64,000 bases of DNA from Geminocystis herdmanii PCC 6308 (GTDB lineage Bacteria; Cyanobacteriota; Cyanobacteriia; Cyanobacteriales; Cyanobacteriaceae), in the NCBI RefSeq assembly GCF_000332235.1, contig NZ_CM001775.1, positions 489,630 through 553,629 on the forward strand, given 5' to 3'. Of the stretch, positions 1 through 64,000 are shown piece after piece; the first letter of the stretch is position 1; each line of letters opens with the position of its first letter. The translations under genes were made by a program, and so were the position numbers. Below the pieces are notes generated by a model. The model was not told where the DNA came from. It saw only the letters and a list, made by a program, of their open reading frames with translations, and did not search any database.

Positions 1-825
1 TTCATGATTATTAATAGAAATTAATTTTGCTTGATTATTTTCTAAAACTGATAATTTATCTTGGGTAGAAGTAGCGATTAAATCCCCTTGATGATTAATT
101 ATAATAGCTTTTCCTGTTTTACCGATGGTTAAAGAATGGAGATATTCACTAATATAATTTAAGTCTAGTTGAACAGATAAAACTCCTTGAATATTAGGAG
201 AATTTTTGATATAAATAGGTTGAGAAAAATTAATGACTAAGGTTTCTTTATTCGATAATCGAGGAAATACATTAGTCCATGCTTTACTTTTTTTTGTGAT
301 TGCTGTTTGATACCAAGGGCGTTGATGGGCGGAAAAATTAGGGTAACTAAAAACAGGATTACTTTTATTTTTATAGTCTTGAATGGAGGTATAACCTTGA
401 TAATTATTTCCATCACTAATGGCGATTCCTTCTACTTTTTTCTTAGTTTTTTGATGCAATGTATAACCACTCACAACGAAATAGTTATCTAAATTAACAA
501 CTTTAATCGCAGCAATAAATTTATTTTTATTACTTTTGTATGTTTCCCACAGAAAAGGCAACCATTTATCCATATTTTCTGTTTCCAAATCCAAAATATT
601 TGCAGTGATTAAGTTTTGATTAGTTTGGTTGATTTGTTGTGGTAGTGCTAAAAATGTTTTAACATTATCTAAGATTCGATCGCTACTTTGAGTCATTAAC
701 TGATATGCCAGATTATTGACAGCTTTTTGACTAAACCAGAGAGAAACACTACTCACAGAAGTAGCGGTAATAATCACTGGTAACAAAAAAGATACTGATA
801 AAATAGTTTTTAAGGAAAATCCCAT
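1..825 (-). CDS. Membrane sensor protein with Cache-type extracellular domain (N-terminal part, cut by window edge)
   Basis: The reading frame is open from an ATG at 825 to the window edge (275 codons). The protein starts with a hydrophobic segment (about residues 5-30, MGFSLKTILSVSFLLPVIIT), the usual N-terminal anchor of a membrane sensor. An extracellular-type region follows with dCache features: a helical stretch, HQRPWYQTAI (typical Cache 'RPWY' motif), and a later GKTGKAIIINHQGDLIA strand pair. Such domains bind small ligands outside the membrane and feed a cytoplasmic histidine kinase, nucleotide cyclase or diguanylate cyclase module. The output module lies outside the window, so the enzymatic class cannot be called. 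A 142-bp internal part (546-687) is repeated beyond the neighbouring giant gene. The Cache call rests on motif recognition only. Confidence 0.8.
   Translation of the reverse strand, partial: MGFSLKTILSVSFLLPVIITATSVSSVSLWFSQKAVNNLAYQLMTQSSDRILDNVKTFLALPQQINQTNQNLITANILDLETENMDKWLPFLWETYKSNKNKFIAAIKVVNLDNYFVVSGYTLHQKTKKKVEGIAISDGNNYQGYTSIQDYKNKSNPVFSYPNFSAHQRPWYQTAITKKSKAWTNVFPRLSNKETLVINFSQPIYIKNSPNIQGVLSVQLDLNYISEYLHSLTIGKTGKAIIINHQGDLIATSTQDKLSVLENNQAKLISINNHE
546..687 (-). repeat. 142-bp direct repeat, copy 1 (inside the Cache sensor gene)
   Basis: This stretch matches 12556-12697 in the same orientation, without gaps and with five mismatches by eye. It encodes about 47 residues (SSDRILDNVKTF to NMDKWLPFLW). 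All five differences are synonymous. The two copies lie 12,010 bp apart and bracket the giant gene. Confidence 0.9.
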
Positions 826-947
826 AGATTAATAAGCCAAAACTGATGTGTAGCAATCTTAAATGAATGATAAAGTTATAGTCTATCAAAATTGAGAATT
901 AATCAGTTCTGGTTTATTAGATTTTCGATAAAGATAAAGAAAATAAA

Positions 948-969
948 GGCGGAAGCCCTTATTACAAAC
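948..969. repeat. Dispersed short repeat (GTTTGTARTAATGGCTTTAGCC family), divergent copy
   Basis: The reverse complement reads GTTTGTAATAAGGGCTTCCGCC. It resembles copies at 18072, 36124 and 59358, all just downstream of gene ends. Here it lies beside the 3' end of the giant gene. The inner GGCTTnnGCC part could form a small hairpin. No T-run follows, so a terminator role is not supported. Confidence 0.5.
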
Positions 970-980
970 TAATATAAAAA

Positions 981-3900
981 CTAAGCTAATAAAGCCTCAA
1001 ATGCGATACCTTCAAGGTTAAAACTATTGGCATAATTAGTAATTACACTTTGGGTTTCTGGTTGCCCCGTATAAAGATAAGCCCCACCCGTGCTATTTTG
1101 GAAACGGGTAATACTATCAGCCATTTGTGAATTTGCACCATAGGCATAAAAAGCGATACCCTCATCAATAAACTGGGGATAATTAGCACGGATTGACTCA
1201 CTTTCGGTGTCTCCTGCGTAAATATAACCCCCCATTAAGTCAGTATTGCGGAAACGATTAAAAGCGGTTAAGTCATCTTCTTGAGTGTCAGATACATAAA
1301 AAGCTAATCCCTCCTCCACAAAGTTATTACCATAGTTGGTTAGTACTGATTCTTTTTCTTGCGCACCAACATATAGATAAGCACCCTCTGTTTGCAAACT
1401 ACGGAAACGATACATGGCAGTATCTAAGACGATTTCGGGGGATTCTCCAAAGGCAAAAAAGCCTCGTTTGAAGATAATACCATTTTCTGCACCATCAATG
1501 TCATACTTACTACCGTCTTGAAGATTTAAAATTGCTCCTTCATTTTTACCGTCTCCATCATCATCAAACAGTTTCGCACCCGAAAAAGCCTCATATTGTT
1601 GAGTTTCATTATTGAAAATATAGTAATTATTAAAGTCTTTTGTACCTTCAAAATAGAGTTTAACCTGTGCTTTACCGTCAGTGGTAGTAGCTCGAAATTC
1701 TAATTCACCCCCCATGACGCTGTTAGGTTGTTCTCCAATGATATGATTCCAATTACGAATTTGTCCATCGGTAGGATCAACATTAAGATGAAACTCGTCA
1801 TCGATGACGGTATTACTTTCTTCTTCGAGGGTGACGAGTAAGCCTAAATCCCTTGTACCTGTGTAAATATCATCTAAAATAAGGGGTACAGAAATGGTTT
1901 TACTGGTTTCTCCCGGTTTAAATACTGCCCTTCCTAACACGGGATTATAGTCACTACCTGCTTTTCCTCGTCCATCTTGAGTAAGGTAATGTACTTGTAC
2001 ATATTTATCTAAATCCCCTGTGCGTTGGATGGTAAATTCTACTTCTCCATCGGCTTCGTTAGCAGTGGGATTAGAGACAGATAAACGGGTGGGTGCATCA
2101 GGATTACTAGCAGTGGCACTAAATACTGAACTAGCAACACTTTGGGCGGTTTCGTTACCTGATTCATCGGTATTAAAGGAAGTCATGATTTCTGCATTAA
2201 CAGAGGCGACTTCTGAAGTTAAGTTGGATGTTGGAGTATTAGTAGAAGAAGCATTTTTCTCGACAGTAATAACATTAGTTGTGTCTGTCTCGACAATACG
2301 ATTAAGTAAAACCGTTGCACTCGAAATATTTGAGGTATATCGATCGAACTTCTGATTATACTGATAAACTGTACCATTAAGACTAAAATCAGCACTGAGA
2401 TTAAGGGTGTCACTAGCATCCATTACCACAGTGACGGTGTTTGTGGGAGAAAGTTGAGTAACGGTTAAGGAGTTAAGGGTGAGGTTATTAGCGCCATAAC
2501 CTTCCGTGACTAAAATCTCAAAATTGCGTAAACGATTACCCGGGGAAAGGGTAGTTAAATCCCAATCTTGTTTATTATAGCCCTCAAATCTTAAAACATC
2601 TATACCTGCACCACCATCTAAACGGCGGAAATAGGTATCATTGACGGTGACGAAATCATCTCCTAATCCTGCGTAAACGACATCAATACCGCCATTGGTA
2701 TAAATTTGATCATCCCCTTCACCGCCGATGAAACTTTCCCCCGTTGCTGTGCCAATCATAACATCATCGCCGATCGTACCTGTTTGAGTTACAGTGTTAT
2801 TAAAGTCACTACCAAAAATAACGTAGCTAAGGTTATCATTATCTCCTGGTGCGCCAATAATAAAGTCACTAAATCCATCACCGTTAACATCACCATCCCC
2901 ACTGAGAGAAATTCCTGCCTGAGATGCTGGTAAACCCGTAATTAAAAAGCCACTGGTATTAGAGTTATTGGTATTGGAGTTAGATTGATTGTTGCTTAAA
3001 CTGTTTAAGTCAAAGGGATTGGTTGCAGAGTAGGTATTACCCCAATTCTTCCCACCAAATACCACAAAAACAGTGCCGTCTTGAGTATCATCGGAGGTTA
3101 AGGAAGTAGAGGGAGATGCGATCGCCACATCATCATAACCATCGCCGTTAATATCACCAATAGCAGTAAAGTTAGATAATTGAGAAATACCATAAGTATT
3201 GGTGCTATAGTCGGGGTTTAAAACCACATCTGGGGTACTATTAATAGTGCTTGAAGTCGAACCATAGTAGATAAATAATGCCCCTTGATTATTTTCAAAA
3301 TTAGAGCCATTAAACTCTCCAAAAGTGGCATAGCCAGGGGCTAAAACGCCATAATCTTCGATGCCGTCACCATTAAAATCACCAATACCTTGTAATTGAG
3401 AGCCTAATTCCTGAGTTTGATTGGGTTCAAAAATAGGATTAGATGCTGTTACATAGATACTGGTATCGTTGTTATATCCCACATGGGCAATATAGATACT
3501 TTGATTGAAAAATGCGGGAGAGGTTCGATCGAAGGAGGACTGATTAGGGATAGAAGCATTGTCATTTGTCCAGTTTTCCCCTAAACCTTCACCAGAGATA
3601 TAAAAAATAGTTTCACTACTGTTACCACTTTTAAAGAAAAGATAAAGAGTTTCATCTGTAGCTATTAAAGAAGGACCAGCACTTGTTCCTTGATTTGGAA
3701 TAACCTGAGAAGTAGCGGAACTATTGGCACTTGACCATGTTGAGCCATTGTAAGAAGTTACACTAATATTGTTGCTATTATCTGCTTTGAAAGCGATATA
3801 TAATTCATCATTGAAAACCGTTGCCCCAATGCGATCGCTACTAGAATTAGTACCGCCATCGTAGGGAACTCTACTACTTGTTGTCCAAGTATCACTGTTG

Positions 3901-6900
3901 CTGGGATTGTCAGAAGTTACATAGACAACGCTATTATCACCATTAGTAGCAAGAAAGAAAGCGTATAATTCATCGTTGTAAGTGACGAGAGTTGGTCCTT
4001 GCTCACTGGTATTACTACCGATTTGATAGAAGTCACCACCGCTAAAAGTTAAGCCTAAATCCGTATCAGCACTAACGGCACTAGCTAAAATCACTTCATT
4101 ATTAGTGGCAGTAAAGGCAAGATACAAGGTGTTATTAAACACCCCTAAAGAGGCTTGATAATCAGTTTCAAAGCTACTGCCAAGATTAGTTAAGCCCTCC
4201 CAGTTAACGCCATCAGCACTTCTTTGTATCCAAAGAGTATTTTTGTTGCTATCAACGTTATCGGTAGCGTTATATAGCATATAGAGATAGCCATTAAACT
4301 CTACCAACGTGGGAGCTAATTCTGCGGATTGCACACCTAGATTATATTGAGATGTCCAATCGCTATTGATTAAGGTTTGTTCAAATACGGCATTAGGAGG
4401 TTCGATCGTTGAATTACCTTGATTATTTCCTAAGTAAACAGTAAATTGTCCATTAGCGATAACATTAGGACTAATAAGGTTCATGAATTGATTGCCTAAA
4501 CCCACTTCCGTATAACCATCACCATTAATATCTCCTAATCCATTACCCGTTAATCCACTAAAAGTAATGTCAGTATCTGAGGTTAATGTACCGTTGGCAC
4601 TACCTTCATACAGAGTCCAAACGCCATTAGTACTACGAAGAACAACATCCCCATAACCATCACCATTATAATCTCCGATGGCTATTCCTTGAATAATAGA
4701 AGTTTTCGCTACAGTAGAGAGGTTGATGTTACTTCCGAGAGTAGGGATACTACTAGAACCTAACTGTACATAGAAGTTATCATTATTATCAATTACGCCA
4801 AAGTCTTTTAAACCATCGCCGTTAATATCTCCTAATGGCAGAAACTGATTAATAGTTTGGTTCGATACCGTAATAACTATATCATCCGTACCTACTGCTG
4901 CATCAATCAGATTAGTGGTACTATTACCAAAGACAATAACTGCACCATATTCGCTACCACCTGATAAAACATCCCCAAAACCGTCACCGTTAATATCACC
5001 CAACATAACAACATTGTTGCCATTGCCCACGAGACTACCACCATTGACACTATTATTAATAAATGTAGTTGAGCTACTGGTAATCTGATTTTCTTCTAGT
5101 AATCGGGTATTGTTACTGGTGGCACTAGCTGTACCTTGATTTAAAGTAGAGAGAATCGAACCGCTATTGCTGACAATATATAAACCACCATCTTCACCTA
5201 AACTGAGATAAGCTCCTTGTGTAGTATTAGTTCCTGTAGCCCAAACTGCATATTCAGCAGAACCAGGTTCATTTAATGCTTGTGCTTGGCTATAGAGAAC
5301 AAAGTTACCGTCAGTTTGCATGAGAGCTTGTACGGCAGGAGTGGTATTGTCAGACTGCCAAACAACAGTGCCTCTGGGGTTGAGTAAGAATAAAACACCT
5401 ACAGGGATATTAATACCATAGGTTTCATTCGTCGAAGAATCACTTAATCCCAAAATATAGCCATTCGGACTATTGGGAGATAAATATAACATTCCGTCAA
5501 TGACAAACCCGTTATCAGCAGAAATATCTGCGAGTTTGATACTACCATCGTCGGCTAACCAAGGATGACCAAAAATGGTGTAAAGTTGTCCTGCGTTGGG
5601 CGCACTAATCATTAAATCGTCCACACTATCACCATTGACATCCCCAATACCACTTGCGGCCGCTCCCACTAATTGATAAGGTTGATCTCCATTGAGTAAG
5701 AAAGTCGTTTTACTGTCACTAGCAGTAACGTTAAGGTCAAATATAGTACCTATGTCACTTAAGTTAAGAGGTCCAAAAAGTACATAACTTTGTCCAGTGC
5801 CGTTAGCGCCTTGGGGGGCGGTAATCAAAAAATCTTCATAACCATCGTTATTGACATCGCCGGGGGAGGTAATGACTGCCCCTGTTTGACTGAAGGGTAA
5901 TCCGCCGACAATGCCCAAATTAGCCACAGTATCAAGATTTTGAGGGTTATTATTTTGTGTGATTCCCCCCTTGAGAACATAAATTAAACCATTGTTATTT
6001 GCACCTCCGGGGGCGGAAATAGCTAAATCATTGATCTTATCTCCATCTAAATCTGTGCTATTCAAAGCAGAACCAGCATTACTGTTATTGGCAGTACCAT
6101 TACTAGAGGGTAAATTAGAACCAGTGTAGGTAGCATAAGGAGTTGTATTAAAAGTATTGCTCGTTGTGCCGTTACTTTGAAATACATAAACAGCTCCTAA
6201 TTCGGCGGTGGAAGTGGAGGGGTAAGATTGCCCTGCGGGATTGTCGGTGGAATTAGCACTGGAAGGAAGTCCGCTTAAACCATTCCATTGATTAGTAACA
6301 TCTCCTGAAAATCCGATCGCACCTATGATTAAATCATCAGATGTTGTATTACCTGTAAAGGTTTTAGCTTGAGAAGTACGACTAGAAACCGCAACGCTAT
6401 AACCTGCTAACTCTCCATCGTTTTGAGAACTGTAGATAGTGGAAAGGGTAGAAGTACCATCAAAGGCAACATAAACCGCCCCATTACCGTTATTAGCAAC
6501 GGGTGCGCCGATGGCAATATCAAATTTAGTACCACTGGCATAAGTACCATTAGACTCAGCATTACTGTTAAAGTTACCCACTGCAACGGAATAACCGAAA
6601 CCAATATTGGAAGTGGGAGTATTAATGACATAACCTTGACTACCTAAATTTGTGACATTAATGGTAGTTCCAGCTAAATTATTAGAGCCATAAATAACAT
6701 ATACTTTATTAGCATTAGGATCACCAATAACTAAATCCTCATAACCATCACCGTTGACATCCCCTGTCGCCATAGAGAAGGGAAAATCACCGTTGGCTTG
6801 TCCAGTATCGCTTAAACCAGTAATCAAGACACCGTTAGGATTACCACTTAAATCGGTGGTAGTAAGAGGGTTGCTTTCATTGTTTGATAATACTGCACCG

Positions 6901-9900
6901 CCACCAAAAAGAATTTGGATTGTACCTTGTCCCAACACGCTACCTGATGTGTTGGTATAGCCTCGATTTCCTACGGCAACATCAGACTTACCATCATTGT
7001 TAAAATCACCATTGGTAATAACATAACCCATACTCGAATTAGTGGTGTTGATGATAAAACCGCTATCAATCAAGGCAAGGGAAGAATCATTAGCTTCGGT
7101 GACGGTGGCAATGCCTAAAACTTGGTTAGAATTAATATCTGTGGGTTCGCTGGTTACATTTCCTGCTTGAACAGTTTGGGTAGTGGTACTCCCGTTACTA
7201 TAGTTAATCGTTACATTAAAAGTTGTACCACTAGGGAAATTATTACTTCCTGCATCGAGAAATAAATCTAAGTCCACATTTGGACTAAGAATAGTATAGT
7301 CAAAACTACCATCAGGGTTAACAGGATTGAGGAGTTTATCCCCTTGCACGACTGCTAATTGATTGCCATTAGTATTACCTACACTCCATATTACGTTATT
7401 AGCGGTAACTTCGATCGAACTAATTTTTGTACCAGTTGTCTGATTTCCCAAGTTTAGGGATAAGAAAATATCAGGATTGCCGTTAGGATTAACGTAGCCA
7501 CTACTGTTAGCGGTGTTATAGGAAGTCACATCCCATTGGACTTTATTAGCGTCTGATAATTGAGTAGCAACAGGTTTATCGTTAGGTTCAATTATACTAG
7601 GAACTCCCCAACTGCTACCATCATAAGTTACATACTGGGTATTTGGTCCTGCAGGTAAAGGATCGACATATTGAGCATTATACTTGTTACCGATTTGACT
7701 GGTATTGAGTAGAATTTGGCTAATTTGAGAGGCGGTTAAATTGCCAAAATCCGAGATGTCAGGGGTGTCATTATCGGTTAAGGCTTGACGATAAAAAGCA
7801 ACCTCATCTAAGTAAACGCTTTCATTACTAGAACCTGCAAGGGTTAAACTGGTATTGCTAGGGATACTTAAATCCACACTGTCTAAACTACCAACGTTTT
7901 CACCATTTACAGATAAATTAACCGTGTCGGTTTCACCGTTGTAAGTAGCAACAACATAATACCATTCATTGGCAGAAGGGTTAAATCCAGAGGAGTTTAA
8001 GGCAGTGTTATTAATATTTAACGATAAACCACTATTATTTAACGTGACATTCATTAAGCCACTAGCAGAAACCAAATCTAGGGTATTTGAGGGTAAAGAA
8101 GGAACTTTAAACCAAAATTCGACACTGAAAGAAATACCAGATAAGGGAATTGTGGAAGAAGTGGCACTATTACCAGAATTGAATAATACCGCAGGGTTAG
8201 CATCTCCTTCATTAGTGGTAGTATCTTCTAACGCGCCCACTTCATTGAATGTTACCGAACCGCTATAAGTACCATTACCTCCTGCCCCGTAAATGCCCTC
8301 ATTCGTTAAAGTTGTACCACTGGTTTCCGCTAAACGATAGTAAAGGAGAGGAGATTCATTGAAGGTTAATTCACTGTAAGATGTCTGCTGAGTTTCTGTC
8401 CAAAAGACTGACGGGTTTCCGTTTAAAGTAGTAATCGATAATTCCGTTAAAGGATCAGGGTTAGCATCACTATAAAGAATAGCAGGAGAACTCCAACTAG
8501 GTACATCATTATTGTAAGATAGGCTAGACCAATAAATAGTACTTTCACCGTTGTCATAATTTAACCATGCCGCCATTAAGTTACCATTTGGTCCTGTGCC
8601 TAAAGCAATTTTACCGTCTGTACCTTGTTGTACGGCGATCGCATTTGCTATACTCCATGTACCCGTAGTGGCGTTATAAATAGAGTAGTAAATATCCGAT
8701 TGATTTAAACTTTCGTTGATGATTTGAGTTTGATCATCACTGTAAATTTCTCCGGGTGTTAAATCGGTGTTTATATCGTTACTATCAGCATAAGACCAGA
8801 CTAAAACGTTATTTTGTAATTGATCTAACGCCGCTACAGGGTAGAAATTCAAGCCTCCAGAACCCGGAATACTCGCTACACTAGAGAGTAAATTATCCCC
8901 TGAAGGACCGAAACCATATTTAATAACCGTAGTGGGTGTGGTGGGAGAGGTAATTACTGGTTCGTTACTAAAGGTTGCCACTGTACCACCTGTTCCGCTC
9001 AAACTACTACCACTATAACTAACCGTGACAATATCCCCCGTACCGATTAAATTACTCCCCGTAGGAGGTTGTACTGTTAAAACGACAGTATTATTATTGA
9101 TGGTTATATTTGGCTCGATGACGTAGTTAACCCCGTTACTTTGTACTGTGAATTGAGTATTAAGGGGACTTCCAGTTAAATTTTGGTCAAAAACAAGGGT
9201 AACTTTATTACTGCTACTGGTTTCTACGATCGAACCTGAACCCAATAGAATAGGTGAATTAGTACTTCCTGTGATGTTATCTAGGGCAAAATCATTAAAG
9301 TTATCAATCCATAAAGTTGTATCTGTAGTTGTGTTAGTGATATAAAGATTTTGGTTATTGCTAGGAGCGATTTGATAACTTATCTTTAATTCCACATCAG
9401 CAGTGACGGCAGTATCTAAAGTTAAGGTTAAGCTATTACCTACCGTACTGACATTTCCTACGGTATAACTATTATTATTACTATCAGTGATGGTAAATTG
9501 ACTAGGGGTAGGGTCATCTGTACCATTGCCTAAACTATCGACAAAATTAAGGGTAATCTCGTTACCATTGACAAAACCAGCGATAGGCTCAAGGGGAGGC
9601 ACTTCTGCAACCCAAGCCGCTAAAATTTGTCCTGTTTTGGTAAAAGAAAGAGTGGGAGTGCTATCTTGTCCTAAATCCGCTTCAATACTAGCTAAGACTG
9701 AGTTAGTGTTTACGGATGGCGGTGTAATGCCTGTTACTAAAGAGCTTGTTTGAATTTGATTATTGTAACTGATACTGACATTTTGCTCTGGAGAAATATT
9801 TTGATTGATGGTTAATAAAACACCTCCGTTAGTAATGGTTGCACTTTGTGCCTTAAAGGTTTCGGAAATGGGGTTGCCGTCTGCATCGGTGACATTAACG

Positions 9901-12392
9901 GTATAGTCAGAAGCCGTAGCCGTAAGATTCAGTGCTGAATTATTATTACTAAGGAAAATAGATGACTGAGAGACTTGAGTTGTTACGCCGTTGTTGATGG
10001 TAAATGCACCTAAAGGATTGTTACTACTATCTTCTAAGGCATTACCAAAGTTCGTGCTATTACTATAAGCAATGGTGACGTTTTGTAAGGACTGATTACT
10101 TACCGATGACGCAAAAGTTAATAAGACTCCATTATTTGTTACCTGTGCATTGATGACGGATAATGCCGTAGTTTGCCCAACGGGAATGACGGTAAAGCGA
10201 TTAAAGTCGGGGGTAGAGTTGGTATTTAAAGGGGTGTTAAAACTGAGGAGTAGAGTGGGATTAATATAATTTTGACTGTTGCCACTGGTGGGGTTAAAAG
10301 TATAATTTAGAGTGTTAGGTGTGACATTAGTTACATTTAAGCCCGAAATGTTTTCAATAACATTACCTTCGCTGTTGGTGATACCCTCGTTATTGATGAA
10401 ACTCAATGAGATTGCGTTGCTAGTGGGGGTAGGATTATCGGAGGTTGTATAGTCTAAGTTTTCGGAGGAAGCGATCGAACTTTCTAGCTGTAAAACGATC
10501 GTAGTAGGGGAATTGCCTTGTAAAACGTTAAAAACAGGAATAGTGGTTATAGCACCATTAATATCTGTGACGGTAACGGTAAAATCATTAGGATTCGGTA
10601 ACGCCGAAATTGTAGTTTCTAAGTCGATCGTCAATAATGATCCGCTAACTTGAGTTTGAGCAGTAGTGGTAGAGAAAGAGGATGCCGTTTCAGCAGATAC
10701 TGCCGACTCAGTAGAGTTTTTATTGCCGTCAAAAACATCCCATGTCCAACCCGGATTAAAATTAAAACCGAGTCCGATGGGACCGACTTTCACATCAAAA
10801 CCAATGGGAAAACCAAAGGAAATAGTGTTATCTGTACTGCCAATACCCCAATTAAAAGCTGTGGTGACACCACCATTAATATCGGCACTGAGTATCGGTA
10901 CATGGGGAATTTGTGCTTTACCAACTAACCCCGTACTCAACACAGGAAATCCGATCGAACCCTTCATAACTAGCCCCTCGGCTGTACCGTTGATAAAGGC
11001 GGCGAAGGTTTCGGCAACATTAATCGCTATATCGGCGGCGATAACTCCCGCTTCTGCTTCCTTATCTCCCATAGATAACAATAGGGAAGCACCCTCACCA
11101 AATGCTGTTGCTCCGATAATCCCTAAAGCCGCCCCCAAAGTTTGCGGGGAATAATTACCTCCTGTGGTTTCTGGTGTGGCTAAAAGATTAAAATTTATGC
11201 CGACACTACCAGTGGCATCTAGGGTAAAAAATCCTTCGGTTACAACGGCGGGAACAATGGGAAATTTTACAGAAGCCGTTAAACCCAAAATATCATCAAT
11301 ACTGAGCAAATCATAGGGAGAAGTGTTAGAAAATTTATAAGTAGAATCAAGATCAAACCCAAATGTGATGGGCGATCGAGCGTTTTGTTTATAGGTAGAG
11401 CCAGGTGCTACAAGTCCACTGGGAGAAGCGATGATACTATTGGTATTATTGACGGTGTTCGTCTTCCATGGACTTTCAAGTAGTTTCGGGGATTTCCACT
11501 CTAATTGAGCATTAGTTTTGAGAAAGATTGACGCTTCTTCTCCACCAAAGGGAAAGGTTGTGCCTCCTGATAATGTGCCGACTAATTCCCAATTTTTGAG
11601 AAAAGGAGTGATGATCGATCGAAGAAAGCCACTTTTAGGCACACTGTGCATCAATTCCCAGTCTTCTAGTAAACTACTAGCAAAAGATAACTGAGCATTC
11701 CATGAGCCTACAGGTTGTTGTCCGGGTTGTTCGGTTTCACTACTAACTCCAAAACCGTCTGATTCTGTAGTTGATTGTACAGCTTGAGTTGTTTGATTTG
11801 TGTTATTTAAAACCCCTAAATTAACTAATCCATCGTTGGTTAACTGAGGAGAATAGGAGGCAGTTGGGGTGATAGTACTGGTACTTGTAGAAAATTGCGT
11901 ACTGCTAACACTAAATTGTTGATAGTAATGATCAGTATCTTCGGTAATGCCTAAATTAGTAGCATTTTCGAGGTTAACTTTTGAACCAACCACAATAACT
12001 TCACCACTACTATTAACAGTTACAGTGGGTTCTAAATCTGCTACTTGATCTGAAGTTAGCGCTTGAGGAGTTTCTAACCATTGTAAATCTGCATTGGAAT
12101 CATAGTTCGCTGCAGTGTAGAAAAAATCGCTATCATTGAGGCTTCCCTGTTGCCATACCACCGCTAACCCCGGATTACTACCATCTATTAGTTTATCATT
12201 CGCTACGAGGTTTAAACTGGTGACTGGTTCAGTGCCAGTAAATGCGATCGCTTGTGCATCTTTCCACGTTTCGGAATTATTGTCATACACAGCGTGAAAA
12301 ATATTACCATTATCTGCCCAAACGATATGAGTAACGCCCGTTGAAGAATCAACAGTTATAGCCGATAAACGTGAAGCGAGATCGATAGCCAT
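981..12392 (-). CDS. Giant (3,803 aa) secreted multidomain surface/adhesin-type protein
   Basis: A single uninterrupted frame, Asn/Ser/Thr-rich and Cys-poor, without an N-terminal signal peptide, which together with RTX repeats suggests type I secretion. Recognisable parts in order: an unassigned N-terminal region (to about 620); Swm-type repeats as in the cyanobacterial surface protein SwmB (about 620-1150, e.g. DYTVNVTDADGNPIS); a LamG-like fold (about 1350-1550, SFSVEFWFKVPS); many FG-GAP/integrin-like calcium repeats (about 1790-3170, e.g. GDVNGDGYEDLVIGDP); a bulb-lectin-like stretch (about 2330-2420, LMQTDGNFVLYS); sialidase-like repeats (about 2690-2975); an RTX block (about 3200-3250, GGEGDDQIYTNGG); Calx-beta (about 3430-3525); and a C-terminal triple repeat (about 3657-3803, RFRNTDLMGGYIYAG type). 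It probably acts at the cell surface in adhesion, gliding or shielding. The domain set is seen directly; the function is inferred. Confidence 0.88.
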   Translation of the reverse strand: MAIDLASRLSAITVDSSTGVTHIVWADNGNIFHAVYDNNSETWKDAQAIAFTGTEPVTSLNLVANDKLIDGSNPGLAVVWQQGSLNDSDFFYTAANYDSNADLQWLETPQALTSDQVADLEPTVTVNSSGEVIVVGSKVNLENATNLGITEDTDHYYQQFSVSSTQFSTSTSTITPTASYSPQLTNDGLVNLGVLNNTNQTTQAVQSTTESDGFGVSSETEQPGQQPVGSWNAQLSFASSLLEDWELMHSVPKSGFLRSIITPFLKNWELVGTLSGGTTFPFGGEEASIFLKTNAQLEWKSPKLLESPWKTNTVNNTNSIIASPSGLVAPGSTYKQNARSPITFGFDLDSTYKFSNTSPYDLLSIDDILGLTASVKFPIVPAVVTEGFFTLDATGSVGINFNLLATPETTGGNYSPQTLGAALGIIGATAFGEGASLLLSMGDKEAEAGVIAADIAINVAETFAAFINGTAEGLVMKGSIGFPVLSTGLVGKAQIPHVPILSADINGGVTTAFNWGIGSTDNTISFGFPIGFDVKVGPIGLGFNFNPGWTWDVFDGNKNSTESAVSAETASSFSTTTAQTQVSGSLLTIDLETTISALPNPNDFTVTVTDINGAITTIPVFNVLQGNSPTTIVLQLESSIASSENLDYTTSDNPTPTSNAISLSFINNEGITNSEGNVIENISGLNVTNVTPNTLNYTFNPTSGNSQNYINPTLLLSFNTPLNTNSTPDFNRFTVIPVGQTTALSVINAQVTNNGVLLTFASSVSNQSLQNVTIAYSNSTNFGNALEDSSNNPLGAFTINNGVTTQVSQSSIFLSNNNSALNLTATASDYTVNVTDADGNPISETFKAQSATITNGGVLLTINQNISPEQNVSISYNNQIQTSSLVTGITPPSVNTNSVLASIEADLGQDSTPTLSFTKTGQILAAWVAEVPPLEPIAGFVNGNEITLNFVDSLGNGTDDPTPSQFTITDSNNNSYTVGNVSTVGNSLTLTLDTAVTADVELKISYQIAPSNNQNLYITNTTTDTTLWIDNFNDFALDNITGSTNSPILLGSGSIVETSSSNKVTLVFDQNLTGSPLNTQFTVQSNGVNYVIEPNITINNNTVVLTVQPPTGSNLIGTGDIVTVSYSGSSLSGTGGTVATFSNEPVITSPTTPTTVIKYGFGPSGDNLLSSVASIPGSGGLNFYPVAALDQLQNNVLVWSYADSNDINTDLTPGEIYSDDQTQIINESLNQSDIYYSIYNATTGTWSIANAIAVQQGTDGKIALGTGPNGNLMAAWLNYDNGESTIYWSSLSYNNDVPSWSSPAILYSDANPDPLTELSITTLNGNPSVFWTETQQTSYSELTFNESPLLYYRLAETSGTTLTNEGIYGAGGNGTYSGSVTFNEVGALEDTTTNEGDANPAVLFNSGNSATSSTIPLSGISFSVEFWFKVPSLPSNTLDLVSASGLMNVTLNNSGLSLNINNTALNSSGFNPSANEWYYVVATYNGETDTVNLSVNGENVGSLDSVDLSIPSNTSLTLAGSSNESVYLDEVAFYRQALTDNDTPDISDFGNLTASQISQILLNTSQIGNKYNAQYVDPLPAGPNTQYVTYDGSSWGVPSIIEPNDKPVATQLSDANKVQWDVTSYNTANSSGYVNPNGNPDIFLSLNLGNQTTGTKISSIEVTANNVIWSVGNTNGNQLAVVQGDKLLNPVNPDGSFDYTILSPNVDLDLFLDAGSNNFPSGTTFNVTINYSNGSTTTQTVQAGNVTSEPTDINSNQVLGIATVTEANDSSLALIDSGFIINTTNSSMGYVITNGDFNNDGKSDVAVGNRGYTNTSGSVLGQGTIQILFGGGAVLSNNESNPLTTTDLSGNPNGVLITGLSDTGQANGDFPFSMATGDVNGDGYEDLVIGDPNANKVYVIYGSNNLAGTTINVTNLGSQGYVINTPTSNIGFGYSVAVGNFNSNAESNGTYASGTKFDIAIGAPVANNGNGAVYVAFDGTSTLSTIYSSQNDGELAGYSVAVSSRTSQAKTFTGNTTSDDLIIGAIGFSGDVTNQWNGLSGLPSSANSTDNPAGQSYPSTSTAELGAVYVFQSNGTTSNTFNTTPYATYTGSNLPSSNGTANNSNAGSALNSTDLDGDKINDLAISAPGGANNNGLIYVLKGGITQNNNPQNLDTVANLGIVGGLPFSQTGAVITSPGDVNNDGYEDFLITAPQGANGTGQSYVLFGPLNLSDIGTIFDLNVTASDSKTTFLLNGDQPYQLVGAAASGIGDVNGDSVDDLMISAPNAGQLYTIFGHPWLADDGSIKLADISADNGFVIDGMLYLSPNSPNGYILGLSDSSTNETYGINIPVGVLFLLNPRGTVVWQSDNTTPAVQALMQTDGNFVLYSQAQALNEPGSAEYAVWATGTNTTQGAYLSLGEDGGLYIVSNSGSILSTLNQGTASATSNNTRLLEENQITSSSTTFINNSVNGGSLVGNGNNVVMLGDINGDGFGDVLSGGSEYGAVIVFGNSTTNLIDAAVGTDDIVITVSNQTINQFLPLGDINGDGLKDFGVIDNNDNFYVQLGSSSIPTLGSNINLSTVAKTSIIQGIAIGDYNGDGYGDVVLRSTNGVWTLYEGSANGTLTSDTDITFSGLTGNGLGDINGDGYTEVGLGNQFMNLISPNVIANGQFTVYLGNNQGNSTIEPPNAVFEQTLINSDWTSQYNLGVQSAELAPTLVEFNGYLYMLYNATDNVDSNKNTLWIQRSADGVNWEGLTNLGSSFETDYQASLGVFNNTLYLAFTATNNEVILASAVSADTDLGLTFSGGDFYQIGSNTSEQGPTLVTYNDELYAFFLATNGDNSVVYVTSDNPSNSDTWTTSSRVPYDGGTNSSSDRIGATVFNDELYIAFKADNSNNISVTSYNGSTWSSANSSATSQVIPNQGTSAGPSLIATDETLYLFFKSGNSSETIFYISGEGLGENWTNDNASIPNQSSFDRTSPAFFNQSIYIAHVGYNNDTSIYVTASNPIFEPNQTQELGSQLQGIGDFNGDGIEDYGVLAPGYATFGEFNGSNFENNQGALFIYYGSTSSTINSTPDVVLNPDYSTNTYGISQLSNFTAIGDINGDGYDDVAIASPSTSLTSDDTQDGTVFVVFGGKNWGNTYSATNPFDLNSLSNNQSNSNTNNSNTSGFLITGLPASQAGISLSGDGDVNGDGFSDFIIGAPGDNDNLSYVIFGSDFNNTVTQTGTIGDDVMIGTATGESFIGGEGDDQIYTNGGIDVVYAGLGDDFVTVNDTYFRRLDGGAGIDVLRFEGYNKQDWDLTTLSPGNRLRNFEILVTEGYGANNLTLNSLTVTQLSPTNTVTVVMDASDTLNLSADFSLNGTVYQYNQKFDRYTSNISSATVLLNRIVETDTTNVITVEKNASSTNTPTSNLTSEVASVNAEIMTSFNTDESGNETAQSVASSVFSATASNPDAPTRLSVSNPTANEADGEVEFTIQRTGDLDKYVQVHYLTQDGRGKAGSDYNPVLGRAVFKPGETSKTISVPLILDDIYTGTRDLGLLVTLEEESNTVIDDEFHLNVDPTDGQIRNWNHIIGEQPNSVMGGELEFRATTTDGKAQVKLYFEGTKDFNNYYIFNNETQQYEAFSGAKLFDDDGDGKNEGAILNLQDGSKYDIDGAENGIIFKRGFFAFGESPEIVLDTAMYRFRSLQTEGAYLYVGAQEKESVLTNYGNNFVEEGLAFYVSDTQEDDLTAFNRFRNTDLMGGYIYAGDTESESIRANYPQFIDEGIAFYAYGANSQMADSITRFQNSTGGAYLYTGQPETQSVITNYANSFNLEGIAFEALLA

Positions 12393-12555
12393 AGATTTTA
12401 TCCTATTATTCGGGAGAATTGAAAAGAGAATCTTTATTACTCCCTATGATATAGGATTTATGTTGAGAAAATTGTCATTTTTGTCATCACTTTTGATGAT
12501 TAATTGTCATTATCTTGAAATGTGAGTGAATACCCCATTTCACAACAAAAAAATG

Positions 12556-12697
12556 CCCACAGAAAAGGCAACCATTTATCCATATTTTCTGTTTCCAGAT
12601 CCAAAATATTTGCAGTAATTAAGTTTTGATTCGTTTGGTTAATTTGTTGTGGTAGTGCCAAAAATGTTTTAACATTATCTAAGATTCGATCGCTACT
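12556..12697 (-). pseudogene. Orphan fragment of a Cache-sensor gene paralogue (direct repeat copy 2)
   Basis: This 142-bp patch encodes the same 47 residues as 546-687 inside the left-edge sensor gene, with five silent base changes. Flanking DNA on both sides shows no further similarity to that gene. An ORF can be drawn through it (12500-12796), but its other residues look like random low-complexity translation (e.g. FYLLLLCVCLW), so it is best read as a gene remnant. The remaining 12393-12923 interval holds only this fragment and the putative cmp promoter region. Confidence 0.75.
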
Positions 12698-12860
12698 ACA
12701 CATTATAGATAATTTGTAAAGATAAACTAAAAAGTCCATAAGTTTAGTCCATAGACAGACACATAACAATAACAAATAAAACTCATTTACAACCATAAAG
12801 TGAGATTATAGACAACTCACCTTTTTTAAGGATATACTCTGATTCATAGATAAAAGGCTA

Positions 12861-12873
12861 TTAATGAAATTAA
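12861..12873 (+). promoter_or_regulatory. Candidate CmpR (LysR-type) operator upstream of cmpA
   Basis: The sequence TTAATGAAATTAA fits the published CmpR/LysR-type pattern TTA-N7/8-TAA and is itself a near-palindrome. It ends 50 bp before the cmpA start, a sensible place for a low-CO2 activator. In such AT-rich DNA a chance match is possible. No NtcA-type GTA-N8-TAC site was seen in the same interval, which fits a bicarbonate rather than a nitrate operon. Confidence 0.4.
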
Positions 12874-12923
12874 AACCATAGTCTAAAATTTATGTCTGTT
12901 TATTAAGTAAAAAAGGGGGTTGA

Positions 12924-14285
12924 ATGTCCAATTATTCTCGTCGAAAATTTTTGGTAACGGCAGGTACAACAGGCTTTACAGCTATCCTTCTTAAAGGATG
13001 TATGGGTAATTCACCTGAACCAGGAGCAAATAACAATGCCACGACATCTACCACTCAGGGAACACAAACTACATTAACTCCAGAAACCACTCCAGAAACC
13101 ACTTCTATTCAATTAGGATTTGCTCCTATTTTTGAAGCCGCACCCTTAATTATTGCTAAGGAAAAAGGCTTCTTCGCTAAGTACGGTATGACTGATGTAA
13201 ATGTAGCGAAACAAGCTAACTGGGGATCGGCTAGAGACAATGTGGAGATTGGTTCTGCTGGTGGTGGTATCGATGGTGGACAATGGCAAATGCCCATGCC
13301 TTATCTAATCAGTGAAGGATTGATTACCAAAAATAACACCAAAATTCCCATGTATGTTTTAGCGATGCTAAATACTCAAGGCAATGGCATAGCTGTTTCT
13401 AAAACTCAACAGGGTAAAAATATCACCCTAGATATGAGTAAAGCTAAGGACTATATTGTCGGGTTAAAACAGTCTGGTAATCCATTTCGAGCCGCCTACA
13501 CTTTCCCTAAAGTTAACCAAGATTTCTGGATTCGTTATTGGTTAGCCGCTGGGGGTATTAATCCTGATACCGATGTTAACTTATTAACTGTACCTGCCGC
13601 CCAAACAGTAGCAAACATGAAAACTGGTACGATGGAAGGATTTAGTACAGGTGATCCTTGGCCCACCCGTATCGTTGCCGATGATATTGGTTTTATGTCA
13701 GCATTAACGGCGCAAATTTGGCCCAACCATCCCGAAGAATACCTCGCTATTCGTGCTGATTGGGTGGACAAAAATCCGAAAGCAACAAAAGCAATACTTA
13801 AAGGAATCATGGAAGCTCAACAATGGTGCGACACTCAAAGTAATCGAGCGGAATTAGCACAAATATTATCAGGGGCAAGTTATTTTAATGTTCCTGCTAC
13901 TGTACTCGAACCGGCCTTAATGGGTAAATACAAGATGGGGGATGGGCAACCCGACATCGATGATTACAAAATGGCGGTTCAATATTGGAAAACCGATAAG
14001 GGTAGTGTTTCTTTCCCTTATAAGAGTCTTGATTTATGGTTTATTACTGAAAGTGTACGTTGGGGCTTTTTACCTGCTAGTTACTTAGATGATAACGCTA
14101 AAGCATTGATTGATAAGGTAAATCGATCGGACTTATGGCGAGAAGTGGCGAAAGAAGCGGGTATTGCCTCGGCAGATATTCCTAGTAGTGATTCCCGTGG
14201 AGTAGAGACATTATTTGACGGAAAAACATTTGATCCTGCCAATCCGAAAGCCTATTTAGATAGTTTAGCGATCAAGAAAATTTAA
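12924..14285 (+). CDS. cmpA: Bicarbonate ABC transporter substrate-binding lipoprotein CmpA
   Basis: Binds bicarbonate at the outer face of the plasma membrane for the BCT1 transporter. The 453-residue length matches CmpA/NrtA proteins. The N-terminus carries a twin-arginine-like SRRKFL followed by a lipobox ending in LLKGC (Cys26), then a Thr-rich linker (about 30-65). The binding domain starts at [21 protein letters not shown]. The segment [17 protein letters not shown] and the ITQGNGIAV-like [10 protein letters not shown] match CmpA as I remember it from Synechocystis better than NrtA, so I call bicarbonate rather than nitrate. First gene of the operon; a candidate CmpR site lies 50 bp upstream. 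Family membership is near certain; the substrate call is strong but rests on remembered sequence. Confidence 0.92.
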
Positions 14286-14367
14286 TTTTTAGCTATTCAG
14301 TTTTAAGCATTTACTTTTCACTTTTCACTTTTTGATCAAAACTGCAAAAAAAGAGGAATCATACATC

Positions 14368-15204
14368 ATGGCAACTACCATTAAAACCACTCGAAAGAAT
14401 AATAGTAATAATTTTTTTAGTCAATTTTGGAAAAAGAATGGAAAAGAAATTTTCCCTCCTATTATCGGTATTTTAGGATTTTTAGTAATTTGGCAACTTT
14501 GTTCAACCATTGGGCTTGTTAAATTACCCGGTCCTCTTTCTCTCGTTACAGATGAAAGAACTCGTACTTATTTAATGTACCCTTTTTTCGATCGTGGTGG
14601 TACTGATGTGGGTTTATTTTGGCAGGCGATGGCAAGTTTACAAAGGGTTTTAATCGGTTATTCTTTAGCGGCCATTGTGGGTATTAGTGGTGGTATTTTA
14701 ATTGGTTTAAATCCTTTTTTTAACAAGGCATTAGATCCCCTATTTCAGTTCTTAAGAACCGTTCCTCCTTTGGCGTGGGTACCCATTGCCCTAGCTGCGT
14801 TACAGCAAAATCAACCTGCGGCATTATTCGTTATTTTTATCACCGCTATTTGGCCTATTTTAATTAATACTACTGTTGGTGTTCAGCAAATACCTCAAGA
14901 CTATCTAAATGTGAAGCAAGTTTTACAACTTTCTAATAAAAAATTCTTCTTTAAAATTTTAATTCCTTCAGCTTTACCTTACATTTTTACTGGTTTAAGA
15001 ATTGCTATCGGTTTAGCATGGTTAGCGATTATTGCCGCAGAAATCGTCATGTCTGGGATTGTCGGCATTGGCTTTTTTATCTGGGATTCTTACCAAAATA
15101 ATTATATCAGTGACATTATTTTAGCTCTTGTTTATATCGGTGCGATCGGTCTTATTTTAGACAGATTTATGGCATGGTTACAAAATAAAATTGTTCGCCA
15201 ATAA
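14368..15204 (+). CDS. cmpB: Bicarbonate ABC transporter permease CmpB
   Basis: Membrane channel subunit of BCT1 (278 residues, the usual size). After a short polar N-terminus comes a transmembrane helix (FPPIIGILGFLVIWQLC), then further helices and the permease-to-ATPase coupling region (PQDYLNVKQVLQLSNKKFF...ILIPSALPYIFTGLRIAIGLAWLAI), the EAA-type loop of this ABC family. The frame stays open upstream to a TTG at 14332, but I chose the ATG at 14368 because AGAGGA lies about 11 bp before it and family proteins begin near here. It sits 82 bp after cmpA. Confidence 0.92.
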   Translation: MATTIKTTRKNNSNNFFSQFWKKNGKEIFPPIIGILGFLVIWQLCSTIGLVKLPGPLSLVTDERTRTYLMYPFFDRGGTDVGLFWQAMASLQRVLIGYSLAAIVGISGGILIGLNPFFNKALDPLFQFLRTVPPLAWVPIALAALQQNQPAALFVIFITAIWPILINTTVGVQQIPQDYLNVKQVLQLSNKKFFFKILIPSALPYIFTGLRIAIGLAWLAIIAAEIVMSGIVGIGFFIWDSYQNNYISDIILALVYIGAIGLILDRFMAWLQNKIVRQ

Positions 15205-15302
15205 ATGGAGTATTAGGGTGTTAGTTTTTTCTGACCCAAAGACACAAAGAAAGTAGGGTGAGTATTGCCTTTCAATTCTGTATAAATTAAGGAGTAAAAA
15301 TT

Positions 15303-17303
15303 ATGAGTTTATTCGTTGCGATCGATAACATTGAAAAAGTATTTCCCCTCAATAATGGTGGTGAATATTTAGCGTTAAAAGGTATTAATTTAGAAATAAA
15401 AAAAGGTGAATTTATTTCTTTAATTGGACACTCTGGATGTGGTAAGTCCACTCTTTTAAATATGATTGCAGGTTTAGATTTACCCTCCGAAGGAATTGTT
15501 ACTTTAGAAGGGCAAAAAATTAGTAAACCCGGTCCTGAAAGAATGGTAATTTTTCAAAGTTATTGTCTTTTACCTTGGTTAACAGTACATCAAAATATCG
15601 CCCTCGCTGTCGATGAGGTGATGAAGGGTTATTCCGAATCTGAACGCAAGGAAATTGTCGAAGATCATATCAAATTGGTAGGTTTAGCCCACGCTGTCGA
15701 TAAATTTCCTAATGAGTTATCGGGAGGTATGAGACAACGAGTAGCCATCGCCCGTGCCTTGTCTATCCGTCCTAAATTACTCTTACTCGATGAGCCTTTT
15801 GGGGCATTAGATGCCTTAACCAGAGGTAATTTACAAGAACAATTGATGCAAATATGTGATCGTTATCAAATTACTGCGGTTATGGTAACCCACGATGTGG
15901 ACGAAGCCGTATTATTGTCCGATCGAATTGTAATGTTAACTAATGGACCTGGTTCAAAAATTGGTGGTATTTTAGATGTGGATATTCCTCGCCCTCGTCA
16001 AAGAATGGAGGTAGTAAATCACCCTAGTTATTACAGTTTAAGAAGCGAAATTATTTACTTTTTAAACCAACAAAAAAAGATCAAAAAAATACGAGCTCAA
16101 AAACAAGGTGTTATCGCCCGTCATGGCTTAGAAAAAGTCAATTTAGAAATCGGTTTTGTACCTTTAACCGCCTGCGCCCCCTTAGCCATTGCTCAAGAAA
16201 AAGGCTTTTTTGTCAAACACGGCTTAGAAGAAGTAAACCTCGTGCGGGAAACCAGTTGGCGTGGTATTGTCGATGGTATCGCTGGAGGCTATTTAGACTG
16301 TGCCCAAATGCCGGCGGGGATGCCTACATGGTTAACAGTGGGAGGCAATAATAACGAACCCTTACCCACCGTAACCGCCTTAACCATGACTCGTAATGGC
16401 AATGGTGTCACCCTTGCTAAGAAATTTTATGATATGGGTATCCATGATGTACATCATCTCAAAAGAATGTTACTAGAATCGATCGACGAAAATCATCGAT
16501 TTGGCATTGTTCACCCCTCATCTATGCACAATATCTTACTACGTTACTGGTTCGCCGCCGAAGGTATCGATCCTGATACTGATGTACACTTGCAAAATAT
16601 TCCCCCTGCCCAAATGGTAGCAGACTTGAAAGCAGGTTCGATCGACGGTTATTGTGTAGGCGAACCTTGGAATTTACGCGCGGCGATGGAAGGAGTCGGC
16701 TTCACCGTAGCCACCGATTTAGAGGTATGGAATGGACACCCCGGCAAGGTTTTAGGTTTAAGAGAAGATTGGGCAAACGCCTATCCAAACACCCATATCG
16801 CCCTAGTGAAAGCCTTGTTAGAAGCCTGTCAGTATTGTGCTGATCCCACAAATAAAGAAGAGATTCGCACTATTTTAGCCGATCGTAAATACTTGAGTAC
16901 AAGCATAAATTACATTCAGTTGGGTGATCCTAATACTTACAGTTGCAACCTCGATCGAGCAGTGGAATATGCCCACCATCGCTTTTTTGGAGAAGGCATG
17001 AATCGCCCTAGTCGTACAGAACACTTATGGATGATGACACAAATGGCGAGATGGGGGGATATTCCCTTCCCTCGTAACTGGGTTGAAATCTTAGAAAGAG
17101 TGTGTCGTGTAAGTGTATTTAGTACCGCTTGTCGAGAACTAGGATTAAGCGATCTCAAATACCGCCGAGAAGCCATCAAACTTTTTGACGGCATACCTTT
17201 TGACGGGGAAGATCCCATCGGCTACCTCAACCATTTAAGCATCAAACGTAATATTACCATGGCAGAAATTCCCCTTAACTCTCGAATCCTAGTCGCCGCC
17301 TAG
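15303..17303 (+). CDS. cmpC: Bicarbonate ABC transporter ATP-binding protein with C-terminal solute-binding-like domain, CmpC
   Basis: Residues 1 to about 255 form an ABC ATPase: Walker A GHSGCGKST, LLPWLTV Q-loop region, signature LSGGMRQR, Walker B LLLLDEPFGALD and switch His in MVTHDVDEA. Residues about 275-666 are a second domain related to CmpA (LEIGFVPLTACAPLAIAQEKG, IRYW-like LLRYWFAAEGIDPDTDVHL, FDGIPFDGEDPIGYLNHLSIK). This fusion is diagnostic of CmpC/NrtC; the extra domain is thought to regulate transport by sensing substrate on the cytoplasmic side. The length of 666 aa is normal. It begins after AAGGAG-like DNA (ATTAAGGAGTAAAAATT). The next gene should be cmpD, but a toxin-antitoxin pair lies between. 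Confidence 0.93.
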   Translation: MSLFVAIDNIEKVFPLNNGGEYLALKGINLEIKKGEFISLIGHSGCGKSTLLNMIAGLDLPSEGIVTLEGQKISKPGPERMVIFQSYCLLPWLTVHQNIALAVDEVMKGYSESERKEIVEDHIKLVGLAHAVDKFPNELSGGMRQRVAIARALSIRPKLLLLDEPFGALDALTRGNLQEQLMQICDRYQITAVMVTHDVDEAVLLSDRIVMLTNGPGSKIGGILDVDIPRPRQRMEVVNHPSYYSLRSEIIYFLNQQKKIKKIRAQKQGVIARHGLEKVNLEIGFVPLTACAPLAIAQEKGFFVKHGLEEVNLVRETSWRGIVDGIAGGYLDCAQMPAGMPTWLTVGGNNNEPLPTVTALTMTRNGNGVTLAKKFYDMGIHDVHHLKRMLLESIDENHRFGIVHPSSMHNILLRYWFAAEGIDPDTDVHLQNIPPAQMVADLKAGSIDGYCVGEPWNLRAAMEGVGFTVATDLEVWNGHPGKVLGLREDWANAYPNTHIALVKALLEACQYCADPTNKEEIRTILADRKYLSTSINYIQLGDPNTYSCNLDRAVEYAHHRFFGEGMNRPSRTEHLWMMTQMARWGDIPFPRNWVEILERVCRVSVFSTACRELGLSDLKYRREAIKLFDGIPFDGEDPIGYLNHLSIKRNITMAEIPLNSRILVAA

Positions 17304-17402
17304 TTCCTACAACTAATTCTCTCCTACCTTAATAAGGGAATATCAATCAAAAAAAAGGAGGTATAAAATAGATAATAAGTTAAGCCAAAATTAATTAAAT
17401 AT

Positions 17403-17618
17403 ATGCCAGAAAAAAACACCGTAGAACAACGTTTAAGTACCTTAGAAAATACCGTAATTAACTTGCAAAATCAACTTAATCAACATCTTAAATCTGATGA
17501 CTGGTTAGATGATGTTATTGGCTCAGTTTCTGATGAAGAAACTTTTTTAGAAGCCCTAGAATACGGTAGATTATTTCGTGAAGAAAAAATATCTTTTGAA
17601 GAAATAAATGATCAATAA
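17403..17618 (+). CDS. Small antitoxin-like protein paired with a PIN toxin
   Basis: A 71-residue acidic protein beginning with a heptad-like helix (VEQRLSTLENTVINLQNQL), probably a coiled coil, followed by an acidic tail (DEETFLEALEYGRLFREEKISFEEIND). Its stop codon shares one base with the start of the PIN-domain gene (ATGATGA-type junction at 17616-17620), the standard coupling of antitoxin and toxin. The tail probably blocks the PIN active site. I do not recognise the DNA-binding family. It lies inside the cmp operon. A strong GGAGG at about 17358 is some 40 bp upstream of the ATG and may be left over from the older cmpC-cmpD junction. Confidence 0.65.
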   Translation: MPEKNTVEQRLSTLENTVINLQNQLNQHLKSDDWLDDVIGSVSDEETFLEALEYGRLFREEKISFEEINDQ

Positions 17619-18046
17619 TGAAATACTTATTAGACACTGATCATATTAGTTTTCTCCAAAGAAAATCAGGACAAGAATATGAAAATATAATCCGTCATAT
17701 TCGTCAACATTCTTCAAGAGATTTTGCTTTTTCGATTATTAGTTTTCATGAACAAATAATAGGAGCTCATACTTTTATTGTTCGTTCTCAAAATCCAGAG
17801 AAATTGATTAAAGGCTATGGTTTATTGCAACAGGTAATTAATACATTTTCCAAAGCAAATATTTTAGATTTTGATGAAAACTCTGTACAAATTTTTGAAC
17901 GCTTAAAATGTGAAAAAATTACCCTAGCTACTATGGATTTAAGAATTGCCTCGATCGCTCTTTCCCAAGATTTAATTTTGTTAACTCGTAATCGAAAAGA
18001 CTTTAGTAAAGTTCCTAATTTAATTCTTGAAGATTGGACAACTTAG
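17618..18046 (+). CDS. PIN-domain ribonuclease toxin (VapC-type)
   Basis: A 142-residue PIN-domain protein. The acidic active-site residues are visible: Asp in YLLDTDHISFL at the N-terminus, Glu in SFHEQIIG, Asp in TMDLRIASIAL, and a C-terminal LLTRNRKDFSKVPNL segment. PIN toxins cut RNA (often tRNA) when released from the antitoxin. It is translationally coupled to the small upstream gene. The location between cmpC and cmpD is unusual: cmp genes normally follow each other directly or with a porin-like gene. The full-length frame with intact motifs suggests an active or recently active module. Confidence 0.85.
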   Translation: MKYLLDTDHISFLQRKSGQEYENIIRHIRQHSSRDFAFSIISFHEQIIGAHTFIVRSQNPEKLIKGYGLLQQVINTFSKANILDFDENSVQIFERLKCEKITLATMDLRIASIALSQDLILLTRNRKDFSKVPNLILEDWTT

Positions 18047-18071
18047 TTCATTGTCACCCCTTTAGGGTAAT

Positions 18072-18098
18072 AACGCCTCAAGCCATTACTACAAACTT
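18072..18098. repeat. Dispersed short repeat (GTTTGTAGTAATGGCTTTAGCC family)
   Basis: The reverse complement reads AAGTTTGTAGTAATGGCTTG followed by AGGCGTT. It belongs to the family at 948, 36124 and 59358. It lies between the PIN toxin and cmpD, which suggests that this spacer, like the toxin pair, arrived with accessory DNA. Confidence 0.6.
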
Positions 18099-18129
18099 AT
18101 AATAAACCATTTTAGATGGAGTCAAAATC

Positions 18130-18969
18130 ATGCAAACATCCACCAAAAAATTCGCTGAAAAAATGGAAAAACAATTTTATCAAGACAGCTTTTTAACCAT
18201 CGAAAATGTCTCCAAAATTTACCCTACTCCCAAAGGAGATTATACAGTATTAAAAGACGTTAATTTAACCGTCAATCAAGGAGAATTTATCTGCGTAATT
18301 GGGCATTCAGGATGCGGAAAATCTACCCTTTTAAACATGGTTTCTGGCTTTTCTCAACCAACTTTTGGCAGTGTAAAATTAAAGGGAAAACCCATTACAA
18401 AACCGGGTCCCGATCGAATGGTAGTATTTCAAAACTACGCTCTTTTACCTTGGTTAACGGTGTTTGAAAATGTCTATCTCGCCATTGATGCGGTATTCCC
18501 TGAGAAAAAAGAAGCGGAAAAACGTGCGATCGTAAGAGATCATTTAGCTTTAGTAGGTTTAACGGAAGCCTCCGAAAAGAAACCCCCTCAAATTTCTGGG
18601 GGGATGAAACAACGTACTTCGATCGCCCGTGCCTTAGCAATACGCCCTGAAGTCCTTGTCTTAGACGAACCTTTCGGCGCACTTGATCCGATTACTAAGG
18701 AAGAATTACAAGAAGAATTACTCAATATCTGGAACGAATATCGTTGTAACGTATTAATGATCACCCACGATATTGATGAAGCCTTGTTTTTAGCCGATCG
18801 ACTGGTAATGATGACCAATGGACCTTCTGCAAATATAGGTGAAATTATGAATATTCCTTTCCCTCGCCCCCGTGATAGAGAACGCATTATGGAAGACCCT
18901 TTGTATTATGATTTGCGTAACTACGCCCTAGACTTTCTTTATAATCGCTTCGCCCACGATGTGGATTAA
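18130..18969 (+). CDS. cmpD: Bicarbonate ABC transporter ATP-binding protein CmpD
   Basis: The second ATPase of BCT1, 279 residues, without the solute-binding extension of CmpC. Motifs: Walker A GHSGCGKST, signature ISGGMKQRTSIARAL, Walker B VLVLDEPFGALDP, switch MITHDIDEA. The C-terminus NIPFPRPRDRERIMEDPLYYDLRNYALDFLYNRF is typical of NrtD/CmpD. CmpC and CmpD form the heterodimeric motor of the pump. TGGAGTC precedes the ATG. It is separated from cmpC by about 0.8 kb carrying a toxin-antitoxin pair, so read-through or a local promoter is needed to keep subunit balance. A strong terminator follows. Confidence 0.92.
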   Translation: MQTSTKKFAEKMEKQFYQDSFLTIENVSKIYPTPKGDYTVLKDVNLTVNQGEFICVIGHSGCGKSTLLNMVSGFSQPTFGSVKLKGKPITKPGPDRMVVFQNYALLPWLTVFENVYLAIDAVFPEKKEAEKRAIVRDHLALVGLTEASEKKPPQISGGMKQRTSIARALAIRPEVLVLDEPFGALDPITKEELQEELLNIWNEYRCNVLMITHDIDEALFLADRLVMMTNGPSANIGEIMNIPFPRPRDRERIMEDPLYYDLRNYALDFLYNRFAHDVD

Positions 18970-18995
18970 ATTTATTAAGATATTTAGATTTTGTT

Positions 18996-19019
18996 GGTAG
19001 GCGATCGCCTACCTTTTTT
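18996..19019 (+). terminator. Rho-independent terminator of the cmp operon built around HIP1
   Basis: A perfect 18-bp palindrome, GGTAGGCGATCGCCTACC, is followed by six T. Its centre is the HIP1 octamer GCGATCGC. It lies 26 bp after the cmpD stop and closes the operon. Confidence 0.85.
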
Positions 19020-19139
19020 ATGGTAATTTAAAGATAAATATACAAAAGTAATTTATAAAACTTTAATAAAATAAGTGTAAAATATTATGAATATTATTTT
19101 AATTAATTTTTTAAAAATTTTCTTTTACAGGAGTTATTT

Positions 19140-21917
19140 ATGTTTAATAAAACCACTGAAAAAACCATGCACTCCGTGAGGTGGATTTTAACCTTAGGTT
19201 GGCTTTTTTTAATTTTATCTTTGTTTTATGATCCCATTTCTCCTATATTAACTTCTCCTGATAATTTAGTTAGTCCTTTAAGGGTTAATTTAGATGTTTG
19301 CATTTCTGTTCAAGGTAGTTGTTTAGAGAAAAATTATTATTATTTAGGAACTCCAATTTTTTGGGGAATTATAGTTCCTAGTTCTATCTTTATTTTGCTT
19401 ATTTTTGGTCATGAATTATGGCGCAGAATTTGCCCTTTATCTTTCCTTTCTCAAATTCCAAGGGCGTTAGGTTGGCAACGAAAAATTAAACGAGTTAGTA
19501 ATAATGGGGCAGTGCGTTTTGAAATCCCTAGAGTAGATAAAAATTCATGGTTAGGACGTAATTATTTATATGTACAAATGGCATGGTTTTTTATTGGTTT
19601 ATGTTCTCGAATTTTGTTTGTTAATGCCGATCGAATAGCTCTTGCTATGTGGTTATTATTTACTATTTTTGTGGCTATTTTTATCGGTTATTATTATGGT
19701 GGTAAATCATGGTGTAACTATTTCTGCCCCATGTCTCCCGTGCAAAAAATTTACGCCGAACCTAACTCATTATTCGGTAGTAAAGCTCATATTACCGATG
19801 AGAAAATTACCCAATCAATGTGTCGAATTATCGAAGATAATCAAGAAAAAAGTGCTTGTATTGCCTGTCAAAGTCCTTGCATTGATATTGACTCAGAAAG
19901 AAGTTATTGGGATGGCATTAATCATAAAAATCGACAATTATTATACTATGGTTATTTCGGTTTAGTTATTGGTTATTTTCTCTATTATTATTTATATGCA
20001 GGTAATTGGGATTATTATTTTTCTGGTATTTGGGCTTATGAAAAAAATCAATTAACTACTCTTTTTAATCCCGGTTTTTATCTTTTTAATCAACCTATTC
20101 CTATCCCGAAAATTATCGCTGTACCCCTTACGTTGAGCTTTTCTACTTTTGTCGCTTATTATTTAGGTAAAAACATTGAAAATTTATTATGTAAAAACTA
20201 TCAAAATCGTCTCTCTTCTGAGTTAATTAGACATCGTATTTTTACCGTTATCACTTTTATTATTTTTGACTTTTTCTTTATTTTTGCAGGTCGATCGTGG
20301 TTAGTTTTATTACCCATTAAAGTTCAATATATTTGGGATTTTATGTTAGTCTTTTTAAGTTCAATCTGGTTGTATCAAAATTGGGATAAGAGTCCTGAAG
20401 TTTATAATAAAGAAAGTTTAAGCAGTCGTTTCCGTAAGCAACTGAAGAAATTAGGCTTAAATATTAGTCGTTTTTTAGAAGGAAAATCTCTAGAAAATTT
20501 GAATACCGATGAGGTTTATGTTTTAGCAAAAGTTCTTCCCGAATTTACAAAAGATAAGCGTCAAGAAGTGTATAAAAATGTGTTAAAAGAATCTTTAGAG
20601 GAAGGCTATGTTAACACCGTTAGTAGTCTGGAAGTGTTAGCCCAAATGCGATCGCAATTAGGTATTAATGAAGATGAACACCGTATTATCTTAACAGAAT
20701 TAGGGGTTGAAGACCCTTCTTTATTAGATGTTTCTAAGTTACATTCTCTGGAAAATTCCGTGCGTTTGACAGGGTATCGCAAAGCCTTAGAAAGAATGCT
20801 ATCTCTACAGCAAAAAACCTCCATCGAAGATTTATTACAAAACAATTCTCAAGACATACGAAAATTAAGACAGGAATATTCCATTACTTATCAAGAGGAG
20901 GAGGAAATTTTACAAGGGTTACAACCTGAGTCTGGTATCATAGCGAAATCTGAGCATATTTTAGCCCAGTTAGAATATCTCATCGAACGTTATCACACCC
21001 TCAATCAACCTCGTTTTTTACCCCAAGGGGAAGTATTAAACCTGTTAAGAAAGACAGTAACAGAGAAAAAACGTCTTTTAATTAGAGGATTGTTAGAAAT
21101 TATCGAAAAAAGTGAAGATTTGTCTATTAATGAAGAAATTGCCCGAAATTTAGTTAATCTTTCTCCTAGTGTGTTACTAGAAACATTAAGTAATCCTGCA
21201 TCTAATTGGAGTAACAGATTGCCCAATAATGTGTTATCGATTCTTAAACAACCAAATAAAAATGTAAGTTGTGCTTTAGATATAAATGAAGCTACAATCA
21301 TTGATCATCTCCACAGTTTAGTATTAGAATCTAATCCAATTATTCAGGCAATTAGTCTTTATATATTAGCTCAAGTTAATTTTGAAATTGCTAAAGAAGA
21401 AGCAAAAAATATACTAGCAGAAAAACCTCATTTTTTAGTTACAGATATAGTAAATATATTAATTAAATCTGAGAAATTAAGTTTAAATAAATGTGAGATT
21501 TTGGCAAAAATTATCTATTTAAGTAATGCTTCTTTCTTTGAGAGAACTTATAGTAATACTTTAATTAAATTAGGGGAGTTATCATATTTTAAAAATTATC
21601 AAGAAAATGAGATTATTTCTGATGAAGGGGATACTTGTCGAGAGTTATTATTATTGATTGAAGGTAGAGTAGAAATTATCAAACCCTGTGTTGATGATAC
21701 TCCAATTATTTCTAGTTTATTACCCGGACAAATTTTAGATGAGTTAGAAGTTTTAGCCCATGAAAAACAGTCTGGAAAAATTATCGCCAAAACTACTCCC
21801 ACCAAAATTTTAGCGATCGCAGTAGATACTTTTGATGAAATTTTAGAACAAGATCAAGAATTTTCTCGACGTATTTTAGAGTTAGAAACCAGCCGTTTGA
21901 AACAAATTATTAATTAA
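19140..21917 (+). CDS. Fe-S membrane protein (NapH/NosR-like) fused to a helical region and a cyclic-nucleotide-binding domain
   Basis: A 925-residue protein with three parts. Residues 1 to about 430 hold several transmembrane helices and two Cys groups: C192-x3-C196-P (WCNYFCP) and C228-x11-C240-x2-C243-x3-C247 (SACIACQSPC). This is the pattern of quinol-linked 4Fe-4S membrane proteins such as NapH and NosR. Residues about 440-815 are soluble and helical, with segments such as LNTDEVYVLAKVLPEF that I cannot assign. Residues about 820-910 look like a cNMP/Crp-type domain (NEIISDEGDTCRELLLLIEGRVEII, LLPGQILDELEVL). The role may be electron transfer gated by a cyclic nucleotide or redox signal; this is inference. 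AGGAG lies 9 bp before the ATG. It follows the cmp terminator, so it is a separate transcript. Confidence 0.75.
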   Translation: MFNKTTEKTMHSVRWILTLGWLFLILSLFYDPISPILTSPDNLVSPLRVNLDVCISVQGSCLEKNYYYLGTPIFWGIIVPSSIFILLIFGHELWRRICPLSFLSQIPRALGWQRKIKRVSNNGAVRFEIPRVDKNSWLGRNYLYVQMAWFFIGLCSRILFVNADRIALAMWLLFTIFVAIFIGYYYGGKSWCNYFCPMSPVQKIYAEPNSLFGSKAHITDEKITQSMCRIIEDNQEKSACIACQSPCIDIDSERSYWDGINHKNRQLLYYGYFGLVIGYFLYYYLYAGNWDYYFSGIWAYEKNQLTTLFNPGFYLFNQPIPIPKIIAVPLTLSFSTFVAYYLGKNIENLLCKNYQNRLSSELIRHRIFTVITFIIFDFFFIFAGRSWLVLLPIKVQYIWDFMLVFLSSIWLYQNWDKSPEVYNKESLSSRFRKQLKKLGLNISRFLEGKSLENLNTDEVYVLAKVLPEFTKDKRQEVYKNVLKESLEEGYVNTVSSLEVLAQMRSQLGINEDEHRIILTELGVEDPSLLDVSKLHSLENSVRLTGYRKALERMLSLQQKTSIEDLLQNNSQDIRKLRQEYSITYQEEEEILQGLQPESGIIAKSEHILAQLEYLIERYHTLNQPRFLPQGEVLNLLRKTVTEKKRLLIRGLLEIIEKSEDLSINEEIARNLVNLSPSVLLETLSNPASNWSNRLPNNVLSILKQPNKNVSCALDINEATIIDHLHSLVLESNPIIQAISLYILAQVNFEIAKEEAKNILAEKPHFLVTDIVNILIKSEKLSLNKCEILAKIIYLSNASFFERTYSNTLIKLGELSYFKNYQENEIISDEGDTCRELLLLIEGRVEIIKPCVDDTPIISSLLPGQILDELEVLAHEKQSGKIIAKTTPTKILAIAVDTFDEILEQDQEFSRRILELETSRLKQIIN

Positions 21918-21951
21918 AGCTCGATCGTATTTTCAGTAGATACATAAATCG

Positions 21952-21979
21952 GTAGAGGCGTAAAATTTTACGTCTCTAC
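21952..21979. repeat. Dispersed palindromic repeat (GAGACGTAAAATTTTACG type)
   Basis: An inverted repeat: GTAGAGGCGTAAAA meets its near reverse complement TTTTACGTCTCTAC. Sister copies are at 28919, 34644 and 57653. All are intergenic and extend into the same outer ACAATGG or CTATGG sequence. It may act as a hairpin at mRNA ends, but no T-run is present. Confidence 0.75.
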
Positions 21980-22082
21980 AATGGTTTTAGCCGTTCAACA
22001 TTTAATTCCTGCCAAAAGTCTATTAAATTAATAGAAAAAAATTAGAGATTGTGATAAGCTGGTAAAGTTGTCAAAATTCGCA

Positions 22083-22146
22083 CATCTGGGATGTCGGGTG
22101 TTTCTAAAATCAGAAATAGAACTAACCCAGATGGAGGATAAACCCG
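22083..22146 (+). promoter_or_regulatory. Structured rpsB leader, pseudoknot-capable
   Basis: Arm A CATCTGGG (22083-22090) pairs with CCCAGATG (22126-22133). Arm B CGGGT (22095-22099) pairs with ACCCG (22142-22146). The order A-B-A'-B' is that of an H-type pseudoknot, with a small TTTCT/AGAAA hairpin between. The last arm lies just upstream of the AAGGAG of rpsB. CATC/GATG at 22083-22093 can also close a competing mini-hairpin. The likely role is feedback control by S2, by analogy with autoregulated rpsB leaders in other bacteria; function is inferred. Confidence 0.55.
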
Positions 22147-22164
22147 AAATAAAGGAGAATAAAA

Positions 22165-22971
22165 ATGTCAGTAGTTACCTTAAAAGAACTATTAGATTCT
22201 GGTGTACACTTTGGGCATCAGACTCGTCGTTGGAATCCCAAAATGGCGCCTTATATCTACACCGCTAGAAATGGGGTACATATCATCGATTTAGTGCAAA
22301 CAGCACAATTAATGGATGAAGCCTATAACTACATCAAAAAAGCCGCCGAAAGTGGTAAGAAAGTACTGTTTGTTGGTACTAAGCGTCAAGCCGCAGGTAT
22401 TATCGCCCAAGAAGCCAGTCGTTGCGGTGCATTCTACATCAATCAACGTTGGTTAGGTGGTATGCTCACTAACTGGGAAACCATCAAATCCAGAGTAGCA
22501 CGTCTTAAAGATTTAGAAGAATTAGAAGAAAGTGGCGCTTTAGACAGACGTCCAAAAAAAGAAGCATCTGTTTTACGTCGTGAATTAAACAAACTCCAAA
22601 AGTACCTCGGCGGTATCAAGGATATGCGTCGTGTACCTGATGTTGTAGTAATTATTGACATTCGCAGAGAACATAACGCCATCAAAGAGTGTGAAAAACT
22701 CAATTTACCTGTTGTGTCTATGCTTGATACTAACTGTAATCCTGAATTGGTGGACTTCCCTATTCCTGCTAATGATGACGCAATTCGATCGATCAAACTT
22801 ATCATTGGTAAATTAGCCGATGCTATTTATGAAGGGCGTTACGGCAAAGCCGTTGCCGAAGGCAGATTCGATGAATTTGAAGAATCTTTAGCTAGTGGTG
22901 AACCAGACTACGATGAAGATTACGAAGATGAAGAATATGACGAAGATGCTGACAGTGGCGAAGAAGAATAA
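22165..22971 (+). CDS. rpsB: 30S ribosomal protein S2
   Basis: A ribosomal protein of the small subunit needed for S1 binding and start-site selection. The 268-residue sequence has the family start ([25 protein letters not shown]) and core motifs ([14 protein letters not shown]-like [53 protein letters not shown]). It ends in a very acidic tail (about 235-268, mostly Asp/Glu), longer than in Escherichia coli and seen in other cyanobacteria. AAAGGAGAAT precedes the ATG. It pairs with tsf, which follows 186 bp downstream, the conserved rpsB-tsf order. Confidence 0.97.
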
Positions 22972-22980
22972 ATAAGTAGG

Positions 22981-23034
22981 GAATGGGGAATGGAGAATGG
23001 AGAATGGAGAATGGAGAATGAATAATGGAGAATA
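22981..23034. repeat. Short tandem heptamer array (GAATGGA)n between rpsB and tsf
   Basis: Runs of GAATGGA/GAATGGG units, about six in a row and then degenerate. This is the pattern of cyanobacterial short tandemly repeated repetitive sequences. It separates two genes normally transcribed together. Confidence 0.8.
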
Positions 23035-23157
23035 GATAATTTAAAACTTATTACTTACTCTCCCCTATCTCCTATCTTCTATTTCCTAACTCAAGTTAGT
23101 ATTCGGTTCAATTCGTGTAATGATTATTGAAGATAATTTTATAAAAATTTAAGTATT

Positions 23158-23817
23158 ATGGCAGAAATTACAGCTAAATTAGTAAAAGAACTTAGAGAAA
23201 AAACTAACGCAGGGATGATGGATTGCAAAAAAGCCCTCGTAGAAAATGATGGTGACATCCAAAAAGCTACTGAATGGTTACGTCAAAAAGGTATCACTTC
23301 CGCCGAGAAAAAAGCAGGTAGAGTTGCCGCCGAAGGTATTGTAGAAAGCTATATTCATACTGGGGGAAGAATCGGTGTACTGGTTGAAGTCAACTGCGAA
23401 ACTGATTTCGTTGCCCGTCGTGAAGATTTCCAAGCCTTAGCGAAAAATATTGCTATGCAAATTGCGGCTTGTCCTAATGTAGAATATGTCAAAATTGCAG
23501 ATATTCCTCAAGACATCGTTACCAAAGAGAAAGAAATCGAAATGGGTAGAGATGATTTAGGTAATAAACCAGCCAATATCAAAGAAAAAATCGTTGAAGG
23601 TAGAATCCAAAAACGTTTAGGGGAAATGTGTTTACTCAGTCAACCTTATATCCGTGAGCAAGGTATTACCGTTGAAGAATTAATCACTCAACAAATTTCT
23701 AAAATTGGTGAAAATATCCAAGTGCGACGTTTTACCCGTTTTGTCTTAGGGGAAGGCATCGAAAAAGAAGAAACCAATTTTGCTGAAGAAGTTGCCGCCC
23801 AAGCAGGGTTAAAATAA
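23158..23817 (+). CDS. tsf: Translation elongation factor Ts
   Basis: The nucleotide-exchange factor that recycles EF-Tu from GDP to GTP form. The 219-residue length is the short bacterial/cyanobacterial form. It begins [26 protein letters not shown], with the invariant TDFVAR motif that contacts EF-Tu ([13 protein letters not shown]), and continues with the core domain ([21 protein letters not shown]). No second core repeat is present, as usual in this short form. It follows rpsB on the same strand. Confidence 0.97.
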
Positions 23818-23841
23818 TTAGGAATTAGGAATTAGGAATTT
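23818..23841. repeat. Short tandem heptamer array (TTAGGAA)n
   Basis: Three units of TTAGGAA directly after the tsf stop codon. It belongs to the same class of heptamer arrays as those at 22981 and 24774. Confidence 0.7.
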
Positions 23842-23905
23842 TTATAATAGCCCTAAATATTCGATCGAACTTATCAAATTATTACCTTTAAAATTATCAA
23901 TAAAA

Positions 23906-24775
23906 ATGAGTAAGTCAATCAAACAGTTACGCAATGATTTGACCATTTTGAATGAAAAAATTAAGGATTTAGCCACTAATTTACAAGATTTATATTGTCA
24001 TTATTTTGAAAATTTAAGTGCTGTTATTAAACGTCAATTAACGGTAGCTACTTATCAAATTTGTACTCAAAAATATCCTACAGCTTTTTTAGATTTAAGT
24101 TATCAAAAAAGATACGATTTACAACAAAAAATTAAGGGATTAGAAACTGTTTTTAAAGAAGATTTATTTAAGGCTTTAAGTTTGATCGACCTTAGTAATA
24201 ATCAAGTTATTCAAGAGTTTTATTCTAAAATTATTAAAGCTATTTCTGAGGAAGAAATATCCTCCCAAAAGAATTTATCAGATGTCGAAATAACGGAAAA
24301 TAATCAAACAGATTTAACTAAGGAAGAAGAATTAGATTCCCAAGATTTAATTAAATTGCAGTTAGATATTGAAGATTGTTTAGAAGAATGTTTAACCAAT
24401 ATTTCCCATCGTGCCAATAAATATTTACAGGAAGCCCATATTTTACCTGATAAAATACCTAGTAAAATTATCGAAATGGCATTACAAGCGGAAGAAAATA
24501 CTTCTCTTGTTAGTGGTGCACCTAATCTCCTTAGTTTACTAATTGAAAGAGAAGATAAATCAGATCATAATATTGATATTACTCCCATTGTTGCGGTATG
24601 TTTAAGATTAACCGAAATCGAATTTAATGATCCTAGTTTAAATGTAATTCGACAAAAAATTAACACTTTTCTTAAACAATTAGATGAACTAGATAACGAG
24701 TATCAAAGAAAACGACAAAAATACTCGATCGCCCTCGCTGAATCTGCATGGCGCAGTAGTTGGAATGAGGAATGA
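23906..24775 (+). CDS. Conserved cyanobacterial protein of unknown function next to tsf
   Basis: A 289-residue, mostly alpha-helical protein, rich in Leu, Lys and Glu, with no signal peptide or membrane helix. The N-terminus (residues 3-45) reads as a helix, probably a coiled coil (IKQLRNDLTILNEKIKDLATNLQDLY). An acidic variable linker lies at about 115-145. The C-terminus ends in a basic helix (DNEYQRKRQKYSIALAESAWRSSW). I recall an unnamed gene in the same place after rpsB-tsf in Synechocystis, so position is conserved, which hints at a link to translation. No function can be assigned. The downstream stop runs into a heptamer array. Confidence 0.75.
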   Translation: MSKSIKQLRNDLTILNEKIKDLATNLQDLYCHYFENLSAVIKRQLTVATYQICTQKYPTAFLDLSYQKRYDLQQKIKGLETVFKEDLFKALSLIDLSNNQVIQEFYSKIIKAISEEEISSQKNLSDVEITENNQTDLTKEEELDSQDLIKLQLDIEDCLEECLTNISHRANKYLQEAHILPDKIPSKIIEMALQAEENTSLVSGAPNLLSLLIEREDKSDHNIDITPIVAVCLRLTEIEFNDPSLNVIRQKINTFLKQLDELDNEYQRKRQKYSIALAESAWRSSWNEE

Positions 24776-24817
24776 AGAATTAAGAATTAAGAATTAAGAA
24801 TTAAGAATTAAGAATTA
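24774..24817. repeat. Short tandem heptamer array (GAATTAA)n
   Basis: Six or so consecutive GAATTAA units between the unknown gene and pth. The first unit overlaps the end of the upstream coding sequence, so array expansion reaches the stop codon itself. Confidence 0.85.
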
Positions 24818-24846
24818 GTTGAATTATTGACAGTTAATAAATTTCC

Positions 24847-25452
24847 ATGAATGAAAAAAATATAGTTATTCCTGATGTGATTATCGGTTTGGGAAATCCC
24901 GAACAAAAGTACGATCGAACTCGTCATAATATCGGGTTTGAAATAGTAGATTATTTAGCCCTAAAATGGGGTTTTAGTTGGCAAAAAAACCAGAAATTTA
25001 ATGCTCTAATTTGTGAAGGAATTGCCCCCAATCGTCGTAGAATTAGGTTAGTAAAACCCTTAACTTATATGAATCGATCGGGTCAATCCGTCAGAGCCGT
25101 GCTAGACTGGTATAAACTGAGTGCTGACTCCATTTTAGTTATCTATGATGACATGGATTTACCCTTCGGGAGAATCAGATTAAGGCTGTCAGGTTCAGCC
25201 GGAGGACATAACGGCATGAAATCCATCATTTCCCATGTGGGAGGGCAAAATTTCCCCCGTTTTCGCATCGGTATCGGCAAATCTGGCGGAAAAGAAGAAA
25301 CTATTGGTCATGTTTTAGGGAAGTTTTCCACCACAGAAACAAAAATTATTGAGGAGTTAAAAATATTAACCTATGATGCCATTAATGTTAGTTTAAAAGA
25401 TGGTATAGAAAAAGCGATGAGCCTTTATAATCAAAAATTTATCGAAATTTAA
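24847..25452 (+). CDS. pth: Peptidyl-tRNA hydrolase
   Basis: Releases tRNA from prematurely dropped peptidyl-tRNA. The 201-residue protein has the family motifs: VIIGLGNPEQKYDRTRHNIGFEIVD with the catalytic His in TRHNIGF, KPLTYMNRSGQSV, YDDMDLPFGRIRLRLSGSAGGHNGMKSI, and FPRFRIGIGKSGG. Length is normal. Its place among rpsB, tsf and topA makes a translation-centred neighbourhood. No clear Shine-Dalgarno site precedes the ATG at 24847. Confidence 0.96.
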   Translation: MNEKNIVIPDVIIGLGNPEQKYDRTRHNIGFEIVDYLALKWGFSWQKNQKFNALICEGIAPNRRRIRLVKPLTYMNRSGQSVRAVLDWYKLSADSILVIYDDMDLPFGRIRLRLSGSAGGHNGMKSIISHVGGQNFPRFRIGIGKSGGKEETIGHVLGKFSTTETKIIEELKILTYDAINVSLKDGIEKAMSLYNQKFIEI

Positions 25453-25474
25453 TCTATTTTTATCCTCAACCAAA

Positions 25475-26107
25475 ATGACTTTAACCCAAGTAAATCAATT
25501 ACCTCATATTCAAGCAATTATTGAATTAGCTAAATCGAAAAATAGTGATTCAGAACAAGTTTTTATTATCAATCATATTAATTGGCAAGAATACGAAAAT
25601 TTATTGGAATTTATGAGTGATAATAGTGGGGTTTTATTTAAGTATGAGGAGGAAACTTTAGTTATCATGTCTCCCAGTCGCAATCATGAAATTTTTAAAG
25701 AAAATATCGGTATTTTAATCGAAACTTATTGTTTAATAAAAAAGATTAAATTTTATTCATTAGGCTCAACCACTTTTCGCTCTCAAAAAAAATTAAAAGG
25801 AATTGAACCAGATAAAAGTTATTGTTTTAATAGTCGCAAAGAATTTCCTGATTTAGCGATTGAAATTATTATCACCAGTGGTGGTATTAATAGTTTACAA
25901 ATCTATCGAGATTTAGGAGTAAAAGAAGTGTGGTTTTGGGAGAGAGAAAAATTAACAGTTTATCATTTAGAAAAAGAGGAATATCAGAAAGTACAACAAA
26001 GTCGTTTATTACCTGATATAGACTTAGATTTATTCGCTAATTTAGTGATTAAAAGTGAACCTTTAGAAGCGATTTTAGAATTTACAAAAACATTGGAAGA
26101 AAAATAA
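25475..26107 (+). CDS. Uma2-family putative restriction-like endonuclease (DUF820)
   Basis: A 210-residue member of the Uma2 family, highly multiplied in cyanobacteria and carrying a PD-(D/E)XK nuclease fold. Motifs: an N-terminal region with LEFMSDNSGVLFKYEEETLVIMSPS, SRNHEIFKENIGILIETY, then PDLAIEIIITSGGINSLQIYRDLGVKEVWFW, where the Asp and Glu are the expected acidic catalytic pair, and a tail on LLPDIDLDLF. The cellular role of this family is not established. It starts 22 bp after the pth stop and may be cotranscribed with it. Confidence 0.88.
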   Translation: MTLTQVNQLPHIQAIIELAKSKNSDSEQVFIINHINWQEYENLLEFMSDNSGVLFKYEEETLVIMSPSRNHEIFKENIGILIETYCLIKKIKFYSLGSTTFRSQKKLKGIEPDKSYCFNSRKEFPDLAIEIIITSGGINSLQIYRDLGVKEVWFWEREKLTVYHLEKEEYQKVQQSRLLPDIDLDLFANLVIKSEPLEAILEFTKTLEEK

Positions 26108-26272
26108 AAAAGACTTTTTCACCTGAGTACCTTTTTTTAGACATAATCTATCATACTGAGGAGTAAGAGAGCTAAACTTATTCTTGATGCTCGATCGAGA
26201 ATTAAAGTAAATATGTGCTAAATAGTTAAATTATAGATATAGTAGCAAAATAGAGAACCGAAATAATAATCT

Positions 26273-28909
26273 ATGTCCACATTAGTCATCGTTGAATCAC
26301 CTACCAAAGCCAAAACCATCCGCAACTACCTACCTAAAGGTTATCAGGTAGAGGCATCCATGGGGCATATCCGAGACTTGCCTTCCTCCGCCGAGGAAAT
26401 TCCCCCTGAGTTTAAACAGTTTGATTGGGCAAGATTAGGAGTGAATGTTGAGAATAATTTTGAGCCTATTTATGTTATCCCCAAAGGTAAAAATAAAACC
26501 GTACAACAATTAAAACAAGCCTTAAAATCTGCGGATGAGTTAATTCTAGCAACGGATGAAGACAGGGAAGGAGAAAGCATCAGTTGGCATTTATTACAGC
26601 TATTAAAGCCAAAAGTGCCGATTAAACGCATGGTTTTCCATGAAATTACCAAAGATGCGATTCAACAGGCTTTAAATAATTGCCGTGACATTGATGAAAA
26701 TTTGGTACACGCCCAAGAAACACGGCGTATTCTCGATCGACTTGTAGGCTATACTTTATCGCCTTTACTGTGGAAAAAAATTGCTGCCGGGTTATCCGCA
26801 GGGAGAGTACAGTCTGTCGCTGTGCGTCTATTAGTACAAAGAGAGAGAGAAAGAAGGGCATTTAAAGAAGCTCAGTACTGGGATTTAAAAGCCTTATTAA
26901 ATCATGCCAAAACAAACTTTGAAGCAAAATTAACCACCTTAAAAGGGCAAAAACTGGCAAATGGTAGCGATTTTGATCCCAAGACAGGGAAGTTAGCACC
27001 TAACAAAAAAGTACTTGTACTAAAGGAACAAGAGGCTACAGAACTGAAAGCTCGTTTGACGGGAAAACCTTGGGAAGTCAAGGATACGGAGGAAAAAGCC
27101 ACTAAGCGCACCCCTTCTCCTCCCTTCACCACCTCAACTTTACAGCAGGAATCTAACCGTAAATTGGGGTTAGGGGCAAAGGATACTATGCGGATTGCTC
27201 AAAGTCTCTATGAAAATGGTTATATTACCTACATGAGAACGGACTCAGTACATTTGTCTGATCAAGCCATCACCGCCGCTCGTAGTTGTGTAGAATCCAT
27301 GTATGGTAAAGAGTATTTAAGCCCAAAACCAAGACAATATAAAACCAAAGCCAAAGGCGCACAGGAAGCCCATGAAGCCATCCGTCCTGCTGGTAGTACT
27401 TTCCGTATTCCTAAAGAAACGGGTTTGAGAGATAAAGAGTTGGGGTTATATGATTTAATTTGGAAACGCACCGTAGCCAGTCAAATGGCGGATGCTCAAT
27501 TAACCCAAATTTCCGTCAATATGGCGGTAGAAGATGCTATATTTCGATCGAGCGGAAAAAGAATCGATTTTGCGGGGTTTTTTAGAGCCTATGTTGAAGG
27601 TTCGGACGATCCAGAAGCGGCATTAGAGAATCAAGAAGTTATTTTACCAGATTTGAAGGTAGGAGACAAGCCCGATTGTAAAAAATTAGAGGTGATTCAC
27701 CACGAAACCCAACCTCCAGCTCGATATACAGAAGCATCCTTGGTGAAAACATTAGAAAGTGAAGGGGTAGGTCGTCCTAGTACTTATGCTAGTATTATAG
27801 GTACGATCGTCGATCGAGGTTACGCCCAATTACGCAATAAAGCACTAATTCCCACCTTTACCGCCTTTGCCGTCACTACCCTATTAGAGAAAAATTTTGA
27901 GGAATTAGTGGACACCAAATTCACCTCAAAAATGGAGCAAAGCCTTGATGATATTGCATCGGGTAACGAAAAATGGTTGCCTTACCTTGACAAATTCTAT
28001 CGAGGAGAGAAGGGATTGCAAAATCAGGTGAAAGTGAGAGAAACCGACATTGATCCGCAAACCGCAAAAGCCATAGAATTAGAGAATTTAGACGTAACCG
28101 TCAAAATAGGCAAGTTTGGAGCTTATATTGAGGCAAATTACGGTGAAGAAATCGTCAAATCCTCCATTCCTGCCGATCTCACCCCTAGCGATCTTGACTC
28201 ACGACAAATAGAAGTACTATTAAAGCAAAAATTGGAAGGGCCCCCCATTTTAGGTAATCATCCTGAAACCCAAGAGCCTATATACTTATTAATTGGAACT
28301 TATGGTCCTTATGTACAATTAGGCGACAAACCCCAGGGCAAAGCCAAGAAACCGAAAACTGCGTCATTCCCTAAAGGAGTGCAACCCGAAGACATTACCT
28401 TAGACATGGCATTGGGATATTTAACCCTTCCTCGTACCTTGGGAGAGCATCCAGAAACAGGAAAGCCCATTAAAACCAGTTTAGGGCGCTTTGGGGCTTA
28501 TGTTGTCCATGATCAGGGTACAGAAGGTAAAGATTATCGCTCTTTGAAGAAAGAAGACGATGTGTTGACTATAAGTCTCGATCGAGCTTTGGAATTACTG
28601 GCACAACCAAAAGCAACACGAGGAAGACGAGGGGCGACAAAACCACCATTAAAAGAGTTAGGGTTACACCCAGAAGACAAAGAACCTATTAACATTTATG
28701 AAGGTCCTTATGGAGTATATTTTAAACACGGTAAAACCAATGTTAAACTACCCGACGGAGAAACCGTAGAAAGTATGAATTTAGACAAAGCCTTATTACT
28801 TTTACAAGATAAAACTCCAGCCAAAAAAACTGCCACGAAAAAAGCGACTACAGCGAAAAAAACCACCGCAAAAAAAACGACTACTACCCGAAAAGTAAGT
28901 AAGAAGTAG
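26273..28909 (+). CDS. topA: DNA topoisomerase I
   Basis: Type IA topoisomerase that relaxes negative supercoils. Order: Toprim domain from residue 1 ([15 protein letters not shown], acidic TDEDREGE), the central clamp with catalytic Tyr320 in [13 protein letters not shown], and the strand-gate motif [16 protein letters not shown]. The C-terminal part has repeated modules ([44 protein letters not shown]) instead of Cys-rich zinc fingers, the cyanobacterial arrangement. It ends in a Lys/Thr/Ala tail (about 853-878, [14 protein letters not shown]) like histone H1 tails, probably for DNA binding. 878 residues is normal. Confidence 0.97.
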
Positions 28910-28918
28910 TAATAATGA

Positions 28919-28940
28919 GAGACGTAAAATTTTACGTCTC
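28919..28940. repeat. Dispersed palindromic repeat (GAGACGTAAAATTTTACG type)
   Basis: A perfect 22-bp palindrome: GAGACGTAAAA plus its reverse complement. It starts 10 bp after the topA stop and is followed by GACAATGGTTTTGG, as in the copy at 21952 (CTACAATGGTTTTAG). Confidence 0.8.
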
Positions 28941-29116
28941 GACAATGGTTTTGGTAGGGCGATGCACACCCCACGAACAACAACAAATAGTGTTAAATTT
29001 TTATAAAAATAGTTATTTTGCGTAACTCTTAAAGTAAACTGAATACAAGTACAATGTTAAAATAATTTTCAGATAATGCTTATAATTAGAGTAAAATCAA
29101 ATAACAAATTTTTATT

Positions 29117-29476
29117 ATGGAATCAGTATCACTTTCTGAAATAAGTTCCAATTTTGATCATCTTATTAATCAAGTATCAGAAACTAATCAACCTATTCTT
29201 TTAAAAGGAAATAGTAATGAAGTAATAATTATTTCTCAAGAAAATTGGTCAGGAATTCAAGAAACTTTGTATGCCAATTCTATTCGAGGATATGTAGATT
29301 CGATCGAAGAAATAATTGATACTCCTAAAGAAGAATTGGTTAATGCCAAAAAAATAGAAGAAAATGATTGGCATAACTTAGCTTTAATGAACTTAAATAA
29401 TGCTTATGATGAGGATGAAGTTGAATATAGTTTAGAGGAAATAAAAGAATTTAATACTGAGTATGAAAGAATGTGA
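29117..29476 (+). CDS. Antitoxin, Phd/YefM-like, of a MazF-type toxin
   Basis: A 119-residue acidic protein. The N-terminal half matches Phd/YefM antitoxins (SVSLSEISSNFDHLINQVSETNQPILLKGNSNEVIIISQENW), a DNA-binding fold that represses its own operon. The acidic C-terminal half (DEDEVEYSLEEIKEFNTEYER) would wrap the toxin. It overlaps the next gene by 14 bp, so translation is coupled. YefM-type antitoxins usually partner RelE/Txe-like toxins; here the partner looks MazF-like, a mixed pairing. Confidence 0.8.
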   Translation: MESVSLSEISSNFDHLINQVSETNQPILLKGNSNEVIIISQENWSGIQETLYANSIRGYVDSIEEIIDTPKEELVNAKKIEENDWHNLALMNLNNAYDEDEVEYSLEEIKEFNTEYERM

Positions 29477-29810
29477 TATTATTCTTACTTCTATTCTTCA
29501 AGCCGATGGTAAATATAAAAATCGTCCGGCTTTGATTCTCAAAAAAATGCCTAAATATAATGATTTTTTAATGTGTGGAATTAGTGGTAAATTACAACAA
29601 TATATTAAAAATTTTGATGAGATTATTTCCATCACTGATAACGATTTTTTAGATACGGGCTTAAAACAATCATCTCTTATTAGACTAAGTTTTTTATCGG
29701 TAATTCCTAGTAAAAATATTATTGGTAATATAGGATTTATTTCTAAACATAGACATCAAATTTTACTACATAACCTAAGTAATTATTTAATCGAAAATCG
29801 AAGCAATTAA
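29463..29810 (+). CDS. MazF/PemK-family mRNA interferase toxin
   Basis: A 115-residue protein with the PemK/MazF layout: an early strand (ECDIILTSILQADGKYKNRPALILKKMPKYNDFLMCGIS, with the RPALIL motif), a central ITDNDFLDTGLKQSSLIRLSFLSVI segment that matches the 'TGLk.sS.ir' core, and a final helix. These toxins cut single-stranded mRNA and halt growth when the antitoxin is lost. It overlaps the antitoxin gene by 14 bp. The frame is intact and the key Arg and Thr/Ser residues are present. Confidence 0.83.
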   Translation: MKECDIILTSILQADGKYKNRPALILKKMPKYNDFLMCGISGKLQQYIKNFDEIISITDNDFLDTGLKQSSLIRLSFLSVIPSKNIIGNIGFISKHRHQILLHNLSNYLIENRSN

Positions 29811-29884
29811 AAGCAGTTTTATACAACAAATTATCTTTTTGTCAAGTTTTCCGTGTTAATTAATTAAGTCTTCAATACAAAGAC

Positions 29885-30085
29885 ACCTGAGTTCGACATA
29901 AAATTTTTGGTGCTGTAAAGGTGTCAGGTATTAGGTTAAAGAATTGACAAAAAATATATCCTAATTGATTTTTTTATCTTCAATTCTTTGATCGAATTAT
30001 ATAATCTTCTGAAAATTACACCTGAAACCTGCAATCTGAAACCTGAAACCTGCCTTTATCAAACATTCTTGCATCGAACTGAGGT
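29885..30085. mobile_element. MITE-like element, divergent-core copy (201 bp)
   Basis: The left end, ACCTGAGTTCGACATAAA, matches the reverse complement of the right end (ACCTCAGTTCGATGCAAG) over about 12-14 bp. A 6-bp direct duplication AAAGAC flanks both sides. Ends match those of the 49025 and 61190 elements, but the inside is different and holds its own heptamer array (CTGAAAC units). No protein is encoded. It fills most of the 29811-30126 gap before thiO-thiG. Confidence 0.8.
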
Positions 30086-30126
30086 AAAGACAATGATAAA
30101 ATAAGAATATATGTTAACGATCGATT

Positions 30127-32139
30127 ATGAAAACTAGCAACGAAATTATTATTATTGGCGGTGGAATCATCGGACTCTCGATCGCGCTGGAGTTAAAATT
30201 AAAAGGATTAGGGGTAACAGTATTAAGTAAAAATTATGCCCAAGCCGCCACCAACGCCGCCGCAGGAATGTTAGCACCTAAAGCCGAAGGTTTACAAGGT
30301 GTTATGTTAGATTTAGCCTTAAAATCCCTTGCTTTGTATCCCGAATGGGCAGGAAAATTAGAACAGTTGAGCAAGGGCGATATAGACTATAATCCTTGTG
30401 GTATCATTGCCCCAGTATATTCCCAACCAACCACCATCAATGAAAATTGGTTAGATAGAGATACCCTCCAGTTTTATCAACCCCAGTTAGGCAAAGATGT
30501 CATCGGCGGTTATTGGTATCCCGAAGAAGGACAAGTTGATCCTCGCAAAGTCGGTAAAGTATTATTAAACATAGCCCAATTATTAGGTATAGACATCAAA
30601 GAAGGAGTAGAAGCCATCGCGCTTACCCGTCATCAAGGTAGAATTAAAAATATCCTCACCAAATCAGGCATATTTTCAGCGGATACTTATATCTTAGCTA
30701 GTGGTGCATGGTCAAGTAAACTATTTCCTCTCCCCGTGCGCCCGATAAAAGGGCAAATGTTAAGTTTAAAAATCCCCTTAGAAAATCCCCTAGAAAGAGT
30801 TATCTTTGGAGAAAATACCTACTTAGTGCCGAAAAAAGACGGGCGCTTAATCATCGGTGCAACTTCCGAAGATATTGGTTGGCAAGAAGGCTCAACCGCA
30901 GAAGGCATCAACACCTTATTAAATCGTGCTATTCGTCTGTATCCTCCTCTTGCCTCGTGGCAGTTAAACGAAATTTGGTATGGTTTTCGCCCTACTACTG
31001 CCGATGAAATGCCCATTTTAGGTTATAGTGATGCAGATAATTTAATCTTCGCTACCGGACATCATCGCAACGGTATCCTTTTAGCACCCATTACCGCTAA
31101 ATTAATTAGTAATCTTATCATCGATAAACACCCCGATCCCCTTTTACAACATTTCACCTATCAACGATTTCACCAAGCTAAACCACAAATTATGACCTAT
31201 CCAACCCCTTCTCAAAATGGCAATTTAAACAACATAGAAAGCAATTTAACCGATGTAAACGGTGAATCAAGTCATTTTTCTCCTAAAAGTAGCCAAGTAG
31301 GATATTTAAGTCCTTCTACAGCCAATGAGCTTTTTAATAATTCTCAAGATGACGATGGTTTAATCATTGCCGGGCGCAAATTTTCCTCCCGATTGATGAC
31401 AGGTACAGGAAAATATTCTAGTATGGAATCCATGCAGAAAAGCGTGATTGCTAGTGGTTGCGAAATTGTCACCGTTGCCGTGCGTAGAGTACAAACCAAC
31501 GCCCCCGGTCATGAAGGATTAGCAGAAGCGATCGATTGGGGTAAAATATGGATGTTGCCTAATACTGCAGGTTGCACCAATGCGGAAGAAGCCGTAAGGG
31601 TTGCCCGTTTAGGTAGAGAAATGGCAAAATTACTCGGACAGGAAGACAATAACTTCATTAAACTAGAGGTTATTCCTGACTCCAAATATTTATTACCTGA
31701 TCCCATCGGCACACTACAAGCCGCCGAACAATTAGTCAAAGAAGGTTTTGCGGTGTTACCCTATGTTAATGCTGATCCTCTCCTTTGTAAACGTTTAGAG
31801 GAAGTTGGTTGTGCGACAGTTATGCCTTTAGGCTCTCCTATCGGCTCAGGGCAAGGTATTCAAAACTTAGCTAATATTAAAATTATCATCGAACAAGCAA
31901 AAATTCCCGTAGTCATCGATGCAGGAATTGGCACACCTAGCGAGGCGGCTTTGGGTATGGAGTTGGGCGCGGATGCTTTATTAATCAATAGTGCGATCGC
32001 TCTTGCTCAAAATCCTGTTAAAATGGCTCAAGCTATGGGATTAGCAACTCAAGCCGGAAGATTAGCTTATCAATCAGGACGTATTCCTGTCAAAGAATAT
32101 GCTTCAGCGAGTTCTCCTTTAGTGGGAATTGTCAGCTAA
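30127..32139 (+). CDS. thiO/thiG: Bifunctional glycine oxidase / thiazole synthase (ThiO-ThiG fusion)
   Basis: Makes the thiazole ring precursor of thiamine. Residues 1 to about 355 are ThiO, an FAD-dependent amine oxidase ([18 protein letters not shown] dinucleotide motif; [47 protein letters not shown]) that makes iminoglycine. A variable linker spans about 356-410. Residues about 413-670 are ThiG, a TIM barrel ([21 protein letters not shown], the Schiff-base Lys near 512 in [62 protein letters not shown]). Fusion channels the unstable imine to ThiG and is common in cyanobacteria. The ATG at 30127 fits the family start. Confidence 0.96.
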
Positions 32140-32163
32140 AGGCACTATATGCTTAGTTTAATA

Positions 32164-32236
32164 TGGAGCTAAGCGGATTCGAACCGCTGACCCCTGCAAT
32201 GCCATTGCAGTGCTCTACCAACTGAGCTATAACCCC
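32164..32236 (-). tRNA. tRNA-Ala (anticodon GGC)
   Basis: The minus strand folds as a full cloverleaf: acceptor GGGGTTA with TAGCTCC, D-loop AGCTCAGTTGGTAGAGC, anticodon stem CTGCA/TGCAG around loop ATGGCAT (anticodon GGC), and T-arm GCGGTTCGAATCCGC. The discriminator is A and CCA is not encoded. It reads GCC/GCU Ala codons. An IS607-type element begins about 90-140 bp beyond its 5' end. Confidence 0.95.
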
Positions 32237-32374
32237 TTAATCGTCCTTTAATATTGTAAAGAATTTCTGGAAAAAAATCAACCTTTTTTGATACGAAAGA
32301 GGGTTATTGAACAGCCCTTGAAAAATTAGACAATATTAGATAAACTTGGAAATAATAATTGATTTTTAGGCTTA

Positions 32375-32983
32375 ATGTCCAATTTTTTATCGATAAAATC
32401 GGCATCTGATTTATTGGGAGTATCCACAAAGACTTTGCGTAGGTGGGAAAAAGAGGGGAAAATAACCTCTACTCGTACAGAAGGTGGACATAGACGATAT
32501 GATATTTCTACTTTACTCAAAAATAAATCGGATAATTCCTTAACAATTGGTTATGCCAGAGTTTCTAGTTATGACCAAAAAGATGACTTAAATCGTCAAA
32601 TAATAGTATTAGAATCTTATTCTTCTAGTCATGGTTGGGATTTTGAAATAATCCAAGATTTAGGCTCAGGTATGAACTATAAAAAGAAAGGATTAATTAG
32701 GTTAATTAAATTAATTTGTTCTTATCAAGTTGACCGATTAATTATTACTCATAAAGATAGATTATTACGATTTGGTTCTGATTTAATCTTTTCTTTATGT
32801 GAAATATTTGGCACAGAAGTTATAATTATTAACAGAAGTGAAGATTCTAGTTTTGAGGAAGATTTAGCCAAAGATGTACTAGAAATAATTACAGTATTCT
32901 CAGCAAGATTATATGGTAGTAGAAGTCATAAAAACAAACAAATCGTAGAACAATTAAAAGAGGTAGCAAAAAATCTTGAGTAA
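32375..32983 (+). CDS. tnpA: IS607-family serine recombinase TnpA
   Basis: A 202-residue transposase. Residues 1-55 are a MerR-type helix-turn-helix (FLSIKSASDLLGVSTKTLRRWEKEGKI, EGGHRRYD). Residues about 60-200 are the serine recombinase domain, with the catalytic Ser in IGYARVSSYDQKDDLNRQ and the conserved Arg-containing DRLIITHKDRLLRFG. It catalyses excision and integration of a circular intermediate. Length and order match intact IS607 TnpA. Its stop overlaps the putative tnpB start. Confidence 0.93.
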   Translation: MSNFLSIKSASDLLGVSTKTLRRWEKEGKITSTRTEGGHRRYDISTLLKNKSDNSLTIGYARVSSYDQKDDLNRQIIVLESYSSSHGWDFEIIQDLGSGMNYKKKGLIRLIKLICSYQVDRLIITHKDRLLRFGSDLIFSLCEIFGTEVIIINRSEDSSFEEDLAKDVLEIITVFSARLYGSRSHKNKQIVEQLKEVAKNLE

Positions 32984-34533
32984 AATAACTTATCAAACCT
33001 TAATCAGTCAAGAAGTCGCAGAATTTTGCGATTTAATAGGAGGTTTTTTTGGCAAAATTGAAAGAGATTTATGCAAAGATTTAGAAAAAGGAAAAAACTC
33101 AATGATTTAAAGAAGAGTTATCAAATAAAGTATGGGATAAATGCACGTCAATTTAACTCTATTCATATAATCTTAAAAGGTAAAATAGCTAGTCGAAAAG
33201 AGTGTTATAAAAGCCAAATAAAACAAACAGAATTAAAGATTAAAGGTTTACAAAAAATCATTGACAGTGAAAAGAAAAAATTAGCTAAATTACCATTATC
33301 TTGTGGTAGAAATCAAAAATCAATCAGAAGTAAACTAAGATTTACCATTCATCAAAAACAAAGAAAATTAGCAATATTGAAAGATAGATTAGTTACTTTA
33401 AAAAAGAAAAACCATCTATGATATTCGGGGGTAAAAAACTATGGTATGCTCAATTTAATTTAAAGGAGAATGGTTATTCTAGTCACCAAGAATGGTTAAA
33501 AGACTGGCAAAAATGTCGTAGTTCACAATTTACTTTAGTGGGTTCAAAAGATGAAAAGAATGGTAATCAAAATTGTCAATTATTAGCTAATGGTACTTTA
33601 AAAATAAGAGTACCATCTTGTTATGAGTCCATTTTTGGGAAGTATTATCTAATCGAAAATGTCAAGTTTAGCTATGGACAAAGTGATGTAGAATACGCTT
33701 TAAATAATGCACAAGCATTAACTTTTAGATTTGTCAAAAAAGATGAAAAATGGTATATATTTTGTAGTTTTGATTTGCCTGAAACTCCCACTATATCTGA
33801 TAATAAAAATGGAATGTTAGGGATAGATTTAAACCCAAATATTATCGGTTGGAGTTATGTTGATCATGATGGAAATTTAAAGGCAAAAGGACAAATTAAA
33901 ATCAATGTTCGAGATAAAAATACTAATCAAACAAAAGCAATTATAGGCGATGCAGTCAAGAAATTAGTAAAATTAGCTTATCAATATGAGTGTCCAATTA
34001 GTGTAGAAAATTTAGATTTTGAACGAAAAAAAGCAACAATGAAGGAAGAAGGAGTTAAATATTCTCGAATGTTATCAAACTTTGCTTATAGTTGTTTTTT
34101 AGATATGTTAAATAGTTGTGCTTTTAAACATGGAATTGAAGTAATAAAAGTTAATCCTGCCTTTTCAAGTTTAATCGGATTAACAAAATTTATGAGACTT
34201 TATGGTTTGTCGAGCGATACAGCAGCCGGGTTGGTATTGGCAAGACGGGCATTAAGAAAAAAAGAGGGTATTCCAACCAGTTACGCCCGATTAGTTCAAG
34301 TTGATTCTAGTCGGCACGTCTGGAGTTTTTGGAATGCTCTGTCGAAGAAACTCAAAAGCGTAAAACGTCATAGTTTCTTCAATAGTGTCTCTAACAGAGA
34401 AGTAGAGGTCAAGCTATTAGATGAGTTACATAGTGACAGGTTTAATGGCAAGTCGCAAGACACTTTTATTACAAGGCGAGATTCCTTGTCACGAGTCGTT
34501 AACAATTCTGTTCGGTTAACGCAAAAATGGTAG
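32976..34533 (+). pseudogene. tnpB: TnpB RNA-guided nuclease gene split by two -1 frame changes
   Basis: Three consecutive reading frames encode successive pieces of one IS607-type TnpB: from TTG 32976 (LSKITYQTLISQEVAEFCDLIGG...), then about 33071-33421 (LNDLKKSYQIKYGINARQFNSI), then 33418-34533 (FGGKKLWYAQFNLKENGYSSHQEWLKDW). Each join needs a -1 shift, and each join holds an in-frame slippery heptamer: A-AAA-AAC at 33092-33098 and A-AAA-AAG at 33400-33406. The RuvC acidic residues are all present: Asp in GMLGIDLNPN, Glu in ISVENLDFERK, Asp in YGLSSDTAAGL. So it is either a gene damaged by loss of one A in two A-runs, or a frameshift-expressed nuclease. Confidence 0.82.
34344..34521 (+). 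ncRNA. Candidate omega RNA (reRNA) at the tnpB 3' end
   Basis: Three successive stem-loops lie within the last 190 bp of tnpB: GAAGAAACT/AGTTTCTTC (34344-34380), ACAAGG/CCTTGT (34471-34489) and CGTTAAC/GTTAACG (34497-34521). TnpB guide RNAs are transcribed from this part of the element and run past the right end into the flank, which supplies the guide. The true ends are unknown; position and folding are the only evidence. Confidence 0.4.
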
Positions 34534-34643
34534 ATTTGGGGTCATTTTTTCATGATGTCCAAGTTTGTCCAACTTTTTAGGAGCGGTATTTGATTATTAG
34601 ACTTCTTGGAAAAATTAAATTTTTGATGTCTCTACAATAGTTT

Positions 34644-34665
34644 GAGACGTAAAATTTTATGTCTC
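34644..34665. repeat. Dispersed palindromic repeat (GAGACGTAAAATTTTACG type)
   Basis: The sequence GAGACGTAAAATTTTATG plus TCTC is a palindrome with one mismatch. The flank (TCTACTGAAAATATGGTCGA then TGTCTATTT) resembles that of the copy at 57653 (TCTATGGAAAGTCGATGTCT), so the repeated unit is longer than the palindrome. It lies between the IS607 element and the CAP-domain gene. Confidence 0.75.
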
Positions 34666-34727
34666 TACTGAAAATATGGTCGATGTCTATTTAAAATAGA
34701 GATAAAGACTATTTAGGATGAAATATC

Positions 34728-36116
34728 ATGATAGCAAGAGAACCAACGTCGATCGATCAATTGATGCTAGAATTAATTAATCGTGCTAGAGAAAATCCTC
34801 AGTTAGAAGCCGATCGTTTGCTCAATGGGTTGTTAAATGAAGGTGTACCCAGTAATAATCTTATCTCCAATGATCCAAAACAGCCTTTAGCTTTTAATGT
34901 TTTCTTAAATCAATCCGCCTATGATCATAGTGAGTGGATGTTAGATAATGATATTTTTAGTCATACTGGGGTAAATAATAGCTCATCTAAGGAGAGAATG
35001 ACCATCGCAGGTTATGAATTTGTAACTCCTTGGATGAGTGGTGAAAATATTGCATGGAAGGGTACAACTAATTCCCTTGATTTTGAGCAGTTTGCCGTAG
35101 ATAATTATGATAACTTATTTGTCGATCGAAACTACCCAAATCGAGGGCATCGAGTCACGATTCTCAAGGATGATTTTCAGGAAATTGGCATTGCTTCGGT
35201 GGAAGGAGAATTTTCTGTCAATAACATTAATTATAATGCCGTGATGACGACTCAAAATTTTGCGGTGTCTAACTCTAATAAGGAGGGTGCTTTTTTAACG
35301 GGGGTTGTTTATGATGATGCCGTTATCGATGATGATTTTTATAGTATTGGTGAGGGTATTGGCAATGTTACGATATTAGCTCAAAATGTGGATACGGGTA
35401 CTCAATATCAAACTCAAACTTGGGAAACGGGGGGTTATTCTTTATCTCTACCATCAGGGAATTATTCAGTAAATTTTATAGGAGATTTTGGCGAAGATTT
35501 TGAAAATAATATCACTTCTCAAATGGTTTCGATCGACACCCGTAATGTTAAATTAGATTTTATTACCGATGATAATTACTTTTATTTGAATGAAAATAAT
35601 AGCATTATTGAGGAAGAAATTGATCCCGTTGATCCTATAGATGATAATGAGAATAATATCACAGAAGATTCTCTCTTAAATCAACCAATTTATCGTTTTC
35701 AAAACAACAATATTAGCGGTACTTATTTATACGCTGGAGAAATAGAAAAAGCTAGTATTGAAACGAATTATCCTAACTTTGAATTGGAAGGATTCGCATT
35801 TTATACAAGTTTATCTCCTGATGATAGTTTAATACCAATTTATCGTTTTCACAATCAAAATATTAACGGTAGTTATCTCTATGTAGGGGAAGAAGAAAAA
35901 GTTAGTATTGAAGCAAATTATCCGAACTTTGAGTTAGAAGGATTGGCATTTTATGTTTATCCTGTGAGTAGTAGTCAAGGAGATTTAGTCAGTCGTTTTC
36001 AAAATAATAATGTATCAGGTACTTATTTATTTACAGGGGAAGAAGAAAAAAATAGCATTTTACAAAACTATCCTAATTTCACCTTAGAAGGGGAGGCTTT
36101 TCGAGTTATATATTAG
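34728..36116 (+). CDS. Secreted CAP/SCP-domain protein with C-terminal triple repeat
   Basis: A 462-residue protein without signal peptide. Residues about 10-180 are a CAP (SCP/PR1-like) domain: LMLELINRARENP, AYDHSEWMLDNDIFSHTG, SGENIAWKG, NRGHRVTILKDDFQEIGIA. Residues about 185-290 form a beta-rich carboxypeptidase-regulatory-like region (LPSGNYSVNF). An acidic linker follows (about 292-318, EEEIDPVDPIDDNENN). The last 140 residues are three 40-45 aa repeats (IYRFQNNNISGTYLYAG, EEEKVSIEANYPNFELEG), as in the giant protein and the 49414 gene (DUF5648-like). Likely exported by a leaderless route such as type I secretion; the activity of bacterial CAP proteins is mostly unknown. Confidence 0.88.
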   Translation: MIAREPTSIDQLMLELINRARENPQLEADRLLNGLLNEGVPSNNLISNDPKQPLAFNVFLNQSAYDHSEWMLDNDIFSHTGVNNSSSKERMTIAGYEFVTPWMSGENIAWKGTTNSLDFEQFAVDNYDNLFVDRNYPNRGHRVTILKDDFQEIGIASVEGEFSVNNINYNAVMTTQNFAVSNSNKEGAFLTGVVYDDAVIDDDFYSIGEGIGNVTILAQNVDTGTQYQTQTWETGGYSLSLPSGNYSVNFIGDFGEDFENNITSQMVSIDTRNVKLDFITDDNYFYLNENNSIIEEEIDPVDPIDDNENNITEDSLLNQPIYRFQNNNISGTYLYAGEIEKASIETNYPNFELEGFAFYTSLSPDDSLIPIYRFHNQNINGSYLYVGEEEKVSIEANYPNFELEGLAFYVYPVSSSQGDLVSRFQNNNVSGTYLFTGEEEKNSILQNYPNFTLEGEAFRVIY

Positions 36117-36123
36117 CAATTAT

Positions 36124-36150
36124 AATGGCTAAAGCCATCACTACAAACTT
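36124..36150. repeat. Dispersed short repeat (GTTTGTAGTAATGGCTTTAGCC family)
   Basis: Here the plus strand reads AATGGCTAAAGCCATCACTA then CAAACTT, the reverse complement of the family sequence. It starts 8 bp after the CAP gene stop. The inner ATGGCTAAAGCCAT is a perfect inverted repeat with no T-run directly after it. Confidence 0.65.
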
Positions 36151-36189
36151 TTTTATAACTGATTATTCAACTTAATTAATGATAACATT

Positions 36190-36621
36190 ATGATCGATCG
36201 AGTTATTTTCCATTTAGCCATACCCGTTACTAATATTGCCGAAGCAAAAAAATTTTATGGTGATATATTAGGTTCAAAAATTGGTAGAGAAAATCAAAAC
36301 GCAGTAATTTTTGATTTTTATGGACATCAATTAGTTGGACATATAACCAAAGAAATTTTAACACCTCCTACTAATATTTATCCTCGTCATTTTGGTTTAA
36401 TTTTCACTCAAGAATCCGATTGGGATACTTTATTAAATCGCTGTAATCATCACAATTTAGACTTATATCAACAACCTAAATTAAGATTTAAAAATGAATT
36501 AACAGAACATAAAACCTTCTTTTTACAAGATACCTTTTATAATATTCTGGAGTTTAAATTTTATCGTCATTATGAGGCTATTTTTGGAGCTAATCATATT
36601 ATATCCATCGGCGATCGATAA
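36190..36621 (+). CDS. VOC-family (glyoxalase/dioxygenase-like) protein
   Basis: A 143-residue protein of the vicinal oxygen chelate fold. The first module starts IFHLAIPVTNIAEAKKFYGDILGSKIGR, with the first metal-ligand His in FHLAIPV. The second half has RHFGLIF and ends with DTFYNILEFKFYRH, where Glu in LEFK is the usual last ligand. Substrate cannot be predicted; the family includes glyoxalases, dioxygenases and resistance proteins. It stands alone on the plus strand between the CAP gene and a minus-strand group of small genes. Confidence 0.85.
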   Translation: MIDRVIFHLAIPVTNIAEAKKFYGDILGSKIGRENQNAVIFDFYGHQLVGHITKEILTPPTNIYPRHFGLIFTQESDWDTLLNRCNHHNLDLYQQPKLRFKNELTEHKTFFLQDTFYNILEFKFYRHYEAIFGANHIISIGDR

Positions 36622-36706
36622 TATCACCATTTTCAATAAGTTACAAAAACATAAGAGAAAACATTTAAAATACTCGATAAAATTATAATGATAAGCTAAA
36701 ATGTAT

Positions 36707-37069
36707 TTAAGCTATAGTAAGTAATTTTATAACTAAATTTTTTGTCTTATTTTCTAAGGCTTCCCAGTTTAATTCACCTCGATCGTCAATTAACATTTTA
36801 TCAGCTTGTACGGGTTCAATTTGTCCTTGTTGATAAGAAATAAAACAAACTTGAAAACACAAATCCCAAAGATTATATTTTTTGTGATAATTATCTTTTG
36901 TGAAAGAGACTAAATAACCCGGAAAAGGCTCAGAAATTTCTTGATAATCAATATTCCATTGCAATAATTCTGATTGTTTACGGATATTATCTATAAGTCG
37001 AATATAAATAGGTTGTAATAATAATTGAGCTTTTTCATATTCAACTATATCATCAAATTTAGGTGTCAT
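36707..37069 (-). CDS. Small protein of unknown function
   Basis: A 120-residue soluble protein (PKFDDIVEYEKAQLLLQPIYIRLIDNIRKQSELLQWNIDYQEI...YNLWDLCFQVCFISYQ). It looks like a small alpha/beta protein typical of conserved cyanobacterial hypotheticals, but I do not recognise a family. It follows two small membrane-protein genes on the same strand with short gaps (16 and 17 bp), so the three may form an operon. Confidence 0.7.
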   Translation of the reverse strand: MTPKFDDIVEYEKAQLLLQPIYIRLIDNIRKQSELLQWNIDYQEISEPFPGYLVSFTKDNYHKKYNLWDLCFQVCFISYQQGQIEPVQADKMLIDDRGELNWEALENKTKNLVIKLLTIA

Positions 37070-37085
37070 TATGTCATCCTTAAAT

Positions 37086-37385
37086 TTATCTAAGTTTTCC
37101 TTGAGTTAGTCGGTAAATAAACTTAATAATTATAATCAATTTTTGGGTATTTTTAATTTTTAATTTTAATAAATTATAGTTACTTTTAAATTTTTTAATT
37201 TCTAAAGCCGTTAATAAAATGGCTAAAGGTATTTCTTTTAGTATTAAAGGTAAGTCATAATTAATTTGCAATAACACTTGATTCAAATTAAATAAATATT
37301 TTTTAAATTGGATTAACTTCCATAACAAATATAAATTTAAACCACATAAACTCAAATTAAATAAAATAGTAAACTGCAGAGACAT
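37086..37385 (-). CDS. Small membrane protein of unknown function
   Basis: A 99-residue protein with one clear N-terminal transmembrane helix (FTILFNLSLCGLNLYLLWKLI) followed by basic, amphipathic helices (ALEIKKFKSNYNLLKLKIKN) and a C-terminal hydrophobic stretch. Lys-rich cytoplasmic parts suggest a membrane-peripheral role. No family recognised. It sits between the SemiSWEET gene and the 120-residue gene on the same strand. Confidence 0.6.
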   Translation of the reverse strand: MSLQFTILFNLSLCGLNLYLLWKLIQFKKYLFNLNQVLLQINYDLPLILKEIPLAILLTALEIKKFKSNYNLLKLKIKNTQKLIIIIKFIYRLTQGKLR

Positions 37386-37402
37386 TAAATTTTTTTCTTG
37401 AC

Positions 37403-37660
37403 TTATTCAGGATATTTAAACTTAAAAAATAAGATAGTTCCAGCCAAAATCAAAGTAATAAAGTTAGCAATAATTATTGGTAATTCTCCTAATAATAATC
37501 CGTAAATTATCCACAGTAAAACCCCTACACAAAAACTTAAAAACATCGATAATGATATATCTTTTGCTGATTTCGATCGCCATGTTTTAATTACTTGGGG
37601 TAAAAAAGAAATAGTAGTTAAACTACCAGCCATTAAGCCAATTATTGTTACTAATTCCAT
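37403..37660 (-). CDS. SemiSWEET-type PQ-loop sugar transporter
   Basis: An 85-residue membrane protein with three predicted helices and the PQ motif in TISFLPQVIKTWRSKSAKDIS, then LSFCVGVLLWIIYGLLLGELPIIIANFITL. This is the half-size bacterial relative of SWEET sugar transporters, which works as a dimer and passes small sugars across the membrane by facilitated diffusion. Substrate cannot be told. It is the first of three close minus-strand genes. Confidence 0.88.
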   Translation of the reverse strand: MELVTIIGLMAGSLTTISFLPQVIKTWRSKSAKDISLSMFLSFCVGVLLWIIYGLLLGELPIIIANFITLILAGTILFFKFKYPE

Positions 37661-37747
37661 ATAATTTTACTTTTATTTTATCATTAATTAATGAAGAATC
37701 CATTTTTCATTTTATCTCTTTTTAATGATAGAAAGATATTGTTTTTA

Positions 37748-38098
37748 TTATTCATATTCGTACTTTTTAATAATATCTTCAATCATTTGATTACTAATAT
37801 CTGCTAAATCAGATTTTGAATAAATTGTTGCTAAAATAATTGATGTTTCTGTTTTAACATAATAAATAACTCGATAACCTCCACTTTTACCTTTTTGAAT
37901 ATTACTATTTTTAAGACGAACTTTAAAAACATTATATTTAACACCTGTTATTCGATCGCCTATAATTTCACCTGTTTGTAATCGATCGATTAAGGGTTGA
38001 ATATCTTTTCTAATTGAATGATAGCGTTTAGCAAGTTCTCGTAAATCCTTTTTAAAGCGTGGTGTCAGTTCAATATAGAATGGAGTATTATTCGACAT
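37748..38098 (-). CDS. RelE/ParE-family toxin
   Basis: A 116-residue toxin of the RelE/ParE fold: FYIELTPRFKKDLRELAKRYHSIRKDIQPLIDRLQTGE, then VFKVRLKNSNIQKGKSGGYRVIYYVKTETSIILATIYSKSDLADI. Such proteins cut mRNA on the ribosome or poison gyrase. A longer frame runs up to 38167, but I chose ATG 38098 because it gives the family N-terminus and an 11-bp overlap with the antitoxin gene. It is the second gene of the pair. Confidence 0.85.
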   Translation of the reverse strand: MSNNTPFYIELTPRFKKDLRELAKRYHSIRKDIQPLIDRLQTGEIIGDRITGVKYNVFKVRLKNSNIQKGKSGGYRVIYYVKTETSIILATIYSKSDLADISNQMIEDIIKKYEYE

Positions 38099-38333
38099 CA
38101 ATACCTTCCCACATTTTTTCGAGAGGAATAGTTTGCGCTGTAAATGCTTGATGTAATCCTTCCTCAATGCCTTCTTGAATTATATTGAGAGGAGTATCAT
38201 AATAATCTAAATCTTCTTCTTCAGACATTAAAACTATAATACGAACTCGTTGAGGTTTATTGATTTTTAAAGTATTATCTAAATTCAATTCTCCTTTTTC
38301 GTTAATAGTTGCGGTAGTTTCGATCGCTTTCAT
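38088..38333 (-). CDS. Antitoxin of the RelE/ParE-type pair
   Basis: An 81-residue acidic protein starting KAIETTATINEKGELNLDNTLKINKPQRVRIIVLM, a beta-rich N-terminus seen in many cyanobacterial antitoxins (loosely AbrB-like), followed by an acidic helical tail (SEEEDLDYYDTPL...IQEGIEEGLHQAF). It overlaps the toxin start by 11 bp. It probably represses its own promoter and blocks the toxin. Confidence 0.75.
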   Translation of the reverse strand: MKAIETTATINEKGELNLDNTLKINKPQRVRIIVLMSEEEDLDYYDTPLNIIQEGIEEGLHQAFTAQTIPLEKMWEGIDVE

Positions 38334-38460
38334 AATTAGTTATTCATGTTTGAGAAAATTATATTTTAATTTTAATATTTTTTTTATTATATATAGCAAT
38401 TCTTATATTTATGAGGTACATAGAGCAGACTCAAACCCATTATTATGAAGAAATAGGTGT

Positions 38461-38565
38461 ACCTTACTATTTAGGGGGGCTGTGATTACTTATCGAGGGG
38501 ATATTATACGCATTATTTCAGTCCGTAGAGCAAAAAATAAAGAGGTAAAATTGTATGAAAGCTGA
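38461..38565 (+). pseudogene. C-terminal remnant of a BrnT toxin gene
   Basis: The frame from about GTG 38482 to TGA 38563-38565 translates as VITYRGDIIRIISVRRAKNK then EVKLYES, which matches the conserved C-terminus of BrnT ribonuclease toxins (RGDxIRIISARxA...E..LYE). The N-terminal two thirds are absent. The stop overlaps the start of the BrnA-like gene as in complete brnTA operons. The interval 38334-38460 holds nothing else recognisable. Confidence 0.65.
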
Positions 38566-38782
38566 AGAATTTGATCATAAATTTGAGCAAGGAGAAGATA
38601 TAATTCCTTACTTAGATTTAAGCCAAGCTAAACGCCCTTTAAGACATAAAAAACCACACCTAAATATTGAACTTCCCTTGTGGATGATTGAACAATTAAA
38701 CCAACAGGCACAACAACAGGGCATTAATACTGATACCCTAGTCAAAACTTACTTATTACAACATTTAACATCGATCGAGTAA
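38555..38782 (+). CDS. BrnA-like antitoxin, orphaned
   Basis: A 75-residue protein with the BrnA pattern: MKAEEFDHKFEQGEDIIPYLDLSQAKRP at the N-terminus and a ribbon-helix-helix DNA-binding end, HLNIELPLWMIEQLNQQAQQQGINTDTLVKTYLLQHL. It normally neutralises BrnT and represses brnTA. Here the upstream brnT is only a stub, so this gene is an antitoxin without its cognate toxin. GAGGT lies 10 bp before the ATG, inside the brnT remnant. Confidence 0.8.
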   Translation: MKAEEFDHKFEQGEDIIPYLDLSQAKRPLRHKKPHLNIELPLWMIEQLNQQAQQQGINTDTLVKTYLLQHLTSIE

Positions 38783-38824
38783 CACAACAATAAACTTTGC
38801 TACATTTATCGCATCCCCTACAAT

Positions 38825-38848
38825 AAAAAAGGTGGGCAATGCCCACCC
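38825..38848 (-). terminator. Rho-independent terminator of tkt
   Basis: On the minus strand GGTGGGCATTGCCCACC is followed by TTTTTT. It begins about 30 bp after the transketolase stop codon, as expected for a terminator. Confidence 0.85.
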
Positions 38849-38876
38849 TACAGATTGAAAATTAAGTCGTAGTTAA

Positions 38877-40889
38877 TTAGCCGAGAATTTTCTTAGCAGT
38901 CGCTACTACGTTATCAACGGTAAAACCGAATTTCTCCATAACGACGTTACCCGGTGCAGATGCACCATAGGTATTAATACCAATACAAGCGCCTTCGTCA
39001 CCCACAAAACGCTCCCAACCAAAGGTAACTCCAGCTTCTACGGAAACACGTTTTTTGATGGCTTTAGGTAATACAGATTCTTTGTATTCATCACTTTGTA
39101 AGTCGAATAATTCCACACAAGGCATGGAAACCACACGCACTTTTAAGCCTTCGGCTTTGAGTTTTTCCGCCGCATCAATACATAATCCTACTTCGCTACC
39201 TGTACCAATTAAGATTAAGTCTAGTTCGTTAGGCGCAAATCCACAGGCCGCTACATAACCGCCTTTGGCTACTGCGTCAATGGATGAACCTGCTAAGTTA
39301 GGTAGGTTTTGACGGGTTAACGCCATGAGGGAAGATTTTTTCTTGGTTTCGATCGCAACTTTGTAAGCTCCAGAGGTTTCATTACCATCGGCGGGACGGA
39401 ATACGAGTAAATCAGGGATTAAACGTAAGGAGGCAACGTGCTCCACGGGTTGGTGAGTGGGTCCATCTTCTCCCAGCGCGATCGAATCATGAGTCATTAC
39501 CCAGATAACTTGGGCTTCAGAAAGAGCAGAAAGACGGATAGAGTTTCTCATGTAGTCAGAGAAAACTAAGAAGGTTGCACCGTAGGGAATTAAACCAGTG
39601 TTATGGAGAGAAATAGCGTTACAAATCGCACCCATAGCGTGTTCTCTTACCCCGAAGTGAACGTTACGATTTTCGTAAGCACCTTTTTGGAAATCCCCAG
39701 AAATTTTTAACTGAGTTAGGTTAGAGTGGGTTAAATCCGCCGAACCACCAATTAACTGAGGTAATACTTTAGAAATAGCATTTAAGCAATTTTCCGAATG
39801 TTTACGACTTGCTAAAGGTGCATCTTCGGGAGTGTAGGAAGGTAAGCAATCCGCCCAATTTTCAGGAAGTACCCCAGAAGTGATGGTTTCAAATTCTTTA
39901 GCTTCCGTAGGATACTTAGTTTTGTAAGTAGCAAGGGTTTGATTCCATTCTGCTTCTAAACTTGCACCCCGTTCGATCGCTTTGTTAAAGTAATCATAGG
40001 CTTCTTGAGGTACAACAAAAGGCTCGTAGTTCCAACCTAAGTTTTTACGGGTTGCTTCCACTTCATCACCACCTAAAGCCGCACCATGGACTCCTGCGGT
40101 GTTTGCTTTTTTGGGTGAACCATAACCGATGGTTGTGGTAACTTTGATCATGGTAGGTTTATCCGTAACAGATTTAGCTTCAGCAATGGCAGCAGCGATC
40201 GCATCTAAATCAGTATTTCCATTTTCTACATGGAGAACGTGCCAACCGTAAGCCTCAAAACGTTTTGATACATCTTCAGTAAAAGCAATATCAGTGCTAC
40301 CGTCGATCGAAATATGGTTATCATCATATAAAGCAATGAGTTTGCCTAAACCCCAATGCCCAGCTAAAGAAGCAGCTTCCCCAGAAATACCTTCCATGTT
40401 GCAACCATCACCCAAAATAACATAGGTGTAATGATCAATTAAAGTCGCATCAGGCTTGTTATATTTTGCTCCTAAATGAGCCTCAGCTAAAGCTAAACCA
40501 ACACCATTAGCGATACCTTGTCCGAGAGGACCAGTTGTAACTTCAATACCAGCAGTAACGAAGTTTTCGGGGTGTCCGGGGGTTTTAGATTTCCACTGAC
40601 GGAATTGTTTTAAATCATCAATAGTAACGCTATCATAGCCAAATAAATGTAATAAAGAATATTGAAGCATAGAACCATGACCTGCGGATAACACAAATCT
40701 GTCTCTGTTTATCCACTGGGGATTCTTGGGATTGAAACGCATAAATTGATCCCAGAGTACAAAAGACATGGGTGCTGCGCCCATAGGTAAACCGGGGTGT
40801 CCAGATTTTGCTTTTTCTACGCCGTCAATGGAAAGGAAACGAATCGCATTGACGCAGAGTTCTTGAATTGATTGGGTTGCAACCACCAT
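38877..40889 (-). CDS. tkt: Transketolase
   Basis: A Calvin-cycle and pentose-phosphate enzyme that moves two-carbon units between sugar phosphates using thiamine diphosphate. The 670 residues include the N-terminal ThDP-binding motif ([36 protein letters not shown]), [28 protein letters not shown], the transketolase signature [18 protein letters not shown], the pyrimidine domain with [14 protein letters not shown], and the C-terminal domain ([15 protein letters not shown]). Length and order are complete. It is monocistronic, with a terminator after it. Confidence 0.97.
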
Positions 40890-41125
40890 AATTAATTTTA
40901 AATTTAACTAAATATACATATTTGATCAGTTAGCCTATATCTTCTCATTGTTTAGTATCGATCGCAAGTAAGAAAGTTGAAAAATAAATTTCATCAGGTT
41001 TCCCAAATCATTGATGTTTCGATCGAGCTTTTTTTCTGATAAAAATAAAATAAATCACTTTAATTTCATCAATAATCGAGATAGCTTACGTTTTTTGAGG
41101 AGGAAAAACCCCCTCTTGACTCAGT

Positions 41126-41590
41126 TTACAAAATGATTAAACGACAACCAGAATAGCTTGGTAATTCGTCAATCTCACGGTAGAGAATATCAATCCATTC
41201 CTCTGGTGTTTGAGGAAAGTCTTTCCATTTCACCAAGAAAACCCAGTATTGCTGGATATTCAAAGCTTCTCGCAGTAAACTACCTTCTTGACTTTTCAAG
41301 GAAAAAACGAGGTTTCTGGCATTTTTTTCTTTATCCGATAGGGAAACACCTACACGGATTGATTTACCTTCGTTATTTTCTAAGAGAATAACCGCATCGA
41401 TACCGAGAATTTCCCAGAGGGTAAAACTATCAGTTAAATCCAATCGCATTTTAACCGCTCGATCGAACTTTTTGGGGTAAAGTTGTTTAATAACTTTCAA
41501 TAAATGTTCTTCGGTTAAATCTTTTGCATGGAAATTTAACACCCGAAGTTGAGATGCGATCGATCGAAATCTTAAACTTAAACCTAACAT
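41126..41590 (-). CDS. Conserved protein of unknown function
   Basis: A 154-residue soluble protein. It starts LGLSLRFRSIASQLRVLNFHAKDLTEEHLLKVIKQLYPKKFDRAVKMRLDLTDSFTLWEILGIDAVILLEN and has an alpha/beta look, with a central strand pair around IRVGVSLSDKEKNARNLVFSLKS and a C-terminal VFLVKWKDFPQTPEEWIDILYREID. The pattern suggests a PD-(D/E)XK-like or related fold, but I cannot place it. AAGGAGGCTACTTTT precedes the start. It is followed by tkt on the same strand at about 240 bp. Confidence 0.7.
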   Translation of the reverse strand: MLGLSLRFRSIASQLRVLNFHAKDLTEEHLLKVIKQLYPKKFDRAVKMRLDLTDSFTLWEILGIDAVILLENNEGKSIRVGVSLSDKEKNARNLVFSLKSQEGSLLREALNIQQYWVFLVKWKDFPQTPEEWIDILYREIDELPSYSGCRLIIL

Positions 41591-41953
41591 AAAAGTAGCC
41601 TCCTTATTGTTTTTTTGTTGTTATTAGACACTAGAATCCCTTGGGATTTTAGATGTACTATTAACTGAAGCTACGAACGTAACGCTAACTTGTTAGGTTT
41701 AACATGAGATTATTGAATTAACTACAAAAATTTGTTACCTTCACAGTATAACAAACAAGAAATGATTTTGACAACTATTCAAGGGATTGTCTCATAGTTT
41801 TTTGGTGAGGATAAAAGTAAGAATTGAGAATTGAGAATTAAAAACTTATCAATTTTTCTTCCTGTCTTCCTGTCCACCTGTCCACCTGTCCACCTGTCTT
41901 CCTGTCCACCTCTCTTCCTGTCTTCCTGTCTTCCTGTCTTCCTGTACTATAGC
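41591..41953. other. Gene-free gap made mostly of tandem repeats
   Basis: No coding sequence is seen. About 41820-41840 holds GAATTGA-type heptamers. From 41861 to 41946 an array of 8-bp units alternates CTGTCTTC and CTGTCCAC (about ten units). The array ends at the proC stop codon region. The unit sequences are the same as those inside the MITE-like elements at 49025 and 61190, but no terminal inverted repeat is present here. Confidence 0.8.
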
Positions 41954-42772
41954 TCACTTACTGCCTAATTCTTGAGAACGTTTATAGGCGGTAGTAACGG
42001 CAGAAATTACGGCATGACGAAAACCATTTTTTTCTAATTGAGCAACTCCAGCGATGGTTGTCCCCCCCGGACTTGTAACTTGATCTTTCAAAATAGCAGG
42101 ATGTAAATTTTTGTGTTTAACTAATTGCGCTGTACCTAAAACTGTTTGAGTAGCCAATTCTAGGGCGATCGATCGAGGTAAACCAGAAGCCACCCCCCCA
42201 TCCGCTAAAGCCTCAATCATCAAGGCGACAAAAGCAGGACCCGAACCCGATAACCCTGTCACGGCATCCATTAAAGACTCTTGTATTTGAATAACCGAAC
42301 CGATGCTATGAAAAAGGGATAAGGTTAAATCTAGCTGAAGTGATGTTACTTTTTCGTTAGGAGAAATTGCCGTCATGGCTTCTCCCACGATGGCAGGGGT
42401 ATTAGGCATCACCCGTACAATGGGGTATTCAGGAAAATGATGGGCTAATTTTTCCAGAGAAACCCCTGCTAAAATAGATAAAACTAAGGGTTTTTCATGG
42501 AGATTTAAGTTTAAGCTAGAAACTACATTTTCAAAAATCTGAGGCTTAATAGCTAACAATAATATTTCACAATTATCTAAAATATGTTGATTATCTTCAG
42601 TGGTAGTCACAGAATATTGATCATGCCAAAATTGACGACGACTTATCTGAGGATCACTGACAATAATGCTACTTGAGGAATAAATCTTTTCTTTCAGAAG
42701 ACGGGAAATAATAGCTTCTGCCATTACTCCACCGCCAATAACACCTAATTTAAACACAATCTTTTTAAACAA
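41954..42772 (-). CDS. proC: Pyrroline-5-carboxylate reductase
   Basis: Catalyses the last step of proline synthesis, reducing pyrroline-5-carboxylate with NAD(P)H. The 272-residue protein begins with a Rossmann motif (KLGVIGGGVMAEAIISRLL), has CEILLLAIKPQI, IVRVMPNTPAIVGEAMTAI, and the signature region VTGLSGSGPAFVALMIEALADGGVASGLPR, then LKDQVTSPGGTTIAGV. It lies 70 bp after sepF on the same strand; sepF-proC is a recurrent cyanobacterial and Gram-positive neighbour pair. Confidence 0.96.
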   Translation of the reverse strand: MFKKIVFKLGVIGGGVMAEAIISRLLKEKIYSSSSIIVSDPQISRRQFWHDQYSVTTTEDNQHILDNCEILLLAIKPQIFENVVSSLNLNLHEKPLVLSILAGVSLEKLAHHFPEYPIVRVMPNTPAIVGEAMTAISPNEKVTSLQLDLTLSLFHSIGSVIQIQESLMDAVTGLSGSGPAFVALMIEALADGGVASGLPRSIALELATQTVLGTAQLVKHKNLHPAILKDQVTSPGGTTIAGVAQLEKNGFRHAVISAVTTAYKRSQELGSK

Positions 42773-42842
42773 TTATCAATGGACAATGAATTGATTAATT
42801 TCCTAATCCCCTAATTCCTTAACACCCTAATCTCCTAACACC

Positions 42843-43502
42843 TTATTGGGCAATATTGCTAGTCATACCGACTGTATCATCATTCCACAGGGGATCGGAA
42901 AATGAGTTACTTATTGTTGTGTTGCTCATTACTGGTTCTCTAACTTGATAGGTACTACCAGACACGGTGCTGACTTTAACATTTCGAGGAGTGAATAAAA
43001 AGATGCTTTCGCCGATTCTCTCTTGATGTCCGTCAATGGCGTAAGTGCCACCAGCGACAAAATCTACTGCTCTTTGTGCTTCGTCAGGTTCCATGACATT
43101 CAAATTTAAGAGTACACATCTTTGTTCCCGTAAAGTCTGAATAACTTGAGGAATTTCATCGAAAGAATGGGGCTCGATTATTACTACTTCATTCACGGCG
43201 TTACTAACTCCTGGCATTCCGATAACGTTATTAGGTAAGACACTTGACATACTATTATCCATATAAGAAGATGAAGGCATTTCCATTTTGAGAGAAGATT
43301 TTTCCCGTTGACGACGACGGGAAGAGGGGGAAGATTGTACTGGGGGGGAGGTTTCAGGAGGAGATTCTACGGCGGAATCAACTATGATGTTTTCCTTCGG
43401 TAAATCCTCCGTCGCCATAGTTTCCATTTCTTCCTCGTAATATTGATAGTCCTGTTGTCCTCCACCAATAATATCCTTCAATTTGCCTAAAAAATTGCTC
43501 AC
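42843..43502 (-). CDS. sepF: Cell division protein SepF (Cdv2/YlmF)
   Basis: An FtsZ-binding protein that aligns division filaments and, in bacteria without FtsA such as cyanobacteria, can tether FtsZ to the membrane. 219 residues: an N-terminal amphipathic helix ([13 protein letters not shown]), a variable acidic and Ser/Pro-rich linker with a basic patch ([11 protein letters not shown]), and the C-terminal SepF domain ([68 protein letters not shown]). It precedes proC. Confidence 0.95.
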
Positions 43503-43584
43503 TTGTTTAATTCCTCAATGATTTTAGTATAATAATATAAATTTTATGAATCCATACAAAAATTTACGGATATTTTTCTCTACT

Positions 43585-44553
43585 TTATAATGTTGTTAAC
43601 CCAAATAAAACCTGTTTTAACAAAGTAAGAGTAAATAACCATAATAAAAAACATTTTCTAGTTAATGATAAGGCTTGTTCGATCGAATTTTCATCAATTT
43701 TTTGCTCTGGTTTGCCTAACAAGGGTTTGAATTTTGTTTCTCCTTTATAGGTATTTTCACCCCCTAACTGCACTTTTAAGATTAAGGCGTAAATCGCTTC
43801 ACTCCATCCCGAATTAGGGCTAGGGTCTTGAGTAGCATATTCTCTACATTCAGTAATGTATTTAAGGGGGTGTCCTGATATAATTGCTAAAGTTAAGACA
43901 GTTAGACGACAAGGCAACCATGTTAAATAATCTTCTAATTTCGCACTAAACCAACCTATATCAGTATAAGGCTCTTTTTTGTATCCAATCATGGAATCTA
44001 AGGTACTTGATGCTTTATAGGCGATCGCAAAGGGAACACAACCAATGACAGGAAAAAAAACCCCCATCAAACTATAGAAGAGGGGGGCGGTGACTCCATC
44101 AACGGTATTTTCGGCAACGGTTTCTAAAATAGCTCGTAAAATATCTTCTTTTGATAAGTTATCCGTATCTCTACCGACATAAAAACTTAAACGATAACGG
44201 GCTTGGGATAAATCATCTTGTTGGAGATATAACAATACATCTTCGGCGGCATGACGAAGACTTCTACCTGCGAAACAACTGGCTAACAAGACAACTTGAA
44301 GGATGACTCCACCATAATAATTAAAGCGACTAACGAGATCAATCAGCAACCAAGTTATGCCACCGCTACCAATAATCAATGCTAAACTGAGGATAATTCC
44401 AGCTATTTTACGCCCTAATTTACTCGAAATTCGATCGATCACAAAATCATGGTAGCGTTGAATAATCCATCCCATAACCTGTACAGGATGAATCCATGTC
44501 GAGGGATCACCGATGAGATAATCTAAAATAGATGCTAACCAAATAATATCCAA
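43585..44553 (-). CDS. cbiB: Adenosylcobinamide-phosphate synthase (CbiB/CobD)
   Basis: An integral membrane enzyme that attaches the aminopropanol arm to adenosylcobyric acid in B12 synthesis. 322 residues: LDYLIGDPSTWIHPVQVMGWIIQRYH at the N-terminus, then membrane helices, ETVAENTVDGVTAPLFYSLMGVFFPVIGCVPFAIAYKASSTLDSMIGYK, and DPSPNSGWSEAIYALILKVQLGGENTYKGE. All family motifs are present. Together with cbiM-cbiN at 56.3-57.4 kb it shows that this organism makes cobalamin-type cofactor (pseudocobalamin in most cyanobacteria). Confidence 0.96.
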   Translation of the reverse strand: MDIIWLASILDYLIGDPSTWIHPVQVMGWIIQRYHDFVIDRISSKLGRKIAGIILSLALIIGSGGITWLLIDLVSRFNYYGGVILQVVLLASCFAGRSLRHAAEDVLLYLQQDDLSQARYRLSFYVGRDTDNLSKEDILRAILETVAENTVDGVTAPLFYSLMGVFFPVIGCVPFAIAYKASSTLDSMIGYKKEPYTDIGWFSAKLEDYLTWLPCRLTVLTLAIISGHPLKYITECREYATQDPSPNSGWSEAIYALILKVQLGGENTYKGETKFKPLLGKPEQKIDENSIEQALSLTRKCFLLWLFTLTLLKQVLFGLTTL

Positions 44554-44555
44554 TG

Positions 44556-44618
44556 GGAATTGAGAATTGAGAATTGAGAATTGAGAATTGAGAATTGAGA
44601 ATTGAGAATTGAGAATTA
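44556..44618. repeat. Heptamer array (GAATTGA)n upstream of cbiB
   Basis: Eight or so consecutive GAATTGA units begin within 3 bp of the cbiB start codon on its upstream side. The 8-bp CTGTCCAC/TTGTCCAC array at 44637-44664 follows. Together they occupy almost the whole gap to the next gene and leave little room for a ribosome-binding site. Confidence 0.85.
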
Positions 44619-44678
44619 ATAAATTCTAACCCTCTCCCTGTCCACTTGTCCACCTGTCCACCTTTCTCTCATTGAATC

Positions 44679-45476
44679 TTACCAAGTTCTGATAGTAGAA
44701 TTATTGTTAGTATTGTTCATACTAAAACTAGAGTTTAACGTCAGATCGAAATCTCGTTGAGGGTTGATAGAAATTAATTCTTGAGTGCGATCGCCACCTA
44801 AGATTAATCCACCTAATGCACCAATACTAGCACCCCCTAAAAGTTCTAAAGGCGTAATGCGTTTGTCTCCTGTGATTCCTGTAATAATTGCGGCTGCACC
44901 CGTACCTGCTAAAGCACCTTGCCAAATAGCATCGGTGTTTTTTCCTGCGGAAACGGTTTCGGTGGTAGTTATCACTCTGGAGGAGACATTAATGGGGGAT
45001 TCACTACCATTATTGAGAATCAAAGTATTACCAACAAATCTTGAGCCGTTACCATCGGGGATAATTTCACCAACAATTTGACTTCCAGAGGGGATGATAA
45101 TTTGATTATTATTATTTCTAACATTAGTTGTTACAGTTAAAACTAAAGCCATGGTTTCTTGTCGGGTAACTAGAATTTTATTGGCTTCTGGGTAAGTTGC
45201 GGGAATAATTGTGCCGATATTTAAACTGGTTATTTGCCCTGAATTTTGAACAGAAGAATTGGGAGTATTATTAGAAGGATAAGGGGTATAAGGACGATAT
45301 GATCCGTTATTTTGTTTGGTATGGTTTAAGGATAATGGAACTTTTGAAGAATTAGAACGAAATTCTTGATTAGGTTTAGCGGAAACTTGAAAGGGGATTA
45401 AACTAACGGCTGTGGTGGTTAAAGCTAGAGTTAAACTTAATAATTTTTGATTGTTTTTAATAGTTGTCGATTTCAT
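44679..45476 (-). CDS. Exported protein with VirB10/TrbI-like strands and glycine-zipper segment
   Basis: A 265-residue protein with a signal peptide (about 1-33, LSLTLALTTTAVSLIPFQVSA). A Ser/Asn/Pro-rich linker follows. The core (about 85-165, IGTIIPATYPEANKILV...IIIPSGSQIVGEIIPDGNGSRFVGNTLIL) recalls the beta-barrel domain of VirB10/TrbI proteins, in which PSGS-x-hydrophobic-G is common. A Gly/Ala-rich segment (about 188-227, LLGGASIGALGGLILGG) resembles a glycine zipper. It is probably an outer-membrane or periplasmic protein; no secretion-system genes are nearby. The family call is tentative. Confidence 0.65.
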   Translation of the reverse strand: MKSTTIKNNQKLLSLTLALTTTAVSLIPFQVSAKPNQEFRSNSSKVPLSLNHTKQNNGSYRPYTPYPSNNTPNSSVQNSGQITSLNIGTIIPATYPEANKILVTRQETMALVLTVTTNVRNNNNQIIIPSGSQIVGEIIPDGNGSRFVGNTLILNNGSESPINVSSRVITTTETVSAGKNTDAIWQGALAGTGAAAIITGITGDKRITPLELLGGASIGALGGLILGGDRTQELISINPQRDFDLTLNSSFSMNNTNNNSTIRTW

Positions 45477-45558
45477 AATAATTTCTCTTTTAAATATTTT
45501 TTATAGGTTAGTTTTTTTGACGGGATGATTAATAATTTGTTCCTTAAATGTTAGGATA

Positions 45559-46077
45559 TTATTTATGACAATCTCGATCGCATATTTTAACGGCAGTAGT
45601 TTCACTCAAGCCTTCATTAATATACTTTTTGATGCAGTTAGCAAATTCATCTCTAGGGTTATCTCTAGGAATTGAATTATTTGAGCGACAAAGTTTAACA
45701 CTGTCTTCATTACTAAGACGGCGAGAGGCTTCCGTTACACAAGAGGCGGTATCTTGATTAGAATTTCGACAAACTTCAACCACTTGTGAATTCATCAGAC
45801 GGCGAGAGGTTTCCGTTACACAGGATGCTGTATATTGATTCGCTTTTCTGCAAACTTCTACGACTTCTGAATTCATGAGACGACGGGAGGCTTCTGTGAC
45901 ACAGGATGCTGTATATTGATTAGCATTTTGACAAATTTCTAATGCTTGTGAATTCATGAGACGACGAGAGGCTTCTCTGACGCAACTACTTTTAATATCT
46001 TCTGCATAACTTGGTAAGGTAATAAAAGGTTGAATACTCAGAGAAAAAATAATAGTTGAGACAATTTTTAGATTCAT
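45559..46077 (-). CDS. Exported protein with four Cys-containing 27-residue repeats
   Basis: A 172-residue protein with a signal peptide (about 1-25, IFSLSIQPFITLPSYA). Residues about 30-140 are four near-identical units of the type SCVTEASRRLMNSQVVEVCR followed by a short NxxxTA link, each with two Cys, so paired disulfides within units are likely in the periplasm. The last part (FANCIKKYINEGLSETTAVKICDRDC) has the same Cys spacing in a diverged form. I do not know the function. The next gene upstream is the VirB10-like exported protein on the same strand. Confidence 0.75.
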   Translation of the reverse strand: MNLKIVSTIIFSLSIQPFITLPSYAEDIKSSCVREASRRLMNSQALEICQNANQYTASCVTEASRRLMNSEVVEVCRKANQYTASCVTETSRRLMNSQVVEVCRNSNQDTASCVTEASRRLSNEDSVKLCRSNNSIPRDNPRDEFANCIKKYINEGLSETTAVKICDRDCHK

Positions 46078-46124
46078 TTTTTTATGTTTAAATTAAAGTT
46101 TTATCATGTTTTATTTGAGTAAAT

Positions 46125-47102
46125 TTATTCTCTTTCCTGCGTTTGATTGGGAGTTCGATCGAGCAAACCATAGGTTTCTCTGATAAGATATAGTGGTCTT
46201 CCTTTGACTTCTTCATAAATTCTAGCAATATATTCCCCAATAACTCCTAAGGTTATTAATTGAATACCGCCTAAGAATAATATCGTCACAATAGTGGAAG
46301 CGTAACCGGGTAAATCAATCCCAAAAATGAGAGTTTTTAATAATAAAAATAAACCATAAAAAATAGAAATTAAAGAGATAATTAAGCCAAAATAACTCCA
46401 AACTTTGAGGGGAATTGAACTAAAAGAAGTGATACCATCTAAGGCAAAATTCCACAATTTCCAATAGTTAAAACTACTTTTTCCTCCATGTCTTGGTAGT
46501 CTTTCAAAATATATCGCAGTTTGTCGATAACCTACCCATGAAAATAAGCCTTTCATAAAGCGATTTTTTTCGGGTAATTGTCTTAATGCTTTAACTACTT
46601 TTTCATCTAATAAACGATAATCTCCCGTATTTGCAGGAATAGGAATAGTACTAATTTTGCCGATAAAACTATAGAAATAATCGGCAGTTTTTTTCTTTAA
46701 CCATGATTCTCCTTGACGAGATTTTCTCACGGCGTAAACCATATCAAAACCTTCTCGCCATTTTTCTAATAACTCAATAATTAATTCTGGTGGGTCTTGT
46801 AAATCGGCATCGATGGGAATTACGGCTTTTCCTGTGGTATAATCTAATCCTGCACTCATGGCAATTTCTTTGCCAAAATTACGAGATAAATTAATAATTT
46901 TAATGCGGTTATCTCGATCGTGATAATCAATCAAAAGTTTTAAAGTGTCATCTTTACTTCCATCATTTATACAAACTATTTCATAATCTAAATTAAGAGG
47001 ATTTAACACGGATTGTAAACGAGAAAAAAGTATTTCTAAATTTTCTGCTTCGTTATAACAAGGTATTAATAAAGATAATTCTGGTTGATTTTTTTTCACC
47101 AT
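46125..47102 (-). CDS. Membrane-anchored family 2 glycosyltransferase (GtrB/DPM1-like)
   Basis: A 325-residue enzyme. The GT2 domain opens with LSLLIPCYNEAENLEILFSRL; the metal-binding acidic motif is in IPIDADLQDPPELI, and RNFGKEIAMSAGLDY and the SSFNYWKLWNFALDGI region are typical. Two C-terminal membrane helices (about 230-295) anchor it. Such enzymes load a sugar onto undecaprenyl or dolichyl phosphate for later transfer to cell-surface polymers. The sugar is unknown. It could supply substrate for the surface glycans suggested by the sugar-nucleotide genes at 59.5-61.2 kb; that link is inference. Confidence 0.92.
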   Translation of the reverse strand: MVKKNQPELSLLIPCYNEAENLEILFSRLQSVLNPLNLDYEIVCINDGSKDDTLKLLIDYHDRDNRIKIINLSRNFGKEIAMSAGLDYTTGKAVIPIDADLQDPPELIIELLEKWREGFDMVYAVRKSRQGESWLKKKTADYFYSFIGKISTIPIPANTGDYRLLDEKVVKALRQLPEKNRFMKGLFSWVGYRQTAIYFERLPRHGGKSSFNYWKLWNFALDGITSFSSIPLKVWSYFGLIISLISIFYGLFLLLKTLIFGIDLPGYASTIVTILFLGGIQLITLGVIGEYIARIYEEVKGRPLYLIRETYGLLDRTPNQTQERE

Positions 47103-47175
47103 TAATTGATAGTTAATATTAAACGTTTTTGATAGTTTTAAATTTTCTTAGTAAAGAGAACTTTTTAGATAAATT

Positions 47176-47754
47176 TTAAACCTTAATGATAATTTTCCCT
47201 TGTCGTAGAGTTTGCCAATTTTCTCCTGTCCATTTTATCACAGTGGAGGCTACTCCAGAATTTTCATTTTTGCTATTATCGTAGTCTAAAACATGAACGG
47301 AGGGAAATTTTTGGGCGATGGCTGACATATCCCTTAAGGCTTCCTCTCCAGATAAATTGGCGCTGGTGGTTGCCATTCCTCCTGTGTGACGGAGAATTTC
47401 TTGCGCGATCGAACAATTAGGAACTCGAACCCCTATACTGTTAGGATTAAGGGGATTCATTTTTGCAGGTATAAGAGAGGATGCAGGTAACACCATGGTT
47501 AAACCACCGGGGAGATATTCATGGGCTATTTTTTGCCAAATGATTAATTCTTCGGGTGTGCCTTTAACATATTGCCAGATTTCATCGACACTGCTAACCA
47601 TTAATATCAAGGGTTTTTCATAACTTCTTTGTTTCAATTCAAAGATTAATTCGCTATGACTGGGTTTTACTGCTAAGGCAGGTAAGGTATCAGTAGGAAA
47701 ACTAACTACTTGATTTTCGATCGCTTTTTGGATTAAAACAGAAATAGAAACCAT
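47176..47754 (-). CDS. Sua5/YciO/YrdC-family L-threonylcarbamoyladenylate synthase-like protein
   Basis: A 192-residue YrdC-fold protein, likely to make threonylcarbamoyl-AMP for the t6A37 modification of tRNAs that read ANN codons. Motifs: QVVSFPTDTLPALAVKP, ELKQRSYEKPLILMVSS (the usual K-R-x(3-5)-K-P triad), YLPGGLTMVLPAS, IGVRVPN and GMATTSANLSGEEA. No second Sua5 domain is present, so it is the short TsaC/YrdC-like form. Whether it is the main enzyme or the YciO paralogue cannot be told. The upstream side carries long heptamer arrays. Confidence 0.9.
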   Translation of the reverse strand: MVSISVLIQKAIENQVVSFPTDTLPALAVKPSHSELIFELKQRSYEKPLILMVSSVDEIWQYVKGTPEELIIWQKIAHEYLPGGLTMVLPASSLIPAKMNPLNPNSIGVRVPNCSIAQEILRHTGGMATTSANLSGEEALRDMSAIAQKFPSVHVLDYDNSKNENSGVASTVIKWTGENWQTLRQGKIIIKV

Positions 47755-47757
47755 AAG

Positions 47758-47878
47758 AGAATGGAGAATGGAGAATGGAGAATGGAGAATGAATAATTAA
47801 CAATATTTATCTTATCGATTATCCACTATAAACTATCAACTATTCACTATCAACTATTCACTATCAACTATTCACTTA
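47758..47878. repeat. Two heptamer arrays between divergent genes
   Basis: From 47758 GAATGGA units (about five) and, at 47824-47878, alternating CTATCAA and CTATTCA units. They fill the 128 bp between the divergently transcribed Sua5-like gene and fmt, so both promoters must lie in or beside repeat DNA. Confidence 0.85.
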
Positions 47879-47882
47879 AAAA

Positions 47883-48878
47883 ATGCGTATAGTTTTTTTT
47901 GGTACACCAGATTTTGCGATTAACAGTTTACAATCATTACTCAATCACAGTGATTATGAAGTCATCGCTGTTGTTACCCAACCTGATAAAAGACGGGGTA
48001 GGGGTAATCAGATGATAGCTTCTCCAGTGAAAGAGTTGGCGTTAAAGTATAATTTACCAGTATGGCAACCTGTTCGCATCAAAAAAGATAAGGATACGAT
48101 CGAATTATTGCATAAAAGTCACGCTGATGTTTTTGTGGTGGTTGCCTATGGACAAATTTTATCGAAAAAAATCCTTAATATGCCCAAATTAGGGTGTATC
48201 AATGTTCATGGTTCAATTTTACCTGAATATCGAGGGGCGGCACCGATTCAGTGGAGTATTTATGACGGGAAACCCGAAACGGGTATAACTACTATGCTGA
48301 TGGATGAAGGTATGGACACGGGTGATATGCTATTAAAAGCCTATAGTTCGATCGAACTATTCACCAATGTAGAAGAATTATCCCTTAAATTAGCACAACA
48401 AGGCGCAGATTTATTAATAGAAACCCTGACAAAATTAGAAGCTAAAGAAATTCAACCTATTCCTCAAAATAATGATTTAGCGACTTATGCGCGTTTGATT
48501 GAAAAAGCAGATTATCAGATTAATTGGCATCAATCAGCTTTACAAATTCATAACCAAATTAGGGCATTTTATCCCCATTGTATCACCACATTTCGATCGC
48601 AAATTTTAAAAATAACTCAAAGTATTCCCTTAACAGAAATTGATAGATTAAATTTACCTTCAAACCTCAGTAAATTATCCCCATTTTTACAGGATATAGA
48701 TAACCTTTCGGGAGAAATTGGAGAGATAGTTAAAACCATTAAAAATTTTGGTTTTATCGTACAAACTGGAGCAGGTTTATTATTAATATTAGAAGTGCAA
48801 TTAGCAGGGAAAAAACTGCAATCAGCATGGAATTTTATTAACGGTAGTCATCTAAAAATAGGTGAAAAACTTAGCTAA
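47883..48878 (+). CDS. fmt: Methionyl-tRNA formyltransferase
   Basis: Formylates initiator Met-tRNA. The 331 residues include the N-terminal RIVFFGTPDFAINSLQSLL, the loop TQPDKRRGRGNQMIASPVKELAL, the catalytic region INVHGSILPEYRGAAPIQW with ITTMLMDEGMDTGDML, and a C-terminal OB-like domain (AGLLLILEVQLAGKKLQSAWNFING). All motifs and the normal length are present. No clear Shine-Dalgarno site was seen before ATG 47883; the upstream DNA is a heptamer array. Confidence 0.97.
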   Translation: MRIVFFGTPDFAINSLQSLLNHSDYEVIAVVTQPDKRRGRGNQMIASPVKELALKYNLPVWQPVRIKKDKDTIELLHKSHADVFVVVAYGQILSKKILNMPKLGCINVHGSILPEYRGAAPIQWSIYDGKPETGITTMLMDEGMDTGDMLLKAYSSIELFTNVEELSLKLAQQGADLLIETLTKLEAKEIQPIPQNNDLATYARLIEKADYQINWHQSALQIHNQIRAFYPHCITTFRSQILKITQSIPLTEIDRLNLPSNLSKLSPFLQDIDNLSGEIGEIVKTIKNFGFIVQTGAGLLLILEVQLAGKKLQSAWNFINGSHLKIGEKLS

Positions 48879-49024
48879 TTTTTGGGGTAAAGTTCGATCG
48901 TCAAAGACGGTGCTGCGCGATCGAATCTGAAATCATAGATAATCCTGAAACCCGTAAATATACAGATTATGCGATCGCATAAATTATTATCAATAAACAT
49001 GACCATTAGGCATCGATCGAATTT

Positions 49025-49219
49025 ACCTGAGTGAACTATAAAAATAGATGAGGACTGACTTGGAAGACAGGCAGACAGGCAGACAGGAAGATTGTATTTC
49101 TGGTGAATGAATAAAATTCTCTCAAAAGTACATCAAATATTAAGAATTTTTCTCCCATTCGACTTGTCCACTTGTCCACCTGTCTAGTTTTCATCATTTT
49201 CTTTATGGTTCACTGAGGT
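49025..49219. mobile_element. MITE-like element (195 bp)
   Basis: It begins ACCTGAGTGAACTATAAAAA and ends TTTATGGTTCACTGAGGT, giving imperfect terminal inverted repeats of about 15 bp. GAATTT is duplicated directly on both sides. The inside contains 8-bp tandem units (GCAGACAG type at the left, TTGTCCAC type at the right). Read in reverse it is nearly identical to 61190-61392 and exactly one 8-bp unit shorter. The rest of the 48879-49413 gap holds a TATGCGATCGCATA palindrome (about 48967-48980) and a small GGGCTAGAAGCCC hairpin (about 49226-49238), with no gene. Confidence 0.88.
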
Positions 49220-49413
49220 GAATTTGGGCTAGAAGCCCGAAATACGGTGCAAAAATCATAATTATTGGCAAAAGAACAATTAATTAGGGTTTGCTGAAAA
49301 AGTTTTTTTATTAAGCCTAGGTGTTAAGTTTTAGGCTACATAATGATAAATCAAGGTGTTGAGCCAAATTAAAGAAGTTGGGTTTCGTTGCCTCAACCCA
49401 ACCTACCTTAGCT

Positions 49414-51483
49414 TTAACCTGCACCGAAGGCAATGCCTTCATTAACAAAACTAGGGAAGTTTTGCGTAATACTTGCCGTTTCTTCTGGTCCTGCAAATAA
49501 GTATGTACCGGGTAAGTTAAGATTCTGGAAACGATTATAAGTCGTACCTTGTCCACTTCCGGGGGCATGAACATAAAATGCAACGCCTTCTTCCACAAAA
49601 TTACGGAAATTCTGACGAATAACGATACTTTCGGCTTCCCCTGCGAATAAATATGTGCCGGGTACGGAACTATTTTGGAAACGATTTAAGGCAATTAAAC
49701 CATCTCCTCCAGAGTTGGCAACATTAAAAGCAAATCCTTCCTCCACAAAGTTAGGATAATTAGCTTTAACACTACGTCTTTCTTCTTCTCCTACAAATAA
49801 ATATGTACCGGGTACAGAACGATTTTGAAAACGATAAATGGGAACATTAAAAGTAGGGGGAGGAAGCACTCCTTCAAAAGCACCAATATCTACTGTGCCA
49901 TCAATAATACGGGAAAAACTTGCACCCCGTTGATCAAAGGTAGCAAATTCATCGGTAATACCATTATTGTTTAAGTCGAGGGTATCGGGAGGAATTAAAC
50001 TATTATTTCCTGCATTAATCGCAGGGCTACCTTGATATAAGGCATGGGTTTTGGTTAAACCGCCATAGTTACCTAAAGGGGCAAGACGAATATTATTATT
50101 GACAATATCTGTACCCGTACCAATCGTACCACTAGCTCCCCTTAGATCACCGATGAGATTGTTGTTATCTCCATTAATATTACCTGAAACATCAGGATGA
50201 ATATCAAGATTACTAGGGCTAAGATCTCTGTTTCCTGCAACGATCGTATTTCTTAGGCTAATATTAACACCGCTACGGAAAATTCCTCCTCCATTTCCAG
50301 AGCCTGAACTGTTAGCATCAGCGACATTATTAGTGATCGTACTATTAGTAATAATTGTCTCCGTAGAGCTAATGTATAAGCCACCAGCATCCCGATTGCT
50401 AGTGTTACCGCTAATGGTAGAGTTTTCAATCAAAACATTTCCATTAAGCCTAAGACCACCACCACCTTCACCAAAAGAGTTCGCAATAACTCGATTATTG
50501 CTGATAGTGGAATTAATAATATTAACCGTACTTAGTGCAAATACCCCCCCACCATCAAAGGTTGCAGTATTACCATCGATCGTGGAGGAAAAAACATTGA
50601 GAGTTCCATTGTTATTAACACGAACCCCACCTCCAGAAGATTCTGCATAACCGCCGGTAACAGTGACATTTTCCAGGGTGAGAGTAGCATCGTTAAGAAC
50701 ATCAAATACTCGATCTCTTTGACTCAATCCCCTAGCATCAATAGTCGCTGGAGTTTGCCCTGTCCCTTGAGTCCTAACGGTAATATTACCTCGAATATCT
50801 AAATCTCCTGTGAGAGCTGAATCTTCATGACTACCATTTTGGGTGAGGGTATAAGTCTGCCCGGGTTGTAAAACAATTACATATTCTACGGCAGGATTGT
50901 TATTGGCAAAGATAACCGCATCCCTGAGAGATAAACCATTTTCGGCTGTGCCGTCATTTTGATCAAAGGTAGTGGTGACATTGAGGTTAAAGGTAGCGTT
51001 TTCGACATCGATTAATTGCCCGTCAACGGAGACAAAACCCGAATCATCTTTGTTTTGTAAAGTTGTCAGCAATTCTGGAGAAATATCTTCACCTCTAGCT
51101 AAGAGAGAAAAAATTGCACCTTCATCTCCGGGGGTATCCACGAGATTGATTTGGGCATCGATAAAGTGTCCATATTCTTCTAACAAGACGTTGCGGATTT
51201 TTTTTGGGAATTCAGATTCAACGAGACTAGAAGAAAGATAGATGGTGTTATTCAATGCACTATAAGCACCTTGAGCACCATTAATTTCCGTAGGGGATAA
51301 AATTTCGATGGTTGGTAAATTACTGAAATCACCGTTACGCCATGAGGAGAAGATATTATTAGCTATGGCAACGTTATAGTTATCTCCAAAGGCGATGGAT
51401 AAATTTGTTTCGAGACTTGGATTAAGGGAGGCTTCGAGCAGGAGGGCTTCGGCTTGGGTGAGCGCTTGAGATAGTTGGTTCAT
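49414..51483 (-). CDS. Secreted beta-helix protein with choice-of-anchor-Q-like region and C-terminal triple repeat
   Basis: A 689-residue leaderless protein. Residues about 1-165 are a cyanobacterial N-terminal region found on exported proteins (INGAQGAYSALNNTIYLSSSLV, NVLLEEYGHFIDAQINLVDTPGDEGAIFS). Residues about 170-450 form a right-handed beta-helix of the polymorphic outer-membrane type (LSLRDAVIFANNNP, LTLENVTVTGGYAESSGGGV, NIINSTISNNRV, GGGLRLNG). Residues about 470-545 match the choice-of-anchor Q type (YGGLTKTHALYQGSPAINAG to DIGAFEG). The last about 135 residues are three repeats (YRFQNRSVPGTYLFVGEEER type) shared with the giant and CAP proteins. Likely exported by type I secretion to the surface; function unknown. 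Confidence 0.88.
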   Translation of the reverse strand: MNQLSQALTQAEALLLEASLNPSLETNLSIAFGDNYNVAIANNIFSSWRNGDFSNLPTIEILSPTEINGAQGAYSALNNTIYLSSSLVESEFPKKIRNVLLEEYGHFIDAQINLVDTPGDEGAIFSLLARGEDISPELLTTLQNKDDSGFVSVDGQLIDVENATFNLNVTTTFDQNDGTAENGLSLRDAVIFANNNPAVEYVIVLQPGQTYTLTQNGSHEDSALTGDLDIRGNITVRTQGTGQTPATIDARGLSQRDRVFDVLNDATLTLENVTVTGGYAESSGGGVRVNNNGTLNVFSSTIDGNTATFDGGGVFALSTVNIINSTISNNRVIANSFGEGGGGLRLNGNVLIENSTISGNTSNRDAGGLYISSTETIITNSTITNNVADANSSGSGNGGGIFRSGVNISLRNTIVAGNRDLSPSNLDIHPDVSGNINGDNNNLIGDLRGASGTIGTGTDIVNNNIRLAPLGNYGGLTKTHALYQGSPAINAGNNSLIPPDTLDLNNNGITDEFATFDQRGASFSRIIDGTVDIGAFEGVLPPPTFNVPIYRFQNRSVPGTYLFVGEEERRSVKANYPNFVEEGFAFNVANSGGDGLIALNRFQNSSVPGTYLFAGEAESIVIRQNFRNFVEEGVAFYVHAPGSGQGTTYNRFQNLNLPGTYLFAGPEETASITQNFPSFVNEGIAFGAG

Positions 51484-51571
51484 GGGGAAAAAATAAATAT
51501 GTCTGATTTGACTTCTACATACATAAATTTAACACCTTTTCGATCGATCTGACTACTTTTTGGAGTAAAGG

Positions 51572-51988
51572 TCACGAAATTGTAACAATTGCCCTCACCC
51601 CCAGCCCCTCTCCCAAAGGGCGAGGGGAGTTCGATATTTCGATCGATGGGGGAGAGTTCGATCGATTGGGGAGAGTTCGATCGAATCTGACTATAACTAA
51701 AATTAAATTATCATCAGGATCGGAAGAATAATTAACATGGGCGATTTCTTCTACAACGATGGCAAAATCATACAAACCACGAATCATTGTCTGCACTTCA
51801 TCTTTTCTTAAAAAGCGTTGAAGTTTAGGGTATTGAACCACCCTCTCAAATTCCCTAATCTGATAAGTTGAAGTAATCAGACTATAAAGTTTATACTGCC
51901 ACCATGCTTGATAAAGGATATGGGGTTGTGCTTTTTTGCTGATTAAAGCGGAGATCAGAATATTTGTATCAAGAACGATTCTGTACAC
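51572..51988 (-). CDS. PIN-domain toxin with C-terminus replaced by repeat DNA
   Basis: A 138-residue frame from a GTG (51988; AAAGGAG lies 6 bp before it). Residues 1 to about 99 are a normal PIN domain (YRIVLDTNILISALIS, YQIREFERVV, SSDPDDNLILVIV). After residue about 100 the translation (RFDRTLPNRSNSPPSIEISN) comes from a GC-rich repeat at 51592-51684, and the last PIN strand and usual final segment are missing. The protein is probably inactive or altered. The antitoxin gene upstream overlaps by 20 bp and looks intact. Confidence 0.75.
   Translation of the reverse strand: MYRIVLDTNILISALISKKAQPHILYQAWWQYKLYSLITSTYQIREFERVVQYPKLQRFLRKDEVQTMIRGLYDFAIVVEEIAHVNYSSDPDDNLILVIVRFDRTLPNRSNSPPSIEISNSPRPLGEGLGVRAIVTIS
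51592..51684. repeat. GC-rich repeat that interrupts the PIN toxin gene
   Basis: CCCCTCTCCCAAAGGGCGAG plus GGG forms a hairpin, next to two tandem copies of GGGGAGAGTTCGATCGAT. This GC-rich segment is unlike the AT-rich surroundings and similar hairpin repeats are common between cyanobacterial genes. Its edge coincides with the point where the toxin loses family similarity. Confidence 0.7.
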
Positions 51989-52208
51989 GAGTCTCCTTTA
52001 TGGCTTCATCAATTACACTCATTATTTCTTCTTGAGAATACTCAGCATTTCTTTCCTTAACATTGTTGACAGTTTCTTGAAAGATATAACGTTTTACTGC
52101 TTCTTCCACTAAATTAGATAATCCTCCTTTTTTTGCTCCAATAGCACCTAGATAAGCTCTAACAGTTCGATCGGTCTGTTCTGAAATAACTAATGACCAA
52201 CGAGTCAT
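51969..52208 (-). CDS. Ribbon-helix-helix-type antitoxin of the PIN pair
   Basis: A 79-residue protein starting TRWSLVISEQTDRTVRAYLGAIGAKKGGLSNLVEEAVKRYIF, a ribbon-helix-helix pattern (short strand followed by two helices), with an acidic tail (EEIMSVIDEAIKETRVQ). It overlaps the PIN gene by 20 bp. It seems intact although its partner is damaged, so it survives as an antitoxin or a plain repressor. Confidence 0.8.
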   Translation of the reverse strand: MTRWSLVISEQTDRTVRAYLGAIGAKKGGLSNLVEEAVKRYIFQETVNNVKERNAEYSQEEIMSVIDEAIKETRVQNRS

Positions 52209-52344
52209 AATTAACTCCTATGATGATAAACGTATAAACATTATAAAATATTTTGGGAAAAAGTATTTTTTGTTAAGTTAGGGGATACTTTTGGCGTTTG
52301 TGTTAGCATAATCAATATAACTAAACTGCTGGTAACTTAAAATT

Positions 52345-52920
52345 ATGGTTTATTTATCAACACCCTTAGAGTTAGAGTTACAACTAAATGATGAGCAATT
52401 TTTTGAACTTTGTCACAAGCATAAAGATTTAAGATTTGAACGCAATGCACAGGGAGATTTAATTATTATGCCACCCACGGGAGGATTAACAGGTAATCGT
52501 AATGCAGATTTAACCTATCAATTAATTGCTTGGAATCGACAAAAAAAATTAGGTAAAGTGTTTGATTCCTCTACTGGTTTTAAATTACCAAATGGTGCAA
52601 ATCGATCTCCCGATGCTTCTTTTCTTACTTTAGAAAAATGGCATAATTTAACTCCTTCTCAGCAGGAAAAATTTTTACCTTTAGCACCTGATTTTGTCAT
52701 TGAACTCAAGTCACCTTCTGATAAACTAACTGATACTCAAAAGAAAATGGAAGAATATATCGATAATGGAGTTAAATTAGGATGGTTAATTAATCCTGAG
52801 CAAAAAGAAGTAGAAATATATCGTCAAGGGCAAGAAAAAGATGTTTTAAATAATCCGAAAATTATATCAGGAGAGGATATTCTACCCGATTTTACTTTAT
52901 ATTTAACCGAGATTTTTTAG
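52345..52920 (+). CDS. Uma2-family putative endonuclease (DUF820)
   Basis: A 191-residue Uma2 protein of the common type. Motifs: LNDEQFFELCHKHKDLRFERNAQGDLIIMPPTGG, GNRNADLTYQLIAWNRQ, SSTGFKLPNGANRSPDASFLTLEKW, APDFVIELKSPSDKLTDTQKKMEEYIDNGVKLGWLINPEQKEVEIYR. The SPDASF Asp and the FVIELKS Glu and Lys form the expected PD-(D/E)XK site. It is only distantly similar to the 25475 gene. Role unknown for the family. Confidence 0.92.
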   Translation: MVYLSTPLELELQLNDEQFFELCHKHKDLRFERNAQGDLIIMPPTGGLTGNRNADLTYQLIAWNRQKKLGKVFDSSTGFKLPNGANRSPDASFLTLEKWHNLTPSQQEKFLPLAPDFVIELKSPSDKLTDTQKKMEEYIDNGVKLGWLINPEQKEVEIYRQGQEKDVLNNPKIISGEDILPDFTLYLTEIF

Positions 52921-53110
52921 ATCGATCGTACCGCTACACTTTCAATAAAGTTTAATGATAATTTAATTGGAGAGGTCTATAAAATGTAATAATATGGGTT
53001 GTTACATAATTTGGAAAAATTGACATTCTTTAGAAAACCTTATAATTTGACAAAAATCATCAAAAAAAGGACATCATAGTAATAGGTGTCACGGTAGAAA
53101 ATCTTAATTA

Positions 53111-55366
53111 ATGTTTATCCCTAGTCTATCTCTGGTTAGTAGAATTATTCCTCATCAAATGTTTACTAAAATTGTCAGTCTTTGGCAAGAATTAGCAATT
53201 AATAATCGTGTTGAGGGAATATATCTTAGTGAAGATAATTTAATTAACTTAGAAATAGAGAATCTCAGTCAAGAAAAACAGTCTTTTCATAGTTTTCAAT
53301 TATTTTTAGCGGATAATATCCAAGCATTATTATTAGTTGAAAAAAAAATCAACGATTTATACTATCAAATTACTATTACTTTTGACTGTCAAGAAATTGT
53401 AGATTTTATAGAACTTATTAACCCTAGAATTGATTCAGAAAATCTTACTCAAATTAACTCAATTTTATCTTACTCCACCAATAAAGATAATCCTGATCAA
53501 CATTTTATCTTTACTTTGATGAAAATATTAACTGAACCGTTGATGTTTCAAGATAATTATTTGAATGATTATTCTCAACATCAAGCTATTGAAGTTATTT
53601 TAAGAAATCGCATTGAGCAAGAAAGAATTTTACATCAAGTAACCCAACAAATTCAACAAGATTTAGATTTGTTAGTGATTGTAAAAATGACGATCGAACA
53701 GGTACAATCATTATTGCAAATCGATCGACTTTTAATCTATCAATTAAGAGTACCAATAAAAGACAAATCATCGGAAGAAATAACCTATATTGATACCGTC
53801 ACCTATGAAGCTAAAGCCTCTAGTGTGATTCCTTCCGTCTTAAATTTTCAAGAAGAAAGTTGCTTTAATAATATCAAAGATTCAGAGAAAAAATATCTTG
53901 AGGGTTTTTATTTAGCGATAGAAGACGTTAATTATAGTAATCTGAATCCTTGTTTAAAAGAATCAATGCGAAAATTAGGGGTGAAAGCAAAAATTGCCAT
54001 GCCCATTATTGTTAAAAATAAATTATGGGGAATATTAATTGCCCATCAATGTTTTAGTGTGAGAAAATGGAAAAGTAATGAAATTAATTTCTTAAAAAGT
54101 ATTACAGAATATTTAGCCGTTGCTATTTATCAATATAACTCTTATCATACCCTAGAAGAACAAAAAAAATTACTAGAAAAACAAGTAGCTAAAAAAGCAA
54201 AACAATTGCAAGATGCTTTACTTGTCGCCCAAATTGCTAACCAATCAAAAACAGAATTTTTAGGCAGTATTAGTCATGAATTAAGAACTCCTTTAACTTG
54301 TGTTATTGGATTATCTGGTACTTTGTTACATTGGTCAAAAGATGTCAAAAATAATCTATCATTAGAACAACAAATAAGATACTTAAAAATTATTCAAGAT
54401 AGTGGTAGAAATTTATTACAATTAATCAATAATATCTTAGATTTTGCTGATATTGAAGCGGGAAAATCTCTCTTATATATGGAAGATATATCTTTAGAAA
54501 ATTTAAGCAAAATGGTATATTTATCCGCCTTAGAAATTTCTCAAAATCAAGGAATTAAAATTAAATTAGATTATCATATAACTAAAGATTTAGATTTATT
54601 TTATTGCGATGGAGAAAGGCTATACCAAATACTTTTAAATTTAGTCGATAATGCCATCAAATTTACTCCCTTTGGAGGAGAAGTTACCATTACAATGAGA
54701 CGAAATAAAACTCAAGCTATCTTTCAAATAGAAGATACTGGTATCGGTATTAATAAAGAACAAATACCCTTATTATTTACTAAGTTTCAACAACTAGAAA
54801 ATTATCGTACTCGCACTCATTCAGGTACGGGATTAGGATTAGCTTTAACGAAACATTTAGTAGAATTACATGGAGGAATTATTGAGGTAAAGTCTATTAT
54901 TGATAAGGGTTCAATTTTTACGGTTTCTTTACCAAATTCGTCTCCTACTTTTAGTATAAAATCTAAGATTAATGAAGAAGAAATTAAAGAAGTTTCTGGT
55001 TTAAAGATTAACAAAACTATTGTTATTATCTGCGAAGATGATGAAATAGGAACTTTTTTATGTCAATTATTAACGGCGGCTGATTATCAAATTATTTGGT
55101 TAGTAGATGTTTATGAGGCTATTCATCGTATTCGATTAATTAACCCTTCGATCGTAATTTTAGAGCAAAATAAAGAGGCATCTTTAGATATTTGTAAAAC
55201 GATGAAATCTGAAAGTAAAGATAATTTATATCTAATGGTAATCAAAGATGAAATAAGTGGTAGCGAATGGGAAAATTTATCTAATTTTGGAGTGGACGAA
55301 TATTTATTAACACCATTACAACCAAAAATTTTACTGCGAAAAATAGCTAAAATCATCAATACTTAG
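53111..55366 (+). CDS. cikA: Circadian input histidine kinase CikA
   Basis: A kinase that links the KaiABC clock to light and redox state and acts on the RpaA output. The 751-residue length is that of CikA (about 750). Order: N-terminal domain (1-175), GAF (about 180-345), coiled coil, HisKA with His389 in SHELRTPLTCVIGLSGTLLHW, HATPase (about 500-615; ILLNLVDNAIKFTP, DTGIGI, GTGLGLALTKHLVELHGG), then a pseudo-receiver (about 640-751). The pseudo-receiver has ICEDDE but Glu685 in place of the phosphorylated Asp (PSIVILEQN). TAADYQIIWLVD is close to the CikA sequence I remember from Synechococcus. The GAF keeps a Cys at 281 (NPCLKES), the place of the bilin-binding Cys of cyanobacteriochromes. 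Confidence 0.93.
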   Translation: MFIPSLSLVSRIIPHQMFTKIVSLWQELAINNRVEGIYLSEDNLINLEIENLSQEKQSFHSFQLFLADNIQALLLVEKKINDLYYQITITFDCQEIVDFIELINPRIDSENLTQINSILSYSTNKDNPDQHFIFTLMKILTEPLMFQDNYLNDYSQHQAIEVILRNRIEQERILHQVTQQIQQDLDLLVIVKMTIEQVQSLLQIDRLLIYQLRVPIKDKSSEEITYIDTVTYEAKASSVIPSVLNFQEESCFNNIKDSEKKYLEGFYLAIEDVNYSNLNPCLKESMRKLGVKAKIAMPIIVKNKLWGILIAHQCFSVRKWKSNEINFLKSITEYLAVAIYQYNSYHTLEEQKKLLEKQVAKKAKQLQDALLVAQIANQSKTEFLGSISHELRTPLTCVIGLSGTLLHWSKDVKNNLSLEQQIRYLKIIQDSGRNLLQLINNILDFADIEAGKSLLYMEDISLENLSKMVYLSALEISQNQGIKIKLDYHITKDLDLFYCDGERLYQILLNLVDNAIKFTPFGGEVTITMRRNKTQAIFQIEDTGIGINKEQIPLLFTKFQQLENYRTRTHSGTGLGLALTKHLVELHGGIIEVKSIIDKGSIFTVSLPNSSPTFSIKSKINEEEIKEVSGLKINKTIVIICEDDEIGTFLCQLLTAADYQIIWLVDVYEAIHRIRLINPSIVILEQNKEASLDICKTMKSESKDNLYLMVIKDEISGSEWENLSNFGVDEYLLTPLQPKILLRKIAKIINT

Positions 55367-55419
55367 GAGTATCGTCAATTCTTAAGTATTAATGATTATA
55401 TTTTTTTAGCTACACAACT

Positions 55420-56169
55420 CTAATAAATAAAGCCCTCAAATTCTAATTCTTCAATCATCTGTAAACCACGAGGATCACCTAATTTTAGTAACGCCATTTT
55501 AGCATCTTCTTTGACTCCTAAGTCCTCATCTTCTACTAAGGCTTCAATCAGGGCATCAATGGCAGTAGCATAAACAACATTGTATGGTAATTCTCGGCAC
55601 AATTTGCCGATCGTCCAGGCGGAGTTACTACGAACTGCGGCAATTTTATCTTTTCTTAAAGCTCGGATGACAAGGGGAATAGCGGTAATAGTATCTTCAT
55701 AATTTAATTTAGCTATATTTGCAATACTGCTTACAGCCCACAAACGAACTGCACCTATCTCATTTTTCAGAGCTTTGAGTAGAGGTTGAAAGGCACGTCG
55801 ATCGGCACTATTACCCAAAGACCATACAACACCTTTACGCACATAACCATTAAAATCATTATTGAGAGTATGAATTAAAGGTTCAACGGCACTAGGGCTA
55901 GTATTACGTCCCAAACCATAGGCGGCACTTACCCTAATTAAAGGGCAATGATTTGACAATTGCTCAATTAGAATCGGGATAGCACGGGCATCAGTAATTT
56001 CACAAAAAGCCTGTAGAGCTTCAATTAGTTCCTGTTTGTTCTCACTTTGAAGCAACTTTAACATTACTTCAGGATCAGGAGCAGGAGTGGTCTCCTCCTC
56101 AATCAGATCTAAAGGATCAAGGGAAGAATCAAAATCAATGGCGGTTTGACTTAAACTTGGATCATTCAT
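55420..56169 (-). CDS. HEAT-repeat protein
   Basis: A 249-residue protein made of repeated helix pairs: EALQAFCEITDARAIPILIEQLSN, IRVSAAYGLGRNTSPSAVEPLIHTL, VRKGVVWSLGNSADRRAFQPLLKAL, VRLWAVSSIANIA, VRSNSAWTIGKLC, VKEDAKMALLKLGDPRGLQMIEEL. This is the PBS-lyase-like HEAT repeat class, a protein-binding scaffold; some relatives attach bilins to phycobiliproteins, but nothing here proves lyase activity. I chose ATG 56169, giving MNDPSLSQTAIDF, over the ATG at 56199. An acidic segment (EEETTPAPDPE) precedes the repeats. It converges with cikA. Confidence 0.88.
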   Translation of the reverse strand: MNDPSLSQTAIDFDSSLDPLDLIEEETTPAPDPEVMLKLLQSENKQELIEALQAFCEITDARAIPILIEQLSNHCPLIRVSAAYGLGRNTSPSAVEPLIHTLNNDFNGYVRKGVVWSLGNSADRRAFQPLLKALKNEIGAVRLWAVSSIANIAKLNYEDTITAIPLVIRALRKDKIAAVRSNSAWTIGKLCRELPYNVVYATAIDALIEALVEDEDLGVKEDAKMALLKLGDPRGLQMIEELEFEGFIY

Positions 56170-56205
56170 ATAAAATAATGATACATGAACATTGAACAAT
56201 TAGGA

Positions 56206-56296
56206 ATGAGAAATTTATTCACATCGTTTGCTAAGTATAATTCCTAATGCTTCCTGTCTTCCAAGTCATTTCTCTATTTTTATGATTCACTCAGGT
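56206..56296. mobile_element. Remnant of the MITE-like element (one end)
   Basis: The segment ends CTATTTTTATGATTCACTCA then GGT and is preceded by GCTTCCTGTCTTCCAAGTCA, both as in the 61190 element. Further left, GAGAAATTTATTCAC resembles its core, and the other end is missing. It lies between the HEAT gene and cbiN. Confidence 0.6.
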
Positions 56297-56326
56297 AGAG
56301 TTGGTGGGTAAGCCCTCTAAATACCT

Positions 56327-56632
56327 TTATGGATTCTTCCTTCCTTTATAGATTCCGATAACATAACCGATGACACCAGCACCAAGTGCCGCTTGAGTTG
56401 CGAACAAAAGGCTTTCAATTTCACCACTAGCAGGTTCAAAAAAAGGTTCAAACCAAGGCTCGTAATTAGGTTGTATTTCTGTAATTAATTCCTCTGCTTG
56501 TCCATCTGCACCCTCAAAATCGCCTTTAACAAAGATTAAGGGTAAAACTGTGAGCATAGTTACGAATAAAATTAGCCACCAATTTCCTTGTTTCTCTTTT
56601 TTAGTAGATGCGGTTATTTCTTTACTTGTCAT
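56327..56632 (-). CDS. cbiN: Cobalt transport protein CbiN
   Basis: A small membrane component of the cobalt ECF-type transporter that works with CbiM. The 101 residues have two transmembrane helices (WWLILFVTMLTVLPLIFV; SLLFATQAALGAGVIGYVIGIYKG) and the family signature EGADGQAEELITEIQPNYEPWFEPFFEPASGEIESLL. It is 8 bp after cbiM on the same strand. No cbiQ or cbiO follows within the window; the next gene is a HEAT protein. Confidence 0.94.
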   Translation of the reverse strand: MTSKEITASTKKEKQGNWWLILFVTMLTVLPLIFVKGDFEGADGQAEELITEIQPNYEPWFEPFFEPASGEIESLLFATQAALGAGVIGYVIGIYKGRKNP

Positions 56633-56640
56633 AATTAAAA

Positions 56641-57402
56641 TTATCCTTCTTGGGGTTTTAATAGTTTTAACATTTGTAACTCATTTACTGCATAAGATTG
56701 CAACCAATTCCAAACTAAGACGGTTAAGAAACCTTCAGTGATGGCAAGGGGAATTTGAGTAATGGCAAAAATACTGGCAAATTTTAGAAATGAAGCCATA
56801 ACACCACCATCAGCTGATGGGAATACGATCGAAAGTTGAATAGAAGTCACAAGATAAGTAGCTAAATTTCCTAGAGATGCACCCAAGAAGATACCTAATT
56901 TTTGTTTGCCAATCTTCACGCAAAATTTATACACTATAAATGCAACCCAAGAACCTACGATCGCCATGGAAAAGATATTAGCGCCCAAAGTCGTTAAACC
57001 ACCATGAGCTAATAGTACTGCTTGAAATAGTAATACCAAACTACCTAACACAGCCATCACCGAAGGACCAAATAAAATAGCGCCTAATCCTGTACCAGTA
57101 GGATGAGAGCAACTTCCCGTCACGGAGGGGATTTTCAAAGCCGATAAGACGAAACCAAATGCGCCTGATAAAGCTAATAGTAGTTTCAATTCGGGATTAT
57201 CTTTAGTAATACGAGAAAGAGATTTGAACCCCAAGATTAAAAAAGGTAGGGTAACAACCCACCAAAAAAGAGCCCATTTTACAGGCAAAAAACCCTCCGC
57301 AATGTGCATCGCATGGGCTGGAGTCGGGGAAAAAATAATGATAAAGCTACTTAAACCTGCTATTAATCCTAAGCAGATTCGCTTTTTTAACCGTGTATTC
57401 AT
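56641..57402 (-). CDS. cbiM: Cobalt transport protein CbiM
   Basis: The substrate-specific membrane protein of the cobalt transporter. The 253 residues carry a signal-type N-terminus (about 1-31, [21 protein letters not shown]); cleavage exposes [17 protein letters not shown], where the near-terminal Met-His is the metal ligand of the family. Core motifs follow: [70 protein letters not shown] cobalamin riboswitch sits 38 bp upstream, so uptake is reduced when B12 is abundant, and the gene is translated with cbiN. Confidence 0.95.
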
Positions 57403-57440
57403 ACTGTACCTCGCAGATTAATACTTTTTTAATTTTGTAT

Positions 57441-57560
57441 GGACAGGTATTCTGACTTATGAAAAAAAACTTTCCAATTACAGTTGCGGGACAGTGATAG
57501 ATTTTCACTACTCTTTCCCTGTTTTCTCTTACGACTGTTTCCCGTAAGAACCGATACTGA
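57441..57560 (-). promoter_or_regulatory. Cobalamin (AdoCbl) riboswitch upstream of cbiM
   Basis: On the minus strand the order of conserved blocks matches the B12 riboswitch: TACGGGAAACAGTCG, then AGTGAAAATC, then the B12-box-like CACTGTCCCGCAACTGTAA, then AAGTCAGAATACCTGTCC. It ends about 38 bp before the cbiM ATG. It turns cbiM-cbiN expression down when cobalamin is present; whether by termination or by hiding the ribosome site is not clear. Confidence 0.9.
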
Positions 57561-57652
57561 AATTATGACTATATCATATTTAAGGGAATAGTGAACAATG
57601 AATATTAAAACTATTTTTGATTTTGTCGATCGTTTAAATATTATCATTTTTT

Positions 57653-57676
57653 AGAGACGTAAAATTTTACGTCTCT
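57653..57676. repeat. Dispersed palindromic repeat (GAGACGTAAAATTTTACG type)
   Basis: AGAGACGTAAAA plus its reverse complement, a perfect 24-bp palindrome, with the same right flank type (ATGGAAAGTCGATGTCTATT) as the 34644 copy. It lies 27 bp beyond the stop codon of the ABM-like gene. Confidence 0.85.
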
Positions 57677-57702
57677 ATGGAAAGTCGATGTCTATTAGTT
57701 AA

Positions 57703-58026
57703 CTAATTTTGTGGTTTTATTTCTGTGGATAATTCATAAAAATTAGTTTCGGGGGGAGAAGCAAATAGATGTTTCATTTCCGCAAAAATCTTTTCATGGG
57801 TTTCGTTTTGATTTTCTTCCATATCCTCCAATTTTTCCCACAATATCACTGCTATTCCTTCATCAGTGTTGGGTTTTTGTAATAAATAAGCCCCCTTAAA
57901 ACCTTTGCTATAAGTTTTTACAGCTTCTTCAAATAATCTTTGTGCTTCGGGAAATTTCCCAGCTTTAAAAGTGGCGATCGCAACATAGGCATAGTTGTGA
58001 CGTAAAAAATCACTAAATTCCTGCAT
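57703..58026 (-). CDS. Antibiotic-biosynthesis-monooxygenase-like (ABM) domain protein
   Basis: A 107-residue protein with the ferredoxin-like ABM pattern: an opening strand (YAYVAIATFKAGKFPEAQRLFEEAVKTYSKGFKGAYLLQKPNTDEGIAVILWEKLEDMEE) and a closing helix-strand (IFAEMKHLFASPPETNFYEL). Such small dimers bind heme or aromatic compounds or act as simple monooxygenases. Ligand unknown. The gene is divergent from the glycosyl-hydrolase-like gene. Confidence 0.75.
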   Translation of the reverse strand: MQEFSDFLRHNYAYVAIATFKAGKFPEAQRLFEEAVKTYSKGFKGAYLLQKPNTDEGIAVILWEKLEDMEENQNETHEKIFAEMKHLFASPPETNFYELSTEIKPQN

Positions 58027-58142
58027 AATATAATGGTGAGATAAAATTAACTTATATTGATAATGATAGGTTTTTCGATCGTAAAAAGAAACAATAATTA
58101 AGAAACATTAATAAGTAAATCCTTCAAAAGAGAGAGTCTGTG

Positions 58143-59354
58143 ATGATTAAAGGATTAGTAAAATTGACATTTTGGGTTGGCATATTCTGGTTAATAGGCA
58201 AGAGTTTTCAGTTACCTTGGGTACAAAAAAAAGTTTCTGAAGGCGTAGAAAGTGGAATCACCCACATCTCCCAAACAGAAGTTGCCCAAGAATATCAACA
58301 AAAATTCTCCTCTTATTGGGAAATTATCGAGGATATGGATTTGCCTATCTTTCGCCAACAAACTCCCCCCACCATTGTCTTATTAGAAGATAAATACCCT
58401 ATTCCCACAGATAATCCTCCTCCTCCCCCTGAGTTGAAAGAAGAAACAATAATTAGTGTCGCACCTGCGGAGTTAATGGAAACGAATCAAATTATCGGAA
58501 TATATATGAGTCGATATGATATTACTAACAATGCCTCAGAAGATACCATTCGTAAAAAAGTTCGTCATTATCGCTCTCAAGGGATTAATACTATAATTCA
58601 TGGTGTCGCTGGTAATGGCTGTACTATGTACGATAGTCAAGTAATGCAAAAAAAAGTTGGTTTACAGCGTTGCCCAAATTTATTTCAAGAAAAATGGTTA
58701 CATTGGTTAATTGATGAAGCCCATAAACAAGGTATGGAAGTTCATGCTTATTTTGAAAAGGGTATTAAAATTGATCAAAATAGTCCTATTTTCAAGTTAG
58801 CACAATCAAAAAATTGGATTGTCGAAGGGATCGATCGAACCTATGATGGTATTGATCATTATATTTTAGATGTGGGTAATCCAGAAGTTGCCAATCTTTT
58901 TATTGACATGACAACGGAATTTGTGCAGAAATACCGCAACATTGATGCAGTGCAATGGGATGATTATTTAGGGTATCATAGCAGTCTGCCTTCGGAAGAA
59001 AATCGGACTCCTATGTTAACTAATTTTGTCCAAAGAATGATCACATCTATTAAACAAGCTAATCCTAATGTGAGTTTTGACATTTGTCATCATAATCCCT
59101 ATTGGGCGAAAAAGGAATTTGCCGCCGATTTTGATGCTTGGGGAGTCGATCGAGTCTTTATTCAAGCCTATAATGATGATAATTTTAGGGAAGAATTAGC
59201 CTATGCCAAAAAGTATAACGGCATCGCTATTACAGATAAACAATTAACCCGTTTAAAAGAAGTAATTAATAATGATAAAGTTGAAGGAGTATTGCTTTTT
59301 TCTTTAGCAGGAAATCCTCAAAATCTTGCCGTAAAATGGAGAGAATATTTATAA
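58143..59354 (+). CDS. Glycosyl-hydrolase-like (GHL10/DUF187-type) exported or membrane-anchored protein
   Basis: A 403-residue protein with an N-terminal membrane anchor (IKGLVKLTFWVGIFWLIG), a Pro-rich linker (about 75-105, PIPTDNPPPPPEL) and a catalytic-type TIM barrel (about 115-400). Motifs: IIGIYMSRYDITNNASEDTIRKKVRHYRSQGINTIIHGVAGNG, WLIDEAHKQGMEVHAYFEKG, ILDVGNPEVANLFIDMTTEFVQKYRNIDAVQWDDYLGYHS, with DAVQWDDYLGY as the probable acidic active site. Relatives act on peptidoglycan or polysaccharide. GTG at 58140 is directly before the ATG at 58143; I take the ATG. Confidence 0.85.
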   Translation: MIKGLVKLTFWVGIFWLIGKSFQLPWVQKKVSEGVESGITHISQTEVAQEYQQKFSSYWEIIEDMDLPIFRQQTPPTIVLLEDKYPIPTDNPPPPPELKEETIISVAPAELMETNQIIGIYMSRYDITNNASEDTIRKKVRHYRSQGINTIIHGVAGNGCTMYDSQVMQKKVGLQRCPNLFQEKWLHWLIDEAHKQGMEVHAYFEKGIKIDQNSPIFKLAQSKNWIVEGIDRTYDGIDHYILDVGNPEVANLFIDMTTEFVQKYRNIDAVQWDDYLGYHSSLPSEENRTPMLTNFVQRMITSIKQANPNVSFDICHHNPYWAKKEFAADFDAWGVDRVFIQAYNDDNFREELAYAKKYNGIAITDKQLTRLKEVINNDKVEGVLLFSLAGNPQNLAVKWREYL

Positions 59355-59357
59355 TCA

Positions 59358-59383
59358 AGTTTGTAGTAATGGCTTTAGCCGTT
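59358..59383. repeat. Dispersed short repeat (GTTTGTAGTAATGGCTTTAGCC family)
   Basis: The plus strand reads AAGTTTGTAGTAATGGCTTT then AGCCGT. It starts 4 bp after the stop of the glycosyl-hydrolase-like gene. A shorter match, CAATGGTTTTAGCCGTT, adjoins the palindromic repeat at 21979. Confidence 0.65.
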
Positions 59384-59472
59384 TATAAATAAGCCTTACT
59401 GATTGTTAATTGTTCATTGTTGATTTATATTAGACTTGATCAGATTTGTCAATATCACAAAATAACCCAAAT

Positions 59473-60417
59473 ATGAACATTGTTGTCACAGGTGCAACGG
59501 GCTTTTTAGGCAGACATTTATTACCCCAACTAAAAATACAATATCCTCAAGCGAAAATCATCGGTTTATCTTCTCAAAATTACGACTTGATGAATCCTGT
59601 AGAAGTAGTGAAAATGTTTGAAGATTTACATCCTGAGATACTAATACATTTAGCCGCTTATTCGGGAGGAATTGGGGCAAATCGTGCCTATCCTGCGGAT
59701 TTTTATTATCGTAACACCCTTTTAACCGCTTTAGTATTTGAACAGGCGGCTAAGTATAACGTCAAAAAAATGATTTACACCATGGGAGGATGTAGTTATC
59801 CTGCCACTGCTAATTCTCCTATCGATGAATCTCAGATGTGGCAAGGTTATCCTCAACCCGAAAGCGCAGGTTATTCTAGTGCGAAAAAAATGGGCATTGT
59901 CGCTTCCCAATCCTATCGCACTCAATATGGTTTAAATTCTGTGGTGTTAATTCCCGGTAATTTGTATGGAGAATACGATAATTTTCGCAATAATGAATCC
60001 CATGTTGTACCTGCTTTAATTCGGCGTTTCTATGAAGCTAAATTGAATCAATTAGAAGAAGTTGCTATGTGGGGAAGTGGCAAACCTCAACGGGATTTTG
60101 TTTATGCGGAAGATGTGGCAAAAGTTCTGCCTTATTTTATTGAGAATTATGACTCTAGTGAGCCGATAAATATTTCTTCGGGTACAACTACCCCTATTAA
60201 AGAATTGGCGGAATTAGTCAAAGAAACCACTGGTTTTGAAGGAAAACTTACTTGGGATGTCACGAAGCCTGATGGGCAAATGGTGAAAATTTTTGATGTT
60301 AAAAAACTCAATTCTTTGGGGTTATCTTGCGATACAAATATAAAAAATGGTTTAGAAAAAACTTTCACTTGGTTAAGTAAAAATTATGCAAATAAAACCG
60401 ATGGTATTAGACTCTAA
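59473..60417 (+). CDS. GDP-L-fucose synthase-like NAD-dependent epimerase/reductase
   Basis: Converts GDP-4-keto-6-deoxymannose to GDP-L-fucose (or a related sugar). The 314-residue protein has the Rossmann motif VVTGATGFLGRHLLPQL, the family-specific HLAAYSGGIGANRAYPADFYYRN, the GGCSYPATANSP motif with catalytic Ser, and YSSAKK with catalytic Tyr and Lys. The 314-aa size fits GDP-fucose synthase. A TTG at 59446 would add nine residues, but ATG 59473 fits the Rossmann start. It overlaps the next gene by 32 bp. It could also be another 3,5-epimerase-type sugar enzyme; the substrate is inferred. Confidence 0.87.
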   Translation: MNIVVTGATGFLGRHLLPQLKIQYPQAKIIGLSSQNYDLMNPVEVVKMFEDLHPEILIHLAAYSGGIGANRAYPADFYYRNTLLTALVFEQAAKYNVKKMIYTMGGCSYPATANSPIDESQMWQGYPQPESAGYSSAKKMGIVASQSYRTQYGLNSVVLIPGNLYGEYDNFRNNESHVVPALIRRFYEAKLNQLEEVAMWGSGKPQRDFVYAEDVAKVLPYFIENYDSSEPINISSGTTTPIKELAELVKETTGFEGKLTWDVTKPDGQMVKIFDVKKLNSLGLSCDTNIKNGLEKTFTWLSKNYANKTDGIRL

Positions 60418-61177
60418 TCTGAAAATTATTATTATCGGAGGAGAAGGTTTTGTTGGTTCGGCTTATGTTCGTTTTTGTCAACAAAATAACTTTGATTATT
60501 TAGTCATAAATCGATCGAACTATAACCAACATATTGGCACAAAATGTGATTTATTAATCAACGCCAATGGTAACTCGAAAAAATTTTTAGCTAAAGATAA
60601 CCCCTTACTAGAGTTTGACGAATCTGTCCGTTCTGTGCGACGATCGATCGTAGATTTCCCTAGTAAAAAGTATATATTCTTGTCATCTTGTGATGTTTAC
60701 CCTGATTGTTCAACTCCTGAATTAACGAAAGAAGACACGGTGATTGACATTACCCAACAAAGTCCTTATGGTTTTCATAAGTATTTAGCTGAACAATGTG
60801 TGCGTCACTGTCACGATGATTGGTTAATCTTCCGCATGGGGGGTTTTGTGGGGGCTGGATTAAAGAAAAATGCCATTTTTGATATTCTTTACGGCGATCG
60901 ACTTTGGTTACATCCTGAAAGCGAATTGCAATATATCCATACCGATATAGCCACAAAAACAGTGATGGAAATTATCTCTCAAGGTTACACCCAAGAAATT
61001 TTTAATCTTTGTGGTAATGGTTTAGTAAAATTACAAGACGTGATCGATCGAACTCAAAGTAAGATTACCGTGAATTTGGATATTTCTCCTGTGTGTTATG
61101 AGGTTTCGATCGAGAAAATTCAATCTATTGTCAATATTCCTTCCACCCGTGACACCGTTATGAAATTCCTAAAGTGA
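60386..61177 (+). CDS. NAD-dependent epimerase/dehydratase family protein (extended SDR)
   Basis: A 263-residue SDR enzyme, somewhat shorter than usual extended members. Nucleotide motif IIIIGGEGFVGSAYVRF, then LLINANGNSKKFL, SSCDVYPDC (active Ser), and QQSPYGFHKYLAE with Tyr and Lys of the YxxxK pair. LIFRMGGFVGAGLKKNAIFDIL follows. It overlaps the upstream epimerase gene by 32 bp; an ATG at 60401 would reduce this to 17 bp. The tight pairing suggests two steps of one sugar-nucleotide route. Substrate unknown. Confidence 0.87.
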   Translation: MQIKPMVLDSNLKIIIIGGEGFVGSAYVRFCQQNNFDYLVINRSNYNQHIGTKCDLLINANGNSKKFLAKDNPLLEFDESVRSVRRSIVDFPSKKYIFLSSCDVYPDCSTPELTKEDTVIDITQQSPYGFHKYLAEQCVRHCHDDWLIFRMGGFVGAGLKKNAIFDILYGDRLWLHPESELQYIHTDIATKTVMEIISQGYTQEIFNLCGNGLVKLQDVIDRTQSKITVNLDISPVCYEVSIEKIQSIVNIPSTRDTVMKFLK

Positions 61178-61189
61178 AAGATAAGATAT

Positions 61190-61392
61190 ACCTCAGTTCG
61201 ACATAAAGAAAATGATGAAAACTAGACAGGTGGACAAGTGGACAAGTGGACAGGGAGAAAAATTCTCAATATTTGATGTACTTTTGAGAAAATTTTATTC
61301 ATTCATCAGAAATACAATCTTCCTGTCTTCCTGTCTTCCTGTCTTCCTGTCTTCCAAGTCAGCCCTCACCTATTTTTATATCGAACTCAGGT
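61190..61392. mobile_element. MITE-like element (203 bp)
   Basis: It begins ACCTCAGTTCGACATAAAGA and ends TTTATATCGAACTCAGGT, giving terminal inverted repeats of about 17 bp with few mismatches. The 7-bp sequence AAGATAT is duplicated directly at 61183-61189 and 61393-61399. The inside holds two 8-bp arrays (GTGGACAA and four CTTCCTGT units). It is the inverted, near-identical sister of 49025-49219. The rest of the 61178-61546 gap shows only the promoter side of the next gene. Confidence 0.9.
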
Positions 61393-61546
61393 AAGATATG
61401 GGGAGATGGGGAGTTAGGGAATATCAGAGAAAATGTTAATTGTCAAAGTTTGTAAGTCAGGAAAATTTTATCATTCAACAAATTAGGTTAAGAATAGGTT
61501 AAGATAAAGTTTCAGTCACAAATTATAGTAATAGTGGGGGGAAACA

Positions 61547-61783
61547 ATGGTTAACGCAGTTGTTCAGGAAATCAAAGAGAATTTTCTTTGTCCAATTTCA
61601 CCTTATCACGGTAAAGACTATACCAAAGGCTTAATTCCCAATCAAAAATTACAGATATTCACCTCTCAAATTAATTATATTACTGCTCTACATACCAACG
61701 GTAAATTATCAACATCTCAGGTGTGTGAAAAAATGGATCAGTTATGGCAAGAATTAGACATCATGGATAGAAAGGACTGTTAA
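61547..61783 (+). CDS. Small conserved cyanobacterial protein (DUF7219-like)
   Basis: A 78-residue soluble protein: an N-terminal FLCPISPYHGKDYTKGLIPNQKLQIFTSQINYITALHTNGKLSTSQVCEKMDQLWQELD. The 'YHG' and 'NxxLQxFxxxxxYIxxL' pattern recurs in a cyanobacteria-only family that I recall as DUF7219. The function is unknown. GGGGGGAAACA precedes the ATG at 61547, a plausible ribosome site. It is followed by the porin gene on the same strand. Confidence 0.8.
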   Translation: MVNAVVQEIKENFLCPISPYHGKDYTKGLIPNQKLQIFTSQINYITALHTNGKLSTSQVCEKMDQLWQELDIMDRKDC

Positions 61784-61846
61784 TGTAAAAAGTACATCAA
61801 ATTAATTCCATAATTGTTATTTAAAATAAATCTTTACTTGTCAAAC

Positions 61847-61896
61847 TCTCACCTCATATGCTAATAATTATTTATGACCAATATTCAGGTGTGAGA
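61847..61896 (+). promoter_or_regulatory. Leader hairpin over the porin ribosome-binding region
   Basis: CAAACTCTCACCT (61842-61854) faces AGGTGTGAGAAACTTTG (61887-61903), pairing as TCTCACCT with AGGTGTGAGA with a two-base bulge, and possibly CAAA with TTTG. The 3' arm contains the only AGGTG-like ribosome site before the porin start, so folding would hide it. Seen by eye; energetics not calculated. Confidence 0.4.
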
Positions 61897-61909
61897 AACT
61901 TTGAAAAAT

Positions 61910-63517
61910 ATGTTTAAATCCGTAAAAAAATATTCGATCGCAACTCCAGCCGTAATCGCTTTAACAATGGTTGCTAACGGTGTTGCTGTACAAAAAGCCA
62001 ATGCAAACGAAATTGCTAACACTACTTTAGAGCAAATTTCTGAATATAACCAAACCCAACCCATGGGGCAAGTAACCTCCGTTTCTCAATTAAGAGATGT
62101 TTCCCCTACCGATTGGGCTTTTGAAGCATTAAGAAGTTTAGTAGAGCGTTATGGTTGTATCGTCGGTTATCCCGATCGAACCTTCAGAGGAAATCGTGCT
62201 TTAAGTCGTTACGAATTCGCCGCAGGTTTAAACGCTTGTATGCAACAAATGGAGCGTTTAATTGCCGCCAGTGAAGCAGTTTTAAAAGAAGACATTGAAA
62301 AGCTAAAACGCTTAATGGCTGAATTTGAGAGCGAATTAGCCGCCTTAGGTGCAAGAGTTGATAACTTAGAAGGTAGAGTTGCTTTCCTAGAAGATCACCA
62401 ATTCTCCACTACCACCAAATTAAGAGGAGAAGTCATCTTTGCTTTAACGGGTTTTGGTCCTAATGATGATGGAAATAATCAAGTAACCCTGAGCGATCGT
62501 GTTCGTTTAAGTTTAGATAGTTCTTTCAGTGGAAAAGATAGATTAAGAGTTCGTTTAGCGGCAGGAAATGTTCCCCGTATTAGAACTCAAACTGGCAATA
62601 ATATCTCTAGTACTCAAGGCAGACTCAGCTTTGAACAATTTACTGGTGCGGGTAACGATGTTGAAGTTGATAAAGTTTTCTATACTGCACCTTTAGGAGA
62701 TAATTTCAAGTTTTGGGTAGGTAGTATGATGGCTGTTGATGATATTTACAAATCCTACTCTCCTTATACCGAAAGCGGTGGTAGTGGTGCTTTATCCCGT
62801 GCTTTACGTTACAACCCTGTTCTTTATCGCAACGTTGGAGAAGCTGGACTCGCTTTTCAATACAAGTTTAACAACACTTTTGATGTTACTGCATCTTACT
62901 TAGCAGGTAGTGGTAATAGTGCGGCTGATCCTACAAGAAGTAATGGTTTATTCAATGGGGTTTACAGTGCAGGACTTCAATTAGGCATTAACCCTAACAA
63001 GAATCTTGGCTTCGGTGTCGGTTATATGTTCTCTTACGACAACGCTACCAACATCGGTGGTGGTTTAACTCCCCTAGGTGGATTAAGTAATAGTCGTGAC
63101 TTAGGAGGCTTGAGAGTCGAAAGTCATAACGTTGGTATTCAAGGCACATGGCGTTTAGCTGAAAAATTCAATGTTTCTGGTTGGGGTGGTTACAGTGACA
63201 TCAACAATCCCAATCGAGGTGGTGGTAACGCAGATTTATGGACTTTTGCTGTTAATCTCTCCGTACTTGACTTAATGAAAGAGGGCGCAGTATTAAATGT
63301 CGGTGGCGGAATGTTACCTCTTGTAGAAGATTTAGATCAAATTACTGGAAGAGCCTTTGGTACTGCTTCCTCTTGGATTGTGGAAGGTAACTATAAATAC
63401 CCTGTAACTGACAATATTTCTATTACTCCCGGTGTTTATGCTATCTTTAATCCTAACCAAACAGGCAATAATGACACTGCGGTAGTCGGCGTACTTCGTA
63501 CTGTTTTCCAATTCTAA
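61910..63517 (+). CDS. Iron-uptake-type outer-membrane porin (SLH domain, OprB-like barrel)
   Basis: A major cyanobacterial outer-membrane channel of the Som/iron-uptake porin type. Signal peptide about 1-33 (PAVIALTMVANGVAVQKANA). An SLH domain follows (about 60-115, VSPTDWAFEALRSLVERYGCIVGYPDRTFRGNRALSRYEFAAGLNACM), which binds peptidoglycan-linked polymer. A coiled coil (about 118-165, LKEDIEKLKRLMAEFESELAALGARVDNLEGRVAFLEDH) leads to the beta-barrel (about 170-535) ending in Phe (VVGVLRTVFQF), the usual outer-membrane C-terminal signal. A TTG at 61901 is an alternative start; I chose the ATG at 61910. A terminator follows. Confidence 0.94.
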   Translation: MFKSVKKYSIATPAVIALTMVANGVAVQKANANEIANTTLEQISEYNQTQPMGQVTSVSQLRDVSPTDWAFEALRSLVERYGCIVGYPDRTFRGNRALSRYEFAAGLNACMQQMERLIAASEAVLKEDIEKLKRLMAEFESELAALGARVDNLEGRVAFLEDHQFSTTTKLRGEVIFALTGFGPNDDGNNQVTLSDRVRLSLDSSFSGKDRLRVRLAAGNVPRIRTQTGNNISSTQGRLSFEQFTGAGNDVEVDKVFYTAPLGDNFKFWVGSMMAVDDIYKSYSPYTESGGSGALSRALRYNPVLYRNVGEAGLAFQYKFNNTFDVTASYLAGSGNSAADPTRSNGLFNGVYSAGLQLGINPNKNLGFGVGYMFSYDNATNIGGGLTPLGGLSNSRDLGGLRVESHNVGIQGTWRLAEKFNVSGWGGYSDINNPNRGGGNADLWTFAVNLSVLDLMKEGAVLNVGGGMLPLVEDLDQITGRAFGTASSWIVEGNYKYPVTDNISITPGVYAIFNPNQTGNNDTAVVGVLRTVFQF

Positions 63518-63578
63518 CTTAATATTTTAACGATCGAGGTTTAAAACCTTGATCAGCTGATGTTGATGAAAACAAGTT

Positions 63579-63605
63579 ACCCCTTTTTTGAAGGGGTTTC
63601 TTTTT
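63579..63605 (+). terminator. Rho-independent terminator of the porin gene
   Basis: The stem ACCCCTT/AAGGGGT around a TTTTG loop is followed by TTCTTTTT. It lies about 60 bp after the porin stop and next to the convergent gene end at 63608. Confidence 0.85.
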
Positions 63606-63607
63606 CG

Positions 63608-64000
63608 TTATGTGAAACGACCATAGTATAATTCAGCACTAATACCACCATACTGATTTAATTTTTTCGCACCTTCTCCATAAACAAATTCAATTTGCGC
63701 TCCCGATAAAACAACTTCCACAATGAGGGAATCAAATTCTTCTGTATCCATAGGATAAGGGAGAACTAATGTTTTCACTCTACCTTCATTTAAGGCTTGT
63801 TCTACTCCTTGTTTTTCAATAACGGCTGTACCGTTAGTATTGAATCGATAAAGTAAGTTTTCTACTACCAAAACATCATGATCTTGCTCATAAGCATAGG
63901 CGATCGAGCGGATAATTTCAGCAATTTCGTTATCGGGAAGTTTGAAGTCCATGGCTTCAATATCCACCACTAAATTTCTTACGGCAGGATTAAGGGCATT
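63608..64000 (-). CDS. Archaeo-eukaryotic release-factor-like protein (C-terminal part, cut by window edge)
   Basis: The frame is open to the window edge: ten more codons (NALNPAVRNL) lie upstream of the GTG at 63970, so the gene continues beyond 64000 and this is its C-terminal 130 residues. The sequence (VIEKQGVEQALNEGRVKTLVLPYP, SLIVEVVLSGAQIEFVYGEGAKKLNQYGGISAELYYGRF) matches domain 3 of eRF1-like proteins, as found in bacterial aeRF families linked to ribosome rescue or stress. The domain call rests on the EqGVeqAL...VktLvl...GAqiEfV...L.qyGGIsA pattern. It converges with the porin gene. Confidence 0.75.
   Translation of the reverse strand, partial: NALNPAVRNLVVDIEAMDFKLPDNEIAEIIRSIAYAYEQDHDVLVVENLLYRFNTNGTAVIEKQGVEQALNEGRVKTLVLPYPMDTEEFDSLIVEVVLSGAQIEFVYGEGAKKLNQYGGISAELYYGRFT

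Follow-up and report, generated by a model that had tools for sequence, protein, structure and literature searches.

The 203-bp element at positions 61190–61392 (plus strand) of the window, the 64,000-nucleotide stretch of DNA analysed here, is very probably a gene-free miniature inverted-repeat transposable element (MITE) that derives from an IS982 insertion sequence and was moved in trans by an IS982 transposase. The name is given because the ends of the element, or kindred ones, bound IS982 elements in other genomes, and an IS982 copy at 874 kb of the host's own genome (L220) also has these ends. The classification as an element of an ordinary kind, an IS982 MITE, is well supported. In the proposed mechanism, a DDE transposase of the IS982 family, acting in trans, would recognise the roughly 18-bp ends (ACCTSAGT, followed by TCGA or GAAC and by YATA), excise or copy the MITE, and insert it into AT-rich DNA at a cut staggered by 6 or 7 bp in most cases, which would give rise to a target site duplication (TSD).

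The element is flanked on both sides by the 7-bp sequence AAGATAT, at 61183–61189 and 61393–61399, exactly where the initial annotation had placed the duplication and the limits of the element. The terminal inverted repeats (TIRs) described there are also present: ACCTCAGTTCGACATAAA at 61190–61207 on the plus strand and ACCTGAGTTCGATATAAA at 61375–61392, given as the reverse strand, are near-perfect over 18 bp, with mismatches at base 5 (C/G) and base 13 (C/T). The only frame of at least 60 aa that starts inside the element is 60 aa long (61212–61394) and stops two bases past its end, in agreement with the original view that the element has no gene; no IS982 transposase was found within it. 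The element thus combines the features of a MITE: it is short, has no transposase gene, is bounded by TIRs and a duplication, and occurs in many copies. It begins 12 bp 3' of the stop codon of an epimerase-like gene (263 aa, 60386–61177) and is positioned upstream of a gene for a 78-aa DUF7219 protein and an OprB porin gene.

The host genome is a single contig of 4.26 Mb, in which the 14-mer ACCTSAGTTCGAYA occurs 67 + 65 times, compared to 0 + 1 times for a reversed-pattern control, indicating that the repetition of the ends exceeds chance. BLAST searches of this genome, which provide lower bounds for copy numbers, identified at least 47 matches to the 203-bp query, at least 40 of them strong and 82–100% identical (40 were scored among 227 first-look candidates), and at least 43 matches to an element with a different interior, referred to as family B. 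Among the loci examined, 61 distinct elements with two recognisable ends were delimited after double-counted pairs had been merged (68 to 61) and copies without both ends excluded. The interior of 35 of them belongs to family A, that of the window element, and that of 24 to family B, whereas two belong to neither. Exact duplications of at least 5 bp flank 39 of the 61 elements, with lengths of 6 bp (21 elements), 7 bp (13), 8 bp (3), 5 bp (1), and 14 bp (1), and are missing from the remaining 22. In permuted flank pairs, such duplications occur in 135 of 18006 (0.75%). These numbers support the target duplication claimed at the outset; a complete lack of duplications among genomic copies, which had been put forward as one of two results that would speak against a MITE, was not observed.

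The duplications also bear on the reading of the element as a non-mobile interspersed repeat, of the REP or short-tandem-repeat type, that recombination has spread and that is flanked by repeats only by coincidence. The 8-bp tandem arrays and the hairpin potential of the element presumably resemble those of cyanobacterial short repeats; however, the excess of duplications over the permuted flanks, the sharp ends, and the insertion of one element into another with a duplication leave this reading with a negligible probability. The nested insertion is at locus L005, where a family A element with the 7-bp duplication GAAACCT resides inside a family B element. The junction ...GAAACCT / GAAACCTGCC... 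is uninterrupted in the family B copy of the window, which therefore represents a paralogous empty site. Empty-site alleles in relatives, the absence of which had been named as the other result against a MITE, were sought at three loci in four same-genus genomes. None of the three loci yielded an orthologous empty site, because the coding regions on its two sides match in separate places or on separate contigs of these genomes.

The two further copies that the initial annotation had assigned to the same family are both real, but they are not equivalent. The element at 49025–49219 (minus strand; 49019–49225 including the 6-bp TSD GAATTT) has GAAC-type ends on both sides and an interior of the same family as that of 61190–61392, to which it is 87% identical. 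In contrast, the element at 29885–30085 (plus strand; 29879–30091 including the 6-bp TSD AAAGAC) belongs to family B and has only the ends in common with the window element. The same ends thus enclose two unrelated interiors. Eight copies, each 196 bp long, do not differ from one another in sequence, and seven of them have distinct duplications, from which we infer a recent burst. The mean pairwise difference is 16% in family B (25 rows) and 9% in family A (36 rows), both determined before merging.

The duplications have an AT content of 79%, compared to 68% for the flanks (list before merging). Only 3 of 37 insertion points are located inside frames of at least 100 aa, in comparison with 77% of points placed at random in these stretches (list before merging), which indicates that the surviving copies are nearly all intergenic. 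Among the in-frame insertions, L009 ends a frame at its stop codon and L322 is at the 3' end of another; judging from the translations, we take these frames to be fabD-like and proA-like, respectively. Of the 34 MITE-bearing intervals, 11 are convergent, 15 tandem, and 8 divergent, compared to 3, 16, and 2 of 21 other intervals, numbers that are too few for conclusions about a terminator or regulatory role. At L029:1501-1694, a family A copy breaks the start of a frame that comes after a short frame. We assume the interrupted frame to be GNAT-like and the preceding one DUF1778-like, a pair resembling a toxin-antitoxin system.

The element could initially not be matched to a named family. This view is superseded, as its ends are those of IS982 insertion sequences, among them L220 of the host itself. 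A search of the own genome with the NCBIfam IS982 model NF033520 identified one full-length match, L220 (251 bits, cut-off 130), and one fragment, L221; of 14 control genomes, six contain matches, and one of these has a match above the cut-off. The frame of L220 extends over 305 aa without a stop and matches PF13612 with 230 bits. Residues 123, 200, and 247 are D, D, and E, respectively, in sequence contexts shared with its relatives, and we take D123, D200, and E247 to be the DDE triad. The left end of L220, GCCTGAGTTCGATATAAG, and its right end, ACCTGAGTTCGATATAAC, are separated by 1259 bp. The MITE ends of L034 and L060 follow the left end of L220 to base 23, with at most two mismatches from base 2 onward, but no match continues past about 23 bp. 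Family A may go back to an IS982 element that has left a recognisable trace of only about 23 bp, at one end.

Members of the IS982 family are described in PMC7335449 as about 1 kb long, with conserved AC tips (57/69), direct repeats of variable length, and the end consensus AC(N)6T(N)5TT. The end at 61190 fits this consensus at four of five conserved positions; base 16 is A instead of T. Like members of the family, of which ISAba825 (975 bp, 7-bp repeats) is an example, the MITE has AC tips and T at bases 9 and 15, and the direct repeats listed for the family in this source include lengths of 6, 7, and 8 bp, as found here. In contrast to the MITE, the family members carry a transposase gene.

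The 18-mer ACCTSAGTTCGAYATAAA was found in at least 116 stretches of public genomes, the titles of which include Bacteroidota, Chlorobiota, Acinetobacter, Thioploca, and Geminocystis. Among the 116 matches listed, 27 have a pair of ends with an exact duplication of at least 5 bp. The pairs span about 160–453 bp in 21 cases, about 1 kb in five (L130, L143, L154, L214, and L215), and 1.9 kb in one. At three loci outside the own genome, the transposase frame enclosed by such ends was scored, and all three frames exceed the IS982 cut-off of 130 bits: a 980-bp IS982 of Acinetobacter portensis (L143; 256 bits, 5-bp TSD), a 1040-bp IS982 of a Draconibacterium assembly (L130; 260 bits, 5-bp TSD), and an 1110-bp IS982 of Thioploca (L178; 228 bits, no exact TSD). 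A 964-bp element on a plasmid of Cyanobacterium sp. Dongsha4 (L323), annotated as IS982 in its record, has the kindred end ACCTCAGTTTTGGATAAG and an 8-bp TSD, TGATGGTA. Two stretches of 262 bp in one Chlorobiota draft genome (L120:281-542 and L155:3191-3452) have the same 18-bp ends and 5-bp flanking repeats; they are too short for a transposase and therefore are probably IS982 MITEs too. The presence of the same ends on such short stretches in Bacteroidota and Chlorobiota contigs suggests that annotation underestimates how widespread IS982 MITEs are.

In genomes of the same family, IS982 elements are about 960–968 bp long, with ACCTCAGTTTTGGATAAG in G001 and G008, and ACCTGAGTTCGGGATAAG in G006, where one copy has a 6-bp duplication. 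Genomes in which ends and transposase do not go together count against the assignment: the G006 genome contains 15 IS982 matches and no exact TCGA-type end. Conversely, 4 of 15 family genomes contain exact TCGA-type ends but no IS982 match (E 1e-10): G004 with 38 ends, G011 with 24, G014, an incomplete draft, with 4, and G012 with 2.

A transposase gene with the same ends, which the initial annotation had suggested looking for along with 6–7 bp duplications, was found in IS982; L220, the own-genome copy, has no flanking duplication. L220 is not a pristine donor: it measures 1259 bp, compared to about 960–1110 bp elsewhere, its first base is G, and it is present in a single copy. By eye, there is no ATG at the expected place of its start codon, where a TTG fits. 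The transposase that moved the MITEs may be that of L220 or of a close relative that was lost or travels between genomes. The idea that the mover was another IS982, plasmid-borne or since lost, with L220 as a bystander, refines the main reading more than it competes with it and has a little less than an even chance. The changed tip base of L220 and its lack of a duplication fit this idea, as does an IS982 remnant in G009, from another genus, with nearly the same right end, ACCTCAGTTCGATATAACAGTAAA. Furthermore, a MITE of G004 (L359:1019-1204) with its own 7-bp duplication is 95.7% identical to copy L018 of the own genome, whereas long coding matches between the two genomes are about 74–83% identical; it is possible that the MITE was transferred between species, and elements or donors may travel in this way. 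On the other hand, L220 shares TTCGATATAAG with the MITE ends of L034 and L060, whereas the multi-copy IS982 elements of G001 and G008 have TTTTGGATAAG at this position. Position 45717 of plasmid pGM02 from Geminocystis sp. NIES-3708 holds a distant relative of the MITE, and the same-genus genome G001 has a match at C3:45714; G001 therefore probably represents this strain, and the host probably belongs to Geminocystis.

The ends of the 61 elements are of two types, ACCTSAGT-TCGA-YATA and ACCTSAGT-GAAC-YATA. Two TCGA ends, as in the window element, are present in 36 elements (23 with a duplication), one end of each type in 19 (12 with a duplication), and two GAAC ends in 6 (4 with a duplication). 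The duplications of the mixed elements indicate that these elements move, which argues against the reading that the two end types serve two different transposases. The swap of a four-base block within otherwise constant ends agrees with two enzymes, as do the other blocks, TTTG and TCGG, at this position in IS982 elements of other same-family genomes. However, ten IS982 loci were checked without any GAAC-ended IS982 being found, although no end could be recognised at several of them. Of 388 genomes of the order, 6 contain the GAAC end; four of these belong to this genus, and the other two have a single match each. Two dedicated transposases are therefore quite improbable. The own genome has 61 matches to the GAAC end, and three of four other same-genus genomes have 1, 1, and 9; 13 matching stretches are in viral contigs. 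In 57 of the 61 elements, base 5 is C at one end and G at the other, an asymmetry also present in the IS982 elements of G001, G008, and Dongsha4, and absent from L220 and L143.

The right end of L220 contains CAGTGAACC 18–26 bp inside, just within the TIR. Omission of the 13 bp preceding CAGTGAACC would give ACCTCAGTGAACC, which corresponds to the first 13 bases of the GAAC end, whereas later bases mismatch (compared by eye and post hoc). It is possible that this inner sequence was the source of the GAAC end.

The interiors of family A elements contain opposed arrays, (GACAAGTG)n and (TCTTCCTG)n. In the window element, the left-arm array of 8-bp tandem units has 3.5 units of GACAAGTG (61225–61252, plus strand) and pairs with a right-arm array of 4.8 8-bp units of TCTTCCTG (61318–61355, plus strand), so that the element is predicted to fold into one long hairpin. 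The predicted folding energy is −67.8 kcal/mol, compared to −41.0 kcal/mol (sd 4.0) for 200 shuffled sequences, none of which reached as low a value; with DNA energy parameters, the z-score is −3.1, and 2 of 200 shuffles were as low. When all 61 elements were folded with 40 shuffles each, a z-score of −3 or lower was obtained for 31 of 35 family A and 14 of 24 family B elements. The low scores are partly due to the TIRs themselves. After trimming 20 nt from each end, z-scores of −3 or lower remained in 19 of 30 elements, a chosen part of the 61, whereas others were near zero or −1 (e.g. L242, −0.1; L024, −1.3), indicating that the hairpin is common but not universal. In family B, 7-bp units of the GGTGTCA and ACCTGAA types are discernible by eye in the two arms, but the best structure of the element at 29885–30085 is less complete. 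The number of array units differs among copies, and by eye the variants of the right array have no compensating change in the left one. A joint reading of the ends and interiors is that, within one genus, IS982 MITEs rebuilt a working GAAC end from the inner CAGTGAACC, a putative second transposase-binding site, that one enzyme reads both ends, and that unrelated interiors converged on hairpins with paired arrays of 7–8 bp that aid multiplication. We consider this combination unlikely.

Nezha, a MITE described as active in cyanobacteria, comes from the same group of hosts, and its ends presumably differ from those found here. The closest published counterparts are MITECca01 and MITECca02 of Cardinium cOegib, related to ISCca4 of the IS982 family (PMC9769881), which are likewise short (about 240 bp), without a transposase, have IS982-like ends, and are distributed genome-wide. 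As here, a related IS982 is present in the same genome; however, the host is a spider endosymbiont, and the parental ISCca4 has 7 intact among 68 copies. Paired tandem arrays and two end types, as observed here, are not mentioned for MITECca01/02 in the available text of PMC9769881. According to this source, IS982 MITEs are a known kind of element, and the assignment is new for the present genome. The BrickBuilt MITE-like element of Porphyromonas gingivalis (PMC4596501) likewise contains a tandem array with a copy number that varies, is predicted to form stem-loops, and is located between genes, but differs in having 23-nt units in a single array, and IS982 does not appear in the available text. 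Literature searches identified no paper joining Geminocystis with "miniature inverted-repeat", and the six papers that contain one of the 12-mers of the ends are all unrelated, judging by their titles. The assignment gives a name to a repeat that abounds in the intergenic regions of this cyanobacterium and extends the set of described IS982 MITEs by one from a cyanobacterial host. The IS982 family has been called somewhat unexplored by its reviewers (PMC7335449). The natural series of TCGA/TCGA, TCGA/GAAC, and GAAC/GAAC ends, each with members flanked by duplications, offers a tool for determining which bases IS982 transposases read, and together with the paired arrays might merit study by specialists.

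An autonomous partner was first sought beside unpaired ends, in 13 stretches. The candidate L061 looked promising, with frames 250 bp in that resemble a degraded transposase; the three frames scanned have no Pfam match. L061 was rejected, as it is half of a family B MITE cut off by this other sequence, beside TniB and TniQ genes. At several other unpaired ends, the second end proved to be of the GAAC type, and the rest are solo ends or fragments. The genes with TniB and TniQ domains (L061:3037-4139, own genome about 16736–17838) adjoin the broken IS-like stretch with the half MITE, and we assume that they may belong to a degraded Tn7/Tn5053-like or CAST-like transposon.

Another family of MITE-like elements, 107–109 bp long and of the form TATACTTGGCGAGGG...GATGAGTATA, has internal AGGCAAA repeats (e.g. 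L221:1416-1524, own genome 687857–687965). It has at least 41 matches in the own genome, 29 of them near-complete, and 15 of these 29 are 100% identical. Copies are located in the IS982 remnant L221, the IS-like stretch L061, and the TIR-bounded element L056. Near the MITE copy at 49025, the window also contains a 689-aa frame (49414–51483, minus strand), the repeats of which look beta-helix-like by eye.
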